This document shows, piece by piece, positions 1 to 64,000 of a stretch of 64,000 nucleotides of DNA. The DNA is from Elainella sp. Prado103. GTDB lineage: Bacteria > Cyanobacteriota > Cyanobacteriia > Elainellales > Elainellaceae. The position numbers were made by a program, and so were the translations under genes. The notes under the pieces are model-generated. The model had not been told where the DNA came from. It was given only the letters and a program-made list of their open reading frames with translations, and ran no database searches. Location of the stretch: the NCBI GenBank assembly GCA_025454395.1, contig JALOOM010000001.1:62001-126000 (forward strand), in the 5' to 3' direction. How positions within the stretch are numbered: position 1 is the stretch's first letter; every line of letters begins with the position of its first letter.

Positions 1-151
1 ATACTCATCTACTGCTCTACCCATCTACTGCTCATGCTGACCTCAATGCAAATTAACCCCACCCCTCGATCGAATTTGGTATTATCATGACCGCTCATTA
101 AGTCCCCTCGACTGGCTCAACCCTCAAGCTCAACCCTCAAGGAAGTCTCCC

Positions 152-745
152 ATGAATCGACTGCTGAGATTCGCAGAATGGATCGATCGCCTCACTGAAC
201 AACTCGGTAAACTGGCGGACTGGCTGGTAATTTTCACTGTGGCAGTGGGATTTTATAACGTGATTGCCCGCTATATTGGACGTTTTCTAGGACTAAAATT
301 ATCTTCTAATGCGCTGATCGAATTACAGTGGTATTTATTCTCCGTCATGTTCCTTCTGGGATTTGCCTACATTCTCAAGCATGGAGCCAATGTACGAGTT
401 GATTTTCTCTATAGTCATTGGAGTGATCGGCGTAAAGCCTTAGTTGATTTACTCGGAACTGTCTTCTTTCTAATTCCATTTTGTATTTTAGGATTAGTTG
501 TAACCTGGAATCCAGTTCTGTTGTCTTGGGGGCGGTTGCCTGATGGCAGTTGGGGGCAGTGGGAAATGTCTGCGGATGCGGATGGATTGCCCCGAGCACC
601 CATCAAAACCATGATTCTGATCTCGTTTGGCTTATTACTCTTGCAAGCGATCGCCCAAGCGATTAAATATTTTGCCATTCTCAAAGGTTACCGTGGTGTC
701 GCCCAATCCCTGGCGGCAGATACAGAGCAAGTACCATTTGAATGA
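152..745 (+). CDS. TRAP transporter small permease (DctQ-type)
   Basis: The 197 aa protein has four hydrophobic segments and reads like the small membrane subunit of a tripartite ATP-independent periplasmic (TRAP) transporter. These systems import organic acids or related solutes using an ion gradient. The large permease follows 83 bp downstream on the same strand, which supports the call. The ATG is preceded by an AAGGAAG stretch. The extracytoplasmic binding protein (DctP type) is not in the window and may lie upstream of base 1. In cyanobacteria a TRAP system for glutamate is known, but the substrate cannot be read here. Confidence 0.88.
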
Positions 746-828
746 GAGAAATAATTAATGAAATAACTGTTTGAGTATCATTCAGATAGATTTGATTAAA
801 CCTAAATTAGAGCATCACTAAAAATATT

Positions 829-2160
829 ATGGGATATGAATGGTTGGCAATTGCTATGTTTGTCGGCTTCTTCATCATTTTGATGAGTGGCTATCCCGTA
901 GCGTTTTCGTTTGCAGGTACCGCGATCGTGTTTGGCGGTATTGGGTTGGCAGTAGGTGCATTTAATTTGAACTTACTCTTGTTGTTGCCCAATGTTTGGT
1001 TTGGCACCATGTCTAACTTTACACTGCTGGCAATCCCATTCTTTGTGTTTCTGGGGGCAGTGTTCGAAAAATCAGGGCTGGCGGAAGAATTGTTAGAAAC
1101 GATCGGGATTGTATTAGGCCCGATCCGAGGTGGGGTAGCACTAGCCGTTGTGGTTGTGGGTACCCTGTTGGCCGCTACAACGGGCGTGGTGGCAGCCACT
1201 GTGATTATGATGGGCATGTTGTCTCTGCCGGTAATGTTGCGCTATGGCTATGACAAACAGTTGGCTACCGGGATCATCGTTGCTGCGGGAACCCTGGCCC
1301 AGTTGATTCCCCCGAGCCTGGTTTTAGTGGTACTCAGCGATCAAATTGGCGTATCGGTTGGAGATTTATTTCTGGGTGCCTTAATTCCGGGGTTAATGCT
1401 CTCAGGTTCCTATGCGCTCTATGTGCTCGGGCTGGCGATCTTACGACCGGAAACTGCTCCTGCTCTGCCTTTAGCCATGCGTTCAATGGGGCGATTGGTA
1501 TTGTTGCGTCGGGTGGTAAAAGCGGTCGTGCCGCCAATGGTTCTCATTTTTGCCGTTTTGGGTAGCATCTTTTTTGGGATCGCTACTCCTACCGAGGCCG
1601 GTGCAGTCGGTGCGGTCGGTGCTTGTATTTTGGCTGCTTTAAATCGGCGCTTGAACTGGAATTTGATCAAAGACTCTGCCCATGCTACTGCAACAGTTAC
1701 GGCCTTAGTGATTATGATTTTGTTTTGTTCCTCCTTCTTTAGCCTGGTATTTGATGGATTAGGGGGCAAAACTTTAATTACCAATCTGCTCTTGAGTTTG
1801 CCGGGTGGTTTTGTCACTTTCATGATTGTTAGTAACATTGCCATCTTCTTATTGGGTGTCTTTTTAGAGTTTGTTGAGATTTGTTTTATTGCCATGCCTT
1901 TGTTTGTTCCTGCGGCTCAGCAATTGGGGATCGATATGGTTTGGTTTGGTGTTGTGATGGCAATTAATTTGCAAACGGCGTTTATTTCTCCGCCAGTTGG
2001 CTTTTCATTGTTTTATCTCCAAAGTGTTGCCCCTAAAGAAGTGAAAACGATCGAAATTCATAAAAGTGCCGTTCCGTTTATGATTATCCAGGTCGTTGTG
2101 TTGTTATTGGTGGTTATGTTCCCTCAAACGGTGCGCTGGTTGGTGGATCGGGCTGCTTAG
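829..2160 (+). CDS. TRAP transporter large permease (DctM-type)
   Basis: The 443 aa protein is almost entirely hydrophobic, with about twelve predicted membrane segments, and has the usual length of DctM/SiaM large subunits. Recognisable family stretches include the [10 protein letters not shown] region near the N-terminus, the central [10 protein letters not shown] motif and a C-terminal [19 protein letters not shown] region. It forms the translocation channel and pairs with the small subunit just upstream, so the two should be co-transcribed. No binding protein is encoded next to them within the window, and the transported solute is unknown. Confidence 0.93.
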
Positions 2161-2292
2161 CCGTAGCAGCACTCCCAGTGACAGCAAAACCGCAAAACCG
2201 CAAGAGATAGCAGACGGCAAGAGGAGAGTAATATGGTTGAAAATGGGCTGGGATGTCTGGGCTGTTAAGGTTAGTAAGGGCAGAGTAGCGTA

Positions 2293-3711
2293 ATGTTATG
2301 TATTGAAGATCTGTTGCAATTGGAATTGTTTCAATCATTGCCTGAGGATCGATTGCGCTGGGTATGCGATCGAGCAGTGGAGATTCGGCTTCAACCCAGC
2401 GAGATGTTGGCGAAACAGGGAGATGTACCACGGGGATTTTTTGTGTTGGCAGAAGGGAAAATTGCAATTTTCCGTCAGAGCGGAGGGGTAGATATGCCGA
2501 TCGGCCAACATGAAGCGCCTGGATTTTTTGGTGAAATTCCAGTCTTGACTGATGAGCCGATGTTAGTGAGCTTTCGGGCGATCACCCCTTGTCGAGTGCA
2601 TGAAATTTCGAGCGATGATTTTCGAACGATACTGCATGATTGTCGTGACTTCGAACGCATTGTGTTTCGTACTGTTCAGAAGCGGCTGCGCGGGTTAGAG
2701 TCATTCATCCAGGGACGGGAAAAAATGGCGGCTCTCGGTACTTTGGCGGCTGGGTTAGCCCATGAGCTGAATAATCCTGCGGCTGCCTTGGTGCGAGCGT
2801 TGAAGGATGTGCCGCAAGCCCTGATCGAACTAGAACGGATGAGCTTAGTTTACGGGCAGCGTCAGGTAGATGCTGAACACACTCAGGAATGGCTGGCTGC
2901 TCGCGATCGAGGCTTTAATCATATCTTACATCATCCGCTAGATAACCTGACATTGGGCGATCGAGAAGAACAAATTTTGGACTGGCTGGAAGATTATGGG
3001 GTTGCATCAGCCTGGAAATTAGCGGCTCCTCTAGCCGCAGGTGGAATTGTGCCCCAAGAGCTTGACCATTTGATGGAGCGCTGGCGTAATGATCCGACTG
3101 AATTGCGAGATATGGGTTTGCGATGGTTGGGATTATCATTTGATGTAATGGGGTTGGTGTCAAGCGGATTGCGAGGAGCAGAACGTATTTCAGAATTGAT
3201 TCGCTCGATGAAGTCCTATTCCTATATGGATCGAGGTGTGCAGCAATTTGTTGATGTTCACGCTGGGATTGAAGATACGTTGAAACTTTTTTCCTACAAG
3301 CTTAAACAAGGAATTGAGGTACAGCGTCAGTATGCTTCCCATGTTCCGCAGGTGCTGGCGTTTGGCAGCGAATTGAACCAGGTGTGGACAAATTTGATTG
3401 ACAACGCGATCGATGCAATGAATGATAAAGGCACTTTAACCATTCAGAGCGATTGGGCAGAAGAATACGTTCAGGTTAAGATTATTGATACGGGAGCAGG
3501 AATTCCAGCAGATGTCATCTCCCGTATCTACGAGCCGTTCTTCACCACTAAGCCTGTTGGCAAAGGCACAGGGCTGGGGCTGGACATCACTCGTCGGATT
3601 GTAGAGAACCGCCATCAGGGGATATTGAAATGCCAATCTCGTCCCGGCCAAACTTGTTTTACAGTCTGTCTGCCGATCCAGCCTCCCCAGGTTCTTACGC
3701 CAGCGGAGTAA
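2293..3711 (+). CDS. Soluble histidine kinase with N-terminal cyclic-nucleotide-binding-like domain
   Basis: This 472 aa protein starts with a CNB/CRP-type beta-roll (about residues 8-125), continues through a helix to an H-box AAGLAHELNNP with phospho-acceptor His157, and ends in a HATPase domain with an N-box (LIDNAIDAM), a DTGAGI G1 box and a GKGTGLGL G2 box. There is no membrane segment, so it should sense in the cytoplasm. In the CNB phosphate-binding cassette, the Arg that contacts the cyclic phosphate in CRP seems to be Met90 by hand alignment, so the ligand may not be a cyclic nucleotide. No response regulator is adjacent. A glycosyltransferase gene starts 10 bp after the stop codon, suggesting co-transcription. 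Confidence 0.9.
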   Translation: MLCIEDLLQLELFQSLPEDRLRWVCDRAVEIRLQPSEMLAKQGDVPRGFFVLAEGKIAIFRQSGGVDMPIGQHEAPGFFGEIPVLTDEPMLVSFRAITPCRVHEISSDDFRTILHDCRDFERIVFRTVQKRLRGLESFIQGREKMAALGTLAAGLAHELNNPAAALVRALKDVPQALIELERMSLVYGQRQVDAEHTQEWLAARDRGFNHILHHPLDNLTLGDREEQILDWLEDYGVASAWKLAAPLAAGGIVPQELDHLMERWRNDPTELRDMGLRWLGLSFDVMGLVSSGLRGAERISELIRSMKSYSYMDRGVQQFVDVHAGIEDTLKLFSYKLKQGIEVQRQYASHVPQVLAFGSELNQVWTNLIDNAIDAMNDKGTLTIQSDWAEEYVQVKIIDTGAGIPADVISRIYEPFFTTKPVGKGTGLGLDITRRIVENRHQGILKCQSRPGQTCFTVCLPIQPPQVLTPAE

Positions 3712-3721
3712 TCAGGGCATT

Positions 3722-4663
3722 ATGGTTAAAGTGTCTGTTTTACTACCCGTTTATAATGCAGAACGCTACCTACCTGAGGCGATCGAAAGTATTCTGCATC
3801 AAACCTTCACCGATTTTGAGCTGTTAATTCTGGATGATGGTTCCACCGATCGATCGCCCCGCATTTTGCACCGTTATGCGGCTAAAGAAACTCGTATGCG
3901 GGTACGAACCCGAGAAAACCGTGGCTTGATTGCTACACTCAATGAAATGTTGGAGTGGTCGCAAGGTGAATTTTTGGCTCGGATGGATGCGGATGACATT
4001 GCTACGCCCGATCGGCTTCAGAAGCAGGTGGAGTTTTTGCAACGGCAACCTGCGGTAGTCTGTGTTGGGGGAGCATTTGATTTGATCGATCCCCAAGGTC
4101 GAACGGTGCAGTCGATCCCAATGCCTCAAACCGATGAAGAAATTCAGCGGATGCTGTTGATCGGACGCACCATCATCAATCATCCTTGTGCCTTGATCCG
4201 GCGATCAGCACTGCGGCAAATTGGTGGCTACGATCCAGCAATGCGCACGGTTGAAGATCTGGATATGCTCCTGAGGTTAGGAGAGATCGGTAAGCTGGCC
4301 AATTTGCCGGATGTGATACTGAAGTATCGCTTTCATCCTCAGTCGGTCAGCGCTCAAAATATTGAGTTTCAAACCCAGATGGCTCAAACTGCTTGCCAAA
4401 CTGCTTGGCAGCGTCGCGGGATGGCTGGTACCTATGATGCCCCTGCCCCTTGGTATCGTCCGACTCCTGATCCGATGAGCCAATTGGCTTTTTTCCATCG
4501 CTATGGTTGGTGGGCATTTATGCAGGGCGATCGACTCACTGCAGCTCGCTGTGGACTTCAAGCGATTAGAGCGAGTTGGAGAACCCGCATCGATTTCGGT
4601 TTCGGTTCGATCGAGAGTTGGAAACTCTTGATTTGCGCTTTGGTTAAACCAATCCCGCGTTGA
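3722..4663 (+). CDS. Glycosyltransferase family 2
   Basis: The 313 aa protein has the GT-A fold signature of family 2: an N-terminal VSVLLPVYNAERYL strand, LDDGSTDRS, and a metal-binding DADD motif near residue 89. It would transfer a nucleotide-activated sugar to a cell-surface acceptor such as exopolysaccharide, lipopolysaccharide or glycolipid. No transmembrane helix is evident, so it is cytoplasmic or peripheral at the inner membrane. It begins 10 bp after the upstream histidine kinase gene, probably in the same transcript. The sugar and acceptor cannot be deduced. Confidence 0.88.
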   Translation: MVKVSVLLPVYNAERYLPEAIESILHQTFTDFELLILDDGSTDRSPRILHRYAAKETRMRVRTRENRGLIATLNEMLEWSQGEFLARMDADDIATPDRLQKQVEFLQRQPAVVCVGGAFDLIDPQGRTVQSIPMPQTDEEIQRMLLIGRTIINHPCALIRRSALRQIGGYDPAMRTVEDLDMLLRLGEIGKLANLPDVILKYRFHPQSVSAQNIEFQTQMAQTACQTAWQRRGMAGTYDAPAPWYRPTPDPMSQLAFFHRYGWWAFMQGDRLTAARCGLQAIRASWRTRIDFGFGSIESWKLLICALVKPIPR

Positions 4664-4664
4664 A

Positions 4665-4729
4665 AATATCAGTCAGCAATATCAGTCAGCAATATCAGTG
4701 GGAAATACCAGTGGGAAATACCAGTGAGC
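4665..4729. repeat. 13-bp tandem repeat, 5 copies
   Basis: Five head-to-tail copies of a unit like AATATCAGTCAGC begin two bases after the glycosyltransferase stop codon, with gradual drift from the first to the last copy. The array fills part of the 225 bp gap between convergent genes. Confidence 0.85.
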
Positions 4730-4888
4730 AATATCGTATTGACGAGGTGGATCGATATTTCTGAATTCCTGCTCCCACAGAGGGGGCTCCCACAGAGGAT
4801 CAAGGGATTTCAGACCTGATCTTTTGCGTCGGAAGCCCCTTGCCTGTTTTAGCAGAAGCATGGGCATGGACAATCCCTGCACCAACTG

Positions 4889-5251
4889 CTAAACCACAAC
4901 CAAGCCTGTTTGACGCAGGATAAAGAACAAGATGGAGTTAATAATTGCTAAAGCGATCGCACCCAGAATCGCGCTACCAAACCCCCACCGCAACCGAAAT
5001 CCTTCTACCAACCAGGCCGTCAAACCAAAGACAATAATACTGCCAATTAAGGGGACGAGCCCTAAGCTAAATAACGCGGTACCGGTTCTAAACCAATTGG
5101 GGAATAAACCCCATAACCCACTAAATGCACCAATAATACCGCCTGCGATCAAAGCAATAATGGGATTGTCAATCTCGACTCCTGTTGGCAATTTCGAGAT
5201 GATCAACAAACTAATTGCAGTGACAATAATGCTAAGGATGAAAGCTGTCAT
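4889..5251 (-). CDS. Small holin-like membrane protein (Phage_holin_4_2 type)
   Basis: The 120 aa protein consists of four hydrophobic segments with short loops (N-terminal AFILSIIVTAISLLII, then a PTGVEIDNP loop). This is the layout of the widespread phage-holin-family 4_2 membrane proteins (PF04020), which are common as chromosomal genes in cyanobacteria and are mostly uncharacterised. Despite the family name there is no phage context here. It stands alone, convergent with the upstream glycosyltransferase gene and divergent from the RTX gene. Function unknown. Confidence 0.75.
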   Translation of the reverse strand: MTAFILSIIVTAISLLIISKLPTGVEIDNPIIALIAGGIIGAFSGLWGLFPNWFRTGTALFSLGLVPLIGSIIVFGLTAWLVEGFRLRWGFGSAILGAIALAIINSILFFILRQTGLVVV

Positions 5252-5709
5252 GGCTATTTCCCCGAAAAAGGATTGATGGTTAAAATAACTGTGGCTATTG
5301 TCTAATAACCCAGTGCAGTCAACCCAAAGCTTTATAAATAATTCATTGTCTTGCCTTACAGACCCAAATTTGAGCTGTCCAGGTGTTGCCGATCCAATTT
5401 CAATCGATTCAATTCGATCGATCCTATCTATCCTTATGGATCCTCATGGATCCAACTTTATCACCAGCGATCGACCAGCATTGATGGACTGCTCTGCTCC
5501 GGGCTAGCACCTATCCTTAGCAGTAGGGAGGGTAACGGTGACAGCGCCATTTCAGCGGCTTTAGCCTACCCCCATTTCTGTTCTGCCCTAGCCGCAATTA
5601 CAATCCTCAGAACAACCTTCGCGTTCTAAGATATTGAAGTGGACTGACTTCGAGAGTTGATTAAAACTTTTGACAGTTTGCTAAAATTTCTATCTTTGGA
5701 GAGGGTTGT
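5252..5709. other. Intergenic region without a recognised gene
   Basis: These 458 bp separate two divergent genes and hold no convincing coding sequence. There is a run of GATC-rich imperfect repeats around 5400-5455. The last 20 bases carry a good ribosome-binding stretch (GGAGAGG) for the RTX gene. A TTGACA hexamer at 5670-5675 has no well-spaced partner, so I do not call a promoter. Confidence 0.6.
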
Positions 5710-6504
5710 ATGGCAGGAAACTTAACCGCAAGACTGCTCATTGGACAGACTCGAGGTTTCCTAGATGATTTGGTTGACGTGGTCGATGATGTAGGCGATT
5801 TCATTGATGATGCTGGTGATGCCGCAGACGATATTAATGACACGATCGATGAGATAGATGATGACATTAACGATATCGCTGATGATTTTGATGACGATGA
5901 CGACGACAACGATAACGATAATGACAACGGCGGCGATAGAGACAAGGATCAAAAGCAGGGAAATAGCAAAAACAATAATTTGAAGGGTACAGGTGGAGAT
6001 GACTCCATTAGTGGTAAGTTCGGCAACGATCGTATAGAGGGCCGTAAGGGCGATGATGAACTGTTTGGCAATCAGGGCAACGATCGGCTCTTCGGTAATG
6101 TTGGTAACGACGACCTACTAGGGGGTGCCGATAATGACTTCATTGTGGGCGACAAAGGCAATGATGAGCTTTTGGGCGAAAATGGTAATGACCAACTTGA
6201 TGGAGGAGCGGGCACTGATTTCTTGCGGGGTGGTAATGGTGATGATGTCATGATCGGCGGAGCGGGCGATGATGTCTTTGCAGGCAGTACAGGTATTGAT
6301 GTTTGCAATGGTGGATCAGGCAAAGATGTCTTTACCCTAACCAAGGGTTCAGGCTATTTGATCGTGCAGGACTACCAGGATGGGGTAGATAAAGTTTCCT
6401 TACCGGATGGGGTGCGGTTCAACCAGCTCGATATCGTGCGTCAAGGCACCGACATTCGGGTTTCCTTCCGCGGCGATCTGCTAGCGATTGGGCAAAATCT
6501 CTAG
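5710..6504 (+). CDS. RTX-type calcium-binding repeat protein with Asp-rich N-terminal segment
   Basis: The 264 aa protein has three parts. Residues about 15-60 are an Asp/Ile/Val-rich segment in which acidic residues recur every three to four positions, followed by a nearly pure Asp/Asn run around residues 59-75. Residues about 90-215 hold about a dozen glycine/aspartate nonapeptide repeats of the hemolysin type (for example GNDRLFGN, GGAGDDVF), which bind Ca2+ in a beta-roll. A short C-terminal cap follows. No Sec signal peptide is visible. RTX proteins usually leave by type I secretion, but no ABC/HlyD genes are nearby. It has no enzyme domain, so a surface or matrix structural role is an inference. 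It is preceded by a GGAGAGG ribosome-binding site. Confidence 0.88.
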   Translation: MAGNLTARLLIGQTRGFLDDLVDVVDDVGDFIDDAGDAADDINDTIDEIDDDINDIADDFDDDDDDNDNDNDNGGDRDKDQKQGNSKNNNLKGTGGDDSISGKFGNDRIEGRKGDDELFGNQGNDRLFGNVGNDDLLGGADNDFIVGDKGNDELLGENGNDQLDGGAGTDFLRGGNGDDVMIGGAGDDVFAGSTGIDVCNGGSGKDVFTLTKGSGYLIVQDYQDGVDKVSLPDGVRFNQLDIVRQGTDIRVSFRGDLLAIGQNL

Positions 6505-6682
6505 TGATTTCTGATAATCTCTGATCAGAGATATCACCTTTGCTACTATTTTTTCGCTGCTATTTTGTTGCGGTTTGGGTGAGTCAACCGGGGTTGTTAA
6601 TCTGCTCTTTAAGTTGAACGACTAGGTTTGAGTATGCAGGATCACCAAAATTCTGCCTAGATCAGACAACCTAGATGAAAAC

Positions 6683-7645
6683 ATGAGCAACGATTTGGCT
6701 TCCCTGAGCCGTGCTGCTAAAACTGGCCGGTGGCGACCGAACCGATCCTTGAGCAAATGGTCGGAATCAGCAGTCAAAGTGTTATTTGGCGGCTTTGCGC
6801 TGATTTCGATCGCCACCACGATCGGGATTATTCTCTCGTTAGTGTTTGAGACAATCGAGTTTTTTAAGCAGATTCCGATTGGGCGCTTTTTATTCGATCG
6901 AGAATGGACTCCGTTATTTAACGACCCTCAGTACGGAATTTTTGTCTTAATCAGTGCCACGGTGTTGACAGCCACGATCGCGCTGTCGGTGTCCATTCCA
7001 CTGGGATTGATGGCGGCAATTTTTCTGAGTGAGTATGCTTCACCAGGGTTACGACGCTGGCTGAAACCCCTGTTAGAGTTGTTGGCTGGGGTGCCGACGG
7101 TCGTATATGGCTATTTTGCTCTCTTATTTATTACACCCCTGTTGCAAAATCTGATTCCGGGCTTGGAGACTTTCAATGCCCTGAGTGCCGGTCTGATTAT
7201 GGGTATTGCCATTCTGCCAACGATCGCCTCCTTAAGTGAAGATGCCATCTATGCAGTGCCTCAGAGTTTACGGCAGGGAGCCTATGCTTTGGGGGCAATG
7301 CGACGTGAGACAATCCAGAACGTTTTGCTGCCCGCAGCCCTATCCGGGATTGCAGCATCCTGCATTTTAGGTGTGGCACGGGCGGTTGGAGAAACGATGA
7401 TCGTGACGATCGCGGCCGGACAAAATCCGCGTCCCTTGGCGGCTGACTTCAGCTTTCTCGATCCACGTTTGGCAGTACAAACGATGACAGCGTTTATCGT
7501 TCAGGTGAGTTTGGGCGACACGCCCGTCGATTCGATTGAATACAAAACAATTTTTGCGGTGGGCATGACGCTGTTTACGATGACCTTGCTGCTGAATTTA
7601 GTGAGTTTTTGGTTTGTGAATCGCTTCCGGGAGAAATACGAATGA
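6683..7645 (+). CDS. pstC: Phosphate ABC transporter permease PstC
   Basis: The 320 aa protein has six membrane segments and the inner-membrane-permease EAA-type loop (around EDAIYAVPQSLRQGAYALGA). The ending with a long final hydrophobic helix is typical of PstC. It forms the inner-membrane channel of the high-affinity phosphate importer with PstA. Its stop codon overlaps the pstA start as ATGA, indicating translational coupling. pstS, encoding the periplasmic phosphate-binding protein, is not found upstream. The 178 bp leader shows no Pho box that I would defend. Confidence 0.95.
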   Translation: MSNDLASLSRAAKTGRWRPNRSLSKWSESAVKVLFGGFALISIATTIGIILSLVFETIEFFKQIPIGRFLFDREWTPLFNDPQYGIFVLISATVLTATIALSVSIPLGLMAAIFLSEYASPGLRRWLKPLLELLAGVPTVVYGYFALLFITPLLQNLIPGLETFNALSAGLIMGIAILPTIASLSEDAIYAVPQSLRQGAYALGAMRRETIQNVLLPAALSGIAASCILGVARAVGETMIVTIAAGQNPRPLAADFSFLDPRLAVQTMTAFIVQVSLGDTPVDSIEYKTIFAVGMTLFTMTLLLNLVSFWFVNRFREKYE

Positions 7646-8580
7646 CGCAGCTTGACTTTGAGGCTCCCATCACGCCGATCCCATCCTCCCAGTTTCAGCC
7701 TAGTTTGACCCGGCGCTATCGTTTGGATCGGCTCTTTGCCTTTGCCGCCTTGACTGCTACCTTGCTGGGGCTCTTGGTGCTGGCCGTCCTGCTGTTTGAT
7801 GTGTTGCGGGATGGGTTACCTCGCCTCAGTTGGGATTTCATTACCTCATTTCCATCTCGCCGTCCGGCCCAAGCGGGCATTCTCTCGGCTCTCGTGGGTA
7901 CAATCTGGCTACTGGTGTTAACAGCGTTGATCGCCATTCCGATCGGGGTTGGCTCTGGGATCTTCTTGGAGGAATTTGCGGCAGAAACCTGGTTAGCCAA
8001 AGTGATCGAAGTGAATATTGGCAATTTGGCCACCGTGCCTTCAATTATTTATGGATTACTGGCCTTGCGAGTGTTTGTGCGTTTAATGGAGCCTATTACT
8101 GGTGGGCGAAGTGTCTTGGCCGGAGGCATGACCTTATCGTTACTCGTGTTGCCGATTATTATCGTTTCAACGCGGGAAGCGTTGCGAGCTGTACCGCAAA
8201 GTATTCGTCAAGCTGGCTATGCTTTAGGAACCACTCGTTGGCAAGTGGTGCGAGATCATGTCTTGCCGATCGCTTTTCCAGGCATTCTGACAGGTACAAT
8301 TCTGGCACTGTCTCGGGCGATCGGGGAAACCGCTTCTCTTGTCACGATCGGGGCGCTGACTTTTATTGCCTTTTTGCCTCCCCTCAATCCGATTACCGAA
8401 GGTTTGCGATCACCGTTCACAGCCCTGCCCATTCAAACCTATAACTGGATTTCTCGGCCTCAACCAGCCTTCCATCAAAATGCAGCCGCAGCGATCATTG
8501 TGCTCCTCGCTGTCTTGCTTTGTATGAATGGGACTGCTATCTATTTGCGCAATCGCACTCAAAAGCTGCGTAATGACTAG
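7642..8580 (+). CDS. pstA: Phosphate ABC transporter permease PstA
   Basis: The 312 aa protein is the second membrane subunit of the phosphate importer, with six hydrophobic segments and the EAA loop REALRAVPQSIRQAGYALG. The chosen ATG overlaps the pstC stop in an ATGA arrangement. A start 33 bases further upstream is open but would lie inside pstC. The first about 45 residues are a polar cytoplasmic extension before the first membrane segment. It should assemble with PstC and PstB. Confidence 0.95.
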   Translation: MTQLDFEAPITPIPSSQFQPSLTRRYRLDRLFAFAALTATLLGLLVLAVLLFDVLRDGLPRLSWDFITSFPSRRPAQAGILSALVGTIWLLVLTALIAIPIGVGSGIFLEEFAAETWLAKVIEVNIGNLATVPSIIYGLLALRVFVRLMEPITGGRSVLAGGMTLSLLVLPIIIVSTREALRAVPQSIRQAGYALGTTRWQVVRDHVLPIAFPGILTGTILALSRAIGETASLVTIGALTFIAFLPPLNPITEGLRSPFTALPIQTYNWISRPQPAFHQNAAAAIIVLLAVLLCMNGTAIYLRNRTQKLRND

Positions 8581-8791
8581 CTAATCACTCATTCGGCTAA
8601 TTTGGCTAAGGCAGCTTGTATGAATCAGTTGATCCCTTTGGAGAGTCTGATGGCTGTAACCAGGGGCTTAAGCTCCTGGACTGCTCAAGTTATTTCTACA
8701 AGACTCCTCACTGAAATAAGATTTTGTTCGTTATTTTCTTACTCGTTCTTCAATCTCTCTCATTCTTCAACCTCTCTCGCCCTATCTGTCT

Positions 8792-9586
8792 ATGCACTCT
8801 ACTGTCGCAACTGAAACAATCCTCAACGTTGAACAAGTCTCTGTCTATTACGGTTCAAACTTGGCGCTCCGAGATGTCTATTTAGAAATTCCAGAATACC
8901 AGGTGACAGCATTCATTGGCCCTTCGGGCTGTGGTAAAAGCACTTTGCTGCGCTGCCTCAATCGCATGAATGATCTAATTTCTGGAGCCAGGGTAACTGG
9001 CAACATCACTTACCGTGGAGTCAATCTTTATGGATTAGGGATAGATGCAGTGGATGTGCGGCGACAGATTGGCATGGTCTTTCAGAAGCCCAACCCTTTC
9101 CCTAAATCTATCTACGAGAACATTGCCTATGGCGTTCGAGTGAATGGTTATCAAGGCGATGTCGAAGAAGTGGTAGAACAATCTTTGAAGTCGGCTGCGT
9201 TGTGGGATGAGGTAAAAGATAAACTTCGAGAAAATGCCCTGTCGCTTTCGGGTGGACAACAACAGCGGTTATGCATTGCCAGAGCTTTGGCGATCGAACC
9301 AGACGTGATCTTGATGGATGAACCCTGCTCAGCGTTGGATCCGATCTCTACCAGTCGAATCGAAGAATTAATTCATGAGCTGCGACAAAATTACACAATT
9401 GTCATCGTGACTCATAATATGCAGCAAGCCTCACGAATATCTCAACAAACTGCTTTCTTCAATACTACACTTGATGAATCAGGAACTCGATCGGGATACT
9501 TGGCTGAGCATGGTACAACTGAACAGATCTTCACCAATCCTCATCAGGATGAAACCCGAGACTATGTTAGTGGTCGGTTCGGGTAG
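8792..9586 (+). CDS. pstB: Phosphate ABC transporter ATP-binding protein PstB
   Basis: The 264 aa ATPase has Walker [10 protein letters not shown] (near residue 45), the ABC signature LSGGQQQR, Walker B VILMDEP and the switch His in IVIVTHNM. The stretch [18 protein letters not shown] is characteristic of PstB. It lies 211 bp after pstA, a larger gap than pstC/pstA, so it may have its own promoter or be part of a longer pst operon. Neither phoU nor pstS is adjacent. Confidence 0.96.
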
Positions 9587-9674
9587 ATTTGGGTAGATTT
9601 GGGTAGGATTGAGGGAGTCGATCGAAACCCCATCGAATCGAATCGCGACAGAACCGATCGCAACTGGAGTTAGC

Positions 9675-9716
9675 GTGAAATCATTGATGTGAAATCATTG
9701 ATGTGAAATCATTGAT
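9675..9716. repeat. 14-bp tandem repeat, 3 copies
   Basis: Three identical copies of GTGAAATCATTGAT lie between pstB and the SDR gene. They contain no open frame of note. Confidence 0.85.
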
Positions 9717-9821
9717 AATGATGACCGAGATCCAGTTCGAGGGGGTAGCAAAGCTCTTCACCGCAGAAACCTGATTGCAACCGCTGAATACCACCGTTGG
9801 GATCGGAGGGCGTTTCATTCC

Positions 9822-10538
9822 ATGAAAATAATGATTATTGGAGCGAGTAGAGGGCTGGGTCGGGCCTTTGTTGAGGGGTTGTGCTCCGCTGGTGACACCG
9901 TGATAGGTGTCTCTCGTCGGCGACCGAATGATCTAATGTTGCCTGACACCATTGCCCTCGACTGGATTGAAGCCGATTTTGGAGACCCATTGAAAGCGGC
10001 CCAGCAGATTGAACAGCAGTCCCCACCGGAGTTCGACGTGCTCATCTACAACTTGGGGGTCTGGGAAGAAACGGCTTTCTCGGATGCATACAACTTTCTG
10101 GATGATACGGATGCAAGTATTGTCGAGATGGTGAATATCAATATTGTCGGTGCGATCCTGCTGCTAAAACGGCTCATTCCGAGGCTGCTCAACAGTGCTC
10201 AACCCAGGTTAATTTTGACTGGATCAACCTCTGGTCTGCGACAGAGCGGTCGCCCGGAAGTCACGTTCGGCGCATCAAAGTTTGCCCTGACGGGGATCGG
10301 GGATGCCTTACGAGAAAGCTTCAGAAAAGATGGATTGGGAGTGACTTGTTTGCAGCTTGGCTACCTCAATACGGAGGATTCACTCTCTGTCCCATTGACA
10401 GAGGCTGCTCGTCGGGGAGGAGGAGAATTTGTGCCCGTACATGACGTGGTTACGGTAGTCAGGGCATTACTCGATCTCTCTGGGGCATCCTACGTGCGTG
10501 AGCTTGTACTTCCGGCGATACAGGACGAACGATTTTGA
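9822..10538 (+). CDS. SDR-family protein with Phe in place of the catalytic Tyr
   Basis: The 238 aa protein has the Rossmann nucleotide-binding motif GASRGLG near residues 7-13 and the overall length of a classical short-chain dehydrogenase/reductase. The usual NNAG is YNLG. Where the family has YxxxK, the sequence reads FGASK, so the catalytic Tyr is Phe149 while Lys153 stays; Ser135 and Ser137 are both candidates for the active-site Ser. The codon is TTC, so this is a plain substitution. Catalysis by the normal SDR mechanism is doubtful; a binding or regulatory role, or an altered reaction, is possible. The gene stands alone, with a GGAGGG stretch upstream of the ATG. Confidence 0.82.
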   Translation: MKIMIIGASRGLGRAFVEGLCSAGDTVIGVSRRRPNDLMLPDTIALDWIEADFGDPLKAAQQIEQQSPPEFDVLIYNLGVWEETAFSDAYNFLDDTDASIVEMVNINIVGAILLLKRLIPRLLNSAQPRLILTGSTSGLRQSGRPEVTFGASKFALTGIGDALRESFRKDGLGVTCLQLGYLNTEDSLSVPLTEAARRGGGEFVPVHDVVTVVRALLDLSGASYVRELVLPAIQDERF

Positions 10539-10577
10539 ATTTGCAGTTAACCCAATTGCGGATAGAGGTTGAGCATG

Positions 10578-11405
10578 TCAACCATCGATCAAGTCAGTTT
10601 CTATTTGGGTTAGGGCTTGTTGTAGCTCGACATACAAGTCATTGAAACTACTGGTCTGTGTTTGAGCAGCAAGCCGCTCCATGCGATCGGTGATTCGTTC
10701 AATCTGAACGGCACCAATATTAGCGCTAGCCCCCCGAATGTGATGGGCTAACTGTTCAATTTGCTGCAAGTTGTGCTGCTGAATCGCCTGGCTAAGCAAC
10801 TGTACTTGCTGCTTTGTATCATCTAGATAGAGTTGAATCAACTCTTGGGCAAACTCCCAATTGCAGTCAGATAGCTGATTGAGCTGATCGAGATCAAAAT
10901 AGCTAGAGATTCGGCTGGGTTTAGTCAGTAGGAAAGAGGGCAGCGAGGGAGTGGGCATTGAAATGGATTGATTCAACAGGCGATACCAATTTTCGATCAC
11001 AGTAGCCAGAGTTTCTCGATGCAAGGGTTTGGTCAAAAAATCATCCATCCCGGCCGCAATCGCCTCCTGTTGCGCCTTGGGGTCATCGCTGGCAGTCAGG
11101 GCAATGATGATCGATCGCGGTTGCCGACGTTGTTGCTCCCGCAGCCGAATTTGGCGAGTGGCCATATAGCCATCGATTTTGGGCAACCGACAGTCCATTA
11201 AAATAATGGGATAATAAGTAGTCTCAGTCACATCAAGTGCCGCCTGCCCATTGGCGGCCAGATCAACCCCGTAGCCTAATGACTGAAGCTGTTGCGAAAC
11301 CACTTTCTGGTTGATTAAATTATCCTCAACCACCAGAATCGTCAATCGAGGAGATGACGGATCTGAAATGGGTGCCTGATGAAGAGAGTCTGGTTCAATT
11401 GCCAT
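10578..11405 (-). CDS. Response regulator receiver plus HPt phosphotransfer protein
   Basis: The 275 aa protein has a receiver domain (residues about 20-140) with acidic pair Glu27/Asp28, phospho-acceptor Asp71 in LMDCRLPKIDGY and conserved Lys126. A linker leads to an HPt domain (about 175-270) with AHHIRGAS, where His221 matches the phosphorylated His. It has no kinase and no DNA-binding output, so it looks like a relay piece split from a hybrid kinase system, passing phosphate between a kinase and a final regulator. No partner kinase is adjacent; two kinases occur elsewhere in the window (2.3 and 20 kb), but pairing is not implied. Confidence 0.9.
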   Translation of the reverse strand: MAIEPDSLHQAPISDPSSPRLTILVVEDNLINQKVVSQQLQSLGYGVDLAANGQAALDVTETTYYPIILMDCRLPKIDGYMATRQIRLREQQRRQPRSIIIALTASDDPKAQQEAIAAGMDDFLTKPLHRETLATVIENWYRLLNQSISMPTPSLPSFLLTKPSRISSYFDLDQLNQLSDCNWEFAQELIQLYLDDTKQQVQLLSQAIQQHNLQQIEQLAHHIRGASANIGAVQIERITDRMERLAAQTQTSSFNDLYVELQQALTQIETDLIDG

Positions 11406-11583
11406 AGCAGCCCGCTCACCGATGTATATCCTAGGTGGATCAAAAAACTTTTAATCAGAACTCTTCAAATCTGGATCGGAAACGCTCTATTTATTCTTCC
11501 CTAAGCATGCAGTTAGTCACCTGGGCAAATCGATCGATGGTCTTTAATTCGTGAGTCAAACTGTAATCATGAGGCTGCCTAGT

Positions 11584-11745
11584 TCATTGATCGCCCATGA
11601 GCCAACTGAAAACAAGCACTAAGCCTGTTATGCCCATCCAACCTGGAATATGCCAACTGGCCAGCCATTGCAGGGGCGACAAAAGAAACTGTTGAAGTAT
11701 GGATAGCAGGAAGAAAAACAGGCTGGCAAATAGCAGAAAAGTCAT
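11584..11745 (-). CDS. Small membrane protein of unknown function
   Basis: A 53 aa open frame starts with MTFLLFASLFFFLLS and holds two hydrophobic stretches separated by a short segment (QQFLLSPLQWLASWHIPG). Its ATG lies four bases after the stop of the CPXCG gene, and both follow the methyltransferase on the same strand, so an operon of three is likely. The frame stays open upstream across the CPXCG gene to give 106 codons, but that extension is only a shadow. I do not recognise a family. Confidence 0.5.
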   Translation of the reverse strand: MTFLLFASLFFFLLSILQQFLLSPLQWLASWHIPGWMGITGLVLVFSWLMGDQ

Positions 11746-11749
11746 TGCA

Positions 11750-11938
11750 TCATCCCTCAAATTCACTGTCAATTTCAACTTCCAGGGTGTCTTCGTCAAT
11801 ATGGATGTACAAAATGTTAGGACGACAACAAACCTGACAATCTTCCACATAAGACTGATGATCGCCCGCACTATAATCCACAAAGGTAGTGTTAGGCTCA
11901 CCACAATAAGCGCAGTAATAGTCTGCGGTATTTTGCAT
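11750..11938 (-). CDS. CPXCG-motif cysteine-rich small protein
   Basis: The 62 aa protein has a CAYCGE pair near the N-terminus and a second Cys pair in CQVCCRP, a zinc-ribbon-like arrangement typical of the CPXCG cysteine-rich family (PF14255). The C-terminal half is acidic. The ATG at 11938 overlaps the upstream methyltransferase stop as ATGA, which fixes the start and implies coupled translation. The family is widespread and uncharacterised; metal binding is expected from the cysteines. Confidence 0.82.
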   Translation of the reverse strand: MQNTADYYCAYCGEPNTTFVDYSAGDHQSYVEDCQVCCRPNILYIHIDEDTLEVEIDSEFEG

Positions 11939-12570
11939 CACGATTCTCTTTTGTAAGCTTGAACCACCTGTAAACTACCTCCGGCATAGAGGGTTCGTTC
12001 TGCACTTTGAAAGCCGACTCTGGCGAGTAGATCGAGCAGGTCTGTTTTAATGAATTGCCAGGACGTTTCGGTTTCAAACAACATGAAAAATAAATGGAGG
12101 GCAAGCCCTCGTGTCAGTCCGATCGGGCTATGAAAATCAATAAAAGTGAAAACGCCGCCCGGCTTCAAAACGCGATAGACCTCTTGCAAAATCCGCCAAA
12201 GCTGCACCGGCCGCATCTCATGAAGTGCAACGCTGGCATGAACCACATCAAATTGGCTATCTTCAAAGGGCATGGCTTCTGCCCACCCCTGAACATATTT
12301 GGCTTCAGGAACATTTTGGCTTGCCCGCTCGATCGCCAGAGGCGAAGCGTCTAATCCAATCACATTGGTCGATCGAGTCACGAGAAAGCGCGTCGTTTGT
12401 CCACTCCCACAACAAAGATCAAGCACTTGAGAATCTGGCAGGATCGGCAAATTCTCAAAGGCAAGTTGTCGAAATCGATTCTCTCCTCCTACATTCAGGG
12501 CTGCTAAACGAGAGATTGCGTTATACAACCACTGATAACGGTAGCTCCACTCTCTCAAAATTGTTGCCAC
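11938..12570 (-). CDS. Class I SAM-dependent methyltransferase (UbiE-like)
   Basis: The 210 aa protein has the SAM-binding motif VLDLCCGSGQT, an acidic residue ending strand 2 (IGLDAS), FDVVHASVALHEM, and a post-motif LKPGGVFTFIDFH typical of UbiE/COQ5-like enzymes. Translation most likely begins at the GTG giving MATILREWSYRYQWLY, a start seen in related cyanobacterial proteins as I remember them. The methyl acceptor is unknown. It is the first gene of a coupled unit with the CPXCG protein and the small membrane protein. Confidence 0.85.
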   Translation of the reverse strand: MATILREWSYRYQWLYNAISRLAALNVGGENRFRQLAFENLPILPDSQVLDLCCGSGQTTRFLVTRSTNVIGLDASPLAIERASQNVPEAKYVQGWAEAMPFEDSQFDVVHASVALHEMRPVQLWRILQEVYRVLKPGGVFTFIDFHSPIGLTRGLALHLFFMLFETETSWQFIKTDLLDLLARVGFQSAERTLYAGGSLQVVQAYKRES

Positions 12571-12714
12571 GGTTGAGAAGTCCTAACGGTTCGCTGGGCT
12601 TATACTTAATTTAAGGCTTTTCCAGGGTTCTGGGGCGAATATTTCCTACTTTTGCAACCAGTTTTTGGGACGAGAGGGGTCGATTCAAGACCTGCATTGA
12701 GTGAATGATATAGG

Positions 12715-12753
12715 ATTAATTGTTCAGATTAATTGTTCAGATTAATTGTTCAG
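12715..12753. repeat. 13-bp tandem repeat, 3 copies, entering the integrase 3' end
   Basis: Three copies of ATTAATTGTTCAG. On the minus strand the innermost copy codes for the last residues (Leu-Asn-Asn) and stop codon of the recombinase gene, so the array has supplied or replaced the gene's end. Confidence 0.85.
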
Positions 12754-14031
12754 AGGAGCCGATAAAGGATGGCGGCTCAGTGCCGTTGCGACGGCCTGCT
12801 GCTGATCCCGTTGCGTAATCCAGCGGTGGTAAGTTCGGGTATGAATCGTGACCGAGTGGCCCATCATGCGGGCCGCCACCGTATCGGGCAGACCAAAGTG
12901 AATGGTACGCACGGCCCAAGCATGACGGAGATCATAAGGCGAAAAAGGAATTTGATAACGACGAAACTGACTGTTCACCAACTGTCCGATCTGCCGTAAG
13001 GTGGTCTGGGTTAGATCGGTCTGAATGGGCGGTAACTGCACTTGGCGTAGATTAAAGTGATCGACCCATTCGGGATAAAACGGCCAAACGGCATGATACC
13101 CCGTTTTGGTTGTTTCGAGAACTTCAATCATGGCTGCGGGGGGGGTGAATCCGATCGTTTGAGAGGGGCGATCGTCTGGAGATTCACTCACAGGAGTTGG
13201 ACTGATCATCTGGGCTGGGCTGATCGCCGGAGCTTGACTAAGCTGACTGTAATCACAAAAAAACACCTCATGATTCCGTAGTCCGTAGGTGGCGATAATG
13301 CCATACACGAAGCGCCAAGCAGGATTGGGGATACGAGCAAACCCCGCCACAATATCTTGGTCAGAGGGTAATTGTCGGGCTTGCGTCTGACTAGCGTTAT
13401 AGTTTCCCCAGTAAGTCTTTAACGGAATAGGTAATTCCAACTGCAAAAATTCTGCCAGCGCATTGAGAGCCGTACAACAAATCTGGCGACTGCGGCTATG
13501 GGGGCGAGTAGACTCCACCGTGGCATAAATGGCTTCTGGCAGGGTCAGGTGCGGTCGAGATGCGATGATCGAGCCTAATTTGCGGCAGTAGGGCTCATAG
13601 GCAGTCACCCAAGTCGTCTTCAGCGAGGCGACTGCTGCTACCGATCCAGGATCTGCCTGGGTCAGCAGGTGGTGTTGGAAGGCGGTGAGCTTTTCAGTCA
13701 GATCCATTTGACTCAACCGCTTACCTGCTGCGATCGGTAAGTAGGATCGCCAATCGAAACTATTTTGAATCAGTTGGGCAGCAATAATCTTTACTTCTTG
13801 CTCGGCTTGTTTAAGCCCAGCCGGAGTGGCAGGTAAACCCAGGCTAATACGCTGCTGATAAGCTTTTAAGCGTGGGCTACCGGGCCGGGGTGGCAAGGTG
13901 CCTCGCAAACTCAACTTCTGGCCGCGGCGCTCTATTTGCAGCCCCATCTGGGCTAGCTTCAACCGCTGATTGAGCTTGGCAAGCTGCTGATCGATAGAAT
14001 CTAGGCTCGCAGGAGTAGATGATTTGGGCAT
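12742..14031 (-). CDS. Tyrosine recombinase/integrase, stand-alone
   Basis: The 429 aa protein has a tyrosine recombinase catalytic C-terminus: Arg I in TYGLRNHE (about Arg252), YDLRHAWA (Tyr366, Arg369, His370), GHSVTIHT (His392) and TYHRW with nucleophile Tyr401. The first residue of the usual HxxR box is Tyr rather than His. The N-terminal half carries a coiled-coil-like segment and a probable core-binding domain. The ATG at 14031 is preferred over a TTG 15 bases upstream. No phage genes, excisionase or attachment repeats are nearby, and it faces away from hemH. It may be a resident recombinase rather than part of a mobile element. The stop codon lies in a 13-bp tandem array. Confidence 0.85.
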   Translation of the reverse strand: MPKSSTPASLDSIDQQLAKLNQRLKLAQMGLQIERRGQKLSLRGTLPPRPGSPRLKAYQQRISLGLPATPAGLKQAEQEVKIIAAQLIQNSFDWRSYLPIAAGKRLSQMDLTEKLTAFQHHLLTQADPGSVAAVASLKTTWVTAYEPYCRKLGSIIASRPHLTLPEAIYATVESTRPHSRSRQICCTALNALAEFLQLELPIPLKTYWGNYNASQTQARQLPSDQDIVAGFARIPNPAWRFVYGIIATYGLRNHEVFFCDYSQLSQAPAISPAQMISPTPVSESPDDRPSQTIGFTPPAAMIEVLETTKTGYHAVWPFYPEWVDHFNLRQVQLPPIQTDLTQTTLRQIGQLVNSQFRRYQIPFSPYDLRHAWAVRTIHFGLPDTVAARMMGHSVTIHTRTYHRWITQRDQQQAVATALSRHPLSAPLNN

Positions 14032-14306
14032 ACCATCAAGATTCAAACAAGATTCAAAAAGATCAAAATCATAGATCCTACCGATCGATTCCGACCTGGG
14101 CGCAGATTTTCAGTTGAGATATTAAGAGAATTCGTTGAGAATTGGCAAAAAAATGATAACTCACCGCTAATCTTAAAGAAGATGCTGCAACTTGGGTTGA
14201 GCTTCGGCGGCGAAAGCGTTAAGTTCGGTAACAAGGAAATTCAGATCGCAACCGAAATAATCGACTTTATTGTTAAAATCGGTAACAAATATTAAGGGCA
14301 AGGATT

Positions 14307-15479
14307 GTGGCAACTATGGGTCGTGTTGGGGTCTTATTACTCAATCTGGGCGGACCAGACCAGCTTGAAGATGTTCGCCCTTTTTTGTTTAACCTATTTT
14401 CTGACCCAGAAATTATTCGTCTGCCCTTTGCCTGGTTGCAGAAACCATTGGCATGGCTAATTTCCACCAGTCGTGCGAAAAAATCTCAAGAAAACTACAA
14501 GCAAATTGGGGGCGGTTCACCGTTACGCCGGATCACCGAAGAACAAGCCCATGCCTTACAACAAGCGCTACGGGATCGGGGCCAAGATGCCCAAGTCTAC
14601 ATTGGTATGCGGTATTGGCATCCATTTACAGAAGAAGCGATCGCCCGCATCAAACGAGATGGGATTGATCGACTGGTGATCTTACCGCTTTATCCCCAAT
14701 TTTCGATCAGCACCAGTGGCTCTAGTTTCCGCCTACTTGAAAAGCTTTGGCAAGAAGACCCGGATTTGCAAGCGATCGACTACACCGTCATTCCTTCCTG
14801 GTATAAGCGGCAAGGCTATCTCGAAGCCATGGCCGATTTGATCGCCAAAGAGCTGGATCAATCCTCCCATCCGGAGAAGGCTCATATTTTCTTTAGTGCC
14901 CATGGGGTGCCGCTCAGCTATGTAGAAGAAGCAGGCGATCCCTATCAGCAGGAGATTGAGGAATGCACTGAGCTGATTATGCGGACGCTGAATCGTTCCA
15001 ACCCGCACACTCTCGCCTATCAAAGTCGGGTTGGCCCGGTCGAGTGGCTGAAGCCCTACACCGAAGAGGCGATTCCCGAATTAGCGAGTCAGGGGGTTGA
15101 AAACTTGGTGGTTGTGCCAGTTAGCTTTGTATCGGAGCACATTGAGACACTGGAAGAAATTGATATTGAATATCGTGAGCTAGCCGAAGAATCTGGCATT
15201 CACCATTTTCAAAGAGTACCCGCTCTGAATACCCATCCCGTGTTTGTGGCAGATCTAGCAGATTTGGTGGTAAATGCGATGAATTCGCCCAGCATGAAAC
15301 TGGCTGATGTGCCCCAGATGCGCAAACAAGTCAAGATGTATCCGCAAGAGCGCTGGGAGTGGGGGTTAACCACATCGGCTGAGGTGTGGAATGGTCGGAT
15401 CGCCATGATTGGCTTTATTGCGCTGCTGATCGAACTGATTAGTGGTCATGGCCCACTGCACTTGGTGGGATTGCTGTAA
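14307..15479 (+). CDS. hemH: Ferrochelatase with C-terminal light-harvesting-type helix
   Basis: This 390 aa enzyme inserts Fe2+ into protoporphyrin IX, the last step of protoheme synthesis. The N-terminus [16 protein letters not shown] and the [18 protein letters not shown] region with its active-site His are typical. Beyond the core (about residue 345 onward) comes a linker and a hydrophobic helix with the chlorophyll a/b-binding-like motif [12 protein letters not shown], the extension known from cyanobacterial and plastid ferrochelatases that anchors the enzyme in the thylakoid. Start is the GTG at 14307 or the ATG three codons later. An AAGG stretch lies just upstream. Confidence 0.96.
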
Positions 15480-15533
15480 CTGGATGGGATCGCTGAACAA
15501 CAACTGCAATCACCACTCGTAACGACCCGCGCC

Positions 15534-16406
15534 TCATTGGGGTAGCAGGGGTAAGAGCAGGGTGACAAAGTAATACACCAAGGGGGCAATGAACACATAG
15601 CTGTCTGTACGATCGAGGATACCGCCATGCCCTGGAATTAATTGTCCTGAATCTTTGACCCCGGCATCCCGCTTCATCATGGATTCAGTCAGATCGCCCA
15701 GGAGACTGGCAATACCGATCAGGAGCCCCAACGCCATGCCGCTTAGGGGAGCCCCAGCCCAGCCTAAAAACCAGGAGCCAGTCGTAGCCACTGCCACACT
15801 ACCCACCACTCCAAATACAGCCCCTTCAACTGTTTTCTTGGGGCTAATGTCGGTGAGCCTGGTTTTACCAAACATTTTGCCGAAAATATAAGCGCCGATA
15901 TCGGCAGCCCAGATGCAGGCAAAAGCCAGCAGAGTCACAGTTAGTCCTGGTGGCAGGTCACGCAGACTATCGATCGACCAGGCTGGCCAGTACCCCCCCA
16001 AGGGTAAATTGCTGACTTCTGCGCTGCCTAAATTGCGCAACCGCACCCAATAACTCGGCAGATAGCCGCCATAAAATAGCCCCAGAATCGAGGAAGAAAT
16101 GTCGGCAATGGTGGCAAGCTTGGGCTGAAATAGCAAATAAAAGCAAATCAGCGTTCCAGCAACAGGCATCACTGCATCCACCAGATTGGCAGAAAGATTG
16201 GCCGTCACCAACAGGATGAGACTCACAGCGATCGTAGTTTTGCCAGCCGGAGCAATCCCTTTAGCCCGCACCAAATTGAAATATTCTTGCAGTCCTAGAT
16301 AGACGATGAGCCCAAAACAAATCGTGAAATACCACCCGCCTAGGACAATCATGCCTAGAGCCAGAATGATTGCAATAACAGCGCTGAAAATTCTCGGTAA
16401 CGGCAT
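15534..16406 (-). CDS. cdsA: Phosphatidate cytidylyltransferase
   Basis: The 290 aa membrane protein makes CDP-diacylglycerol from phosphatidate and CTP, feeding phosphatidylglycerol synthesis. It has about seven to eight hydrophobic segments, and the C-terminal family signature is complete: SMMKRDAGVKDSG followed by PGHGGILDRTD, including the catalytic and metal-binding Asp residues. The ATG giving MPLPRIFSAV is used. A TTG 45 bases upstream would extend it but has no support. It ends 54 bp from the convergent hemH gene. Confidence 0.95.
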   Translation of the reverse strand: MPLPRIFSAVIAIILALGMIVLGGWYFTICFGLIVYLGLQEYFNLVRAKGIAPAGKTTIAVSLILLVTANLSANLVDAVMPVAGTLICFYLLFQPKLATIADISSSILGLFYGGYLPSYWVRLRNLGSAEVSNLPLGGYWPAWSIDSLRDLPPGLTVTLLAFACIWAADIGAYIFGKMFGKTRLTDISPKKTVEGAVFGVVGSVAVATTGSWFLGWAGAPLSGMALGLLIGIASLLGDLTESMMKRDAGVKDSGQLIPGHGGILDRTDSYVFIAPLVYYFVTLLLPLLPQ

Positions 16407-16902
16407 AGACAATTGAAAGACTGATAACTGGACTGAAGGCTGTTTCAGCAACCTAAGGCGTTAAATGGAGGTTAAGACTTACTCTGGCACAATATCGATG
16501 GATTTTTACTCTGGTTTGGATTTATTCCCCAAAAGCGCCGAGGGGCGTTGAAGGCGCAAGAGTTTGAGACTGGCGAACCTTAAATCTCGTACAGAACATG
16601 GGCTGGATGTTCTGCCAGTCGGATCTCAAACTACCCCTGTTAACCTACTGGAGAGTAGCAGTCGGTTCAACATGACCTGCTCGCCTCAGTTTCGATCGAC
16701 TGAGTCTAAATGATCAGGACATGGCTTACTTTGAGCTTGCGGCTTACTTTTAGCTTAAAGTGTTCTTCTTTAATTCGGCTTGCCCGACTCAGGCTGGAAT
16801 TCCCTGCTACGGCTCTTAGGAGCGATCGGCTGAAATGCAGCTAGTTTCTATCTCATCCAATCCGACCTGATCTCACCCAATTTGATTCGACCTGATCCCA
16901 CC
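16407..16902. other. Intergenic region upstream of cdsA with a structured segment
   Basis: About 500 bp between cbiT and cdsA have no supported coding frame. The middle (16541-16638) folds into a long hairpin described separately. The part from 16660 to 16902 shows only short direct repeats near the cbiT end (variants of CTGATCTCACCCAAT). I did not find a cobalamin riboswitch. Confidence 0.55.
16541..16638 (+). ncRNA. Candidate structured RNA (long interrupted hairpin)
   Basis: Stacked helices can be paired by eye: AGGGG (16541-16545) with CCCCT (16634-16638); AGTTTGAGA (16561-16569) with TCTCAAACT (16624-16632); CTGGC (16570-16574) with GCCAG (16614-16618); and a terminal hairpin AGAACAT/ATGTTCT (16593-16613). 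Large asymmetric internal loops separate them, a layout reminiscent of 6S RNA, but I cannot confirm that identity. A second small hairpin (CTACT/AGTAG, 16646-16658) follows. Strand is uncertain: on the minus strand this would be the cdsA leader. No ORF explains it. Confidence 0.35.
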
Positions 16903-17505
16903 CTAATCAGCCTTTTCCCCACTCAGGATGTAGATAGGGTCAACGGCTGCAAACACCTGACGATTCCCTCTTGTTTCCAGACGATTGATGGCCGACTGCA
17001 CCACTTCCACGTTACGCGCTTGCAACTCTGCTAACCCTTCCGAAATGGCATACAGCATCTCGAAATTGGAGGCTGTGGCGACCACATGTCCACCTGGCTG
17101 TAGTCGTTGCCAGACGGCTTGCAAAATTATTTTCAGCGATCGTCCCCCTTCAATACAAACACAATCCGGGGCGGTTCTCAGTTGAGTTAGACATTCTGGG
17201 GCGCTACCTTCCAGAATTTCCACATTCTCTACCCCAAACTTTTGGCAATTCCGGCGAATCAAGCTGGCGACTTCTTCATCTCGCTCGATCGCCACAATTT
17301 GCCCCTGCGGACAAAGCAACCCCGCTTCAACCGGGATCGTCCCGGTGCCTGCTCCGATATCCCACAAAATCGAGTTGGCACGGAGGCGGAGTTGGGAGAG
17401 CAGCAACAGTCGCATTTCTCGTGGACTGAGGGGAATACCGGGCAAGCGATCGAACAGATGATCGGGAATACCCGGTGTCACAAAGGGCCAGAGGGAAGAA
17501 GGCAT
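16903..17505 (-). CDS. cbiT: Precorrin-6Y C15-methyltransferase (decarboxylating), CbiT subunit
   Basis: The 200 aa protein methylates C15 of the corrin ring and removes the C12 acetate carboxyl in cobalamin synthesis; in many organisms it is fused to CbiE. Here it is CbiT alone. Diagnostic parts are GIPDHLFDRLPGIPLSPREMR at the N-terminus, the SAM motif WDIGAGTGTIPVEAG, and CIEGGRSLKIIL. No other cobalamin gene lies in the window. Other SAM enzymes are excluded by the N-terminal signature. Confidence 0.9.
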   Translation of the reverse strand: MPSSLWPFVTPGIPDHLFDRLPGIPLSPREMRLLLLSQLRLRANSILWDIGAGTGTIPVEAGLLCPQGQIVAIERDEEVASLIRRNCQKFGVENVEILEGSAPECLTQLRTAPDCVCIEGGRSLKIILQAVWQRLQPGGHVVATASNFEMLYAISEGLAELQARNVEVVQSAINRLETRGNRQVFAAVDPIYILSGEKAD

Positions 17506-17602
17506 CGTCGGTTACAGGGAATAAGGGCAGGAGAAGGAGCACACAGCCTCGTCAGAATACGGACAAGCAATTCTAGGACAAATCATTTTCGCCCCAGGGG
17601 TT

Positions 17603-19150
17603 TTAGCAAAGTACCTGCAAGGTTGCAAGACTCGGATCTGCGCAGCCAGTCACCATGCCGCCGCTCGCTAAAACCTGCTGAAGATAGCGCACTGCTTCCC
17701 CAGTAATGGGCTCTCCGGGCAATAATACCGGAATTCCAGGTGGATAGGGACAGATTAATTCACCACTGAGGTGCCCAATTGCCGTCTCGATCGGTCGTAC
17801 TTGGGAAGCAGCGAAAAAGGCAGTGCGGGGGCTACAGTCTGGAATCGAAATGGTCTCCAGAATTGGGATCGACTGAAGCTTGATCATGGGCTGGGCTGGC
17901 TGGAATGGCGGTGTGGCGATCGAACCCGCTTGAGCTTGCGATGCATTGGCCTGGAGATTTGGGGATCCAGGGTGAGCAATTTGGCTCAATTGTTGACAAG
18001 CCTGAATCAGTCGATCGATATCGGCATCCGAATTCCCGGCGGTCACAATACAGGTGACATGGTGGAGGGCAGGGAGTTCGACAGTCACGCCTAATTGCTG
18101 ATGCAAGATTTCATCCGCCGCAAACCCCGTCAGTCCCAAGCCAGAAACATTGATTGTCAGCCGAGTGGGATCCAAGCTGGTTCCCAAACCTGCCGCTTGG
18201 ACGGCTTCGATCGATAACACCCGGAGTCCAACCATCTGGCTGAGCGCTTGACGAGCCCGATCGCTCCGATCGAGAGCCTGCTGCATCAGATCCTGCCCTT
18301 CTACTGCCATTTGCTGGCGTGCTCCATCCAAAGAGGCTAACAGCAGGTAATTAGGGCTGGTAGATTGCACCAACTGGAGCGCGCGGCTGAGTCGGATCGG
18401 ATTAATCCGATCGCCCCGGAGATGCAACATGGCAGCTTGAGTCAAGGCAGATAGGGTTTTGTGGGTAGACTGAATCGCTAAGTCGGCTCCGCTTGCCAAT
18501 GCCGAAGCCGGTAAATCAGGATGAAACCCCAAATGCGCCCCATGGGCTTCATCGACGAGCAACGGTATACCAAACTGATGCACGATCGCTGCAATACTGG
18601 CTAGATCGCCGCTAATGCCCTCATAGGTGGGCGAGACGAGTAAAACCGCCTTGGCTTCTGGATAGGTCTCTAAAGCCTGTCTCACGGCTTTGGGAGTTGG
18701 AAATCCGACCAATCCCCACTCCAGGTCGTAAACGGGTGGCAACCAAACGGGAATCGCACCTGACAAAATCAGGGCGGCGATCACAGATTGATGCACATTG
18801 CGGGGCAAAATTAGCCGATCCCCCGGATTACAGGTGGCGAGCACGGCGGCCTCAATGCCACAGGTCGATCCATTTGCCAAAAACCAGGTGCGATCGGCTC
18901 CGAAGGTTTGGGCTGCCAGGTGCTGGGCTTCTGCAATCACTCCTGCTGGCGTAAACAAATTGTCGAGTTCCGGCAATTCTGGCAAATCAGCCCGTAACCC
19001 TTGCCGCAGTAATTCTACAACTGCGATCGGACTTCCCTGCCCTTGTTTGTGTCCTGGCGTATGAAAGGCCGCACGTGATTGATTGGCCAGCATCTGAAGC
19101 TGTTGGAGCAATGGCGCATGGTTTTGGCACGAATCTTGATGACTGGACAT
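17603..19150 (-). CDS. Orn/Lys/Arg decarboxylase-family PLP enzyme
   Basis: The roughly 515 aa protein has the fold-type I decarboxylase layout: an N-terminal FHTPGHKQGQGSP motif, LANGSTCG, DEAHGAHLGF and the PLP lysine in STHKTLSALTQAA, then a smaller C-terminal domain. Such enzymes decarboxylate arginine, lysine or ornithine to polyamines; cyanobacterial members of this short type are of uncertain specificity. The ATG at 19150 (MSSHQDSC) is preferred. Earlier ATG/GTG codons at 19174 and 19180 fall inside a 19-bp tandem array that abuts the start, so the natural N-terminus needs care. Confidence 0.88.
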   Translation of the reverse strand: MSSHQDSCQNHAPLLQQLQMLANQSRAAFHTPGHKQGQGSPIAVVELLRQGLRADLPELPELDNLFTPAGVIAEAQHLAAQTFGADRTWFLANGSTCGIEAAVLATCNPGDRLILPRNVHQSVIAALILSGAIPVWLPPVYDLEWGLVGFPTPKAVRQALETYPEAKAVLLVSPTYEGISGDLASIAAIVHQFGIPLLVDEAHGAHLGFHPDLPASALASGADLAIQSTHKTLSALTQAAMLHLRGDRINPIRLSRALQLVQSTSPNYLLLASLDGARQQMAVEGQDLMQQALDRSDRARQALSQMVGLRVLSIEAVQAAGLGTSLDPTRLTINVSGLGLTGFAADEILHQQLGVTVELPALHHVTCIVTAGNSDADIDRLIQACQQLSQIAHPGSPNLQANASQAQAGSIATPPFQPAQPMIKLQSIPILETISIPDCSPRTAFFAASQVRPIETAIGHLSGELICPYPPGIPVLLPGEPITGEAVRYLQQVLASGGMVTGCADPSLATLQVLC

Positions 19151-19152
19151 GA

Positions 19153-19255
19153 CAGTTTCACAACTCAATTTCATAACCACAACCCAGTTTCACAACCACA
19201 ACCCAGTTTCACAACCACAACCCAGTTTCACAACCACAACCCAGTTTCACAACCA
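19153..19255. repeat. 19-bp tandem repeat, about 5.5 copies, upstream of the decarboxylase gene
   Basis: The unit is CAGTTTCACAACCACAACC. Three copies are perfect (19185-19241), flanked by diverged copies at both ends. The array ends within 3 bp of the chosen decarboxylase start codon and so occupies its 5' untranslated region. Confidence 0.9.
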
Positions 19256-19438
19256 GGAAAAGCAACTGGAAAACTGGCAAGGTGGAGATGGCGTATCGGT
19301 TTGCACCATACCCTCGATCGAGGTGAGCGATCGGCTACTACAACAGGTCAGCAACAGGTCAGTAAAAAAATTCCTGGCAGCATTTGACAAATCCTGAAAG
19401 AATGCGCATAATAGAAATCGCGCTGTTAAGGCGACTGA

Positions 19439-19512
19439 GGGACCGTAGTTCAATTGGTTAGAGCACCGCCCTGTCACGGCGGAAGTTGCGGGTTCGAGCC
19501 CCGTCGGTCCCG
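19439..19512 (+). tRNA. tRNA-Asp (GTC)
   Basis: The 74-nt cloverleaf is clear: acceptor stem GGGACCG/CGGTCCC with discriminator G, an anticodon stem CCGCC/GGCGG enclosing the loop CTGTCAC (anticodon GTC), and a T-arm GCGGGTTCGAGCCCCGT. The CCA end is not encoded. Confidence 0.97.
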
Positions 19513-19958
19513 TCCCCAGACAATCTGAATCTTGGATTTGGATTGATTCACTTACAGACTAGGCTGGACTTAGAAGTTCGTTGATCCACAGCATTCCGGA
19601 TCTTGATCTCCTCCTCCCGCTCCTCAGCTTCGACTAAAGATGCTGGGCTGCAAGGTACGGACAGCTATTGGGACGATTGTTTTGTGCTGCTATTGCTTGA
19701 AATAGGCTAGGATAGGGCATCCTGACGACATTCGCACGGGAATGGGCGAGGGATGTTTTGTTTTGCGATGAATCTGAGGCTGGGGTTGGCAGTGAATTCT
19801 CGTGGTTTGGATGAATCCTTCGTTAAGCGCTGCCGATTCTTGGGCAACCTATAACCAGTGAACCAGTAATTCTACTGAATTGAGAACCCGATCTTTTTGC
19901 GTACCCTACTGATTAGTGACTGATTAGTGGTTAAGATATCCCTGTTGAAAGAGCCTGC
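19513..19958. other. Intergenic region, nothing recognised
   Basis: These 446 bp between tRNA-Asp and the histidine kinase gene hold no supported gene, array or strong hairpin. Only a short direct duplication (CTGATTAGTG, near 19910-19930) was noted. Confidence 0.5.
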
Positions 19959-21011
19959 ATGGAATTTATTGAGCAGTTGAACGTTAACCAGCCCCCGTGT
20001 TTGGATGAGAAACAGTTGTCAGAACTGACTGACTTTCACGCGGAGTACCATTTCCTGATCAAGGAGTTGGCAAAGCAGAAACAGATCGAAACCGAGTTGC
20101 GTCAGCGGAATCAAGAATTAGAGCTTGAATTACAGCAGCTCCATGCTCAGCAAACTCAGTTAATTCAAGCTGAAAAGATGTCTAGCTTGGAACAACTGGT
20201 GGCTGGCATTGCTCATGAAATCAACAATCCGGTCAACTTTATTTATGGCAATCTAAATCCTGCCAAGCATTATATTCAAGATCTACTGAACCTTGTTCGA
20301 TCGTATCAACAGGCTTTTCCACAAGCTACGCCTGAGATTCAGCAGCAGATTCAAGAGATCGATCTAGACTTTGTAGAAGTTGATCTACCCAATTTATTCC
20401 AGTCTCTGGAAGCAGGAACAGTACGCATTCAAGACATTATTCGATCGCTACGCACGTTTTCAAGACTGGATGAGGCGGAAATGAAAGCGGCTGATATTCA
20501 TGCAGGCATGGATAGCACCTTGATGATCCTCAAAAATCGGCTGAAGGGCAGAGCAAATCGCCCAGAGATTGAAATTCATAAGGATTATGCTGAGATGCCA
20601 CCTGTGGGATGCTATCCAGGACAATTAAATCAAGTATTTATGAATTTGCTAGGCAACGCGATCGATGCATTAGATGAAAGTGAAAAGTTTATGTTGCAGG
20701 TGAATCATTCTCACTGTGAGCAACCCCGGATCGAAATCAAAACAGAGCTGATTCAAGATCAACAAGATCAATGGGTTCAGATTTCTATTTCTGATAACGC
20801 AAATGGTATGCCTGATTCAATTCGCCATCGTGTCTTTGATCCCTTTTTTACCACTAAGCCGATCGGTAAAGGGACTGGGCTAGGGCTCTCGATTAGCTAT
20901 CAAATTGTTACCGAAAAGCATGGTGGCAAGTTGCACTTTAAATCAGTGATCAATCAAGGCACACTGTTTCGCTTACAGATTCCATTCCGTCCGGCTCATA
21001 CGGAAGGGTAA
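19959..21011 (+). CDS. Sensor histidine kinase without a recognisable sensor domain
   Basis: The 350 aa protein begins with a long Gln/Glu-rich coiled coil (about residues 35-72), then an H-box VAGIAHEINNPVNF with His86, a dimerisation helix pair, and a HATPase domain containing an N-box (LLGNAIDALDE), DNANGMPD and a GKGTGLGLSI G2 box. This arrangement is common among cyanobacterial kinases that receive input through other proteins. There is no membrane segment and no adjacent regulator. Its last 16 bp overlap the 3' end of the convergent hydrolase gene. Confidence 0.92.
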   Translation: MEFIEQLNVNQPPCLDEKQLSELTDFHAEYHFLIKELAKQKQIETELRQRNQELELELQQLHAQQTQLIQAEKMSSLEQLVAGIAHEINNPVNFIYGNLNPAKHYIQDLLNLVRSYQQAFPQATPEIQQQIQEIDLDFVEVDLPNLFQSLEAGTVRIQDIIRSLRTFSRLDEAEMKAADIHAGMDSTLMILKNRLKGRANRPEIEIHKDYAEMPPVGCYPGQLNQVFMNLLGNAIDALDESEKFMLQVNHSHCEQPRIEIKTELIQDQQDQWVQISISDNANGMPDSIRHRVFDPFFTTKPIGKGTGLGLSISYQIVTEKHGGKLHFKSVINQGTLFRLQIPFRPAHTEG

Positions 21012-21760
21012 CCTAAGCTGCTTTCCATCCGGCTAGAGAGAGAGGGCTGGAGTGGGTTAGAGAGCGATTCCCAAAATGTGGTGATAGTCTGGCTGACCGC
21101 TCTGGGACGACAGAAATGGAAAAAATGCCGTTCATTCGGACAAACCCATAATCGATCGCAGGGCTTCAAACTATCTTTCCATCCACCTAGATGGTTTTGA
21201 TCGACCACGATATCATCTTCGCCGCCACAGACTAATAGGGGAACCTCTACATTTCCGGACGCAATACTGTTGCGCTTAAACAATGAATGGGGTGATAAGG
21301 AATAGTCGAGATCTTGCTCTAGAATTTTTACTAAGCGATGAACTGGCATCCGGATATGACTGCCAAACAAGTGATCTACCATCTGGGTCAAAATGAGTTC
21401 TCGTGGACAAGAAAGCAACTGACGCTGAACATAATAATGAGCTTGCCAATCAACAGCAGGATGCATTCCTACAGACAACAGTGAAAGAGATTTGACACGT
21501 GCTGGATATTTCCGGGCATACAATAAACTAATTAAGCCGCCTGTACTATGCCCCATCAGGTGAAGCGGCTGATCACAACATTGCAGATAGTCATGTAGTA
21601 AATTGATTGCCGTATCTAGAGAGCAAGGTTCATCCGGAGTTTGATGATAATCCCAGCAGGCGATGGTCGTATGATGAGACAGGTAATGCAATAACGGCTG
21701 ACTCAGAAATTTGAAACTCGGACTCACATTAATCCAGATTGCTTGAGGAGTTGATAGCAT
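20996..21760 (-). CDS. Alpha/beta-hydrolase
   Basis: The 254 aa protein has the nucleophile elbow GHSTGG (Ser72), a strand-7 Asp in GGEDDIVVDQ and a late His in NERHFFHF, forming a plausible catalytic triad. Length and motifs fit small esterases or lipases; the substrate is unknown. The gene lies tail to tail with the histidine kinase gene and shares 16 bp with it, so antisense pairing of the two mRNA ends is possible. Confidence 0.85.
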   Translation of the reverse strand: MLSTPQAIWINVSPSFKFLSQPLLHYLSHHTTIACWDYHQTPDEPCSLDTAINLLHDYLQCCDQPLHLMGHSTGGLISLLYARKYPARVKSLSLLSVGMHPAVDWQAHYYVQRQLLSCPRELILTQMVDHLFGSHIRMPVHRLVKILEQDLDYSLSPHSLFKRNSIASGNVEVPLLVCGGEDDIVVDQNHLGGWKDSLKPCDRLWVCPNERHFFHFCRPRAVSQTITTFWESLSNPLQPSLSSRMESSLGYPSV

Positions 21761-21802
21761 GTTTTATGGAAAATCGAAGTGATTAGTAGTCTAAGTGACT
21801 AA

Positions 21803-21844
21803 GAGCTGAATGGAAGGAGCTGAATGGAAGGAGCTAAATGGCAA
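21803..21844. repeat. 14-bp tandem repeat, 3 copies
   Basis: Unit GAGCTGAATGGAAG, two perfect copies and one diverged, between the hydrolase and isiB genes. Confidence 0.8.
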
Positions 21845-21892
21845 GGGCGCGATCATTGCGCCCCTACTAGTATGAGTTGGTGAATTAAGCGA

Positions 21893-22402
21893 CTAAACGC
21901 CAAATTCTTGCTTTAACTGATTCACCCATTGTTGAATACGGGGGTCACTCAAATCAGCTTGATTATCTTCATCAAGAGCTAATCCGACAAACTTGCCATT
22001 ACGGACGGCCCTAGATTCATTGAAATCATAACTGTCGATCGGCCAATATCCAACTGTGATACCGCCTAGTTCAGAAATCTTCTCTTCTAAAATTCCCATG
22101 GCATCCTGAAAATTATCGGCATAACCAACCTGATCACCAACCCCAAAATAAGCTACCTTTTTACCAGAGAAGTCCACCGCCTCTAACTCTTCATAAAGAC
22201 CTTCCCAATCGGCTTGCAGCTCGCCAATATTCCAGGTTGGGCAACCAATGATCAGACAGTCGTAATCAGCAAAATCTTCAGTGGTGACGTTTGCAACATC
22301 ATGGAGATCAACGGTGCTACCACCAAATACCTTTTGGATCGCTTCAGCAGCCGTTTGAGTATTTCCTGTTTGGGTACCGTAAAATAAACCGATTTTAGCC
22401 AT
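21893..22402 (-). CDS. isiB: Flavodoxin
   Basis: The 169 aa flavodoxin replaces ferredoxin as electron carrier under iron limitation. The FMN phosphate loop (FYGTQTGNTQ, residues 8-17), the WNIGELQADWEGLY stretch and the GVGDQVGYADNFQDA loop are diagnostic of the long-chain cyanobacterial form, and the length is normal. It lies downstream of isiA on the same strand, 388 bp away, with a hairpin in between. Iron-dependent expression with isiA is expected from the known isiAB operon. Confidence 0.96.
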   Translation of the reverse strand: MAKIGLFYGTQTGNTQTAAEAIQKVFGGSTVDLHDVANVTTEDFADYDCLIIGCPTWNIGELQADWEGLYEELEAVDFSGKKVAYFGVGDQVGYADNFQDAMGILEEKISELGGITVGYWPIDSYDFNESRAVRNGKFVGLALDEDNQADLSDPRIQQWVNQLKQEFGV

Positions 22403-22670
22403 ACTATACCTTGTCTTGAGCGAAGTTGGAAAGAGGGTGAAAGGAGAAACAGTGAATAATGGAAGAAGAACGATGAAGTGAATCAGTGTGATACTCAGAA
22501 TCAGTCACTTAGATCCGATCACTCAGAAATCATCTTGACCACTCAGATTGACAACGAAAGAGAGGGCAGATTTAGGAACCTGCGTTCTATGATGCATTTT
22601 TGAGCCAATCACATTAGTCCAACACAGTGAATCTAACGAAATGGATCTAATGAAAATGAAGTGGATCCAT

Positions 22671-22712
22671 ATCTTTTCGTTGACATCTTTTCGTTGACAT
22701 CTTTTCGTTGCA
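22671..22712. repeat. 14-bp tandem repeat, 3 copies, in the isiA-isiB spacer
   Basis: Unit ATCTTTTCGTTGAC, two perfect copies and one with a changed last two bases. Confidence 0.85.
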
Positions 22713-22729
22713 AATTGCTTAAAGTAGGG

Positions 22730-22781
22730 TTGTAAGCCTGGAAAGGGCAATGATGCTGGATACCCCTTCCACAACTTACAA
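22730..22781 (-). terminator. Hairpin after isiA, possible attenuator or mRNA end
   Basis: TTGTAAG (22730-22736) pairs with CTTACAA (22775-22781), with an inner GGAAAGGG / CCCCTTCC helix carrying one unpaired base per arm. It starts about 10 bp after the isiA stop on the minus strand. There is no T-run, so Rho-independent termination is not certain; it could stabilise the isiA mRNA 3' end. Confidence 0.5.
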
Positions 22782-22790
22782 GCTTATGAT

Positions 22791-23816
22791 CTAGCTGGCT
22801 GCATTTAATGCTCTCTCGACCCGGCGGAAATCAAACCCCATCGATCGAAGGGCGTGCCAGAGATGTCCTTGCAGAAAGAAGAACGCCAAGAAGAAATGCG
22901 CATTGGCTAACCAGGCCCGTGAGGTATGTGCGCCTAATGGTAACTCCACCGTATCGGCAAAATAAGGAGTAATTCCCAATTTCACTTCTAGAGGGGCACC
23001 ATAAAACTCGATCGGGTAAGCTAAAGTGTTCACTGCACAGAAGTAGGCTGCTACAAAGCCAGCAAGGGCGATCCCTCCTAAGGAGTAGGACAAAATTGCT
23101 TCTCCAGAGAAGTCAAGCACCTTTTTAGCCCAACTGAGCGGCGGCACAAGAATATGCCAGATCCCTCCTGCAATCAACATCACGCCAACATAGATGTGAC
23201 CACCCACTAAATCTTCCAGATTATTTACACTAGCGAAGTGGGTCTGATATCCATAGATCGTTAATGGATCAAGGGTCGGTTGCGTAACCAGTCGAACTGC
23301 TTGAATGGTTGAATCATACAATCCACCCCAATACATGGCTTTGGCCACAAGTAGTAAAGCCCCGCCTCCCAGAAACAGCAAGTGATGTCCTAAAATTAAA
23401 CCCAGTTGTTTGGGATCGCCCCACTCAAAGTGAAACTTCCGAGCTTGTCCACTCGCATCCTTGAGACTTTCTGGGGCTTTGAAAGTATGGAAGAGCGCCC
23501 CTGCACCGAGAACGGCCGACGAAATCAGGTGTACAGCGCCGACAACAAAATAGGGATAGGTATCCACAACCGCACTACCTTGCCCCATGCCTAATCCGAG
23601 AGTGGCTAAGTGGGGCAGGAGAATCAGCCCTTGCTCACCCATGGGAATCGCTGGGTTATAGCGAGAAATTTCAAATAGCGTAAATGCACCTGTCCAAAAC
23701 GTGATCAGGGCTGCTTGTGCAACATGAGCGGCAATAAACAGTCCAGAAAGTTGGGCAAAGCGAGCGTTACCCGCCCACCAATCATATTTCACATTTGGGT
23801 TTTCGTAAGTTTGCAT
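22791..23816 (-). CDS. isiA: Iron-stress chlorophyll-binding protein IsiA (CP43')
   Basis: The 341 aa protein has six membrane helices of the CP43 antenna family but lacks the large lumenal loop of PsbC, as expected for IsiA. It starts [20 protein letters not shown] and ends with the helix [21 protein letters not shown]. It forms chlorophyll antenna rings around photosystem I under iron starvation. The ATG at 23816 has a strong GGGAGG ribosome-binding site five bases upstream; a longer frame exists but is not used. isiB follows and fur precedes on the same strand. A Fur-box-like palindrome lies about 360 bp upstream, implying a long leader. Confidence 0.95.
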
Positions 23817-24174
23817 GAATGCCTCCCAATCGGGAATGAGTGAATAAAAAACTGCGGCTGCACCAGTGCTGTGGCAGAGCGGCATGAGAAACTGCACTCA
23901 GCAGATTCGGCAGCCACAGAAGTTTGGAGGAGCCATCAAGCTTCTGAAGAATGGTTGCGTACCGATCGCATGATTTGTACCGATCGAGCATGGTTTTAGA
24001 ATGAGTCACGCGACAGGATGGAGCACGCGAACAGTTGCAATAAGATCAGTGCAACAAGATCAGAACAACCAGATCGACGGCACATAGCCAGACTTTGCCG
24101 TTCAATAGCGCTGCTCAACAGCTTGTTGCTAAGTCCTTCAGGAAGCTTGCAAGCTAAGCTTACCAGAAAAAACT

Positions 24175-24195
24175 TGTAAATGAGAATAATTTGCA
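24175..24195 (-). promoter_or_regulatory. Candidate Fur box upstream of isiA
   Basis: On the minus strand the site reads TGCAAATTATTCTCATTTAC plus a final A. The arms TGYAAAT and ATTTRCA form an inverted repeat, and the AT-rich core with TTATTCTCATT resembles classical Fur operators. Its position about 360 bp before isiA would put the start site far upstream, as seen in other cyanobacteria with long isiA leaders. A -10/-35 pair is not obvious. Confidence 0.45.
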
Positions 24196-24400
24196 TCAAA
24201 GATCCAGAATTTCTTGAGACTTTATAGGAAGCGATCGTGGCCATATTTCATCTTAGTTTTCTTAGGGCGGCAGAAAACAGCTCTGGCAGCGGCTTTTCGT
24301 TATTAGCCTCACCCGATCGGCGAATATTGCTGGCACAGTATTGACCTAGACAGCTTGAGCTTTAATAGTAAAACTTCTTAATAATTTTTAGAGCCATGAT

Positions 24401-24456
24401 CAGGACTTACGGGTCAGGACTTACGGGTCAGGGCTCACGGGTCAGGACTTACGGGC
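24401..24456. repeat. 14-bp tandem repeat, 4 copies, 3' of fur
   Basis: Unit CAGGACTTACGGGT; copies 1 and 2 are identical, copies 3 and 4 carry one to two changes. It lies about 30 bp beyond the fur stop codon. Confidence 0.88.
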
Positions 24457-24484
24457 CTCAGAACTATAGTTGTGAACTGCGGAG

Positions 24485-25033
24485 TTATGGCTCAGTTAGA
24501 TCCGATGGATGAGAGAGTTCTTGAAGAGGCATGTGACCGCATTGCATCGAGCGCTGACAGAGCCAATCACGCGGTAAAGTCTGATTCCAACCTTCTGCCA
24601 CTGCTTCTGGACAGATGACATAAACCGTTAATTGACAGTCGAGGAGATGGTAACCCTCAGTTTCAGCTTGACGAGAACCGATCCGATCGATCAAATCACT
24701 TTCAAATTCCAGGGTTTTGTTGCACTGCACGCAAACCAAATGATGATGCTGATGGGGATTGGGTGAATTGAGTTCATAATGTTTATGCCCTTCTGCCAGC
24801 TCCAATTCTCGCAGAATTCCCATATAAGCCATTAAATGAAGGGTGCGATATACCGTTGACAAGCTAATCCGCTCGCCTTGTTGCCTCAGAATATGATGCA
24901 GGTCTTCAGCACTGAGATGTTTACCTTGGGGCAGGGTCTGAAAAATGTGCAGAATGGTTTGCCGTTGGGGAGTGAGACGGAATCCACGCTGATTGAGAAA
25001 AGACTTGAGCGAAGCTGGGGTGTTGAGCGACAT
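24485..25033 (-). CDS. fur: Ferric uptake regulator Fur (FurA type)
   Basis: The 182 aa repressor has the winged-helix domain (RGFRLTPQRQTILHIF, then ISLSTVYRTLHLMAYMGI as recognition helix) and a C-terminal metal and dimer domain with ELAEGHKHYEL, HQHHHLVC and CVQC. It closely resembles cyanobacterial FurA sequences as I recall them. There is one CxxC pair; the region of a second pair reads VICPEAVAEGW, a variant also found in known Fur proteins of this group. It should repress iron-stress genes when Fe2+ is present. The isiA-isiB genes, classical Fur targets, lie directly downstream on the same strand. Confidence 0.92.
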   Translation of the reverse strand: MSLNTPASLKSFLNQRGFRLTPQRQTILHIFQTLPQGKHLSAEDLHHILRQQGERISLSTVYRTLHLMAYMGILRELELAEGHKHYELNSPNPHQHHHLVCVQCNKTLEFESDLIDRIGSRQAETEGYHLLDCQLTVYVICPEAVAEGWNQTLPRDWLCQRSMQCGHMPLQELSHPSDLTEP

Positions 25034-25569
25034 GGAATTGGCATCAAAAGTTGAAAAATAGCCGGATTGCTGATAACCGATCTATCTCTCTATTGAAATT
25101 CATTTTCAATAATTCCGAAAGGGTTTTAGGGAGGTAATTGCAAGTCTTTCTTAATTAGAGGGCATGGATGACTGAAATTGAGGGCTTGTCCCAGTGGTCT
25201 GGCTGCACAAGACGAATTGAAGTTTTTGAGCAACGGGTAGGAGACAGAACAATCAGACGGAATAATCAGACGGAACAGGCAGACGGAACAGGCAGACGGA
25301 ACAGGCAGACGGAACAAACAGGTAGAACAGGCAGGTGGAATAGACAGGTGGAATAGACAGGTGGAATAGGCGGCAAGGCATAGGATTGAAGGGTTGGATC
25401 GCCGCGATCGAGATCACGCTGGTCTGTAGACGGTGAAAACAATGAAATAGACCAAAAAATCAGAAGATGTAAGATGCGAGGCAGTGTTTGGGCATATTGC
25501 GATCGAGATCCTACTGTTCTATCAATCATGCTTTCCTCCTCGCTTGCACAGCCCCTTAGGAGTTTGCCA
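25034..25569. other. Intergenic region between divergent fur and lysozyme genes
   Basis: It includes a nine-copy 13-bp array (25254-25370). An open frame from 25474 would extend the lysozyme gene upstream, but the AGGAG at 25558-25562 places the start at 25570. No other gene is supported. Confidence 0.55.
25254..25370. repeat. 13-bp tandem repeat, 9 copies
   Basis: The unit runs from CAGACGGAACAGG in the left copies to CAGGTGGAATAGA in the right copies, so the array shows a gradient of two related families. There are no unique spacers, so it is not a CRISPR array. Confidence 0.92.
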
Positions 25570-27024
25570 ATGGCATACATGCTGAAGCCCACGGTTGATA
25601 CTTGGCTCAAGTTAAGTACGGCTCAAGGTTCCACCTTACCGGATACCCAACGCCAATTGGTTGCTGCCGGTAGCGTATTGCCGCTGGCTAGTTTTGAGCT
25701 GATCGGAGATGACCATATCCGGATCGCATTAGGGCGGAATGCTCAAGGGGAGCAGGTGCAATTTCAAGGACGGAACACCTGGTTGGTCTATCGTCCAGCA
25801 GTGCAGATTTTACGGGACGGACAGGTAATTGCGATTCCTAATTCTGCTGGATCGTCATCTCCCGGATCGTCATCTCCCGGATCGTCCGCACCTGGACAAT
25901 TTTTTGTGAAGCCTTTAACAGATACCTGGCTCAAGTTAAGTCCGGCTCAAGGTTCGACCCTGGCTGACTCGCAGCGCCAGTTTATTCGGGGTGGAGAAGC
26001 ATTGCCGATCACTAGCTATGCTGAGGCTGAGAACGATCATCTTCGGATCACCTTAGGCAAGGATGCTCAGGGGAACCAGATTTGGTTTAAAGGACGCAAC
26101 ACTTGGTTGGTTTACCGGCCCTCGGTGCAAATTTTGCGGAATGAACAAGTGATTTCGAGTCCTGCTCCTGCCCCCCAACCTACACCTCGTCCAGCCCCAG
26201 TGCCCACTCCTATCCCAACCCCACCACCTGCTCCAATGCCTAGCCCCATGCCCACTGCCACAGCGCTCACCTTGCGTACCATTGCAGACACTTGGTTAAA
26301 ACAGAGTACTGGACAAGGGGCTACTCTACCGGAGGAGCAGCGGCAGTTCATCAATGGGGGCACAACCCTACCGATCGAGAGCTTTGCCCCCGTCGAAAAC
26401 GATCACCTTCGGATTACCTTAGGACGCGATCAGGCAGGCAATCAGCTCCAGTTCAAAGGACGGAATACCTGGTTTGTTTATCGCCCGGTTGTGCAATTAC
26501 TCCGGAACGGGCAGCCCGTGCCCATGCCCAGTCCTATGCCCAGCCCTCTGCCAACTCCAACCCCCGTCAGTAACACCGGGCGGATTAACGCCAAAGGATT
26601 GCGGCTCTTAAAGTCGTTTGAAGGATTGCGGTTGCGAGCCTATCAAGACTCGGTGGGTGTTTGGACGATCGGGTATGGCACTACGAGCGGCGTGCGTCCG
26701 GGAATGGTGATTACCGAATCAGAAGCGGAAGAACTGATGAAGCGGGATCTGCGTCGCTTTGAGCAAGCGGTATCCGATCTCGTCAAAGTGCCGCTCAATT
26801 CCGACCAGTTTTCCGCTCTGGTGTCTTTTGCCTATAACGTCGGTGAGGGCGCACTGGCTAGCTCAACCCTGTTGCGGCTATTAAATCAACGCGATTATCA
26901 GGGAGCTGCCGATCAATTGCTGCGTTGGGATAAGGCGGGGTCACAAGCACTGGCTGGCTTGACTCGTCGCCGGAAAGCTGAGCGAGCCCTATTTTTAGGA
27001 CAAGATTACACGGCTTTTCTGTGA
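25570..27024 (+). CDS. Modular GH24 (phage-type) lysozyme with three N-terminal repeats
   Basis: The 484 aa protein has three copies of an approximately 80 aa module (residues about 4-85, 113-190, 233-310), each starting near DTWLK, with DDHIRI/NDHLRI and GRNTW(L/F)VYRP. Linkers are Ser-Pro-Gly and Pro-rich. A C-terminal GH24 domain (339-484) keeps the T4-lysozyme triad spacing: Glu351, Asp360, Thr366. It would cleave peptidoglycan; the modules may bind wall or matrix. No signal peptide is seen, as in holin-dependent endolysins, yet no phage genes are near. Start at 25570 is set by AGGAG seven bases upstream. A 14-bp tandem array contains its stop codon. Confidence 0.88.
   Translation: MAYMLKPTVDTWLKLSTAQGSTLPDTQRQLVAAGSVLPLASFELIGDDHIRIALGRNAQGEQVQFQGRNTWLVYRPAVQILRDGQVIAIPNSAGSSSPGSSSPGSSAPGQFFVKPLTDTWLKLSPAQGSTLADSQRQFIRGGEALPITSYAEAENDHLRITLGKDAQGNQIWFKGRNTWLVYRPSVQILRNEQVISSPAPAPQPTPRPAPVPTPIPTPPPAPMPSPMPTATALTLRTIADTWLKQSTGQGATLPEEQRQFINGGTTLPIESFAPVENDHLRITLGRDQAGNQLQFKGRNTWFVYRPVVQLLRNGQPVPMPSPMPSPLPTPTPVSNTGRINAKGLRLLKSFEGLRLRAYQDSVGVWTIGYGTTSGVRPGMVITESEAEELMKRDLRRFEQAVSDLVKVPLNSDQFSALVSFAYNVGEGALASSTLLRLLNQRDYQGAADQLLRWDKAGSQALAGLTRRRKAERALFLGQDYTAFL
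25849..25893 (+). repeat. 15-bp in-frame tandem repeat, 3 copies, in lysozyme linker
   Basis: Unit GGATCGTCATCTCCC, two perfect copies and one diverged, coding for a Ser-Ser-Ser-Pro-Gly style linker between modules 1 and 2. Confidence 0.85.
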
Positions 27025-27053
27025 TGGCTTTTCTGTGACGGCTTTTCTGTGAT
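27012..27053. repeat. 14-bp tandem repeat, 3 copies, spanning the lysozyme stop
   Basis: Unit GGCTTTTCTGTGAT. The first copy codes for the last residues and the TGA stop of the lysozyme gene; the other two are non-coding. Confidence 0.85.
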
Positions 27054-27155
27054 GACGTGAACTCTATAGGCGTAAAAGAATTCATCGTAAAAGCATCCAG
27101 ATTTGTTTTTTCCTGAGAGAATTAGGAACATCCTAAGCAACTGGGAGAAATCTCG

Positions 27156-27854
27156 ATGTCTTTACATGAGCAGATCAACGCGATCGTATCCGAAAAGCAC
27201 CTGCTGACCCATCCTTTTTATGTCGCTTGGACAGAAGGTAAGCTGACGCGCGATCACTTGAAAGAGTATGCAAAACAGTACTTTCACCATGTGCTGGCAT
27301 TCCCAACCTACATTAGTGCCGTTCATTTCAACACCCCCCATCTAGCGGTGCGCCAAGAGTTGCTCGACAATCTCGTCAGTGAGGAGCAAGGAGACAAGAA
27401 CCATCCAGCATTGTGGCGCAATTTTGCGATCGCGTTGGGTGCTACTGCCGAAGAACTGGAAACTTCGGAAAAGCTAGCTTCCACCACCCACTTGATTGAC
27501 ACCTTCCGGCAACTCTGCCTCAATTCGCCTTTTTATGCTGGTTTAGCGGCTCTGCATGTTTACGAATCTCAGATTCCAGAAGTGGCAACAGTCAAAATTG
27601 ATGGCTTGCAACGCTTCTACGGTATGAACAACCCAGCCGACTACGAGTTTTTCTCAGTGCATCAGGTGGCAGATGTTTACCATGCAGACTCCACGGCTAA
27701 GCTGATCGACACCTATGCCATCACAGAAGCTCAACAAGCTGAAGTGAAGCAAGCGGCTGAAACCGCAGCCCATGCTCTCTGGCAATTCCTGGATGGGGTT
27801 TATGAAACCTACTGTCAGGATGTGGCAGCAGAGCCAGCCATGGTCACCGCGTAA
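27156..27854 (+). CDS. CADD-family protein, candidate self-sacrificing pABA synthase
   Basis: The 232 aa helical protein belongs to the TenA/PqqC-like CADD family. Compared from memory with Chlamydia trachomatis CADD it aligns without gaps at an offset of five. The di-metal ligands map to Glu76, His83, Glu137, His169, Asp173 and His176. Tyr22 matches Tyr27 (source of the aromatic ring in CADD), Tyr38 matches Tyr43, and Lys147 matches Lys152. CADD makes p-aminobenzoate for folate synthesis by consuming its own side chain with O2. The gene is monocistronic, with a GGGAGA ribosome-binding site and a strong terminator. Identity with TenA (thiaminase) is unlikely given the match. Confidence 0.88.
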   Translation: MSLHEQINAIVSEKHLLTHPFYVAWTEGKLTRDHLKEYAKQYFHHVLAFPTYISAVHFNTPHLAVRQELLDNLVSEEQGDKNHPALWRNFAIALGATAEELETSEKLASTTHLIDTFRQLCLNSPFYAGLAALHVYESQIPEVATVKIDGLQRFYGMNNPADYEFFSVHQVADVYHADSTAKLIDTYAITEAQQAEVKQAAETAAHALWQFLDGVYETYCQDVAAEPAMVTA

Positions 27855-27909
27855 AGGTTGAGTCCAGTGCTTCTGGTTCATGCTACTACCAGTAAGTTAC
27901 CGTCTAATC

Positions 27910-27949
27910 ACTGATACTCACTGATACTCACTGATACTCACTGATACTT
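27910..27949. repeat. 10-bp tandem repeat, 4 copies
   Basis: Unit ACTGATACTC, three perfect copies and one with a changed last base, between the CADD gene and its terminator. Confidence 0.85.
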
Positions 27950-27965
27950 CTACGAATACTTGCAG

Positions 27966-28003
27966 AGGTGCGAATCGATCGGGTGATCGATCGCACCTTT
28001 TTT
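27966..28003 (+). terminator. Rho-independent terminator after the CADD gene
   Basis: AGGTGCGA-A-TCGATC pairs with GATCGATCGCACCT around a GGGT loop with one bulged A, followed by a run of T to 28003. Confidence 0.88.
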
Positions 28004-28210
28004 ATGTTGCTGTCTACCTTGCTTGTGGACGTAGCACTCTTGTCGTTGAATTGAAAACTGCCTAAGGTAGTGGATTGAAAAAGCTGGAAGATGGAGCATC
28101 CCCTGTTTCGATCGCAGGCAGTTGCAGTTTTTGGCAGCTCTTTTAGGATGGTAAATACGATTCGTGATGGTTCCGTCACCTTGCCCAAATTAAGCGCAGA
28201 ATCTGAACTT

Positions 28211-30463
28211 ATGCCTGAAATTATTGAGCTAGATGGACGCATATATGCCCCGGCAGAGCAACTATCTGTACCGGAAACTTGTGCGGCAACTACGCGCTTT
28301 CAGCCAACCCTCACGCTTAAGGATGATGATCTATTTTTGATCACCGATACTTTAGGAAACATTAATGGGTGTGTTGGCGAAGATAGCAATACCAGCCTGG
28401 GATTGTTCTGTCGAGATACGCGATTTTTGAGCTTATTAGCACTCCAGATTGAAAAGCGAACTCCCGTGTTGCTCAGCAGCACAGCCCAAAAAGGGTTTGC
28501 ACTCTCCGTGCTTTGTGCCAATCCCTATATCGAGAATTGCTTACCTGCGGAAGTGATCGGCATCCAGCGAGAATTGGTGCTCAACGGCGGGCTATTTGAG
28601 GAGTTAACGATTACCAACTATAGCCGGGAGCCCGTGGCGTTTGAACTCAGGCTGACTTTTGGGGCTGATTTCGCGGATTTATTCCAGATCCGCGGGTTTA
28701 CGCGGGAGAATCAAGGGCAATTGATGCAGCAGATCAAGTCGCTGCCAGATGGAGAATTAGCTGCTTCTCCGGAGTCTGCCACTGAGCCCCTGTTAGACAA
28801 TGGCGAGCTGTCGCTAGCTTACCAAGCATTGGATGGGGTGTTAGTTGAATCCCGCCTTCAGTTTTCCTATCATCAGCCCGATCGATTTGAAGGATTTACG
28901 GCGATCTGGCAACTGGCGCTGGCTTCTCATGAAACGCAGCAGTTGGGCTATCGGTTGCAGCCGATGATTAATAATCGTCAGGCTTCTATGGTCAGTGCTC
29001 CCATGACTTTGCGACAGGCAATTGCCGCAGAATCAATGGAAAAGCAGGACTGGTGTGCCTCAGTCACGCAAATTCGATCGGATAATCGGGCATTTAATGA
29101 GGTGATCGAACGAGCAGAACAGGATATTTACTTACTGCGGCAAACCTTTGGTAAAGATAAAGTGCTGGCAGCAGGCATTCCCTGGTTTTCGACCTTATTT
29201 GGGCGAGATTCGATCATTGCAGCCGCTCAAACCTTGATTCTCGATCCCCGCATTGCGCGACAAACCCTAGTCAGTCTGGCTCAGTACCAAGGACAGGTAG
29301 ATGATGAGTGGCGAGAAGAACAGCCTGGCAAAATTTTACATGAACTGCGCTTGGGAGAAATGGCCCGCTGTGGCGAAGTGCCACACACCCCCTACTATGG
29401 CACAGTTGATGCCACGCCGCTTTGGCTGATGCTCTATGCGGAATACTACGCTTGGACTCACGATCGCGAAACGTTAGAGCACCTCTGGGGAAATGCCCTC
29501 GCTGCGATGGAGTGGATCGATCGCAATTGTCATGAAACAGGCTATTTGTCCTATATGCGGCGCTCCAGCAAGGGACTCCGCAACCAAGGGTGGAAAGATT
29601 CGGAAGACTGTATTGTCAACCGCAAAGGTGAACTGGCAGAGGGATCCATTGCCCTCAGTGAAGTGCAAGGCTATGTCTATGCGGCTAAAGTGCGGTTGAG
29701 TGAAATCGCTCGCCTGAAAAAACGGTTAGATTTGGCCGATCGCTGGTTGGAAGAAGCCAAAGATCTCCAAGCTCGGTTTAACCGTGATTTCTGGGTAGAA
29801 GATCAGGGCTATTGTGCAATGGCTCTGGATGGCGACGGTAAAGTGGTGGATGGGATCAGCTCAAATCCAGGCCATTGTCTAGGGTTGGGGATTTTATATC
29901 CTGACAAGGCTCGCAGTGTGGCAGAACGACTGCGCGCTCCCGATATGTTCAATGGCTGGGGAATTCGGACCCTCAGTAGCTTGTCACCTGCCTATAATCC
30001 GATGGGCTACCATATTGGTTCGATCTGGCCCCATGACAATGGCTTAATTGCGGCCGGATTGCGCTCTATTGGATTGGTTGAACAAGCCCTGGAAGTAGCC
30101 CAAGGCATCATCGATATGACGCTGCAACAGCCTTATCAACGGCCACCCGAACTGTTCTGTGGTTATGAGCGGGCTGCCGATAGTAGCCCCGTGCGTTACC
30201 CGGTGGCCTGTTCTCCCCAAGCTTGGGCCACAGGAGCGATCTTCCAGTTTTTGCAAATTATGGTAAATCTGATGCCGGATGCGCCCAGCAATCAGCTTCG
30301 GGTAATTGATCCAACTTTGCCACCTTCAGTTGGTCGCCTCTCGTTGCATAATTTGCGGATCGGCGAAACCGTACTGGATTTGGATTTTGAGCGATCGGGC
30401 GGAACAACCGCCTGCCGTGTCACTCGGAAACGGGGAAATTTACGGGTGATTATCGAAGCCTGA
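28211..30463 (+). CDS. Amylo-alpha-1,6-glucosidase / glycogen-debranching-type protein
   Basis: The 750 aa protein has an N-terminal beta-sandwich (about residues 1-280; includes LFLITDTLGNI and GLFCRDTRFLS) and an (alpha/alpha)6-barrel with GIPWFSTLFGRDSIIAA, KILHELRLGEMA and a C-terminal YQRPPELFCGY segment. This is the layout of the glycogen debranching N-terminal domain family, found in many cyanobacteria. It may hydrolyse alpha-glucan side chains or a compatible-solute glycoside, but the substrate is unknown. The frame is open from 28091; the ATG giving MPEIIELDGRIYAPAE is preferred because the preceding 40 residues look unlike the family. It follows the CADD terminator. Confidence 0.85.
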   Translation: MPEIIELDGRIYAPAEQLSVPETCAATTRFQPTLTLKDDDLFLITDTLGNINGCVGEDSNTSLGLFCRDTRFLSLLALQIEKRTPVLLSSTAQKGFALSVLCANPYIENCLPAEVIGIQRELVLNGGLFEELTITNYSREPVAFELRLTFGADFADLFQIRGFTRENQGQLMQQIKSLPDGELAASPESATEPLLDNGELSLAYQALDGVLVESRLQFSYHQPDRFEGFTAIWQLALASHETQQLGYRLQPMINNRQASMVSAPMTLRQAIAAESMEKQDWCASVTQIRSDNRAFNEVIERAEQDIYLLRQTFGKDKVLAAGIPWFSTLFGRDSIIAAAQTLILDPRIARQTLVSLAQYQGQVDDEWREEQPGKILHELRLGEMARCGEVPHTPYYGTVDATPLWLMLYAEYYAWTHDRETLEHLWGNALAAMEWIDRNCHETGYLSYMRRSSKGLRNQGWKDSEDCIVNRKGELAEGSIALSEVQGYVYAAKVRLSEIARLKKRLDLADRWLEEAKDLQARFNRDFWVEDQGYCAMALDGDGKVVDGISSNPGHCLGLGILYPDKARSVAERLRAPDMFNGWGIRTLSSLSPAYNPMGYHIGSIWPHDNGLIAAGLRSIGLVEQALEVAQGIIDMTLQQPYQRPPELFCGYERAADSSPVRYPVACSPQAWATGAIFQFLQIMVNLMPDAPSNQLRVIDPTLPPSVGRLSLHNLRIGETVLDLDFERSGGTTACRVTRKRGNLRVIIEA

Positions 30464-30503
30464 ACTTGATCTGTCTAAGTCCCAATTGTGCCAAGGCTCA
30501 ATC

Positions 30504-30615
30504 ATTCCAGGGCCCAATCATTCCAGGGCTTGATTATTCCAGGGCTTGATTATTCCAGGGCTCAATCATTCCAGGGCCCGGTGATTCCAGGGCTTGATTA
30601 TTCCAGGGCTCAATG
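30504..30615. repeat. 16-bp tandem repeat, 7 copies
   Basis: Unit ATTCCAGGGCTTGATT with variants ending CTCAATC, CCCAATC or CCCGGTG. The core ATTCCAGGGC is constant in all seven copies. A weaker copy precedes the array. It lies between the convergent debranching-type and GST genes. Confidence 0.92.
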
Positions 30616-30730
30616 ATTTCAAATGAATCGATATTCATCGATCGCTCCTGCTCTATCGACAAGCAGCAACAGGACATCCGGAATCCCGTTTTTCCAGGTG
30701 TCCTGACTGCCGGAGTATTGATGTACTCCT

Positions 30731-31531
30731 CTATTCAATGTTGATCGAGGTAGGACGAGATCCAGGCGTAGAGGCAGGTTCTGTGGGAATCCCCACCTTC
30801 CGGAACGTAGTATAAATGCGATCGCGCCAGGCCCAAAATAGGGCATAGGCTGGGTTATCAGCTAAACCGGGTACTCCCAACCCTTTCAGATCTTCTGGCA
30901 AACTCAAATAACCACCGGCTGGAAACTTGACATACATGGTCAAACCCGCCACCGCAAAATCTGCCAAACTGGGCTCATCCCCTAACAGGTAGGAGCTATC
31001 TTGCAGCAGACCGCAGAGTGATTCTAAATTTTGCTCCATTGCCCGTCTGGCACTCTTCACGGCATCTGGCCCAAAGCCTGCCCCTAGTCCTAAGACATCA
31101 AGCGCTTCCCGTGGCACGGCTTCCACCAAATTGCGGAGAAAATCCGGGGTTGAGGCTGGTAACAAAGCTTTGCGGAAGCTTGGGTTTTGGCTAAATGCAC
31201 CAATCATGACCTTGCGGGCGTTGAGACCGATCGATTCATCTGCCCATTCTTCCATCAAAAAACAGAGGGCACGCTGCTTTGGATCCGTCGGTAGGATCGG
31301 CCGTTCAGGATAGCGTTGCTCCAGGTATTTGGCGATCATCGTGGAGTCAGCAATCACCTCTGTGCCATCCTTCAGCACTGGTACCTGGCGTTGTCCAGAC
31401 AAGCGGTAGAGGTCGAATTGGCCGATCCCTGGTGTCACTTCAATTTTGCGGTAAGGCAGCCCTTTGTAATCCAGAATCAGCCGAATTTTTTCACAGTAAT
31501 GTGACAACTCAAATTGGTATAGCTCCAGCAT
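30731..31531 (-). CDS. Glutathione S-transferase family protein
   Basis: The 266 aa protein has an N-terminal thioredoxin-fold domain (MLELYQFELSHYCEKIRLIL, cis-Pro in QVPVLKD, then ADSTMIAKYLEQRYP) and a helical C-terminal domain with SLADFAVAGL. A Cys near residue 13 sits at the catalytic position. Substrates are unknown; roles in peroxide or xenobiotic detoxification are typical. A strong AGGAGG lies six bases before the ATG. The last residues before the stop are Ser/Pro/Thr-rich. Confidence 0.88.
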   Translation of the reverse strand: MLELYQFELSHYCEKIRLILDYKGLPYRKIEVTPGIGQFDLYRLSGQRQVPVLKDGTEVIADSTMIAKYLEQRYPERPILPTDPKQRALCFLMEEWADESIGLNARKVMIGAFSQNPSFRKALLPASTPDFLRNLVEAVPREALDVLGLGAGFGPDAVKSARRAMEQNLESLCGLLQDSSYLLGDEPSLADFAVAGLTMYVKFPAGGYLSLPEDLKGLGVPGLADNPAYALFWAWRDRIYTTFRKVGIPTEPASTPGSRPTSINIE

Positions 31532-31945
31532 GGCAGCCTCCTAGAAACACGAGAAAATTCCTTGCCCATCGCATATTCCAAGGTACAGTAGATTGCTCAG
31601 AAACAGGGGCATTGCGGAAGACTTCTGGATGCGTTTGACAACCCCAGGAGGTAAAGAGCCCCAACCCCGCTCGATCGATCAAGCGATCGTCAGAAGCCAC
31701 AGCCCAATTTGACCACCGGCTTGCTCCATTTGGATGCTTGCTTTGCCAGGAGCTTGAGGATCCGACTTCTCTCTCAAGATAGAGATCTGTAATTTAGCCA
31801 GCACTGATCAGAACTTCAAACACAAAAGACTCGATTCATAGAAAGGTTCTATGACCGGGCGAGGAACCTTAGTCTTTACAGAATCGTCATAGCGCGAAAG
31901 GTAAGTTCACACTTCCTTTACAGTTCAATCAGGAGGCACTCTCTC
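31532..31945. other. Intergenic region upstream of the fasciclin gene
   Basis: These 414 bp between divergent genes have no supported coding frame. A perfect AGGAGG (31931-31936) lies nine bases before the fasciclin ATG. I cannot define a promoter with confidence. Confidence 0.5.
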
Positions 31946-32821
31946 ATGAACGCTCTAACTCACCTGAATTTGGTTAAATGCATTGGTTTCGTCGGCGTTC
32001 TGGTGGCAGGCTTATCGACTGCTTTACCGGCAAGGGCAGAACTCGAAACCCAATCTGAGACCGGCGCTCCGAATCTGGTGTCCCCTGTGCCCGTGAATGC
32101 TACCGAAATGCCATCGATTGAACGGGATGTTGAGCAAATCTCAGAAACCGAGATTACTTCCGAGCAAATTACCCCTGGTGCCACATCCAGCGATATTGCG
32201 CCTGGAATGTCTGCTCCCAATCTAGCGCCCGCTCAGATGCCTGCTCAGGCTCCTGTCCAGACTCCTACCCAAACCCCTGCTCAAACTCCTGTCCAGACTC
32301 CTGCTCAAACTCCTGTCCAGACTCCTACCCAAACTCCTGTCCAGACTCCTGTCCAGACCCCTTCAGTATCGACTCCAAATCCTGAAACGCCTGGAGTTGC
32401 GGCTAACACTGGTACGATCGTGGATATTGCTTCTGCCAGTGGCTCCTTCCAAACCCTGGTTGCCGCCCTCACTGAAGCCGAATTAGCTGAAGTTCTCAGG
32501 GGTGAAGGCCCCTTTACAGTCTTTGCGCCTACCGATGCAGCATTTGAAGCATTACCGGATGGCACAGTTGATGAGTTGCTCAAACCAGAAAATCGCGATC
32601 GACTGGTGGAAATTCTGACCTACCATGTGGTGCCAGGTTCTTATCCTGCGAGTAGTCTGGCGGCTGGTCAAGTGGAAACGGCTTCTGGCGATGCTGTGAC
32701 GATTCGCACCAACGAAGGGCAAGTCATGGTGAATGATGCCACAGTGATTCAACCTGATATTGCAGCAACCAATGGTGTCATCCATGTGATCGATCGGGTG
32801 ATGTTGCCTCCCAGCCAATAG
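31946..32821 (+). CDS. Secreted fasciclin (FAS1) domain protein with Pro/Gln/Thr repeat linker
   Basis: The 291 aa protein has a Sec-type signal peptide (hydrophobic core FVGVLVAGLSTAL, likely cut after ARA near residue 31), an acidic stretch, a linker of ten 4-residue PxQx-type repeats (about residues 99-138), and one FAS1 domain (about 150-288) with FTVFAPTDAAFEALP and ILTYHVVPG. FAS1 proteins mediate adhesion at the cell surface or in the matrix. The linker is encoded by a perfect-frame 12-bp array. A strong AGGAGG precedes the ATG, and a terminator follows. Confidence 0.92.
   Translation: MNALTHLNLVKCIGFVGVLVAGLSTALPARAELETQSETGAPNLVSPVPVNATEMPSIERDVEQISETEITSEQITPGATSSDIAPGMSAPNLAPAQMPAQAPVQTPTQTPAQTPVQTPAQTPVQTPTQTPVQTPVQTPSVSTPNPETPGVAANTGTIVDIASASGSFQTLVAALTEAELAEVLRGEGPFTVFAPTDAAFEALPDGTVDELLKPENRDRLVEILTYHVVPGSYPASSLAAGQVETASGDAVTIRTNEGQVMVNDATVIQPDIAATNGVIHVIDRVMLPPSQ
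32240..32359 (+). repeat. 12-bp in-frame tandem repeat, 10 copies, in fasciclin linker
   Basis: Units alternate among CCTGCTCAAACT, CCTGTCCAGACT and CCTACCCAAACT. All code for Pro-x-Gln-x, so copy number changes would lengthen the linker without a frameshift. Confidence 0.92.
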
Positions 32822-32860
32822 ATTGCTGATATCTCAGTTTACGCTCCCCTGTAAGTTCAA

Positions 32861-32888
32861 GGGTTCAGAGAAGTCTGAGCCCTTTTTT
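32861..32888 (+). terminator. Rho-independent terminator after the fasciclin gene
   Basis: GGGTTCAGA pairs with TCTGAGCCC (one G-U pair) around a GAAG loop, followed by six T. Confidence 0.92.
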
Positions 32889-32981
32889 GTGCAGGATCAG
32901 GCTAGAAGTTGGCATTGAGCAGTTGATGATGCAGAGCCCCGGCTTGGGCACAAGGTAGCATATATACCCAGCCTCTTCTCC

Positions 32982-33017
32982 TCTAGAGCAATTTCTAGAG
33001 CAGTTTCTAGAACAATT
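32982..33017. repeat. 12-bp tandem repeat, 3 copies, directly before the EamA gene
   Basis: Unit TCTAGAGCAATT with small changes. It ends five bases before the EamA ATG, occupying the position where a ribosome-binding site would be. Confidence 0.8.
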
Positions 33018-33022
33018 TCAGC

Positions 33023-33916
33023 ATGATGACAGATTTTCGCGGCGAACTGGCTGCACTCACGGCGGCTTTCCTATGGGCAGGTGCATCTTTTATCTATGCT
33101 CGTTTAGGCAAACAACTCTCTCCCCTATGGCTGAATTGGCTTAAAAGTAGCTTGGCGATCGGGTTTATTGTGTTGACCATGGGCTGGATGCCTGATCGAT
33201 CGGATCAATTATCGTGGTCAAATTTTGGGTTGTTATGGTTGAGTGGAGCCATTGGGATCGGGTTTGGCGATTCGGTATTTTTTGCCGCGCTCACTTGTTT
33301 GGGGGCAAGGCGGGCTTTGTTGCTAGAGGCGATCGCGCCTCCATTGTCAGCTCTGTTAGCCAGGGTGTTTCTGGATGAGCAACTGAGCCTACCAGCCTGG
33401 ATCGGCATTTTCACGACTGTCTTGGGAGTTGCTTGGGTGGTGGTGGAACGGACTCCCGATCAGGCTCCCTTGCAGTTGCGGCGAGGAGTCATTTTGGGCT
33501 TGTTTGCTGCCTTGGCTCAGGCCAGTGGAGCTGTTTTGTCGCGATCAGCCTTGGCGGCAACTCTGGTGAGCCCACTCTGGAGCAGTTTGATTCGGCTGAT
33601 TGCTGCGGTGATGGTGCTCCTGCCGGTTTTAGTGATGCAGCGCCCCACTTGGCAGATGATGCAACCATTGCGCTCCAAACGATTTCTGGCAGGTTTGTTG
33701 ATTGCAGCTTTTACCGGAACCTATCTAGGAATCTGGCTCCAGCAAACTTCCCTGAAATATACCGCAACCGGGATTGCGCAGGCACTGACAGCTACCAGTC
33801 CCCTATTTATTATTCCGATCGCATTGCTAACCGGCGAAAAGATCAGTCTGCGAGCCATGGTGGGAGCGCTAATTGCCTTAGTCGGAATCGGGCTCCTATT
33901 CAGCAGCTCATCATAA
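33023..33916 (+). CDS. EamA/DMT-family transporter
   Basis: The 297 aa protein has ten hydrophobic segments in two similar halves, as in the drug/metabolite transporter superfamily (EamA repeats). The second half contains the typical GTYLGIWLQQTSLKYT and a late EKISLRAMVGALIALVGI. These proteins export amino acids, metabolites or drugs; the substrate is unknown. No Shine-Dalgarno is visible because a 12-bp array precedes the start. The stop codon overlaps the T-tract of the convergent psaD terminator. Confidence 0.9.
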   Translation: MMTDFRGELAALTAAFLWAGASFIYARLGKQLSPLWLNWLKSSLAIGFIVLTMGWMPDRSDQLSWSNFGLLWLSGAIGIGFGDSVFFAALTCLGARRALLLEAIAPPLSALLARVFLDEQLSLPAWIGIFTTVLGVAWVVVERTPDQAPLQLRRGVILGLFAALAQASGAVLSRSALAATLVSPLWSSLIRLIAAVMVLLPVLVMQRPTWQMMQPLRSKRFLAGLLIAAFTGTYLGIWLQQTSLKYTATGIAQALTATSPLFIIPIALLTGEKISLRAMVGALIALVGIGLLFSSSS

Positions 33917-33944
33917 AAAAACGAGGCAGAGAATACTGCCCCGT
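33915..33944 (-). terminator. Rho-independent terminator after psaD
   Basis: On the minus strand ACGGGGCAG pairs with CTGCCTCGT (one mismatch) followed by seven T. It lies in the 100 bp between convergent psaD and the EamA gene. Confidence 0.85.
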
Positions 33945-34018
33945 CTATGCCGATCATTCGGCTTTGAGTCTATGAGCTTCTGAAGTTGATCGGTATGCAA
34001 TCTCAAATCAGGTGAGAT

Positions 34019-34447
34019 TTAGGGATCGTAGGTGTTTTTGCCCGTGAACTTAACGGTTGCCGGGTTCGGGTTCTCCCCAATGCCACGAGGCACGCTATTG
34101 ACTGCTCCACGACCTTCGTTCACCTTCTCAGGGAAAACGCCATCTGCAGGGTGCAGATATTGGATTTCGCCGCTGGGATAGATGCGATAGATCTTGAAAT
34201 TTTCAATCTTGGGCTTGAACTTCGTACGGAATTGAGCACCCAGCGCTAGGCACTGCTCTTTACGAGCCAAATACAGGAGGTTTTCACCTTCCCGCATGAT
34301 CGCAGCTCCGCCCGTCGGCATCTCAAACACCTGTTCCTTAGAGCTAGACCAGGTGATTGCATATTTTTCTTCTTCTTCTGCTTTGCTAAGCAGCCCACCA
34401 GTGCTGCCGCCGAAAATAGGAGTTTGTCCAGTAAGAGTTTCTGCCAT
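34019..34447 (-). CDS. psaD: Photosystem I reaction-centre subunit II (PsaD)
   Basis: The 142 aa stromal subunit docks ferredoxin onto photosystem I. The sequence starts [20 protein letters not shown] and carries [40 protein letters not shown] and [18 protein letters not shown], all highly conserved, with the usual length. It is monocistronic: a terminator follows, and the upstream conserved gene lies 196 bp away on the same strand. Confidence 0.97.
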
Positions 34448-34643
34448 GAATGCGTTCTCTGAACGTTTTTCAGGAATCCTATCATCGAGATTGTGCCCCC
34501 GCTCAACTTTATTGAGGAACTGTAACAGTTCTTCAGGAATCCCCTAACCTGGCTCAAAATCAATGGTTGACCCTTGCTGAAACGATGGATCGGCGAAACG
34601 CAGCAGAATCGACCATGAACGGTTTCCACCCTAGCGCGAAGAC

Positions 34644-36302
34644 TTACTCCAGGTAGGGCACCAGTTGGAGTGATCCCAATCCCAACTCAGCTTCTGAAAT
34701 CGATCGAGCCTCAAACAGCGCCATCATGTCGTTGATTTGGGGATTGCCCCGACTTGCTCCCTTCAAGCCACGGGCGATCACCAGCCCACAGAACCCTTTT
34801 GTTTTTTTGCAGCGTTGATCCCATTTTTTGCGAGCCTGAATATGGGTCGGATCTTCTTCGTAAAACTCTCCAAAAAGGTGCATTTCACCATTCTGCATCT
34901 GCAAAATTCCCAGGTCATATTGATCGCCGGAGATCGGATCTTCGCCTGGATTAAAGCAGATGGACTTGAGCCCTCCCGCTGCCTGCAAACCCTCGATCAA
35001 TGCCTTTGCTTTAGGACGAGAAGTTTGGATCAAAATCACGGGAAATCCATCCGCCGATCGATTCGGTTCTCCTGAACTGGGTTGATGACACTGCACCACC
35101 TGCCGCAGCACCTCAAAGGTTTCCCAGGGCATGGCTCCCAGGCTATAGAATGCATCATTGGGGATTAGGTCATTGCGCAGAACTGGTGGATCGCTCAGGT
35201 CTGCTTCGGCTTCTAACTCAGCCATCATCGACATTTCATACAGTTCCTGGGCAATTTCAGGCATGGTTTTGACCTGAATGCTCACTTTCTGAGTGGGCTG
35301 CACTGGATCAGCAATCCGGTAACGATTGCTCAATGACGGAAACTCATCGTTCTCTGTATCGAGCGCTGGTAAATGCTGCTGAAAAAATCGCTGAAGTGCC
35401 GTCAGGGCTAAATATAAAACCTGTGCCTCTTCTTCATAAAGCATGGGACGCATGCCTTCTAAGGGATGCAAATTGCCAAAACTGGGCTGCACCCCGGTCG
35501 TGGAGCGAAATGCTGCAAACGCTGCGGCTTGTTCTTCTAAATACTCCAAATCCTCCGGATCTTGAATCTCGCTGAGCCGATCGAATGTGACGAACAGGCA
35601 GTCTTGCTCTAGAAACGCTTCTTCCAAGCTGCGGGGATTGTCTTCCGCTGCCAGCACCTGTTGGCGGAACTTTTTTAACGATTCCAGCGATCGATACATC
35701 AGTAATCCATACTCCATGCCCAACATCCCCAGGATCGAGACATAGAGAGTCTCCACACCGCCCTGATCCAGGTTGACCGCAATAATTTTTTCCTCATCTA
35801 GGGTGCTCCAAGGCGCTAAATCCCAAATCTGCTGAGTGGCTTTCAAGATGGGCTCTACATAGCCTTCTGGCAGTTCGGGAATTGCCTGGGAACCCATGCC
35901 CTGGATGCCCTCAAAAATCTCGTCGATCAGAGGGAGGTCGCTGGCATAATCCACTGCAATGTTGAGATCCTGGAGAACCCCCCGCAGAAAGAACTGAAGT
36001 TCTCGATCGCGCACCACAATTTTCTGAGGACGGCTCGGAGTGGTGGCACTGTGGGGATGCTCCATGGCCTGAATCAGGGTTCTAACCACCGCTTCAGGCC
36101 CCACATCAGGCGAGACGACATCCATCGCCCGCACCAGCCCTTCATTGCCATCAACCCACAAAATGCAATCACCCTGGTGTAGCTCAGACTCCGCACTCCG
36201 CATCATTGAAGGCGTTAAGACCCGTCGATCTCCTTCCCAAACGCTGGGAATCTGGCGTAACCGCTGAAGACGACGACGAGTTGAAACATTGAGAGCGCTC
36301 AT
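34644..36302 (-). CDS. Conserved cyanobacterial protein of unknown function (552 aa)
   Basis: The protein begins MSALNVSTRRRLQRLRQIPSVWEGDRRVL and is mostly soluble and acidic, without signal peptide or membrane segments. Notable stretches are LWVDGNEGLVRAMDVV, VVRDRELQFFLRGVLQDL, a central WDLAPWSTLDEEKIIAVNLDQ, and a C-terminal GDQYDLGILQMQNGEMHLFGE. I recognise it as the kind of large conserved hypothetical found in many cyanobacteria, but I know no function. It may share a transcript with psaD downstream, separated by 196 bp. Confidence 0.75.
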   Translation of the reverse strand: MSALNVSTRRRLQRLRQIPSVWEGDRRVLTPSMMRSAESELHQGDCILWVDGNEGLVRAMDVVSPDVGPEAVVRTLIQAMEHPHSATTPSRPQKIVVRDRELQFFLRGVLQDLNIAVDYASDLPLIDEIFEGIQGMGSQAIPELPEGYVEPILKATQQIWDLAPWSTLDEEKIIAVNLDQGGVETLYVSILGMLGMEYGLLMYRSLESLKKFRQQVLAAEDNPRSLEEAFLEQDCLFVTFDRLSEIQDPEDLEYLEEQAAAFAAFRSTTGVQPSFGNLHPLEGMRPMLYEEEAQVLYLALTALQRFFQQHLPALDTENDEFPSLSNRYRIADPVQPTQKVSIQVKTMPEIAQELYEMSMMAELEAEADLSDPPVLRNDLIPNDAFYSLGAMPWETFEVLRQVVQCHQPSSGEPNRSADGFPVILIQTSRPKAKALIEGLQAAGGLKSICFNPGEDPISGDQYDLGILQMQNGEMHLFGEFYEEDPTHIQARKKWDQRCKKTKGFCGLVIARGLKGASRGNPQINDMMALFEARSISEAELGLGSLQLVPYLE

Positions 36303-36624
36303 AGGCACAAACCGAAGCTGAGAACAGTAAGCATTTTCCTTTGCAGGGGATTTACGGGATCCGCTACCATCAGATTAAAGATTAGTGTACCGAGTGCAGA
36401 CCGATTTGCGGGCAAAATTAGGTGGGATTCTATTTGGATGCCCTGGTTTTGCGACTGAAGTCGTTTCGCTGCTTTGGGTTAAGCCATCGGCAGCAAGCTT
36501 GGGCACCCTTGGATCATTCAACTGGATCCTGGTTGTGGCTTTAGAATTGGCGTTGTCCTCTCTGTTTTCTCTCAGAGCTTGATTAAAGTGACCTTATAAC
36601 CCGATTAGGGAGTCTATATTATCC
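36303..36624. other. Intergenic region upstream of sufA
   Basis: This gap separates two divergent genes. A 65-codon frame from a GTG at 36385 has a hydrophobic tail but no ribosome-binding site or known relatives, so it is not called. No hairpin or array is obvious. Confidence 0.5.
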
Positions 36625-36978
36625 ATGACACAAACCGCTCCGTCTCAACAACGTGGAATCCTGATGTCTGATGCTGCTCTCCAGCATGTGATGGCACTGC
36701 GTAACCAACAAGGCAAAGACCTCTGCTTGCGGGTAGGCGTGCGTCAAGGAGGATGTTCCGGGATGTCTTACACGATGGATTTTGAAGACCTCAGCAACAT
36801 TCGTGAGAATGACGAGGTGTTTGATTACGATGGGTTTAAGGTGGTCTGTGATCCGAAGAGTATGCTGTATCTCTATGGTCTGATGCTGGATTACAGCAAT
36901 GCTTTGATCGGTGGGGGTTTCCAATTCACCAATCCGAATGCCAACCAAACTTGTGGCTGTGGTAAGTCATTCTCCTAA
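36625..36978 (+). CDS. sufA: Iron-sulfur cluster assembly A-type protein (SufA/IscA)
   Basis: The 117 aa protein has the three cysteines of A-type carriers: Cys44 in QGGCSGMSY and Cys110/Cys112 in TCGCGKSFS. These proteins carry Fe-S clusters or iron to apo-proteins during assembly. The sequence [18 protein letters not shown] and the length match the SufA-like protein of cyanobacteria. It is not linked to sufBCDS here. A TPR gene follows 259 bp downstream. Confidence 0.92.
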
Positions 36979-37237
36979 GCCATTGTTGTTTCAACGGAGT
37001 TTTCAACTCGCATTCCAACCACCACTACGCTATTGAATGCAGCGCAGTCTGGGCTAGCAAGCTCGGCTGCGCTTTGTCTGTATAGATATCTGGATGGATA
37101 TCTGGATGGATTGATGGAGCCTGGATCATGGATATTGGTCTATATGGATCGCCGTCAATGCAGACAATGCAGATTAGCGAAGTTTGCTATGCTTAACGAT
37201 CGGGCAACTTCAGCGATGGTTTGAGAGATTAGAAAGT

Positions 37238-37660
37238 ATGACAGAAACGGTTGAAGCCTTGTTTGATCAAGGGTTAGAGCGCTATCGATCGGGCGAATCA
37301 GCAGAAGCATTGATCCCGATGTTTAAAGAAATTTGTGAACGGACTCCCAAAACGAGTGCCGCCTGGACTTGTCTATCGTGGCTATATCTACTAGACAGTA
37401 AACCAACCCCGGCCTATAAAGCAGCTCAGAAGGCAGTCAAGCTGAATCCACAGGATCCCCAAGCCCGGATTAATTTAGCGATCGCCATGCTAGAGACTGC
37501 CCAGAAGGGCGTGCGGCAGCATATTGAAGTGGCAGGACAAATTGTCATGGCAGTGCCTGAGCTGCGTCAGGAAGTTGAGCAGAATTTTGAAGAAGGATTA
37601 AGCCGCAAGCCTGATTGGAAAAGTTTACAGCGCGTAAAACAGTGGTTGTTGGAAATTTAG
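37238..37660 (+). CDS. Tetratricopeptide repeat protein
   Basis: The 140 aa all-helical protein has at least two TPR units (ALFDQGLERYRSGESAEALIPMF and SWLYLLDSKPTPAYKAAQKAVKLNP, the latter with the usual small and aromatic positions). TPR proteins act as binding scaffolds; the partner is unknown. The ATG giving MTETVEALF is preferred over an earlier in-frame start. It ends in a good terminator. Confidence 0.82.
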   Translation: MTETVEALFDQGLERYRSGESAEALIPMFKEICERTPKTSAAWTCLSWLYLLDSKPTPAYKAAQKAVKLNPQDPQARINLAIAMLETAQKGVRQHIEVAGQIVMAVPELRQEVEQNFEEGLSRKPDWKSLQRVKQWLLEI

Positions 37661-37721
37661 GAAGACCCCAACTGCCAAAACTGGAGAGTCGATCGCGGTA
37701 AACCCTACATCATCAAGGATT

Positions 37722-37751
37722 CCAGCCCAAACTGTTGCGGCTGGTTTTTTT
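37722..37751 (+). terminator. Rho-independent terminator after the TPR gene
   Basis: CCAGCC pairs with GGCTGG around an 11-nt loop, followed directly by seven T. Confidence 0.88.
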
Positions 37752-37931
37752 AATTTTGAGCAGGGGCTTTTGTAGCAGATGACGCAGCTTTATATAAATG
37801 CCTTAATCATTGCTTAAGATTATTAATAAAAGAATCTAAATTCTAATGATAAGATTTGGTGAAGTTCGAGATTAGTCATGTTTATGACTCCTGACCGACT
37901 TCACTTTTTAACATTAAGGAGCTGGGAACTT

Positions 37932-38120
37932 ATGGACAGAAGTAACGTCGATGTGAAGCCAGAAACTCGTAATCATAAAGGCTTTTTTATCGAACAAGGT
38001 TTATATAAGTTCATGGGGATCGATCAATCTGGCTGGGCCTTGATTTGTGTCGATGATGCGACCTGCCACTACGTAGATCCAGACAACTTGGAGGAAGTAG
38101 TGGAGTTTATCGAAGGGTGA
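37932..38120 (+). CDS. Small conserved hypothetical protein (62 aa)
   Basis: The protein starts MDRSNVDVKPETRNHKGFFIEQ and ends VDPDNLEEVVEFIEG; it is acidic, with no membrane segment and a single pair of Cys. The ATG at 37932 has AAGGAG ten bases upstream, which decides the start over an earlier frame opening at 37878. I do not recognise a family. The composition looks like a real gene with in-frame structure throughout. Confidence 0.55.
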   Translation: MDRSNVDVKPETRNHKGFFIEQGLYKFMGIDQSGWALICVDDATCHYVDPDNLEEVVEFIEG

Positions 38121-38340
38121 ACCACACAAACTCTACCTCAGAGTTTCCAATGCTGCTTCTACAAATGTGGCTTTGTCTCAACGGAGATATAGCCATATTT
38201 TTTTGGAAATTTTTTGCCAAAATTTGCCCTCTGGATCCATTTTGCGCTCTACTGGATTCATCAATTTCCTGAATTGATCATTGGATCAGGGATTGATCTG
38301 GTCATTGTTTCAAATTATTAAGATAAATTGCCCGATTGCT

Positions 38341-38598
38341 ATGAAAGATAAATTGTTATCCTGGCTGAATTTTGCTTTAGTCGTTGATACTTTTTTGGTG
38401 CTGGCCAGTTTTTTTTGGTTGGCGATCGCTGTTACAGGTCGCGCCTTGGGGATTCCACTCGGACTTGATCTTTGGTATCGTCTCTGGGAACCTATTTTTA
38501 CTCCGGCGATCGGTATTTTAATGGGCGGTGCAATCCTCAGTGGTATCGTGAGCTGGATTGGCAAACGGCTGGCAGCGAATCAGCAAGTCAACGGGTAG
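38341..38598 (+). CDS. Small membrane protein (85 aa)
   Basis: The protein has two hydrophobic segments (ALVVDTFLVLASFFWLAIAV and ILMGGAILSGIVSWIG) joined by a loop with LGLDLWYRLWEP. It probably sits in the cytoplasmic or thylakoid membrane. No family is recognised. The ATG giving MKDKLLSWLNF is preferred over a frame opening 60 bases earlier. Neighbours give no functional hint. Confidence 0.6.
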   Translation: MKDKLLSWLNFALVVDTFLVLASFFWLAIAVTGRALGIPLGLDLWYRLWEPIFTPAIGILMGGAILSGIVSWIGKRLAANQQVNG

Positions 38599-38758
38599 CT
38601 ATAGATTTCAGGAGATCCCAGGAGATCCCAGCTATAGATCTCAGCTATAGATCCCCGCTTTCATAACACTCGGACTTGCTCAGAAAGCGTTCTGCTGAAA
38701 TGATTTGTTACGATCGCCCTCTTTTCAGTTAGTCCATTTCAGTTTTGATTCATCACCT

Positions 38759-39250
38759 ATGCAGTACCCCTTCTCTGTTCAACAGTTTTTAACTTCTGTG
38801 TCAGGTTCTGCGCGCTGGCTGCTCTTGCTCGGCGTTAGCAGTTTGACGATCGGGACAACCCTATTGCCCGCTGCTCCCACTGCAATTGCCCAGGTTGATC
38901 CCAATACGGGGTTTAGCGGCATTCAAATCCCATCCACCTCCATTTCGCCGGTTAATGGGGCAGTCCGAATTCACTTTATTAATGAAACGGGTTCTGCCAT
39001 TGATTATCAGGTGATTGATGACACCGAATATCGCTTTCTACCTGGACGATCGCAAATGACCCTGGAGGGGTTGAGATTACCCACCACGTTCACCTTTCGC
39101 CGCGCTGATAATGGCTTTTTACGGGTTACGCTCTATCCCAACTCGCCTGAACCTGGCGATCTCACTATGCGAGTGCGTGAGACTCCGAGTTTTGCTGAGG
39201 ATCGCACCACGATTTACGTCGATGAGCGCGGTAAAGTTTTCTTAAACTGA
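38759..39250 (+). CDS. Secreted protein of unknown function (163 aa)
   Basis: A Sec signal peptide is clear (WLLLLGVSSLTIGTTLLPAA, cleavage likely after AIA near residue 44). The mature part of about 120 residues looks beta-rich: VRIHFINETGSAIDYQVIDD, FTFRRADNGFLRVTLYPN and TIYVDERGKVFLN. No catalytic motif is seen. It may be a periplasmic or cell-surface beta-sandwich. It lies alone upstream of ppx. Confidence 0.7.
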   Translation: MQYPFSVQQFLTSVSGSARWLLLLGVSSLTIGTTLLPAAPTAIAQVDPNTGFSGIQIPSTSISPVNGAVRIHFINETGSAIDYQVIDDTEYRFLPGRSQMTLEGLRLPTTFTFRRADNGFLRVTLYPNSPEPGDLTMRVRETPSFAEDRTTIYVDERGKVFLN

Positions 39251-39480
39251 AGTCAGAAAGTTCCTGTGTCTGCGGCAATTGGGCTGTCATAATGAGGATC
39301 ATGATGAGGATCATGAGCTTTGGATGGCATCTGAATCCGATCGTCCAGGCAGCTTCGTATAGCTCTGTTGGGTTCGTCTTCAAGTTGAGCTTGTTCTCAA
39401 GTTGAGCTTGTCTTCAAGCCGAGTCTGTTCTTGCCCGCTGTTTCCCGTTTTCACTCCGCACATTTTGCTCCTCACCTCGC

Positions 39481-41163
39481 ATGATTGACCTGCTTTCTCA
39501 GCCCCAGCAAGCTGCAATCACGACTGAACTGCCGCCCCTTCAGCAAGATCGAGTCCTCGCTGCGATCGATGTGGGCACCAATTCCATTCATATGGCGGTG
39601 GTCAAGATTGAGCCTGCCCTCCCAGCTTTCACCATCATTGCACGAGAAAAGGCTACGGTGCGGCTAGGCGATCGGGATCGGAAGACGGGCCATCTCACGG
39701 TGGCTGCCATGGAACGGGCGATCGTAGCGCTCAAACGGTGCCAAGAGATCGCCAAATCCCTCAATGCCGAGGAGACAGTCGCCACAGCAACGAGTGCGGT
39801 GCGAGAAGCCCCCAATGGTCATGCTTTTTTGCAGCAGGTGGCAGCCGAACTAGGGTTGGTGATTGATCTGATCTCAGGGCAGGAGGAAGCTCGCCGGATC
39901 TATCTGGGGGTGTTGTCGGGCATGGAGTTTGGCAATCAACCCCATGTGATCATTGACATTGGTGGTGGTTCCACAGAATTGATTTTAGGCGATGGTCATG
40001 AACCCCGTAGCCTCAGCAGCACGAAGGTGGGAGCGGTACGGTTGACCGCAGAATTTGTTCAGACCGATCCAATTAGCACCAGCGAATTCACTGGGTTGCA
40101 GGCCTATGTGCGCGGCATGATCGAACGATCGGTAGAAGAATTGCGATCCCAACTGCGCCCCGGCGAACAGCCCCGGTTGGTAGGTACTTCCGGTACGATC
40201 GAAACCCTGGCGATGCTTCATGCTAAAGAAAAGCTAGGCGAGATTCCGTCTCCCCTCAACGGCTACCAGTTTAGCCTCAAAGATTTACGCGAGCTAATTG
40301 TCCGTCTGCGCCGCCTCAACTATGCCGAACGGGCTGCCTTGCCGGGCATGTCCGATCGCCGCTCAGAAATTATTATGGCAGGAGCGGTGATTCTGGAACA
40401 AACCATGACCCTTTTGGGGATTGATAGCCTGATGGTCTGTGAACGGGCTCTGCGGGAGGGCATTGTTGTCGATTGGATGCTCACCCACGGGCTGATTGAA
40501 GATCGATTGCGGTATCAGGGATCGGTACGGCAGCGCAGTGTGATCAAAATTGCCCATAAATATCGGGTCAATCTAGAGCATAGTCAGCGAGTCGCTCGCT
40601 TTGCTTTGGATTTATTTGATCAGACCTACGGAATACTGCACCAATGGCAGTCTGATGCGCGTGAGTTACTCTGGGCTGCTGCCGTTTTGCATAATGCGGG
40701 GCATTTTATTAGCCATTCTGGACACCACAAACATTCTTACTATTTGATTCGTTATGGCGAACTGCTGGGGTATACGGAGGTTGAGATTGAGACGATCGCT
40801 AATTTAGCTCGTTATCATCGTAAGAGTGAGCCCAAGAAGAAACATGACAGTTACCGTGATATTGACAGCAAAAAACATCGTCGTATTATCGATCAGCTCT
40901 ATCCTTTGCTGCGGTTAGCGGTAGCTCTCGATCGTCGCCAGATTGGGGCAATCACCTCAATCCACTCGGAATTGCTGCCCGAAAGTGCGGAATTTCGCCT
41001 TTACTTAAAAGCAGTGGATCCCACCGATGACTGTGAATTGGAACTCTGGAGCCTCAATCTCAAGAAAAATGGCTTTGAATCGGCCTATGGGCTAAAACTC
41101 TTACCCATTTTGGCGGCTGTTCAAATGCATCCCCCGGAGTCGGTGCAGGATCGTACTGTGTAG
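39481..41163 (+). CDS. ppx: Ppx/GppA-family exopolyphosphatase
   Basis: The 560 aa protein has the ASKHA-type phosphatase core: AAIDVGTNSIHMAVV, VATSAVREAPNG, catalytic Glu in GQEEARRIYLGV, VIIDIGGGSTELIL and LVGTSGTIETLA. An HD-like C-terminal domain follows (about residues 330-550). It releases phosphate from polyphosphate ends, possibly also acting on guanosine pentaphosphate. ppk1 follows 105 bp later on the same strand, so synthesis and breakdown of polyphosphate are probably co-expressed. Its stop codon lies in a short 15-bp duplication. Confidence 0.93.
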   Translation: MIDLLSQPQQAAITTELPPLQQDRVLAAIDVGTNSIHMAVVKIEPALPAFTIIAREKATVRLGDRDRKTGHLTVAAMERAIVALKRCQEIAKSLNAEETVATATSAVREAPNGHAFLQQVAAELGLVIDLISGQEEARRIYLGVLSGMEFGNQPHVIIDIGGGSTELILGDGHEPRSLSSTKVGAVRLTAEFVQTDPISTSEFTGLQAYVRGMIERSVEELRSQLRPGEQPRLVGTSGTIETLAMLHAKEKLGEIPSPLNGYQFSLKDLRELIVRLRRLNYAERAALPGMSDRRSEIIMAGAVILEQTMTLLGIDSLMVCERALREGIVVDWMLTHGLIEDRLRYQGSVRQRSVIKIAHKYRVNLEHSQRVARFALDLFDQTYGILHQWQSDARELLWAAAVLHNAGHFISHSGHHKHSYYLIRYGELLGYTEVEIETIANLARYHRKSEPKKKHDSYRDIDSKKHRRIIDQLYPLLRLAVALDRRQIGAITSIHSELLPESAEFRLYLKAVDPTDDCELELWSLNLKKNGFESAYGLKLLPILAAVQMHPPESVQDRTV

Positions 41164-41177
41164 AATCGTACTGTGTA
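41148..41177. repeat. 15-bp duplication spanning the ppx stop
   Basis: Two copies of GAATCGTACTGTGTA (one base different); the ppx stop codon lies at the junction of the copies. Confidence 0.7.
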
Positions 41178-41268
41178 GAATTGTCTTCCCCATTCCATGT
41201 CGTCCAGAATACTTCCCTTCGGTGGAATAATCTGGGAAGATTTGCATTACCCCGTCCTCGGTAGAGTC

Positions 41269-43431
41269 ATGGCGAGAGCAAAAGAAACCGTTCCCGAAAT
41301 TAATTTGCATGATCCGCAGTATTACTTCAACCGCGAACTGAGCTGGCTAGAGTTCAATCGCCGTGTGCTGCATGAAGCATTAGATGAACGGACTTTGCTG
41401 TTGGAACGGCTCAAATTTAGTGCCATTTTTAGCTCCAACTTGGATGAGTTTTTCATGGTGCGGGTCGCGGCGTTGCGGCAACAAATCGAAGCCCAAGTTA
41501 GCACGCTCACCCCAGATGGTCGATCGCCCCAGGAACAAATTGATGCGATCGGTCAAACCCTGCGTTCCATGGTGACTGAGCAGCATCGCAATTTTGAGCA
41601 GGTTTTACGCCCTGCCTTGGCTGACCATGGGGTGCATATTCTCAACTATATCGATCTGAATCAAGAGCAACGCCTCTATCTCCAAGACTATTACGAAAAG
41701 CGTATCTTTCCAGTCTTAACGCCCCTGGCCGTCGATCCGGGGCATCCCTTTCCATTCATTTCCAACCTCAGTCTCAACTTGGCCGTGGTCGTGAAAGATC
41801 CGGAAGACGGTGAGGAACATTTTGCCCGCGTCAAGGTTCCCAGTAGCCTGCCGCGATTTGTGCAACTGCCAGCCGAGTTACGTCAGCTTGATGGTCAGTC
41901 TGGATTATGGATGGCGGTGCCCTTGGAGCAGGTGATCGCCCATAATTTAGAGTCGCTGTTTCCGGGCATGAGTATTCAGGAGTATTATCTGTTTCGCATT
42001 ACCCGCGATGCCGATCTAGAAGTGGCCGAAGACGATGCGGATGATCTATTACAGGCGATCGAACAGGAATTGCGGAAACGGCGGTTGGGCGGCTCAGTGG
42101 TGCGGATTGAGATCCAATCTTCTATGCCGGAAGCCCTGCGGGAAATGTTAATGCAGGAAAAGAAGGTTTCGGCCAATCAAGTTTACGAAATTGATGGGTT
42201 GCTCAACCTGAAGGATCTGATGTCTCTGATGTCGATTCCCTTGCCCCACTTGAAGGATTCGCCCCGCACCCCAATCATCCCACCCAAGCTGCGATCGATC
42301 GGGGAGTTTACCAGCACGAAAAGCAGCGAAGAGGGTGAAGAGGAAAAGGATTTTTTTGCCGCCATTCGCAAGAGTGATTTGCTGGTGCATCATCCCTATT
42401 ATTCCTTTTCCCTGACGGTTCAGCGGTTTATTCAACTCGCCGCCAATGATCCAAATGTGCTGGCGATCAAGATGACCCTCTACCGGACTTCAGGCGATTC
42501 ACCGATTGTCAATGCGCTGATTTCGGCGGCTGAAAATGGCAAACAAGTGGTGGCTCTGGTCGAGCTGAAGGCCCGGTTTGACGAAGAGAACAACATTAAC
42601 TGGGCCAGACGCTTAGAACAGGCCGGCGTGCATGTCGTCTATGGGCTAGTTGGGCTGAAAACCCACACGAAGGTCGTGCTAGTGGTGCGACAGGAAGGGG
42701 ATCGTATTCGTCGCTATGTCCATGTTGGCACAGGCAACTACAACTACAAAACGGCACGGCTCTACACCGACCTGGGTTTGCTGAGCTGTCGAGAAGAGTT
42801 AGGGGCTGACCTGACGGATCTGTTTAACTATCTCACAGGTTACTCTCGACAACGCTCCTATCGTAAACTGCTGGTTTCACCCGTCAACATGCGCGATCGA
42901 ATGACCACTTTGATCCGGCGGGAAATCGAACATTGTAAAAACGGCAACTCTGGCCGGATCATTGCCAAAATGAATTCTCTGGTTGATCCACAAATTATTG
43001 CCACCTTATATGAAGCCTCGCGGGCAGGGGTGCAAATTGACCTGATTATTCGAGGCATCTGCTGTTTGCGTCCAGGACTGCCCAATATCAGTGAAAACAT
43101 TCGCGTGGTCAGCATTGTCGGTCGCTATTTGGAGCATTCGCGCATTTTCTATTTTCAAAATAATGGGCAGGATGAACTCTATATTGGCAGTGCCGACTGG
43201 ATGACTCGTAACCTCGATCGACGGGTGGAGGCGGTTACCCCAATCGATGATCCTGGGATCGCCAAAGATTTACAGGAAATTCTGGGGATTTTGCTATCCG
43301 ATAATCGGCAAGCCTGGGAACTGCAACCGGATGGCAGCTATATCCAGCGTCGTCCTACCAACGGCGAACCTGAACGCAGCTCTCAGGTGATTCTCACCGA
43401 AATGGCTCTCCATGCCGGAGGATTCGCCTAG
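41269..43431 (+). CDS. ppk1: Polyphosphate kinase 1
   Basis: The 720 aa enzyme polymerises the gamma-phosphate of ATP into polyphosphate. Family landmarks are YFNRELSWLEFNRRVL near the N-terminus, VALVELKARFDEENNI, the phospholipase-D-like active-site His in GLVGLKTHTKVVLV, HVGTGNYNYKTARLYTDLGL, and the C-terminal IGSADWMTRNLDRRVE. The ATG giving MARAKETVPEI is preferred; the frame is open 72 bases further upstream. It pairs with ppx upstream. The next gene is convergent, 14 bp away. Confidence 0.95.
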   Translation: MARAKETVPEINLHDPQYYFNRELSWLEFNRRVLHEALDERTLLLERLKFSAIFSSNLDEFFMVRVAALRQQIEAQVSTLTPDGRSPQEQIDAIGQTLRSMVTEQHRNFEQVLRPALADHGVHILNYIDLNQEQRLYLQDYYEKRIFPVLTPLAVDPGHPFPFISNLSLNLAVVVKDPEDGEEHFARVKVPSSLPRFVQLPAELRQLDGQSGLWMAVPLEQVIAHNLESLFPGMSIQEYYLFRITRDADLEVAEDDADDLLQAIEQELRKRRLGGSVVRIEIQSSMPEALREMLMQEKKVSANQVYEIDGLLNLKDLMSLMSIPLPHLKDSPRTPIIPPKLRSIGEFTSTKSSEEGEEEKDFFAAIRKSDLLVHHPYYSFSLTVQRFIQLAANDPNVLAIKMTLYRTSGDSPIVNALISAAENGKQVVALVELKARFDEENNINWARRLEQAGVHVVYGLVGLKTHTKVVLVVRQEGDRIRRYVHVGTGNYNYKTARLYTDLGLLSCREELGADLTDLFNYLTGYSRQRSYRKLLVSPVNMRDRMTTLIRREIEHCKNGNSGRIIAKMNSLVDPQIIATLYEASRAGVQIDLIIRGICCLRPGLPNISENIRVVSIVGRYLEHSRIFYFQNNGQDELYIGSADWMTRNLDRRVEAVTPIDDPGIAKDLQEILGILLSDNRQAWELQPDGSYIQRRPTNGEPERSSQVILTEMALHAGGFA

Positions 43432-43445
43432 TAGGAGACAGTGAT

Positions 43446-44207
43446 CTAAGATCGCAGGTAGCTTGCTCCGTTCACATCCACGATCGCTCCTGTCAGAAAA
43501 GCAGCGGCTTCGGAGGCTAAGTACAACACTGTATCAGCAATTTCTTCCGGTCTAGCTACTCGTCCGGTTGGGCTTTGCTGGCGGATCAGATCGCCGGTTG
43601 GACTCTCCAAAATCGATCGCGACATCTCGGTTTCGACCCAGCCCGGAGCGACTGCCATCACACCAATATTGTAGGGGGCAAGAAATTGGGCTAGTGATTG
43701 ACTAAATGCATTTAGCCCAGCTTTGCTCGCTGCATAGGCTGTAGCAGTCGGTTCACCCCGAAATGCCCCCCGTGAACTGATGTTAATAATTCGGCCTTGT
43801 TGGCGTTCAATCATTTGTTGGGCAATACAGTAGCTGACGTTCACAGCACCAATCAAATTCACATCGATGGTTTGCTGCCAGATCTGCTGCCAATCGAGAT
43901 AGTCGGTTTGATCAAGAGGATGTTCCTGGTAGATGCCCGCATTATTCACCAGGATATCGACATGCCCCAAGATCATCAGGGTGAAATCGACCATGCTTTT
44001 GACAGCCCCAGGATTGGCCAAATCAGCTTGCACCAAGCAGTGACCTTTGCCGGGTAGCGTGGCTCGCAGCAGCTTAGCAGCCTCTTTGTGATGGTGATAG
44101 TGGATGGCAACTCTTGCTCCTGATGCGGCAAAGCCTCGTACGATCGCCTGCCCAATGCCGCGATCACCGCCCGTCACGAGAATGTTTTTATTTTGAAAAT
44201 TAAACAT
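43446..44207 (-). CDS. SDR-family oxidoreductase (FabG-like)
   Basis: The 253 aa protein has all classical SDR features: TGGDRGIGQA for the cofactor, NNAGIY, an active-site Ser in INISSRGAF, YAASK with Tyr and Lys intact, and GWVETEMS. It resembles 3-oxoacyl-ACP reductase and similar NAD(P)H-dependent enzymes. The substrate is unknown. It is convergent with ppk1 and is followed on its upstream side by frp at some distance. Compare the SDR at 9.8 kb, where Tyr is lost. Confidence 0.88.
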   Translation of the reverse strand: MFNFQNKNILVTGGDRGIGQAIVRGFAASGARVAIHYHHHKEAAKLLRATLPGKGHCLVQADLANPGAVKSMVDFTLMILGHVDILVNNAGIYQEHPLDQTDYLDWQQIWQQTIDVNLIGAVNVSYCIAQQMIERQQGRIINISSRGAFRGEPTATAYAASKAGLNAFSQSLAQFLAPYNIGVMAVAPGWVETEMSRSILESPTGDLIRQQSPTGRVARPEEIADTVLYLASEAAAFLTGAIVDVNGASYLRS

Positions 44208-44481
44208 ATAAACGATCAGACCAGAGGATCTGGCTGGAAGGAACGCTCAAACAGGCTGAGCAAGTAGGCTCAATCCTCTATTATCTGATCGTTTGATGGG
44301 ATTCTCACATACCGCTTGCAGGTATTCACAGGCTTTAACAAGTGTTTATGAGTGGCTCACGCCTGTTTATGAGTGGCTCACGCTAGCTTACTGCTAGACA
44401 AGCTTGCTACCAAACCGTAGGTCGTCATCCGACTGCCATGACAGATGCCCGCCCGATCCAATCCCCCGTCGCCCTCCGGTT

Positions 44482-44808
44482 CTACATGCGAGTCAGAGCC
44501 AACACTTTCGTGAGTTTCTCTGGAGTCAGACCTTCTAACTCATTGAGATGCAGCCAACCTTCCTTAACCAGTTGAGCACAGACAAAAATGCGAACGGTAT
44601 CACGATTATCATACTTACCGTCAATCTCATGTCTTCTAGCGCTGAGGAAATCATGCAGTCGCCACATATCTTCTAATTCACAGAGGCTGCTAGCTCGATC
44701 GCGGACTTCCTGAATTAAGGCTTCGATTTCTCGCTGGTAAGCAGTTTCAAAGGCATGCTGGGCAATCTGCTTTTCAACACTAGACCATTCAACGTTAGTC
44801 ACTGGCAT
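44482..44808 (-). CDS. frp: Fluorescence recovery protein (FRP)
   Basis: The 108 aa helical protein is the partner that returns active red OCP to the orange form and detaches it from phycobilisomes. The family core DMWRLHDFLSARRHEIDGKY is intact, including Trp49, His52, Asp53 and Arg59, which correspond to functional residues of the Synechocystis protein. It lies downstream of ocp on the same strand, 394 bp away. The pair implies a reversible OCP1-type quenching system. Confidence 0.94.
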   Translation of the reverse strand: MPVTNVEWSSVEKQIAQHAFETAYQREIEALIQEVRDRASSLCELEDMWRLHDFLSARRHEIDGKYDNRDTVRIFVCAQLVKEGWLHLNELEGLTPEKLTKVLALTRM

Positions 44809-45202
44809 TTAATATCCTGAAATCTAATTACAGTAACAAATCTATACAATAACCTCATTTTACTAGGAGCAGCCGGTTCTCCCAAGGGGATCACGAAAAT
44901 TTATAGGATAAAATTTTCACCGTTGCCGGTTTTATCCGTAGGTTTTATCCGTAGGTTTTATCCGTAGGTTTCATACGCAGCTATGCAGCAAAAATCAGCG
45001 CCCTATAGGAAGAGCGCCGATTGCTGGGAATAGATATTAAAAATTGGGTAGTGCTCTAGCGGGAATGACTTCAGGGTGAAGCTGTGCTATATTCTGGGCG
45101 GCACAGCCTCACTGACTGAGAACAATCCCCACACTGAGAACAACCCAAATACAACCCGGATTAATGTCAAGAATTGGCGGGTTAAATACCTGAACGACGT
45201 GC
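44809..45202. other. ocp-frp spacer
   Basis: The 394 bp gap contains a 13-bp array (44928-44979) and a short duplication of CACTGAGAACAA (about 45129-45150). No gene is supported. The length suggests that frp has a separate promoter, as in other cyanobacteria, but I cannot place it. Confidence 0.5.
44928..44979. repeat. 13-bp tandem repeat, 4 copies, between ocp and frp
   Basis: Unit GGTTTTATCCGTA, three perfect copies and one diverged. Confidence 0.88.
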
Positions 45203-46162
45203 TTAACGAACTAAGTTCAGCAACTCTTTCGGAGAAGCTAGCAAGTCAATGGCAACAAAGAAAATCTTGTTGTTGGGGCTGAGCAAAAAGCGCCAAGCCA
45301 TGTTCATCCCTACGGCTGCACCAAACCAGGGAGTTTGCACTTTACCCGTTACTTTAATTTGAGTGTAGCCATCTTCAGCAGGCTCAACCACACCCCGCTC
45401 TGGCATTAACTTCAGGTTTTGACACTCTTCTCTGAAGAACCGTAGCACCGCATCCTTCCCTACGATCGGCTTCTGGAAGGGTGGCTGAAGTGCACCATCT
45501 TGTTCAAACAACGCAATTAGCGCATCAAAATCATTTGCGTTCAAGTTATCCATGTAGTCCAGCACAGTTTGATTGCTGATCCCTTCAATGGTCACCTTGG
45601 TTCGCTGAGACATATCCTTCGGTGCAACTACTGGCTCAGACACGCGCGTGTAGTTGCCTAACTTGCTGGGGTCAAATCCCATGTCAACTACTGCATTCCG
45701 CAGAACGGTAATCTGTTGACCTTGATCAAGTTCACGGATGGCTTGCAATACCGCTGAAGCGTTTGCGGAAAGTTGATACCCAGTAGGAATCGGCGCAACG
45801 ACCCCTTCTTCCATCCATTGACCCAACTGATACCAGAAACCCAACTTGATATTCGGAGACCAGCTCGCATAGGCCCGGCAGATGGGGGTATCCGCATGGT
45901 TAGCTAGGTCGCACATCACCTGGGTTTGCTCGGAGAAAGACATCTGCCGAATATCCTGCAAAACTCCTTCTGCAAACTGCATGCTAGCAGCACCCGGTGC
46001 CGCAACGGTGATCGACTGACCCATCTCTAGGTAAGCAAACCAGATCCAAGCAAGTTGATCTTCCGCATTAAGTTGATTGAATCGAGCGATCGTTGCTGGA
46101 ACCGCATCTGCAGCCAAGGTATTTGGGAAGATACTCCGTGCTGCATCTATTGTGAATGGCAT
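45203..46162 (-). CDS. ocp: Orange carotenoid protein (OCP)
   Basis: The 319 aa photoreceptor binds a ketocarotenoid between its helical N-terminal domain (about 1-165) and NTF2-like C-terminal domain (about 197-319), and quenches phycobilisomes under strong blue light. The sequence is nearly collinear with Synechocystis OCP: MPFTIDAARSIFPNTLAAD, the linker EPVVAPKDMSQRTKV, YMDNLNANDF holding the carotenoid-hydrogen-bonding Tyr, and MNMAWRFLL with the matching Trp. With frp downstream this is an OCP1-type system. An AGAGGTG ribosome-binding stretch precedes the ATG. Confidence 0.97.
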   Translation of the reverse strand: MPFTIDAARSIFPNTLAADAVPATIARFNQLNAEDQLAWIWFAYLEMGQSITVAAPGAASMQFAEGVLQDIRQMSFSEQTQVMCDLANHADTPICRAYASWSPNIKLGFWYQLGQWMEEGVVAPIPTGYQLSANASAVLQAIRELDQGQQITVLRNAVVDMGFDPSKLGNYTRVSEPVVAPKDMSQRTKVTIEGISNQTVLDYMDNLNANDFDALIALFEQDGALQPPFQKPIVGKDAVLRFFREECQNLKLMPERGVVEPAEDGYTQIKVTGKVQTPWFGAAVGMNMAWRFLLSPNNKIFFVAIDLLASPKELLNLVR

Positions 46163-46658
46163 GTAAATTCACCTCTGGAAGTTAACAAGGAAAAATTTTT
46201 GTTGACAGCGAGTGAAAAAGCTGACTCCGTTGTACCTAAGATATCACAAGTCCTTAACAATGTGTAATAAAAATTTACATGATTGGAATAGAAAACTCGA
46301 GGATTAGTAGTCTAGATGACACCAAATCCGCTCTAAACTGGTCTGGCTAAGCAGAAATTCAGCCTTCACTCGTTTCATGACTTTTCGGCACAACTGTGCA
46401 ACTCCTTCCTAGTCTAAGCTAATCCTGCGCTCAAATCACGCCCAGCCCTAAGTGAGAGGAAGGAGTGAGAAGAAGTTGGATCGAACGATTCCCGATCGAT
46501 GAAAGATTTCTCATCTCTCTCTTAAGGCTTTCTCATGAGATCACTCTCATCGATGCCTCATGAAGGTTTCATGGCATCTTGGCAATCTAAAAGACATCAA
46601 ACGCAACTCTGTCTACCCCCTTACGTTGCACCTTGATGCATTTAGGAGAGTGAACCTC
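46163..46658. other. Divergent regulatory region between ocp and ugd
   Basis: Nearly 500 bp hold leaders for both divergent genes. A candidate ocp promoter is listed. The ugd side carries an AGGAG ribosome-binding site about 46643 and repeated TCTCAT words near 46510-46550. No gene is supported, and an N-terminal extension of ugd from 46560 is not favoured. Confidence 0.5.
46238..46267 (-). promoter_or_regulatory. Possible ocp promoter
   Basis: On the minus strand TTACAC (46262-46267) and TATCTT (46238-46243) are separated by 18 bp, about 75 bp before the ocp ATG. Fit to sigma-70-type hexamers is moderate. Confidence 0.3.
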
Positions 46659-48113
46659 ATGAAAGTCTGTGTGATCGGAACAGGTTACGTGGGTTTAGTT
46701 ACAGGTGCCTGTTTAGCCCATGTAGGGCATGAAGTGATTTGTGTAGATAACAACCCTGCCAAAGTGGAGTTGATGCAAGCAGGGCAATCCCCCATCTATG
46801 AGCCCGGTTTGACGGAAATGATGCAGGCTGCGATGCAGTCCGATCGCCTCCACTTCACCACCGATTTAGCGACGAGCGTGCAAGCCAGCGAAATCCTGTT
46901 CATTGCGGTGGGTACGCCTCCCCTCCCCACGGGCGAAAGTGATACTCGCTATGTGGAAGCGGTGGCCCGGGGGATTGGCCAGCATCTCACCGCTGGGCGA
47001 AAAGTAATCGTCAATAAATCCACCGTACCGATCGGCTCAGGAGACTGGGTACGTCGTCTGATTTTGGATGAGCTATCCCAGCGTTCAGAACTCATGACGG
47101 CACCCATGACGGCACCCATGACGGCTGAGTTTGAAGTGGTAAGCAATCCCGAATTTTTGCGGGAAGGATCGGCGGTTTACGATACGTTCAACCCCGATCG
47201 AATTGTATTGGGCAGTAGCAGTGCTTGGGCCATTGCCCAGATGAAATCGCTCTATGCTCCGATCGTCAATCGTGAATTTGCCCAGGATCCCCATCAGTCT
47301 CCCGTTCCCGTTGTAGTGACCGATCTCAGCTCGGCAGAAATGATCAAGTATGCGGCTAACGCTTTTCTAGCCACTAAAATCAGTTTTATCAATGAAGTTG
47401 CCAACATTTGCGATCGAGTGGGTGCAGATGTTACCCAGGTCGCCCAAGGGATCGGGCTGGATTCTCGTATTGGCAGTAAGTTTCTGCAAGCTGGCATTGG
47501 CTGGGGCGGTTCCTGTTTTCCTAAAGATGTTTCGGCCCTGATCCATACGGCTCAAGATTACGGTTACGAAGCCACCCTCTTGCAAGCGGCCGTTACCACG
47601 AATCAACGCCAGCGCAGCCTTGCTCTGGAGAAATTACAGCAAGCCCTCAAAATTCTCAAGGGTAAAACGGTTGGACTATTGGGGCTCACCTTCAAACCCG
47701 ACACCGACGATTTGCGCGATGCTCCTGCCCTCGACTTGATTGAGCAACTCCAGCGGCTGGGAGCCAAAGTCAAAGCTTACGATCCTCTCTATTCTACGAC
47801 TCTGTCCCACAGCCATAGTTTACCTGACGGTTTAATTGTCACCGATTCACCAGAGACTTTAGCTCTCGAATGTGACGCGCTAGTTCTGTCCACCGACTGG
47901 GCCGAATTCCGACAACTCAACTATGCAGCCTTAGCTGCGCTCATGAATCAGGCCATTCTGGTCGATGGTCGTAACTATCTGGATCCGGGGCAACTGAGTC
48001 AAGCCGGATTCCATTACATTGGCATCGGACGTTCTCGTCTGTATAACCCTGTGCTCATTCAAGATTTACCCGATCAATCTAATCAGACTCCTCAACTCAT
48101 CCCAAGTCTCTAG
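46659..48113 (+). CDS. ugd: UDP-glucose 6-dehydrogenase
   Basis: The 484 aa enzyme oxidises UDP-glucose to UDP-glucuronate with two NAD+. It has the Rossmann motif VCVIGTGYVGLVTGAC, a central helical domain, the catalytic Cys in GWGGSCFPKDV and a second NAD-like domain with GLLGLTFKPDTDDLRDAP. AGGAG upstream of the ATG decides the start; a longer frame is ignored. Around residue 146 a 12-bp tandem duplication inserts repeated Met-Thr-Ala-Pro units in a surface-loop position. It heads a cluster with two glycosyltransferases and an epimerase that can use its product. Confidence 0.95.
   Translation: MKVCVIGTGYVGLVTGACLAHVGHEVICVDNNPAKVELMQAGQSPIYEPGLTEMMQAAMQSDRLHFTTDLATSVQASEILFIAVGTPPLPTGESDTRYVEAVARGIGQHLTAGRKVIVNKSTVPIGSGDWVRRLILDELSQRSELMTAPMTAPMTAEFEVVSNPEFLREGSAVYDTFNPDRIVLGSSSAWAIAQMKSLYAPIVNREFAQDPHQSPVPVVVTDLSSAEMIKYAANAFLATKISFINEVANICDRVGADVTQVAQGIGLDSRIGSKFLQAGIGWGGSCFPKDVSALIHTAQDYGYEATLLQAAVTTNQRQRSLALEKLQQALKILKGKTVGLLGLTFKPDTDDLRDAPALDLIEQLQRLGAKVKAYDPLYSTTLSHSHSLPDGLIVTDSPETLALECDALVLSTDWAEFRQLNYAALAALMNQAILVDGRNYLDPGQLSQAGFHYIGIGRSRLYNPVLIQDLPDQSNQTPQLIPSL
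47094..47129 (+). repeat. 12-bp in-frame tandem repeat in ugd
   Basis: Unit ATGACGGCACCC, two perfect copies and one partial copy, encoding repeated Met-Thr-Ala-Pro. Confidence 0.85.
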
Positions 48114-48266
48114 TTTTCGCATTCTTTTCTCAGTGTTTGTCTTTCACGTCTCGCTTCATCCCAAACGACCAGCTCGCCCGTTTTTGCATTTATCCGCTCG
48201 CATTCTGCCCCGTTCTCCTCAAGTTTTCGACTTTCTCCTCCCTCCTTTTTCTTGGAGATAAATCCC

Positions 48267-49523
48267 ATGAAACTCCTGGTCTATTCTCATGATGCATTCG
48301 GGTTAGGTAATATTCGTCGAATGTTAGCGATCTGTCAGTATCTGCTCAAAGCTTTCTCAGGGGTTTCCATCCTCGTTGTTTCGGGTTCACCTGCCCTGCA
48401 TAGCCTCCGGTTACCTTCCGGTTTAGATTACATCAAACTGCCCTGCTTAGGACGCGATAGTGATGGCGAGATGGGCGTGAAATATTTAGGTACAAAGATT
48501 GAAGATGCTGTGCAGTTACGTTCCGATCTAATCTTAACAGCGGTCAAACGCTTCCAACCTGACTTGATTCTCGTAGATAAGAAGCCAGATGGGTTAGAGT
48601 CTGAATTACGATCCACCTTGAAATATCTCAAACTCAATTGCCCCAATACCAAATTGGTACTGCTGTTGCGTGACATCCTCGATCGCCCAGATGTGACGAT
48701 CGCCCAATGGCAACAAAAGGGATATTACAAAATTCTCGAAGCGTTATACGACCAAATTTGGGTTGTTGGTACTCCTGATATTTTTGATGTTCGCAAAGCC
48801 TATCAATTTTCAACGGCACTCTCTCAAAAAGTCCGGTTTTGTGGCTATATTCAACGGGAGACTGGCCAGCGCTCCAGAACAACAGTCCGGCGAGCACTTC
48901 GGGTACAACCTTTCGAAAAGCTGGTTGTGGTGACTCCAGGAGGAGGTGCGGATGGCTATCAGTTGGTACAAACCTATCTAGATAGCCTGGCCTTGATGCC
49001 CACCAATATGGCGATCAAGAGTTTGATCATCACCGGCCCAGAAATGGCCGATGAGCAGCGCTATGGCATCCAGCAGCAGGTTGCCGCCAATCCCCAGGTC
49101 GGGTTTCTTGAATTTACAGACGATCTAGTTAGTTATCTCAAAGCCGCTGATCTCGTAGTTTCCATGGCAGGTTACAACACAATCGGTGAAATCTTAACCC
49201 TACGGAAACGGGCGATCGTGGTACCGCGTCTCAAACCCGTTGAAGAACAGTGGATTCGGGCAGAACGGATGGCTGAATTGGGACTGTTCCAAGCCATTCA
49301 CCCCGATCAACTTACACCCCAGAAATTACAACAGTCGGTCTGGAGAGAATTACAAGCCAAGAGCGATCAAATCCCACCGACAGCGCAGATCGATATGCAG
49401 GCATTGCCGCGAATTGCTCACTATCTTTCCCTATTAGTGAATCCCCATCCTCGCGCTGTTCGGACTCGCTTACCCCAGCCTCCGACTTGGTATGCTCAAA
49501 TTACCCAGCCAATGCCAACTTGA
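48267..49523 (+). CDS. Glycosyltransferase, COG4671-like (first of a pair)
   Basis: The 418 aa protein resembles MurG-like GT-B enzymes. The N-terminal Rossmann half begins MKLLVYSHDAFGLGNIRRML; the C-terminal half has VVVTPGGGADGYQLV and VVSMAGYNTIGEILT, the nucleotide-sugar-binding signature, then RAIVVPRLKPVEEQWIRAERM. No membrane segment is seen. GGAGATAAATCCC before the ATG fixes the start. A paralogue follows 59 bp downstream. Lying behind ugd, it may use UDP-glucuronate or UDP-galacturonate, which is an inference from position only. Confidence 0.85.
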   Translation: MKLLVYSHDAFGLGNIRRMLAICQYLLKAFSGVSILVVSGSPALHSLRLPSGLDYIKLPCLGRDSDGEMGVKYLGTKIEDAVQLRSDLILTAVKRFQPDLILVDKKPDGLESELRSTLKYLKLNCPNTKLVLLLRDILDRPDVTIAQWQQKGYYKILEALYDQIWVVGTPDIFDVRKAYQFSTALSQKVRFCGYIQRETGQRSRTTVRRALRVQPFEKLVVVTPGGGADGYQLVQTYLDSLALMPTNMAIKSLIITGPEMADEQRYGIQQQVAANPQVGFLEFTDDLVSYLKAADLVVSMAGYNTIGEILTLRKRAIVVPRLKPVEEQWIRAERMAELGLFQAIHPDQLTPQKLQQSVWRELQAKSDQIPPTAQIDMQALPRIAHYLSLLVNPHPRAVRTRLPQPPTWYAQITQPMPT

Positions 49524-49582
49524 AATACTAAGTATTTACTTTATCCATTCCTCCTTTACTCACTCATTCATTGGAGACTGAT

Positions 49583-50779
49583 ATGCGTCTAATGTTCTAT
49601 TGCCAGCATATTCTAGGGATCGGGCATCTGATCCGCAGTATGGAAATTGTTAAAGGTCTAATGCCCAACTTCCAGATCTGCTTTATCAATGGCGGTGAGG
49701 TGATTCAGGAGTTTCCTTGGCCGACCGGATTGGAAGTGATCCATTTACCACCGATCAAAACCGATTCGGAGTTTCAATCGCTACAGATTCCGCCAGAGTT
49801 CGAGAGCGTAGAAGCTGTGTTCGAGTCTCGTAAGCAACAGCTCTTGCAAACGTTCGATCGCTTTCAGCCTGATGTTTTGATGATCGAGCTCTTTCCCTTT
49901 GGCAGACGACGCTTTTCACCTGAGTTAATTCCTCTAGTGGAAGCAGCCAAAACGGCAGGAACGAAGGTTGTCTGTAGCCTGCGTGACATCGTCGTAACCA
50001 AGCAAGATCAACTCCAGCATGAGGCTAAAATTTGCCGCCTGATCAATCAATATTTTGATCTGGTCTTGGTGCATGGCGATCCCCAATTTATGCCACTTGA
50101 ACGGAGCTTTACCCGCGTCGCTGACTTAGACTGTCCAGTTCACTATACGGGGTATGTGGTACAGGAAGATGCCGCACTCAAACAGTATCCCACTCCAGTT
50201 ATGAATACTGCACCTTACTATACTCCTGTTTTTGCCAACTCCCATCCCCTCATTCTTACCAGCGTTGGGGGAGGACGGTTCGGTCATGAGTTACTGGAAT
50301 CTGTCGCTGCTGCTAGTGCTGATTTGCTCGATCGTATTCCTCATCACATTCTCATGTTTACTGGCCCATTCTGTCCAGAACCAGTATTCCAGCAAATGCA
50401 GTCGATCGCAGCAACATCTCCTAATTTGACGGTAGAACGCTACACTCCCGATCTACTTCACTACATGCGCCAAGCAGATCTATCGATCAGTATGGCTGGT
50501 TACAACACAACGATGAATGTCTTAACCACCGGAGTACGCTCCATGTTGCTGCCTTTTACGGGTAATGATGATCAGGAGCAGACGATTCGATCGCAGCGGT
50601 TAGCTGAGTTGGGCGTGGTGCATTTGATTAGCCCGGAAGAACTTCAGTCCGATCGAATGGCTGATCGGATGATTCAGTGCTTACAACAAACTCCGACGGT
50701 GCGCCAATTTGATTTACAGGGTGTTGAGAAAACGGCTCAGTTGGTGACTGCATTGGTGAAGCAACCGATCCCAGTTTAG
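49583..50779 (+). CDS. Glycosyltransferase, COG4671-like (second of a pair)
   Basis: The 398 aa protein is a diverged paralogue of the preceding one. It starts MRLMFYCQHILGIGHLIRSME and has TSVGGGRFGHELL and SISMAGYNTTMNVLT in matching positions, then MLLPFTGNDDQEQTIRSQRL. The ATG with GGAGACTGAT upstream is preferred over one 12 bases earlier. Having two related but clearly different enzymes side by side suggests successive transfer steps or a heteromeric enzyme. Substrates unknown. Confidence 0.85.
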   Translation: MRLMFYCQHILGIGHLIRSMEIVKGLMPNFQICFINGGEVIQEFPWPTGLEVIHLPPIKTDSEFQSLQIPPEFESVEAVFESRKQQLLQTFDRFQPDVLMIELFPFGRRRFSPELIPLVEAAKTAGTKVVCSLRDIVVTKQDQLQHEAKICRLINQYFDLVLVHGDPQFMPLERSFTRVADLDCPVHYTGYVVQEDAALKQYPTPVMNTAPYYTPVFANSHPLILTSVGGGRFGHELLESVAAASADLLDRIPHHILMFTGPFCPEPVFQQMQSIAATSPNLTVERYTPDLLHYMRQADLSISMAGYNTTMNVLTTGVRSMLLPFTGNDDQEQTIRSQRLAELGVVHLISPEELQSDRMADRMIQCLQQTPTVRQFDLQGVEKTAQLVTALVKQPIPV

Positions 50780-50790
50780 CCCGTTAGCTT

Positions 50791-50829
50791 GCTCATTAGC
50801 TCGGCTCATTAGCTCGGCTCATTAGCTCA
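50791..50829. repeat. 13-bp tandem repeat, 3 copies
   Basis: Unit GCTCATTAGCTCG, between the second glycosyltransferase and the phosphatase genes. It is followed by a 17-bp word CTCAGTCCGTGACCTCC present twice (50841-50857 and 50862-50878). Confidence 0.85.
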
Positions 50830-50892
50830 ACCCAACTGTACTCAGTCCGTGACCTCCCTTTCTCAGTCCGTGACCTCCATTTATCGAAAGCC

Positions 50893-52149
50893 ATGATCTC
50901 TATTTCCACCATGCCTGATTTATTACGCACAACACGGGTGATTCTGGTGCGCCATGGCCGGAGTACCTTCAACCAACAGGGGCGATTTCAAGGGAGCTGC
51001 GATCAATCTCTGCTGGCTGAACAAGGGCGGATTCAAGCTCAACAGGTTGCGACCCTGCTACGGGATAGCCCGATCGATGCAGTGTTCAGTAGTCCATTAC
51101 AACGGGCTCAAGCCACACTCCAAGAGATTTTGGCTGGATTACAGTTGAGCGATCAAACAATGCCCGTTTATTCACATGAGCATTTGCGGGAAATTGATAT
51201 TCCTGCTTGGGAGGGACTACCGTTTCATCAAGTCCGCAGTGAGCAGGCGGAGTCCTATCGGCAATGGCAACTCCGTCCTCATGAATTCACGATGCACCGA
51301 TCGATTGAGCCAAACCGATCGATCGAGGCTTTGGCATCATCTCAGGCTGGAACTGCCACCGCTGTGTTAACTCGTCAGCCTGTCCAGACCACTCTGTTTT
51401 ATCCTGTGTTGGATTTATATGAACGGGCTCGATCTTTCTGGCAGCAAGTTTTGCCCCATCGACTAGGGCAAACCCTCTTAATCGTCAGCCATGGGGGTAC
51501 AAATCATGCCCTGATCAGTACCGCTTTGGGGCTTTCCGCTGCTCAGCATCATCGCTTGCAGCAGTCGAACGGTGGTATCAGTCTCCTCAGTTTTGCAGAA
51601 GCTTGCCCTCAATCAGGACAGCTCCACTGCCTGAATACCACTGCTCATCTTGATGAAATTCTTCCTAAACTCAAGGCGGGTAAGCAGGGACTGCGGCTGA
51701 TCCTCGCCCCCCTGAGTTCCGATCGCGAGCAGTGGCAGAAACTCCGTCAGCGTTTTGAAACGATCCAGATTGACTTTAGTCTATCCAAAGCGCATCCCTT
51801 AGATGATCCCTCAATTAGTTCCTCACAAAGTTGCTCAGCAGATGCAATGCTGGATATCCTGCTATCTCCCCATCCACATACTGTCAGATTGGAAACCACA
51901 CGCCATGATTTTCCACGGGTTTGGCAGCAGACCATTGATGCCCAAACTCAACGCATCACCGAACCCACTTCCTTATTAACCGGGCTAGTGCTCGCTTCAG
52001 AAACGGAGATTCGGCAAATCCTGGCCCAGGCGATCGGGCTCAACCCGTTGGAGGATTGGCGACTACCGATCGATCGATCGCGGTTCAGCCTGTTGCATTA
52101 TCCCGGAACGAATCATCCCCCTGTTGTTCAGGGATTCAATCTGGAATAG
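50893..52149 (+). CDS. Two-domain histidine phosphatase (phosphoglycerate-mutase-like)
   Basis: The 418 aa protein has an N-terminal histidine phosphatase domain (about residues 14-225) with catalytic RHGRSTFN, FSSPLQRAQAT, an acidic proton donor in HLREIDIPAWEG and a second His in IVSHGGTNHALI. The remaining about 190 residues form an additional domain without a family I can name. Cyanobacterial proteins of this two-domain type exist, but the natural substrate is unclear. Inside a polysaccharide cluster it might act on a sugar phosphate or a lipid-linked intermediate. An alternative ATG lies nine codons in. Confidence 0.83.
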   Translation: MISISTMPDLLRTTRVILVRHGRSTFNQQGRFQGSCDQSLLAEQGRIQAQQVATLLRDSPIDAVFSSPLQRAQATLQEILAGLQLSDQTMPVYSHEHLREIDIPAWEGLPFHQVRSEQAESYRQWQLRPHEFTMHRSIEPNRSIEALASSQAGTATAVLTRQPVQTTLFYPVLDLYERARSFWQQVLPHRLGQTLLIVSHGGTNHALISTALGLSAAQHHRLQQSNGGISLLSFAEACPQSGQLHCLNTTAHLDEILPKLKAGKQGLRLILAPLSSDREQWQKLRQRFETIQIDFSLSKAHPLDDPSISSSQSCSADAMLDILLSPHPHTVRLETTRHDFPRVWQQTIDAQTQRITEPTSLLTGLVLASETEIRQILAQAIGLNPLEDWRLPIDRSRFSLLHYPGTNHPPVVQGFNLE

Positions 52150-52206
52150 CCAGATCTAGAATCACAACACTTGAAATGAACTAATTTAGAGAATTCTGGA
52201 GGAACT

Positions 52207-53277
52207 ATGGCTCCAATTTTAGTCACTGGTGCGGCAGGTTTTATCGGCTATCATGTTTGTCAATTTTTGCTCGATCGCGGCGAAACGGTCATTGGCTTAG
52301 ATAATTTAAATGCCTATTACGATGTCAAATTGAAGGTGAGTCGATTGGTGACCCTACAACGTCATCCCCAGTTTACCTTTCACCGGATCGACCTGGCCGA
52401 TCGATCGGCTATGGAAAATTTATTTCAGTCCCAGTCTTTCGATCGCGTCATTCATCTGGCAGCTCAGGCAGGTGTTCGCTATTCATTGCAAAATCCTCAT
52501 AGTTACATCGATAGTAACATCGTTGGCTTTCTAAATATATTAGAAGGCTGTCGTTATCGAGGTGTTCAACATTTGGTCTTTGCTTCCTCCAGCTCGGTTT
52601 ATGGCATGAACCGCAACGTTCCTTTTTCCGTCTCCGATCAGGTTGATCATCCTGTGAGTCTCTATGCAGCTACTAAGAAATCGAATGAATTAATGGCTCA
52701 TACCTACAGCCATCTATATGGAATTCCTACAACTGGATTGCGCTTCTTCACGGTTTATGGATCCTGGGGACGACCAGATATGGCCATGTTTCGGTTCACG
52801 CAAGCCATTTTGTCAGGACAGCCGATCGAAATCTACAACCATGGTCAAATGAAGCGCGACTTTACCTACATTGATGATATTGTGGATGGGGTGATCCGAG
52901 TGCTCGATCGTCCCCCGTTGCCTCATTCCCAGCCCCATTCCCAATTCGTAGATCCCAACTTGAGCACTGCCCCCTATCGTATCTACAACATTGGCAATCA
53001 CCAGCCCGTTCACTTGCTGCATTTTATTGAGGTGCTCGAAGCCACATTGGGCATTAAAGCTCAGAAGCGATTTTTGCCGATGCAACCAGGAGACGTGCTC
53101 GAAACCTACGCAGACATTGAATCTTTGCGTCAGGACACTGGCTTTGAACCCACGACTCCGATCGAAGTGGGCATTCCTCGATTTGTAGATTGGTATCGAC
53201 GCTATTACGGCATTCCATCCCCCACCCTGGATGCTCCTGCTTCTCGTACGGCCGTCCCCCAAGTCATCTCTGCCTGA
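52207..53277 (+). CDS. UDP-glucuronate 4-epimerase-like NAD-dependent epimerase
   Basis: The 356 aa extended SDR has TGAAGFIGYHVCQFLL for NAD, HLAAQAGVRYSL, catalytic YAATKKSNE (Tyr and Lys intact), RFFTVYGSWGRPDMA and KRDFTYIDDIVDG. The VRYSLQNPHSYIDSN and WGRPDMAMF segments point to the UDP-glucuronate 4-epimerase group, making UDP-galacturonate. A GGAGG lies before the ATG. With ugd at the head of the cluster the pathway UDP-Glc to UDP-GlcA to UDP-GalA is complete. Confidence 0.9.
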   Translation: MAPILVTGAAGFIGYHVCQFLLDRGETVIGLDNLNAYYDVKLKVSRLVTLQRHPQFTFHRIDLADRSAMENLFQSQSFDRVIHLAAQAGVRYSLQNPHSYIDSNIVGFLNILEGCRYRGVQHLVFASSSSVYGMNRNVPFSVSDQVDHPVSLYAATKKSNELMAHTYSHLYGIPTTGLRFFTVYGSWGRPDMAMFRFTQAILSGQPIEIYNHGQMKRDFTYIDDIVDGVIRVLDRPPLPHSQPHSQFVDPNLSTAPYRIYNIGNHQPVHLLHFIEVLEATLGIKAQKRFLPMQPGDVLETYADIESLRQDTGFEPTTPIEVGIPRFVDWYRRYYGIPSPTLDAPASRTAVPQVISA

Positions 53278-53313
53278 CGGGCTGCTCGCGAACAGGAGTG
53301 AATCATCTAGTGC

Positions 53314-54564
53314 TCACAGACAGCCGACGACACGGTTACGGCCCTGGGCCTTAGCGTTCAGCAAACACTGATCAGCCCGCTGCAAGAGACTCACTCCTTT
53401 GCTGTCATCCTCAGAAGTCAGGGTAGCCGTACCTGCACTAATGGTTACGGTTAGATCCAGCGTCTCATCAATGGCAAAAGGTTGTTCACTGACCATCTGG
53501 CAAAGACGATTGGCAATTATCATCGCTTCCTCTTGGTCGGTATTGCTGAGAATAATCACAAATTCTTCACCACCATACCGAAAAGGGGTGTCATAGATGC
53601 GCAGATTATGACTCAGGCGGGCTGCTAAAAACTTTAAAACCTGGTCGCCGGTTAAGTGTCCGTAGGTATCGTTGATCGATTTGAAAAAGTCCACATCCAA
53701 CATGATCAAGCTGATCGGGATGCGCCGATCGCGGGCATTCTGGATTTGTCTGGGTAATTCCCACTCAAATGCTCGTCGGTTGTTGAGAGAAGTCAGCGGA
53801 TCTGAGAGGGCGATCGCCGAGAGCACATCGTTGGTGCGCATCAGTTCTCGGTGAATCTGCACTTGCCGTAATCCGACTCGAATTTGAGCCTGAAGGCGTT
53901 GTTGCAACAGTTCAGGTGTAGAATATGGCGTGGAATATGGCGTATGGGGTTGGGGCAAGTAGAGATAGGCATCTGCTCCGGTTTCAAGGGCGAGTAGTTC
54001 CTGTTGTGGCAGCGGTAGATCGATCAGGTTGAAGGATGCAATGGGCTGTGCAGGCTGTCCCAGTTGGGTATGATCTAGCACTGGAGGGTTCGTAGGGCGG
54101 AGCGTTGCCAGACGAGCTAACTCCAGCGAGGTCACAGTCAGAGCGGGAACTTTTCTACTGTGTTCCTGTTTATTGTGTTCCTGTTTATTGTATTCCTGTT
54201 TATTGTATTCCTGTTTATTATGTTCCTGTTCTTCAGCCGCTGCCTCACCCTGACTGGATGCACTCCCTGTCTGCCTTTCAAAGCACTCCCTTGAGCTGGA
54301 ATAGGTTTGCACGATCGGCTGATCATTGACCAGGATGCAATAAATCCAGGCGAGGCGGTTTTGTTCTTTGATCTGCTGACACAGAGCCAAGCTTTCTGGA
54401 TGGGCAGCCTGAACCAGGAGCAGATCCGGCTGTTGGGCCATGATCAACGGCATCGCTTCTAGCGGATCGGCTGCACTCTCGATCGATAATGAGGTGATCT
54501 CTCGTACCCCATCGATCAGACGCTGAAATTGTTGGTCTCCAACGAGGAGGAGTGAGGCATCCAT
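53314..54564 (-). CDS. Diguanylate cyclase with degenerate receiver-like N-terminus
   Basis: The 416 aa protein ends in a GGDEF domain with the active motif RYGGEEFVIIL and an upstream RIYD inhibitory site at the usual five-residue spacing, so it should make c-di-GMP with product feedback. The N-terminal part resembles a receiver split by an insert of about 100 residues rich in Gln/Glu/Asn/Lys, and the acceptor Asp is not evident. The insert contains five 5-residue repeats coded by a 15-bp array. The ATG at 54564 is used; a TTG lies further upstream. No partner kinase is adjacent. Confidence 0.9.
   Translation of the reverse strand: MDASLLLVGDQQFQRLIDGVREITSLSIESAADPLEAMPLIMAQQPDLLLVQAAHPESLALCQQIKEQNRLAWIYCILVNDQPIVQTYSSSRECFERQTGSASSQGEAAAEEQEHNKQEYNKQEYNKQEHNKQEHSRKVPALTVTSLELARLATLRPTNPPVLDHTQLGQPAQPIASFNLIDLPLPQQELLALETGADAYLYLPQPHTPYSTPYSTPELLQQRLQAQIRVGLRQVQIHRELMRTNDVLSAIALSDPLTSLNNRRAFEWELPRQIQNARDRRIPISLIMLDVDFFKSINDTYGHLTGDQVLKFLAARLSHNLRIYDTPFRYGGEEFVIILSNTDQEEAMIIANRLCQMVSEQPFAIDETLDLTVTISAGTATLTSEDDSKGVSLLQRADQCLLNAKAQGRNRVVGCL
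54160..54234 (-). repeat. 15-bp in-frame tandem repeat, 5 copies, in the GGDEF gene
   Basis: The unit reads GTGTTCCTGTTTATT on the plus strand. On the coding strand it gives repeated Asn-Lys-Gln-Glu-Tyr/His in the linker insert. Confidence 0.9.
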
Positions 54565-55274
54565 TGAGGTTCTAACCACGACTTCCAAGCAAGCTAGGTC
54601 AATGACAGTGACCAATCACCTGGGGCATTCACTGTCCCCATCATGCAAGATTTTTGACTGAATTTTGACTAATAGTTTGAGTGATGCGGGGGCTAGATTC
54701 ACACGACGGGATTTGAGCTGAGGATAACAACACACTGCCAGCCAATTTCCACCGTTTCCAACAGCCGCTTTCAAACTTGAAACTGAGCTGTGTAACGGAA
54801 TTCTGACACTGGCTCTAACACCGGCATCTGGGGATCATTCGGAGTTCATCGGGGGCTATTCATCGGGGGCTATTCATCGAGGGCTATTCATTGGGGGCTA
54901 AAGGAATTCAGCAAACCAATTCCCCATTCCGCGTATAAGTGAAACTACTTACATTTTTGATTTATTTTATACATCGCTTTAATTATCATGCAACTTCCGC
55001 ACTGTTTTGACTAGCGCCATTTGGCTGACTATACCAGTTTTGGGCACGGTTTGCGTCTGTCGGCATCCCGGTCATCTAGATGTTACTGGATGTTACTGGG
55101 GGCGCTTCCGTCTGTTGATCTAGCCCCCTGTCGTCCGGTGTTCGCCATGCGGGGTAGAGACGGCTGAACTGCTCGGTTGTTCGATCGATGGATCTTTGTC
55201 GAATCTGACATCTTGAATGAGAATAGAGATTGGACTTCAGTTGAACATCCGTGTGACGCACTTTTAGATTTCCC
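54565..55274. other. Intergenic region upstream of alaS
   Basis: About 700 bp between divergent genes have no supported gene. A 14-bp array (54845-54900) and an AT-rich tract (about 54945-54995) that could hold the alaS promoter are present. A short GATGTTACTG duplication lies near 55079. Confidence 0.5.
54845..54900. repeat. 14-bp tandem repeat, 4 copies, upstream of alaS
   Basis: Unit TTCATCGGGGGCTA; the third and fourth copies differ by one base each. Confidence 0.9.
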
Positions 55275-57908
55275 ATGTCCATTCCTTTCAGCGGCGCTCA
55301 AATCCGACAAGCTTTTCTTGATTTTTATGCAGCCAGAGGGCATCAGGTGTTGCCCAGCGCATCTTTAGTCCCTGAAGATCCGACCGTTTTACTGACGATC
55401 GCCGGGATGCTTCCGTTTAAGCCGATCTTTTTGGGACAGCGGGGGGCTGAGTTTCCGAGAGCCACCAGCTCGCAAAAATGTATCCGAACGAACGATATTG
55501 AAAATGTAGGTCGCACTGCCCGACACCATACCTTCTTTGAAATGCTGGGTAACTTCAGCTTTGGAGACTATTTTAAGGAGAAGGCGATTGCTTGGGCGTG
55601 GGAACTGTCAACCGAGGTCTATCAGCTCCCGCCCGATCGGTTGATCGTGAGCGTGTTTGAGGATGACGACGAAGCCTTCGCCATCTGGCGGGATCAAATC
55701 GGGATTCCTCCCCATCGCATTATTCGCATGGGAGCCGCCGATAATTTCTGGCAATCTGGCCCGACCGGCCCTTGTGGCCCTTGTTCGGAAATCTACTATG
55801 ACTTCCACCCAGAACTCGGCGATAAGGCGATCGATCTGGAAGATGACAGCCGGTTTATCGAGTTTTATAACCTGGTGTTTATGCAATACAACCAGGATGC
55901 CGCAGGCAATTTAACGCCTTTGCAAGCTCAAAATATTGATACCGGGCTAGGGCTGGAGCGCATGGCTCAGATTTTACAGCGCGTCCCGAACAACTACGAA
56001 ACCGATCTGATCTTGCCGATCATCCAAACTGCTGCTGCGCTAGCCGGGATCGACTATGCCATGGCCGATCCCCAAACCCAGGTGTCGTTGAAAGTGATTG
56101 GTGACCATGTGCGAGCAGTCGTTCACATGATTGCCGATGGAATTCATGCCTCTAACGTGGGGCGGGGCTATGTGCTGCGTCGCTTGATTCGCCGCGTGGT
56201 TCGCCATGGCAAACTGGTGGGAATCGAACAGAAATTCATTGCTCAGGTGGCCGAAACGGCAATTGGTTTGGCAGAATCGGTTTACCCCCAGGTGCGGCGG
56301 CAGGCTGATCAAATCAAAGCCGACTTGGAACGGGAAGAATACCGCTTCCAGAAAACCCTGGAACGGGGGGTGAAACTGCTTGAGAAAACCATGGAACGGG
56401 TACAGCAGGAAGGCTCCACCCAGATTTCCGGTCATGATGCCTTTGTGCTTTATGATACTTACGGTTTTCCGTTAGAGCTGACCCAGGAGATTGCAGCAGA
56501 GCAGAGCTTAACGGTGGATACCGATGGGTTTGCCGTTGAAATGGAGCAACAGCTCAAGCGATCCCAGGCTGCCCATGAAACGATCGACCTGACGGTACAG
56601 GGTTCGTTAGATGAGCTGGCCAATCAAATCCATGAAACAGAATTTCTCGGCTATGGCCAGTTTTCCAGCCAGGCCGAAGTGGTTGTCTTGCTGGTGGAGG
56701 GCAAGCCGACCGAAGCGGTTTCTGCTGGACAAACTGTGCAGGTGGTGCTTGATCAAACCCCATTCTATGCTGAGTCGGGCGGGCAAATTGGCGATCAGGG
56801 TTATCTGACCGGCGATGGGCTGCTAGTGCGGATCGAAGATGTTCAGAAAGAGTCAGGCTTCTTTGTCCATGCCGGACGGATTGAACGGGGCAACTTGCAG
56901 GTTGGCGATCTGGTGACCGCTCAAATTGATCTGGCTTGCCGCCGCCGAGTTCAAGCCAATCATACGGCCACTCACCTGTTGCAAGCAGCCTTGAAAAAGC
57001 AGGTGGATGATTCGATCTCGCAAGCAGGCTCTTTGGTGGCGTTTGATCGGCTCCGGTTTGACTTTAATTGCCCGCGACCCTTGACCTTAGAAGAAGTGCA
57101 GCAGGTAGAAGCCCTGGTTAATACCTGGATTGCTGAAGCCCATCAAGCCCAGATCGATATTCTGCCACTGATGGAGGCCAAGTCGCGCGGGGCGATCGCC
57201 ATGTTTGGCGAAAAATACGCGGATGAGGTGCGGGTGCTGGATTTTCCAGGGGTGTCGATGGAACTCTGTGGCGGCACCCATGTGAATAACACCGCCGAAA
57301 TTGGCGTGTTCAAAATTATCTCCGAGGCGGGAGTGGCAGCAGGGATTCGCCGCATTGAAGCCGTGGCGGGCCCGGCAGTTCTGGATTACCTGAACTTGCG
57401 CGATCAAGTAGTGCGGGATTTGAGCGATCGATTTAAGGTGAAACCTGAAGAGTTGCCCGATCGGGTGACTAGCCTGCAATCAGAACTGAAGACAGCTCAA
57501 AAACAGCTAGAAGCCCTGAAGGCAGAGTTAGCGCTATCCAAATCCGATCAACTGTTGGATCAGGCGGAATCGATCGGCGCATTTAAGGTGCTGGTGGCCG
57601 AACTAGCAGGAATTGATGCCGAATCCCTCAAAACTGCGGCTGAACGCCTGCTCCAGAAGTTAGGAGAAGGAGCGGTGGTTCTCGGTTCAGTCCCAGAACC
57701 GGACAAGGTGAGCTTGGTTGCGGCTTTCAGCGCGGGAGTCAACCAGCAAGGGCTGCAAGCTGGTAAGTTTATCGGTAGCATCGCCAAACTTTGCGGCGGC
57801 GGCGGCGGCGGTCGTCCGAATGTAGCCCAAGCTGGAGGGCGGGATCCCAGCAAACTCGCCGAGGCATTGGAGGCAGCCCAGCAACAACTGCAAGCCGGAT
57901 TGCGTTAG
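55275..57908 (+). CDS. alaS: Alanyl-tRNA synthetase
   Basis: The 877 aa enzyme has the full bacterial layout: a class II catalytic core (starts [55 protein letters not shown]), a tRNA-recognition helical region, an editing domain with zinc ligands in [12 protein letters not shown] and [10 protein letters not shown], and a C-terminal C-Ala domain ending in [14 protein letters not shown]. Length is normal and no truncation is seen. It is the only aminoacyl-tRNA synthetase here, and a hairpin follows its stop. Confidence 0.98.
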
Positions 57909-57914
57909 GTATCT

Positions 57915-57961
57915 GAGGGAGATCCCGGTGCAGGGAACCAGACATCTGCTGGGATCTCCTC
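57915..57961 (+). terminator. Inverted repeat between convergent alaS and glycosyltransferase
   Basis: GAGGGAGATCCC (57915-57926) pairs with GGGATCTCCTC (57951-57961) with one bulge. It lacks a clear T-run; it may act as a bidirectional terminator. Confidence 0.45.
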
Positions 57962-57969
57962 GGTTTGGT

Positions 57970-59022
57970 CTATTCCGGTAGCCAATCGGTCATCGGAGTC
58001 ATATCCCTGTAGGTCGGAGAACCATAGGTAGGAGTGCCGCCAAAGCGCCGGATCGTTTCTCTCCAGAACGCAGTTGGTTCCTCATGCGGAAAGTAACGCT
58101 TGATTGCCCGATAAGCATTCTGGGCAATGCGCTCGCGGAGATCAGAATTTTCCAGTTCCAGTAGGGATCGGGCGGCTGCTTCCGGGGTATCGGCGATCAT
58201 GGCCGTTTCCCGATCCGCCATGCAAAAATTGGCTCCACGCGCATCCTTACCCACCACCACAATCCCAGAAGCCATCGATTCTTGCGGGGGCAAAGCACAG
58301 CCTTCAATATCAGCCGAAGCCAGAAAGGCTTGTGGACGACGAAACTGTTGGGCTAATTCTTGAATGGAAAGCCCGTCAATTCGTTCAAACCGCCAGTATT
58401 TGCCGCCCATGGATTCATAGCACTGTTGAGTTGCATCGATGTAGTCCTTTCCCTTGCGCGGAAATGCAAAGATTAAGCCAGCCTCCCGATCGGATTGGGG
58501 AATGAAGGGAAACTGGATATTATCGATGATGTTGGGGACAATTTGAATCGGACGATTAGGATATGTCTTTTGACAGATTTCTAACATCAATGGCGAATCA
58601 GTCCACAAAGTGACCCGATCGCTGCGAAAGTTGAAATCAGCCTTCACAAATAGGGGATTCTGCAAATAGGCGATTGCTGAACCTTTGACCTGCCCGATCA
58701 AGGATGTAACAAAATCTGGCACAATGCAAATGTCATCCGGGCGGCGATCATGCCAACTGATGTAGGATAATCCAGCGACTCCCTTGTCGCCGTAGGTATC
58801 TCGCCCGCTCATGGTTGCCAGTACGGCTTCTGCTCCGCAATTTTGGGCTACTTGACAATGCCGCATTAAATTGAGTGTGCCGCCAAACACTTGTCCTACC
58901 CGGACAAATTTGAGATCGAGGTAGCGTTGGATGCCCCGGAGTTTCAAGCGCCCTAAGGTATCTTGCACTTGCCACCAAGTTGGGCGAGTTTCTAAATCAG
59001 CGGTTAAAAAAACAAATCGCAT
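57970..59022 (-). CDS. Glycosyltransferase, GT4-like
   Basis: The 350 aa protein looks like a GT-B enzyme: an N-terminal half with LNLMRHCQVAQNCGAEAVLAT and a C-terminal half with VPNIIDNIQFPFIP and ASADIEGCALPPQESMASGIVVV, the latter the usual donor-binding Glu-containing segment of family 4. It ends in a short Thr/Pro-rich tail. Acceptor and donor are unknown. It may belong with the sugar aminotransferase gene that lies divergently across the 945 bp gap. Confidence 0.8.
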   Translation of the reverse strand: MRFVFLTADLETRPTWWQVQDTLGRLKLRGIQRYLDLKFVRVGQVFGGTLNLMRHCQVAQNCGAEAVLATMSGRDTYGDKGVAGLSYISWHDRRPDDICIVPDFVTSLIGQVKGSAIAYLQNPLFVKADFNFRSDRVTLWTDSPLMLEICQKTYPNRPIQIVPNIIDNIQFPFIPQSDREAGLIFAFPRKGKDYIDATQQCYESMGGKYWRFERIDGLSIQELAQQFRRPQAFLASADIEGCALPPQESMASGIVVVGKDARGANFCMADRETAMIADTPEAAARSLLELENSDLRERIAQNAYRAIKRYFPHEEPTAFWRETIRRFGGTPTYGSPTYRDMTPMTDWLPE

Positions 59023-59296
59023 ACTCTATCCCGTTTATGAACACTCAGCATTCACGACCGTACCTCTTCCTAAAATCAGGAAACAGCGATTCAGGCATTT
59101 TGGCATTGTCGATCACCCATCGGGGTGGACAATCATAGGGGTGGATAATCAGCGGGATGGACAAGGGGCAAACGATGCTTCAATTGTTTCGATGCCTCTA
59201 GTTGGCTCCGGTTATCTCTAGTTAGCTCTGATTATCTTAGTGAAAAACTCTCAGAAATCTAAAGTTGAGAAATATTAAGATGACAATTGATCATCA

Positions 59297-59347
59297 GAGT
59301 TCCCACCATTTGAGAGTTCCCATCATTTAGGAGTTCCCATCACTATC
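59297..59347. repeat. 17-bp tandem repeat, 3 copies
   Basis: Unit GAGTTCCCACCATTTGA with changes in the last bases; the word GAGTTCCCA is constant. Confidence 0.82.
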
Positions 59348-59640
59348 CATGATTTAGTATACAGGCCATGATTGAGTATACAGGGGGACAAGACAGATAC
59401 TGCCCGATCGCTAACTTTGTGCCGTTTGGACAAATTCATTCCCGAAACACTTGGTTGCATCCACTCGATCGCACTTCATCTCGGCCTTATATTTCGATCG
59501 ATTTTGGCGAAGTTATTAATAAGCCACGGAAGCCAGCCCACTTTCCCTGTAATGTAGTCATTATGACAATTATGCAGTTGTTCTCCTAGCCTCAAAGTGA
59601 CTTCTGATTGCATCCTATTAGCCTCGCCCCCAGGTTAAAA

Positions 59641-59698
59641 TCCTCAAACTTAGAATCTTCAAACTTAGAATCTTCAAACTTAGAATCTTCAAGCTTGG
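59641..59698. repeat. 15-bp tandem repeat, about 4 copies
   Basis: Unit TCTTCAAACTTAGAA; the middle copies are identical and the last is partial (CAAGCTTGG). Confidence 0.88.
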
Positions 59699-59738
59699 CG
59701 GATTCATACTTCCTTTTTTGAAAGGCAAGGGAACCGGA

Positions 59739-59774
59739 CTCTAGTTCTCTTTTCCCTTCGGAGAAGGACTAGAG
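59739..59774 (+). other. Hairpin upstream of the aminotransferase gene
   Basis: CTCTAGT (59739-59745) pairs with ACTAGAG (59768-59774), enclosing an inner CCTT/AAGG-type stem. No T-run follows, so it is more likely a leader structure than a terminator. Confidence 0.4.
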
Positions 59775-59967
59775 ATGAGGGAAGTCATCCTTGCATTCAG
59801 AAATGCCCTTACTCATTAGATATCCGGCTGGTTTGATTCGTAAATCAGCATATTTCTCGTCTCTATTGTTCAACGATCAACTTCCTCCTGGGTTATTCCC
59901 TTTACTTTCGCAGCCTTTTTGGCATCACCATCTCTGTTCCTGACCTTGTCGCTACTTCGTCACAACT

Positions 59968-61248
59968 ATGGTTTATCTTCCTTCTGATCGGGCAACTCAG
60001 CCTTCAGTAGCACATCAACCTTGCTATCGAGTGGCTCCTCCTATCTGTGCAACCCCCCAATCCCAAGGATTAACCGAAATTCCCTTTAATCACCCCCTGA
60101 TTGCTGGTCGGGAACTGGACTATATCCGTGCGGCACTCAGTAGTGACCATCAGGCGGGAGATGGCGCATTTACTCACCAGTGCCAGGACTGGTTGAAACG
60201 GCGGATCGGCAGTCAGGCAGCCTTGCTGACCCACTCTTGCACCGCAGCCTTAGAAATGGCTGCCATCTTGATTGATATTCAGCCGGGAGACGAGGTGATT
60301 TTGCCATCCTATACGTTTGTTTCTACCGCCAATGCCTTTGTCTTGCGAGGGGCTGTGCCGGTCTTTGTGGAAATCCGGCCAGATACATTAAATCTAGATG
60401 AAACGAAAGTTGAAGCAGCGATTACTACGAAAACAAAGGCGATCGTACCAGTCCATTATGCTGGAGTCAGTTGTGCAATGGATCGGTTACGTGAAATTGC
60501 TGATCGCCATCAGTTGTATTTAATTGAAGATGCCGCCCAAGCCATTGCAGCCACCTACCAAGGCAAGCCAGTTGGCAGTTTTGGACATTTGGCTGCCTTC
60601 AGCTTCCATGAAACCAAGAATGTGATTTGTGGAGAAGGTGGAGCACTGATCATCAACGATCCCCAATTGGAAAAACGAGCTGAAATCATTCGGGAAAAAG
60701 GTACCAATCGGAGTCAATTTTTCCGAGGTGAAGTAGACAAATATACCTGGGTGGATGTGGGCTCCTCTTTTCTACCCAGTGACATTCTGGCGGCCATGCT
60801 ATTGGCTCAACTCGAACAAACAGATTACATTACGCAACGTCGCCTAGACATTTGGCAACTGTATCACCAGAATTTGGCAGATCTAGAACAACAAGGTCAC
60901 ATCCGTCGCCCGATCGTCCCGGCGGACTGTCAACCCAATGGTCATCTTTACTATCTGTTGACTGAAAATCTGGCTGTGCGCACGGAGTTACTCAGTTATC
61001 TCAAATCGCAAGGAGTCAGATCTACATTCCATTATGTGCCGCTCCACAACTCACCCGCCGGTCTGAAATATGGCCGTTCTGCGGGTTCGCTAGCAATTAC
61101 CGAAGCCCTGAGCGATCGATTAGTCCGATTGCCTTTGGGTGGAGCCATGACATTGTCGGAGGCTCAGCGAGTAATTGAGGTGGTGTTGGATTTTTTCGCC
61201 CTTCGAGCCCTGACGGGTCGAACCACCGATTCCAGACTGCTGGGATAG
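59968..61248 (+). CDS. DegT/DnrJ/EryC1-type sugar aminotransferase (dTDP-4-amino-4,6-dideoxygalactose transaminase-like)
   Basis: The 426 aa PLP enzyme has the sugar-aminotransferase core: LLTHSCTAALEMAAILIDI, VILPSYTFVSTANAFVLRG, LIEDAAQAIAATY, and the PLP Lys in FHETKNVICGEGG. The core begins at IPFNHPLIAGRELDYI (residue about 38), so this protein carries an extra N-terminal segment of about 37 residues. It resembles WecE/RffA, which aminates dTDP-4-keto-6-deoxyglucose. Genes for the dTDP-sugar precursor are not in the window. Confidence 0.88.
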   Translation: MVYLPSDRATQPSVAHQPCYRVAPPICATPQSQGLTEIPFNHPLIAGRELDYIRAALSSDHQAGDGAFTHQCQDWLKRRIGSQAALLTHSCTAALEMAAILIDIQPGDEVILPSYTFVSTANAFVLRGAVPVFVEIRPDTLNLDETKVEAAITTKTKAIVPVHYAGVSCAMDRLREIADRHQLYLIEDAAQAIAATYQGKPVGSFGHLAAFSFHETKNVICGEGGALIINDPQLEKRAEIIREKGTNRSQFFRGEVDKYTWVDVGSSFLPSDILAAMLLAQLEQTDYITQRRLDIWQLYHQNLADLEQQGHIRRPIVPADCQPNGHLYYLLTENLAVRTELLSYLKSQGVRSTFHYVPLHNSPAGLKYGRSAGSLAITEALSDRLVRLPLGGAMTLSEAQRVIEVVLDFFALRALTGRTTDSRLLG

Positions 61249-61408
61249 TGAGTGAACTGAGGCAACCCAGCTAAATTTTGACACAGGGTGAACTTCACAA
61301 AAACAAGAATCCGTTTAGGATCAAGGGTTAGAATCGAGGGGCGATCGATGTGTATCCTTCCCTGGTATATTCCTCCCCGCCCCTTCCTACCCCGTTCTCC
61401 CCTCCGTC

Positions 61409-62242
61409 ATGACCGAATTGCCCTATTCCACTCAAGGTGCCCTTGTTATTATTGGCGGTGCCGAAGATCGTGAGAGAGATTGCAAAATTCTCCAGCGATT
61501 TCTCCAACTGGCAGGCGGCGAACATGCCCGAATTGTGGTTTTAACAGCAGGTACCAGTGAACCGCGAGAAGCAGGCGAAACCTACTTTGAATTGTTCTAT
61601 CAACTGGGAGCTGAACGGGTTTGGGTGGTAGACACGCGGGATCAGGCCGATGCGAACCACATTGATGCGGTACGGGCGATCGGTCAAGCCAGCGGCATTT
61701 TCTTTACGGGCGGTGATCAGTCTCGAATTGTGGAGCGGCTCAAGGGCACCATTTTGGAGGATGCTATCCGGAAGCGGCATTTTGAAGGGGTGGTGATTGG
61801 GGGCACCAGTGCCGGAGCAGCGATGATGTCAGATGTGATGATTGTCTGTGGTGAGTCTGAAACCAGTCCTCGACCTGATGCGGTGACCCTAGGAGCAGGG
61901 ATGGGTTTTATTTCCGCTATCTTGGTCGATCAACATTTTTCCCAGCGGGGCCGCTTAGGACGGCTACTGGCTGCGCTGCTCCTCCAACCCAACACCTTGG
62001 GGGTCGGCATCGATGAAGACACCGCAGTGATTGTGCAGGGCGACCAGTTGGAAGTGGTTGGACAGGGAGCTGTCACGATTATCGATGAAACCACGACGAC
62101 CTATCGCAATTTGGATCCGGGCTGGCGCGATCGAACCCTGTCTGTGTTTGGGATTCAGTTACATGTCCTATCAGAAGGGTGCCGGTTTAACCTTCAGACC
62201 CGGCTGCCTTTTCCTGCTCCTCAACGGGTAGGGCGCAGCTAA
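61409..62242 (+). CDS. cphB: Cyanophycinase
   Basis: The 277 aa serine exopeptidase hydrolyses the storage polymer cyanophycin (multi-Arg-poly-Asp) to beta-Asp-Arg dipeptides. It has the family start GALVIIGGAEDRERDC, the FFTGGDQSRI loop and the nucleophile Ser134 in GGTSAGAAMM, followed by VDQHFSQRGRLGRLL. Length is normal. cphA (cyanophycin synthetase), which usually follows cphB in cyanobacteria, is absent; the next gene is convergent and unrelated. Confidence 0.95.
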   Translation: MTELPYSTQGALVIIGGAEDRERDCKILQRFLQLAGGEHARIVVLTAGTSEPREAGETYFELFYQLGAERVWVVDTRDQADANHIDAVRAIGQASGIFFTGGDQSRIVERLKGTILEDAIRKRHFEGVVIGGTSAGAAMMSDVMIVCGESETSPRPDAVTLGAGMGFISAILVDQHFSQRGRLGRLLAALLLQPNTLGVGIDEDTAVIVQGDQLEVVGQGAVTIIDETTTTYRNLDPGWRDRTLSVFGIQLHVLSEGCRFNLQTRLPFPAPQRVGRS

Positions 62243-62300
62243 GCCATGGTGAAACCGCATAAACCATTAGCCGTTTAGCCGTATAAAGCATCAAACCGCA

Positions 62301-64000
62301 TTAAGCCGCATAAACGACCACTGGCACGCGCTTATAGGCCGGTGTGCCCGATCGTTCGTCCATCCGGGCTTTGAAGATCAGATTCACTTCCGGGTAGAAC
62401 ATTAACGCAGAACCAGGGCGCACCCCTCCTGGAATAATTTCTACATTTTCTAGCTTGCCCGCATCACCTTGTACTGTAACCCGCTGGTGAGCCGTGAAGC
62501 CAGCCAGTTGAATATCGACGGCATTCATCAAAATACAGTTGCGGTGTGGCATACCCCGATAGCGATCATCCGGTTTATACACCACGGTATTGTGCTGGGA
62601 GTAACTGCGGCCAGTCATCAAGCTAAGAATGCGATGGGGCAGTTGAGCCGGAATACCAAACTGCTCGGAGGTCGGCAATTGCAAATTAGGCAGAGGCGTA
62701 ACAAACATCTGAGCCTGACCCGAAGGCGTGGAAAACTGAGGCTGATCAAAAATTCGCCCACCGATCGTAAATTCTTCTAAGGTGTCATCGATCGTGCCAA
62801 TTGCTTCATACCCTGGAATCGTTTGAGCAATCAGTTGACGAATATAGCGCGTCTCCAACATCTGTCTCCATTGGATCGGATAGTCGCCCAAGGAACGGTG
62901 AGCTAACTCACAAAGAAACTCCACTTCTGAAACCAGATCGGCATCCTTCAGATGGGTCTGCCCCTCGTCGTTTAACCGCACATAGTTGTTCCCCGATTCA
63001 GTTGTGGTTTTGTGCGGATTCTCAAATCGGTTGAAGACGGGAATCACGATCGTATTTTGCCGACCTAAACCATGAAAATGTCCCAGATTTGGTTTCGTGG
63101 CCAAATAAATCACCGTGTCAATTTGGCTAAATGCCCGTTTGGCTTGGGTCAGATCGGGATTCGCAGCATAGAGGTTACCGCCTAAACAGATCAGGGTGTC
63201 AATCTGACCAGCATCGGCTGCCTCAATCAAACGACGAGTATCATAGCCCGGTACCCGACTGAGGGATCGCCCCAATAGTTGCTCTAACGACTGCTGAATT
63301 TCTTGCTTGAGGCGATCGGTGACGACTACCCCCATGGAGCCAAATCCCTGCACATTGGAATGCCCCCGGATAGGCATTGTGCCTGCTCCTGGTTTGCCTG
63401 CATTGCCAGTTAGCAAAGCCGTGTTTGCGATACTAAAAACGTTATCCACCCCGTTGTCATGCTGGGTCACTCCCATAGCCCAGGCAAATACTACCGTCTG
63501 CGATCGAGCGATCATCTGGGCGGCCAATTCAATTTCAGGTTGGGAGATTCCACAGATTGTGGTGATGGTTTCCCAATCAGTTGCTTTAGCCTGATCGACT
63601 ACCGCCTGCCAACCCTGAGTATGTTGCTGAAGATAATCGATCTGGATTTGCCCAGCTTCGATTAACGCTTTCTGGATCCCCACAAAGACAGCCACATCGC
63701 TGCCCGGAATCAACTGTAGATAGAGGGAGGCAATCTCTGACCCTGTCAAGAGTGAAGTCAGTGGGAAGGCAGGCGAGGCAAACTTCACCAGCCCCACTTC
63801 GATGACTGGGTTAATCACAATGACTTTACCACCCCGATCGCGCAGCTTGATTAACTCATTCATCAAGCGGGGGTGGTTGGCAGGTGCATTGGAACCGATC
63901 AGCACCACACAATCCGCCTGTTGCAAATTTTCCAGGCTCACCATGGACGTGCCAGAGCCAAACATCTGCTTGAGCCCAACGGTAGAAGGGGAATGGCATA
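62301..64000 (-). CDS. FdhF/YdeP-family molybdopterin oxidoreductase (5' end outside window)
   Basis: The visible 566 residues are the C-terminal part of a molybdopterin-dependent oxidoreductase. The frame stays open to the window edge (CHSPSTVGLKQMFGSGTS), so the gene starts beyond base 64000 and the first ATG seen (63965) is internal. Landmarks are VVLIGSNAPANHPRLMNEL, WAMGVTQHDNGVDNVFSIANTALLTGN, GRGHSNVQGFGS-like text (PIRGHSNVQGFGSMG), LGGNLYAANPD and the C-terminal MTGRSYSQHNTVVY. Members of this family resemble formate dehydrogenase H but are mostly uncharacterised. Its end is 58 bp from convergent cphB. Confidence 0.88.
   Translation of the reverse strand, partial: CHSPSTVGLKQMFGSGTSMVSLENLQQADCVVLIGSNAPANHPRLMNELIKLRDRGGKVIVINPVIEVGLVKFASPAFPLTSLLTGSEIASLYLQLIPGSDVAVFVGIQKALIEAGQIQIDYLQQHTQGWQAVVDQAKATDWETITTICGISQPEIELAAQMIARSQTVVFAWAMGVTQHDNGVDNVFSIANTALLTGNAGKPGAGTMPIRGHSNVQGFGSMGVVVTDRLKQEIQQSLEQLLGRSLSRVPGYDTRRLIEAADAGQIDTLICLGGNLYAANPDLTQAKRAFSQIDTVIYLATKPNLGHFHGLGRQNTIVIPVFNRFENPHKTTTESGNNYVRLNDEGQTHLKDADLVSEVEFLCELAHRSLGDYPIQWRQMLETRYIRQLIAQTIPGYEAIGTIDDTLEEFTIGGRIFDQPQFSTPSGQAQMFVTPLPNLQLPTSEQFGIPAQLPHRILSLMTGRSYSQHNTVVYKPDDRYRGMPHRNCILMNAVDIQLAGFTAHQRVTVQGDAGKLENVEIIPGGVRPGSALMFYPEVNLIFKARMDERSGTPAYKRVPVVVYAA

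What the first reader, a model, noticed from the sequence alone, without database searches (positions are those of the whole stretch)
27156..27854. CADD-type protein keeps all residues of the self-sacrificing pABA synthase
By position-by-position comparison from memory with Chlamydia trachomatis CADD (constant offset of 5), the metal ligands (Glu76, His83, Glu137, His169, Asp173, His176), the sacrificed Tyr (Tyr22), the second Tyr (Tyr38) and the amine-donor Lys (Lys147) are all present. CADD makes p-aminobenzoate by consuming its own side chain with O2 and metal. A free-living photosynthetic bacterium using such a route for folate would be notable, especially if the genome lacks pabA/B/C. The gene is isolated, with its own ribosome-binding site and strong terminator.
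Basis: partly seen in the sequence, partly recalled or inferred. Interest (0 to 1): 0.75.

Follow-up and report, generated by a model that had tools for sequence, protein, structure and literature searches.

The report
Self-consuming pABA synthase in a cyanobacterium
This photosynthetic bacterium has lost the usual genes for making the folate building block p-aminobenzoate and instead carries a gene for a protein that, in its tested relatives, makes it by destroying two of its own amino acids, a one-protein-per-molecule route that cyanobacteria appear to have swapped with the normal one about ten times.

Summary
ORF 27156-27854 is a full-length member of NCBIfam TIGR04305 (CADD), 296.6 bits against a cut-off of 200. 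Sacrificial Tyr22, essential Tyr38, donor Lys147 and all six metal ligands match solved CADD at a constant offset of 5, and they are invariant in the 105 homologues aligned here. The genome (cyanobacterium, same genus as Pegethrix bostrychoides, 99.3% complete) has TrpE, isochorismate synthase, IlvE, a single TrpG/PabA-type glutaminase and the pABA-consuming FolP, but no PabB and no PabC. Of 24 CADD-positive cyanobacterial genomes, none has PabB or PabC; of 36 CADD-negative ones checked, 34 have both, and the two exceptions are incomplete assemblies. The state changes about ten times on a TrpE tree. In a same-genus species CADD is absent from the syntenic site and a fused PabB-PabC lies elsewhere. 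Best explanation: this protein is the cell's pABA source, used by self-sacrifice. Chemistry and family are known (Chlamydia, Nitrosomonas), so it is a new member of a known kind. New here, as far as the open-licence library shows, are the cyanobacterial occurrence, the reciprocal replacement, and a natural Tyr136/Phe165 pair equal to a lab-made variant with mixed metal use.

The parts
27156..27854 (+). CADD/PabS-type self-sacrificing p-aminobenzoate synthase, 232 aa
   Evidence: ORF; TIGR04305 296.6 bits; PDB 9pj4 2.4e-91, 1rcw 2.9e-54; model, Z 30.2 to 1rcw
27219..27221 (+). codon of Tyr22 = CADD Tyr27 / NePabS Tyr25, the residue consumed as pABA scaffold
   Evidence: invariant in 105 homologues; role from PMC11965152
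27267..27269 (+). codon of Tyr38 = CADD Tyr43 / NePabS Tyr41, essential in NePabS
   Evidence: role from PMC11965152
27381..27383 (+). metal ligand Glu76
27402..27404 (+). metal ligand His83
27561..27563 (+). Tyr136 = CADD Tyr141 / NePabS Phe148, second-sphere residue that sets metal preference
   Evidence: role from PMC11965152
27564..27566 (+). metal ligand Glu137
27594..27596 (+). codon of Lys147 = CADD Lys152 / NePabS Lys159, amine donor
   Evidence: invariant in 105 homologues
27648..27650 (+). Phe165 = CADD Tyr170 / NePabS Phe177, second-sphere residue
27660..27662 (+). metal ligand His169
27672..27674 (+). metal ligand Asp173
27681..27683 (+). metal ligand His176
27976..28003 (+). intrinsic-terminator-like hairpin with T run, about 120 bp after the stop codon
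   Evidence: pattern match only

Best explanation
The gene encodes the cell's p-aminobenzoate synthase of the CADD/PabS type. A dimetal site (E76, H83, E137, H169, D173, H176) activates O2. An oxidising equivalent travels through aromatic side chains (Tyr42, Trp87 and neighbours) to Tyr22, whose C-alpha to C-beta bond is cut, leaving a glycine. The ring is oxidised with O2 to carry the carboxylate and takes its amine from Lys147. The released pABA feeds FolP, and each protein molecule works once. In this genome it replaces PabB and PabC. Shown here: the protein family, all catalytic and sacrificial residues, the fold, absence of PabB/PabC, presence of FolP and FolK, and mutual exclusion with PabB/PabC across cyanobacteria. 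Inferred from characterised relatives: the chemistry and metal use. Not shown: that this protein makes pABA.
For: TIGR04305 at 296.6 bits; alignment to CADD and a 4-aminobenzoate synthase structure with all residues kept; invariance of Y22, Y38, Y42, W87 and K147 in 105 homologues; fold match Z 30. The genome has 2 Chorismate_bind proteins, TrpE and isochorismate synthase, and 1 Aminotran_4 protein, IlvE; TrpG only; FolP and FolK present. Among 24 CADD-positive cyanobacterial genomes none has PabB or PabC; 34 of 36 CADD-negative ones have both (Fisher p 9e-15, uncorrected for relatedness). About 10 state changes on a TrpE tree. Same-genus G396 lacks CADD at the syntenic site and has a PabB-PabC fusion. 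G099 has a CADD stub without a start codon plus adjacent pabB-pabC. Two relatives are biochemically proven (PMC11965152).
Against: No experiment on any cyanobacterial member. In vitro yields of the tested relative are low (NePabS under 0.1 pABA per monomer, PMC11965152), so an activator or a second function is possible. The genome is a draft of 157 contigs, though 24 genomes agree. The gene is not clustered with folate genes. The genome tally is not corrected for shared ancestry, apart from the roughly 10 changes on one gene tree.
Confidence: 0.9

Rival explanations
1. The protein is a CADD-fold oxygenase with another small-molecule substrate (like PqqC, BesC, UndA or TenA), and pABA comes from elsewhere.
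For: Same superfamily: weak matches to BesC and PqqC, same fold.
Against: PqqC/BesC scores are far below their curated cut-offs. Weakly matching cyanobacterial proteins of the wider family replace Tyr22, Tyr38 and Lys147 by other residues, while the CADD set never does. Mutual exclusion with PabB/PabC would be unexplained.
Confidence: 0.04
2. The cell makes pABA by promiscuous TrpE/TrpG plus IlvE, or takes up pABA or folate, and CADD is incidental.
For: TrpE, TrpG and IlvE are paralogues of PabB, PabA and PabC and are present. [quoted passage not shown] not checked in this genome.
Against: TrpE and isochorismate synthase are present in CADD-negative genomes too, which nevertheless keep PabB and PabC. 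The reciprocal pattern over about 10 switches would be a coincidence. FolP and FolK are kept.
Confidence: 0.04
3. PabB/PabC are present but lie in assembly gaps.
For: Draft of 157 contigs.
Against: 99.3% complete; both genes would have to be missed in 24 of 24 CADD-positive genomes, including single-contig G414 and 5-contig G255.
Confidence: 0.02

Closest known systems
NePabS, Nitrosomonas europaea self-sacrificing pABA synthase (NE1434; PMC11965152)
   Same: Tyr25/Tyr41/Lys159 and metal ligands correspond; about 56-63% identity to Nitrosomonadaceae members; free-living host
   Different: NePabS has Phe at both second-sphere sites, here Tyr136/Phe165; all 57 Nitrosomonadaceae rows have a 9-residue longer loop absent here
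CADD (CT610), Chlamydia trachomatis, PDB 1rcw/8va9
   Same: Same length and fold, all residues at offset 5
   Different: About 40% identity; Tyr at both second-sphere sites and Mn/Fe use; sits with folate genes and has a reported host-cell role, neither seen here
Canonical PabB-PabC (often fused in related cyanobacteria)
   Same: Supplies the same metabolite to FolP; fills the same role in sister species
   Different: Multiple-turnover enzymes from chorismate; unrelated folds; absent from this genome
Nostoc 'CADD-like' protein Npun_F6505 (PDB 3b5o/3b5p)
   Same: Same superfamily fold (Z 18-19.5)
   Different: 15-16% identity to the window protein; the other weakly matching cyanobacterial heme-oxygenase-like proteins examined here lack the sacrificial residues; Npun_F6505 itself was not aligned residue by residue

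Membership tests
TIGR04305 CADD family | Score over curated cut-off (200 bits), full length | tested here: met
   296.6 bits, residues 5-217 on profile 3-212/212
Self-sacrificing pABA synthase (CADD/PabS) | Six dimetal ligands (3 His, 3 carboxylate) | tested here: met
   E76, H83, E137, H169, D173, H176
Self-sacrificing pABA synthase (CADD/PabS) | Sacrificial Tyr (CADD Tyr27) and amine-donor Lys (CADD Lys152) | tested here: met
   Tyr22 and Lys147, gap-free alignment, offset 5; invariant in 105 rows
Self-sacrificing pABA synthase (CADD/PabS) | Second essential Tyr and relay aromatics (NePabS Tyr41, Tyr45, Trp99) | tested here: met
   Tyr38, Tyr42, Trp87
Self-sacrificing pABA synthase (CADD/PabS) | Heme-oxygenase-like helical fold matching CADD | tested here: met
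   Model pLDDT 88.7; Z 30.2, rmsd 1.4 over 213 residues to 1rcw
Self-sacrificing pABA synthase (CADD/PabS) | Host lacks PabB/PabC but keeps FolP | tested here: met
Self-sacrificing pABA synthase (CADD/PabS) | Produces pABA with Tyr-to-Gly and Lys-to-aminoadipate conversion | not testable with these tools
   Needs complementation and mass spectrometry
PqqC | NCBIfam TIGR02111 equivalog cut-off (240 bits) | tested here: not met
   55.7 bits
BesC | NCBIfam NF042919 equivalog cut-off (500 bits) | tested here: not met
   59.5 bits

The most novel reading that the evidence does not exclude
Cyanobacterial PabS proteins are naturally cambialistic (Fe/Fe or Mn/Fe) one-shot pABA synthases: the Tyr136/Phe165 pair, carried by 48 of 105 aligned homologues including the cyanobacterial rows listed, reproduces the NePabS F148Y variant that works with either metal pair. 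Cyanobacteria have repeatedly exchanged this O2- and metal-dependent one-protein-one-vitamin route with PabB-PabC, so folate supply in these lineages is tied to protein synthesis and metal status.
Probability: 0.4. Interest if true: 0.7.

Novelty: new member of a known kind. Interest (0 to 1): 0.57.

Why it matters
A one-turnover enzyme as sole supplier of an essential vitamin precursor has been linked mainly to intracellular bacteria, with Nitrosomonas as the characterised free-living case. Its use in 6 Mb free-living cyanobacteria, where the canonical genes are gone and the two routes swap between sister species, makes the question 'why would a cell pay a whole protein per pABA?' testable by comparing close relatives. 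It also offers new enzymes, including a natural second-sphere intermediate, for the unsolved mechanism. Genome-based predictions that such cyanobacteria are folate auxotrophs because pabB/pabC are missing would be wrong.

Tried and rejected
Link to metal regulation: in genus g13 CADD lies beside a Zn/Mn-type ABC transporter and a COG0523 GTPase, and a Fur-family gene lies two genes upstream here and next to CADD in G401. Neither arrangement holds beyond a few genomes, so it was not claimed. Clustering with folate genes in cyanobacteria: none noticed among shared neighbours. Plasmid-borne copies: only 29%-identity superfamily members on Cupriavidus/Caballeronia plasmids. A promoter scan found nothing. 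Key Chlamydia papers (PMC4161248, PMC9522330) are not held. Whether a cyanobacterial CADD has been reported was checked in the open-licence library only; PMC11965152 lists Wolbachia, Rickettsia, Chloroflexi, Sphingomonas and Nitrosomonas, and contains no match for 'cyanobacter'.

Full report
What is there. The ORF at 27156-27854 (+) encodes 232 aa. NCBIfam assigns it to TIGR04305, the CADD family, at 296.6 bits against a cut-off of 200; PqqC and BesC models score 55.7 and 59.5 against cut-offs of 240 and 500. Among solved structures the best match is a 4-aminobenzoate synthase (9pj4, 2.4e-91), then Chlamydia CADD 1rcw and 8va9. All nine named residues are present. A predicted model (pLDDT 88.7) superposes on CADD with Z 30.2, rmsd 1.4 A over 213 residues, above the next family, PqqC, at 25.4.

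Residues in relatives. In 105 homologues (cyanobacteria, Nitrosomonadaceae, one Chlorobiales MAG; some genomes are represented twice) Tyr22, Trp25, Tyr38, Tyr42, Glu76, His83, Trp87, Glu137 and Lys147 are invariant, and so are His169, Asp173 and His176 except in one row with a gap there. One of the two peptide patterns used to fetch named genomes contained the Tyr, but the cyanobacterial genomes found by HMM keep it without that bias. By contrast, cyanobacterial proteins of the wider superfamily that match TIGR04305 only weakly keep most of the ligands but replace the sacrificial Tyr by L or V and the donor Lys by L, Y, F or I. The 'CADD-like' Nostoc structures 3b5o/3b5p share the fold at only 15-16% identity.

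The canonical route is absent. The window lies in a 5.84 Mb, 99.3% complete draft genome. It has two Chorismate_bind proteins. One is best matched by TrpE models (514.3 bits, just under the 517.7 cut-off) and sits in a TrpE clade; the other is isochorismate synthase. It has one Aminotran_4 protein, clearly IlvE, and one TrpG/PabA-type glutaminase over cut-off. FolP and FolK are present, so pABA is needed. PabB and PabC are missing.

The pattern is general. In an even sample of 386 cyanobacterial genomes, 12 besides or including the window's carry a TIGR04305 protein over cut-off. All 12 have only TrpE and isochorismate-synthase-type chorismate enzymes and at most one Aminotran_4 protein, of IlvE type; 14 CADD-negative genomes all have a further, PabB-type enzyme and a PabC-type protein. 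In the window's own order (36 genomes, one family) 13 are CADD-positive and none has PabB or PabC; 21 of 23 CADD-negative genomes have both, often fused in one ORF of about 580-700 aa, and the two exceptions are 77% and 85% complete. Over both sets: 0 of 24 against 34 of 36 (p-values there ignore relatedness). Class assignment rests on trees and identities for the sequences fetched and, for the rest, on score range, profile range and fusion or adjacency. On a TrpE tree of 53 genomes the state changes 10 times by parsimony, against 17 for shuffled labels; some nodes are weak, so 'about ten' is the claim.

Two close-up cases. G396 does not, and has a PabB-PabC fusion (NCBIfam pabB 366.6 bits over a cut-off of 328.4). 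In G396 the window's neighbours, lysozyme-like gene, amylase-like gene and GST-like gene, lie in the same order, with the lysozyme stop and the amylase-like reading frame about 110-155 bp apart and no CADD between them. The lysozyme-CADD adjacency is shared with genomes of other genera (G394, G414), which makes loss in G396 the simpler reading. (b) Genus g13: four genomes carry CADD next to a metal ABC transporter or its neighbours. G099 has at that site only the first 30 or so codons, with the start ATG changed to ATC and the rest deleted, and has pabB and pabC side by side elsewhere.

Metal preference, an inference with a testable edge. NePabS has Phe148/Phe177 and uses Fe/Fe; CADD has Tyr141/Tyr170 and uses Mn/Fe; the NePabS F148Y variant works with both (PMC11965152). 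The window protein has Tyr136/Phe165, the F148Y arrangement. Across 105 rows position 136 is Y in 48, F in 56 and L in 1, and position 165 is F throughout apart from one gap; the cyanobacterial rows listed carry Y136. The prediction is an enzyme that accepts either metal pair. The 9-residue longer loop at the place where NePabS authors describe an extra loop and propose an activator site is present in all 57 Nitrosomonadaceae rows and absent here.

Origin. Cyanobacterial CADDs fall into two groups about 41-46% identical: one in the window's family and other Leptolyngbya-like lineages, placed near Nitrosomonadaceae, and one mainly in family f10. The support for joining the first group to Nitrosomonadaceae is weak (0.23 on a midpoint-rooted tree) and Chlamydia and Chloroflexota were not included, so the number of transfers is left open.

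Verdict. The chemistry is inferred from two characterised relatives. The family and mechanism are known; the setting and the reciprocal replacement appear undescribed in the papers held here.

Noticed in passing
window 23246-23423 (+): IsrR, the antisense RNA to isiA (Rfam RF01419, 120.3 bits), near a Fur-family regulator at 24485-25033 (-).
   Followed up: no
window 24485-25033 (-); L270:5294-5881 (+): A Fur-family regulator two genes upstream of CADD here; its 72%-identical relative lies directly after CADD in G401. All NCBIfam Fur/PerR/Zur models score below their cut-offs.
   Followed up: partly
L177:2790-2900 (G099): In-place CADD stub with ATG changed to ATC and the rest deleted, next to a Zn/Mn-type ABC permease; the genome has adjacent pabB-pabC (L178).
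   Followed up: yes
L178:2059-3537 (-): NCBIfam NF004610 (PRK05940) names this cyanobacterial protein anthranilate synthase component I (774.8 bits), but it also passes the PabB-clade2 cut-off, lies beside pabC and is exchanged with CADD: the model is probably a misnamed PabB.
   Followed up: partly
L179 (G336), L008, L009, L011, L012: In genus g13 CADD lies in a cluster with ZnuABC-like genes, a COG0523 GTPase and an ArsR-type regulator.
   Followed up: partly
window 27012-27054 and 27908-27948: Short tandem repeats (14 bp x3 and 10 bp x4) flank the CADD gene on both sides.
   Followed up: no
window 28091-30463 (+): The amylase-like gene probably starts later than the longest ORF, near 28211 (MPEIIELDG), since similarity to the G396 copy begins near there.
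   Followed up: partly
G320: One cyanobacterial genome has two full CADD genes on different contigs (C89 and C123).
   Followed up: no
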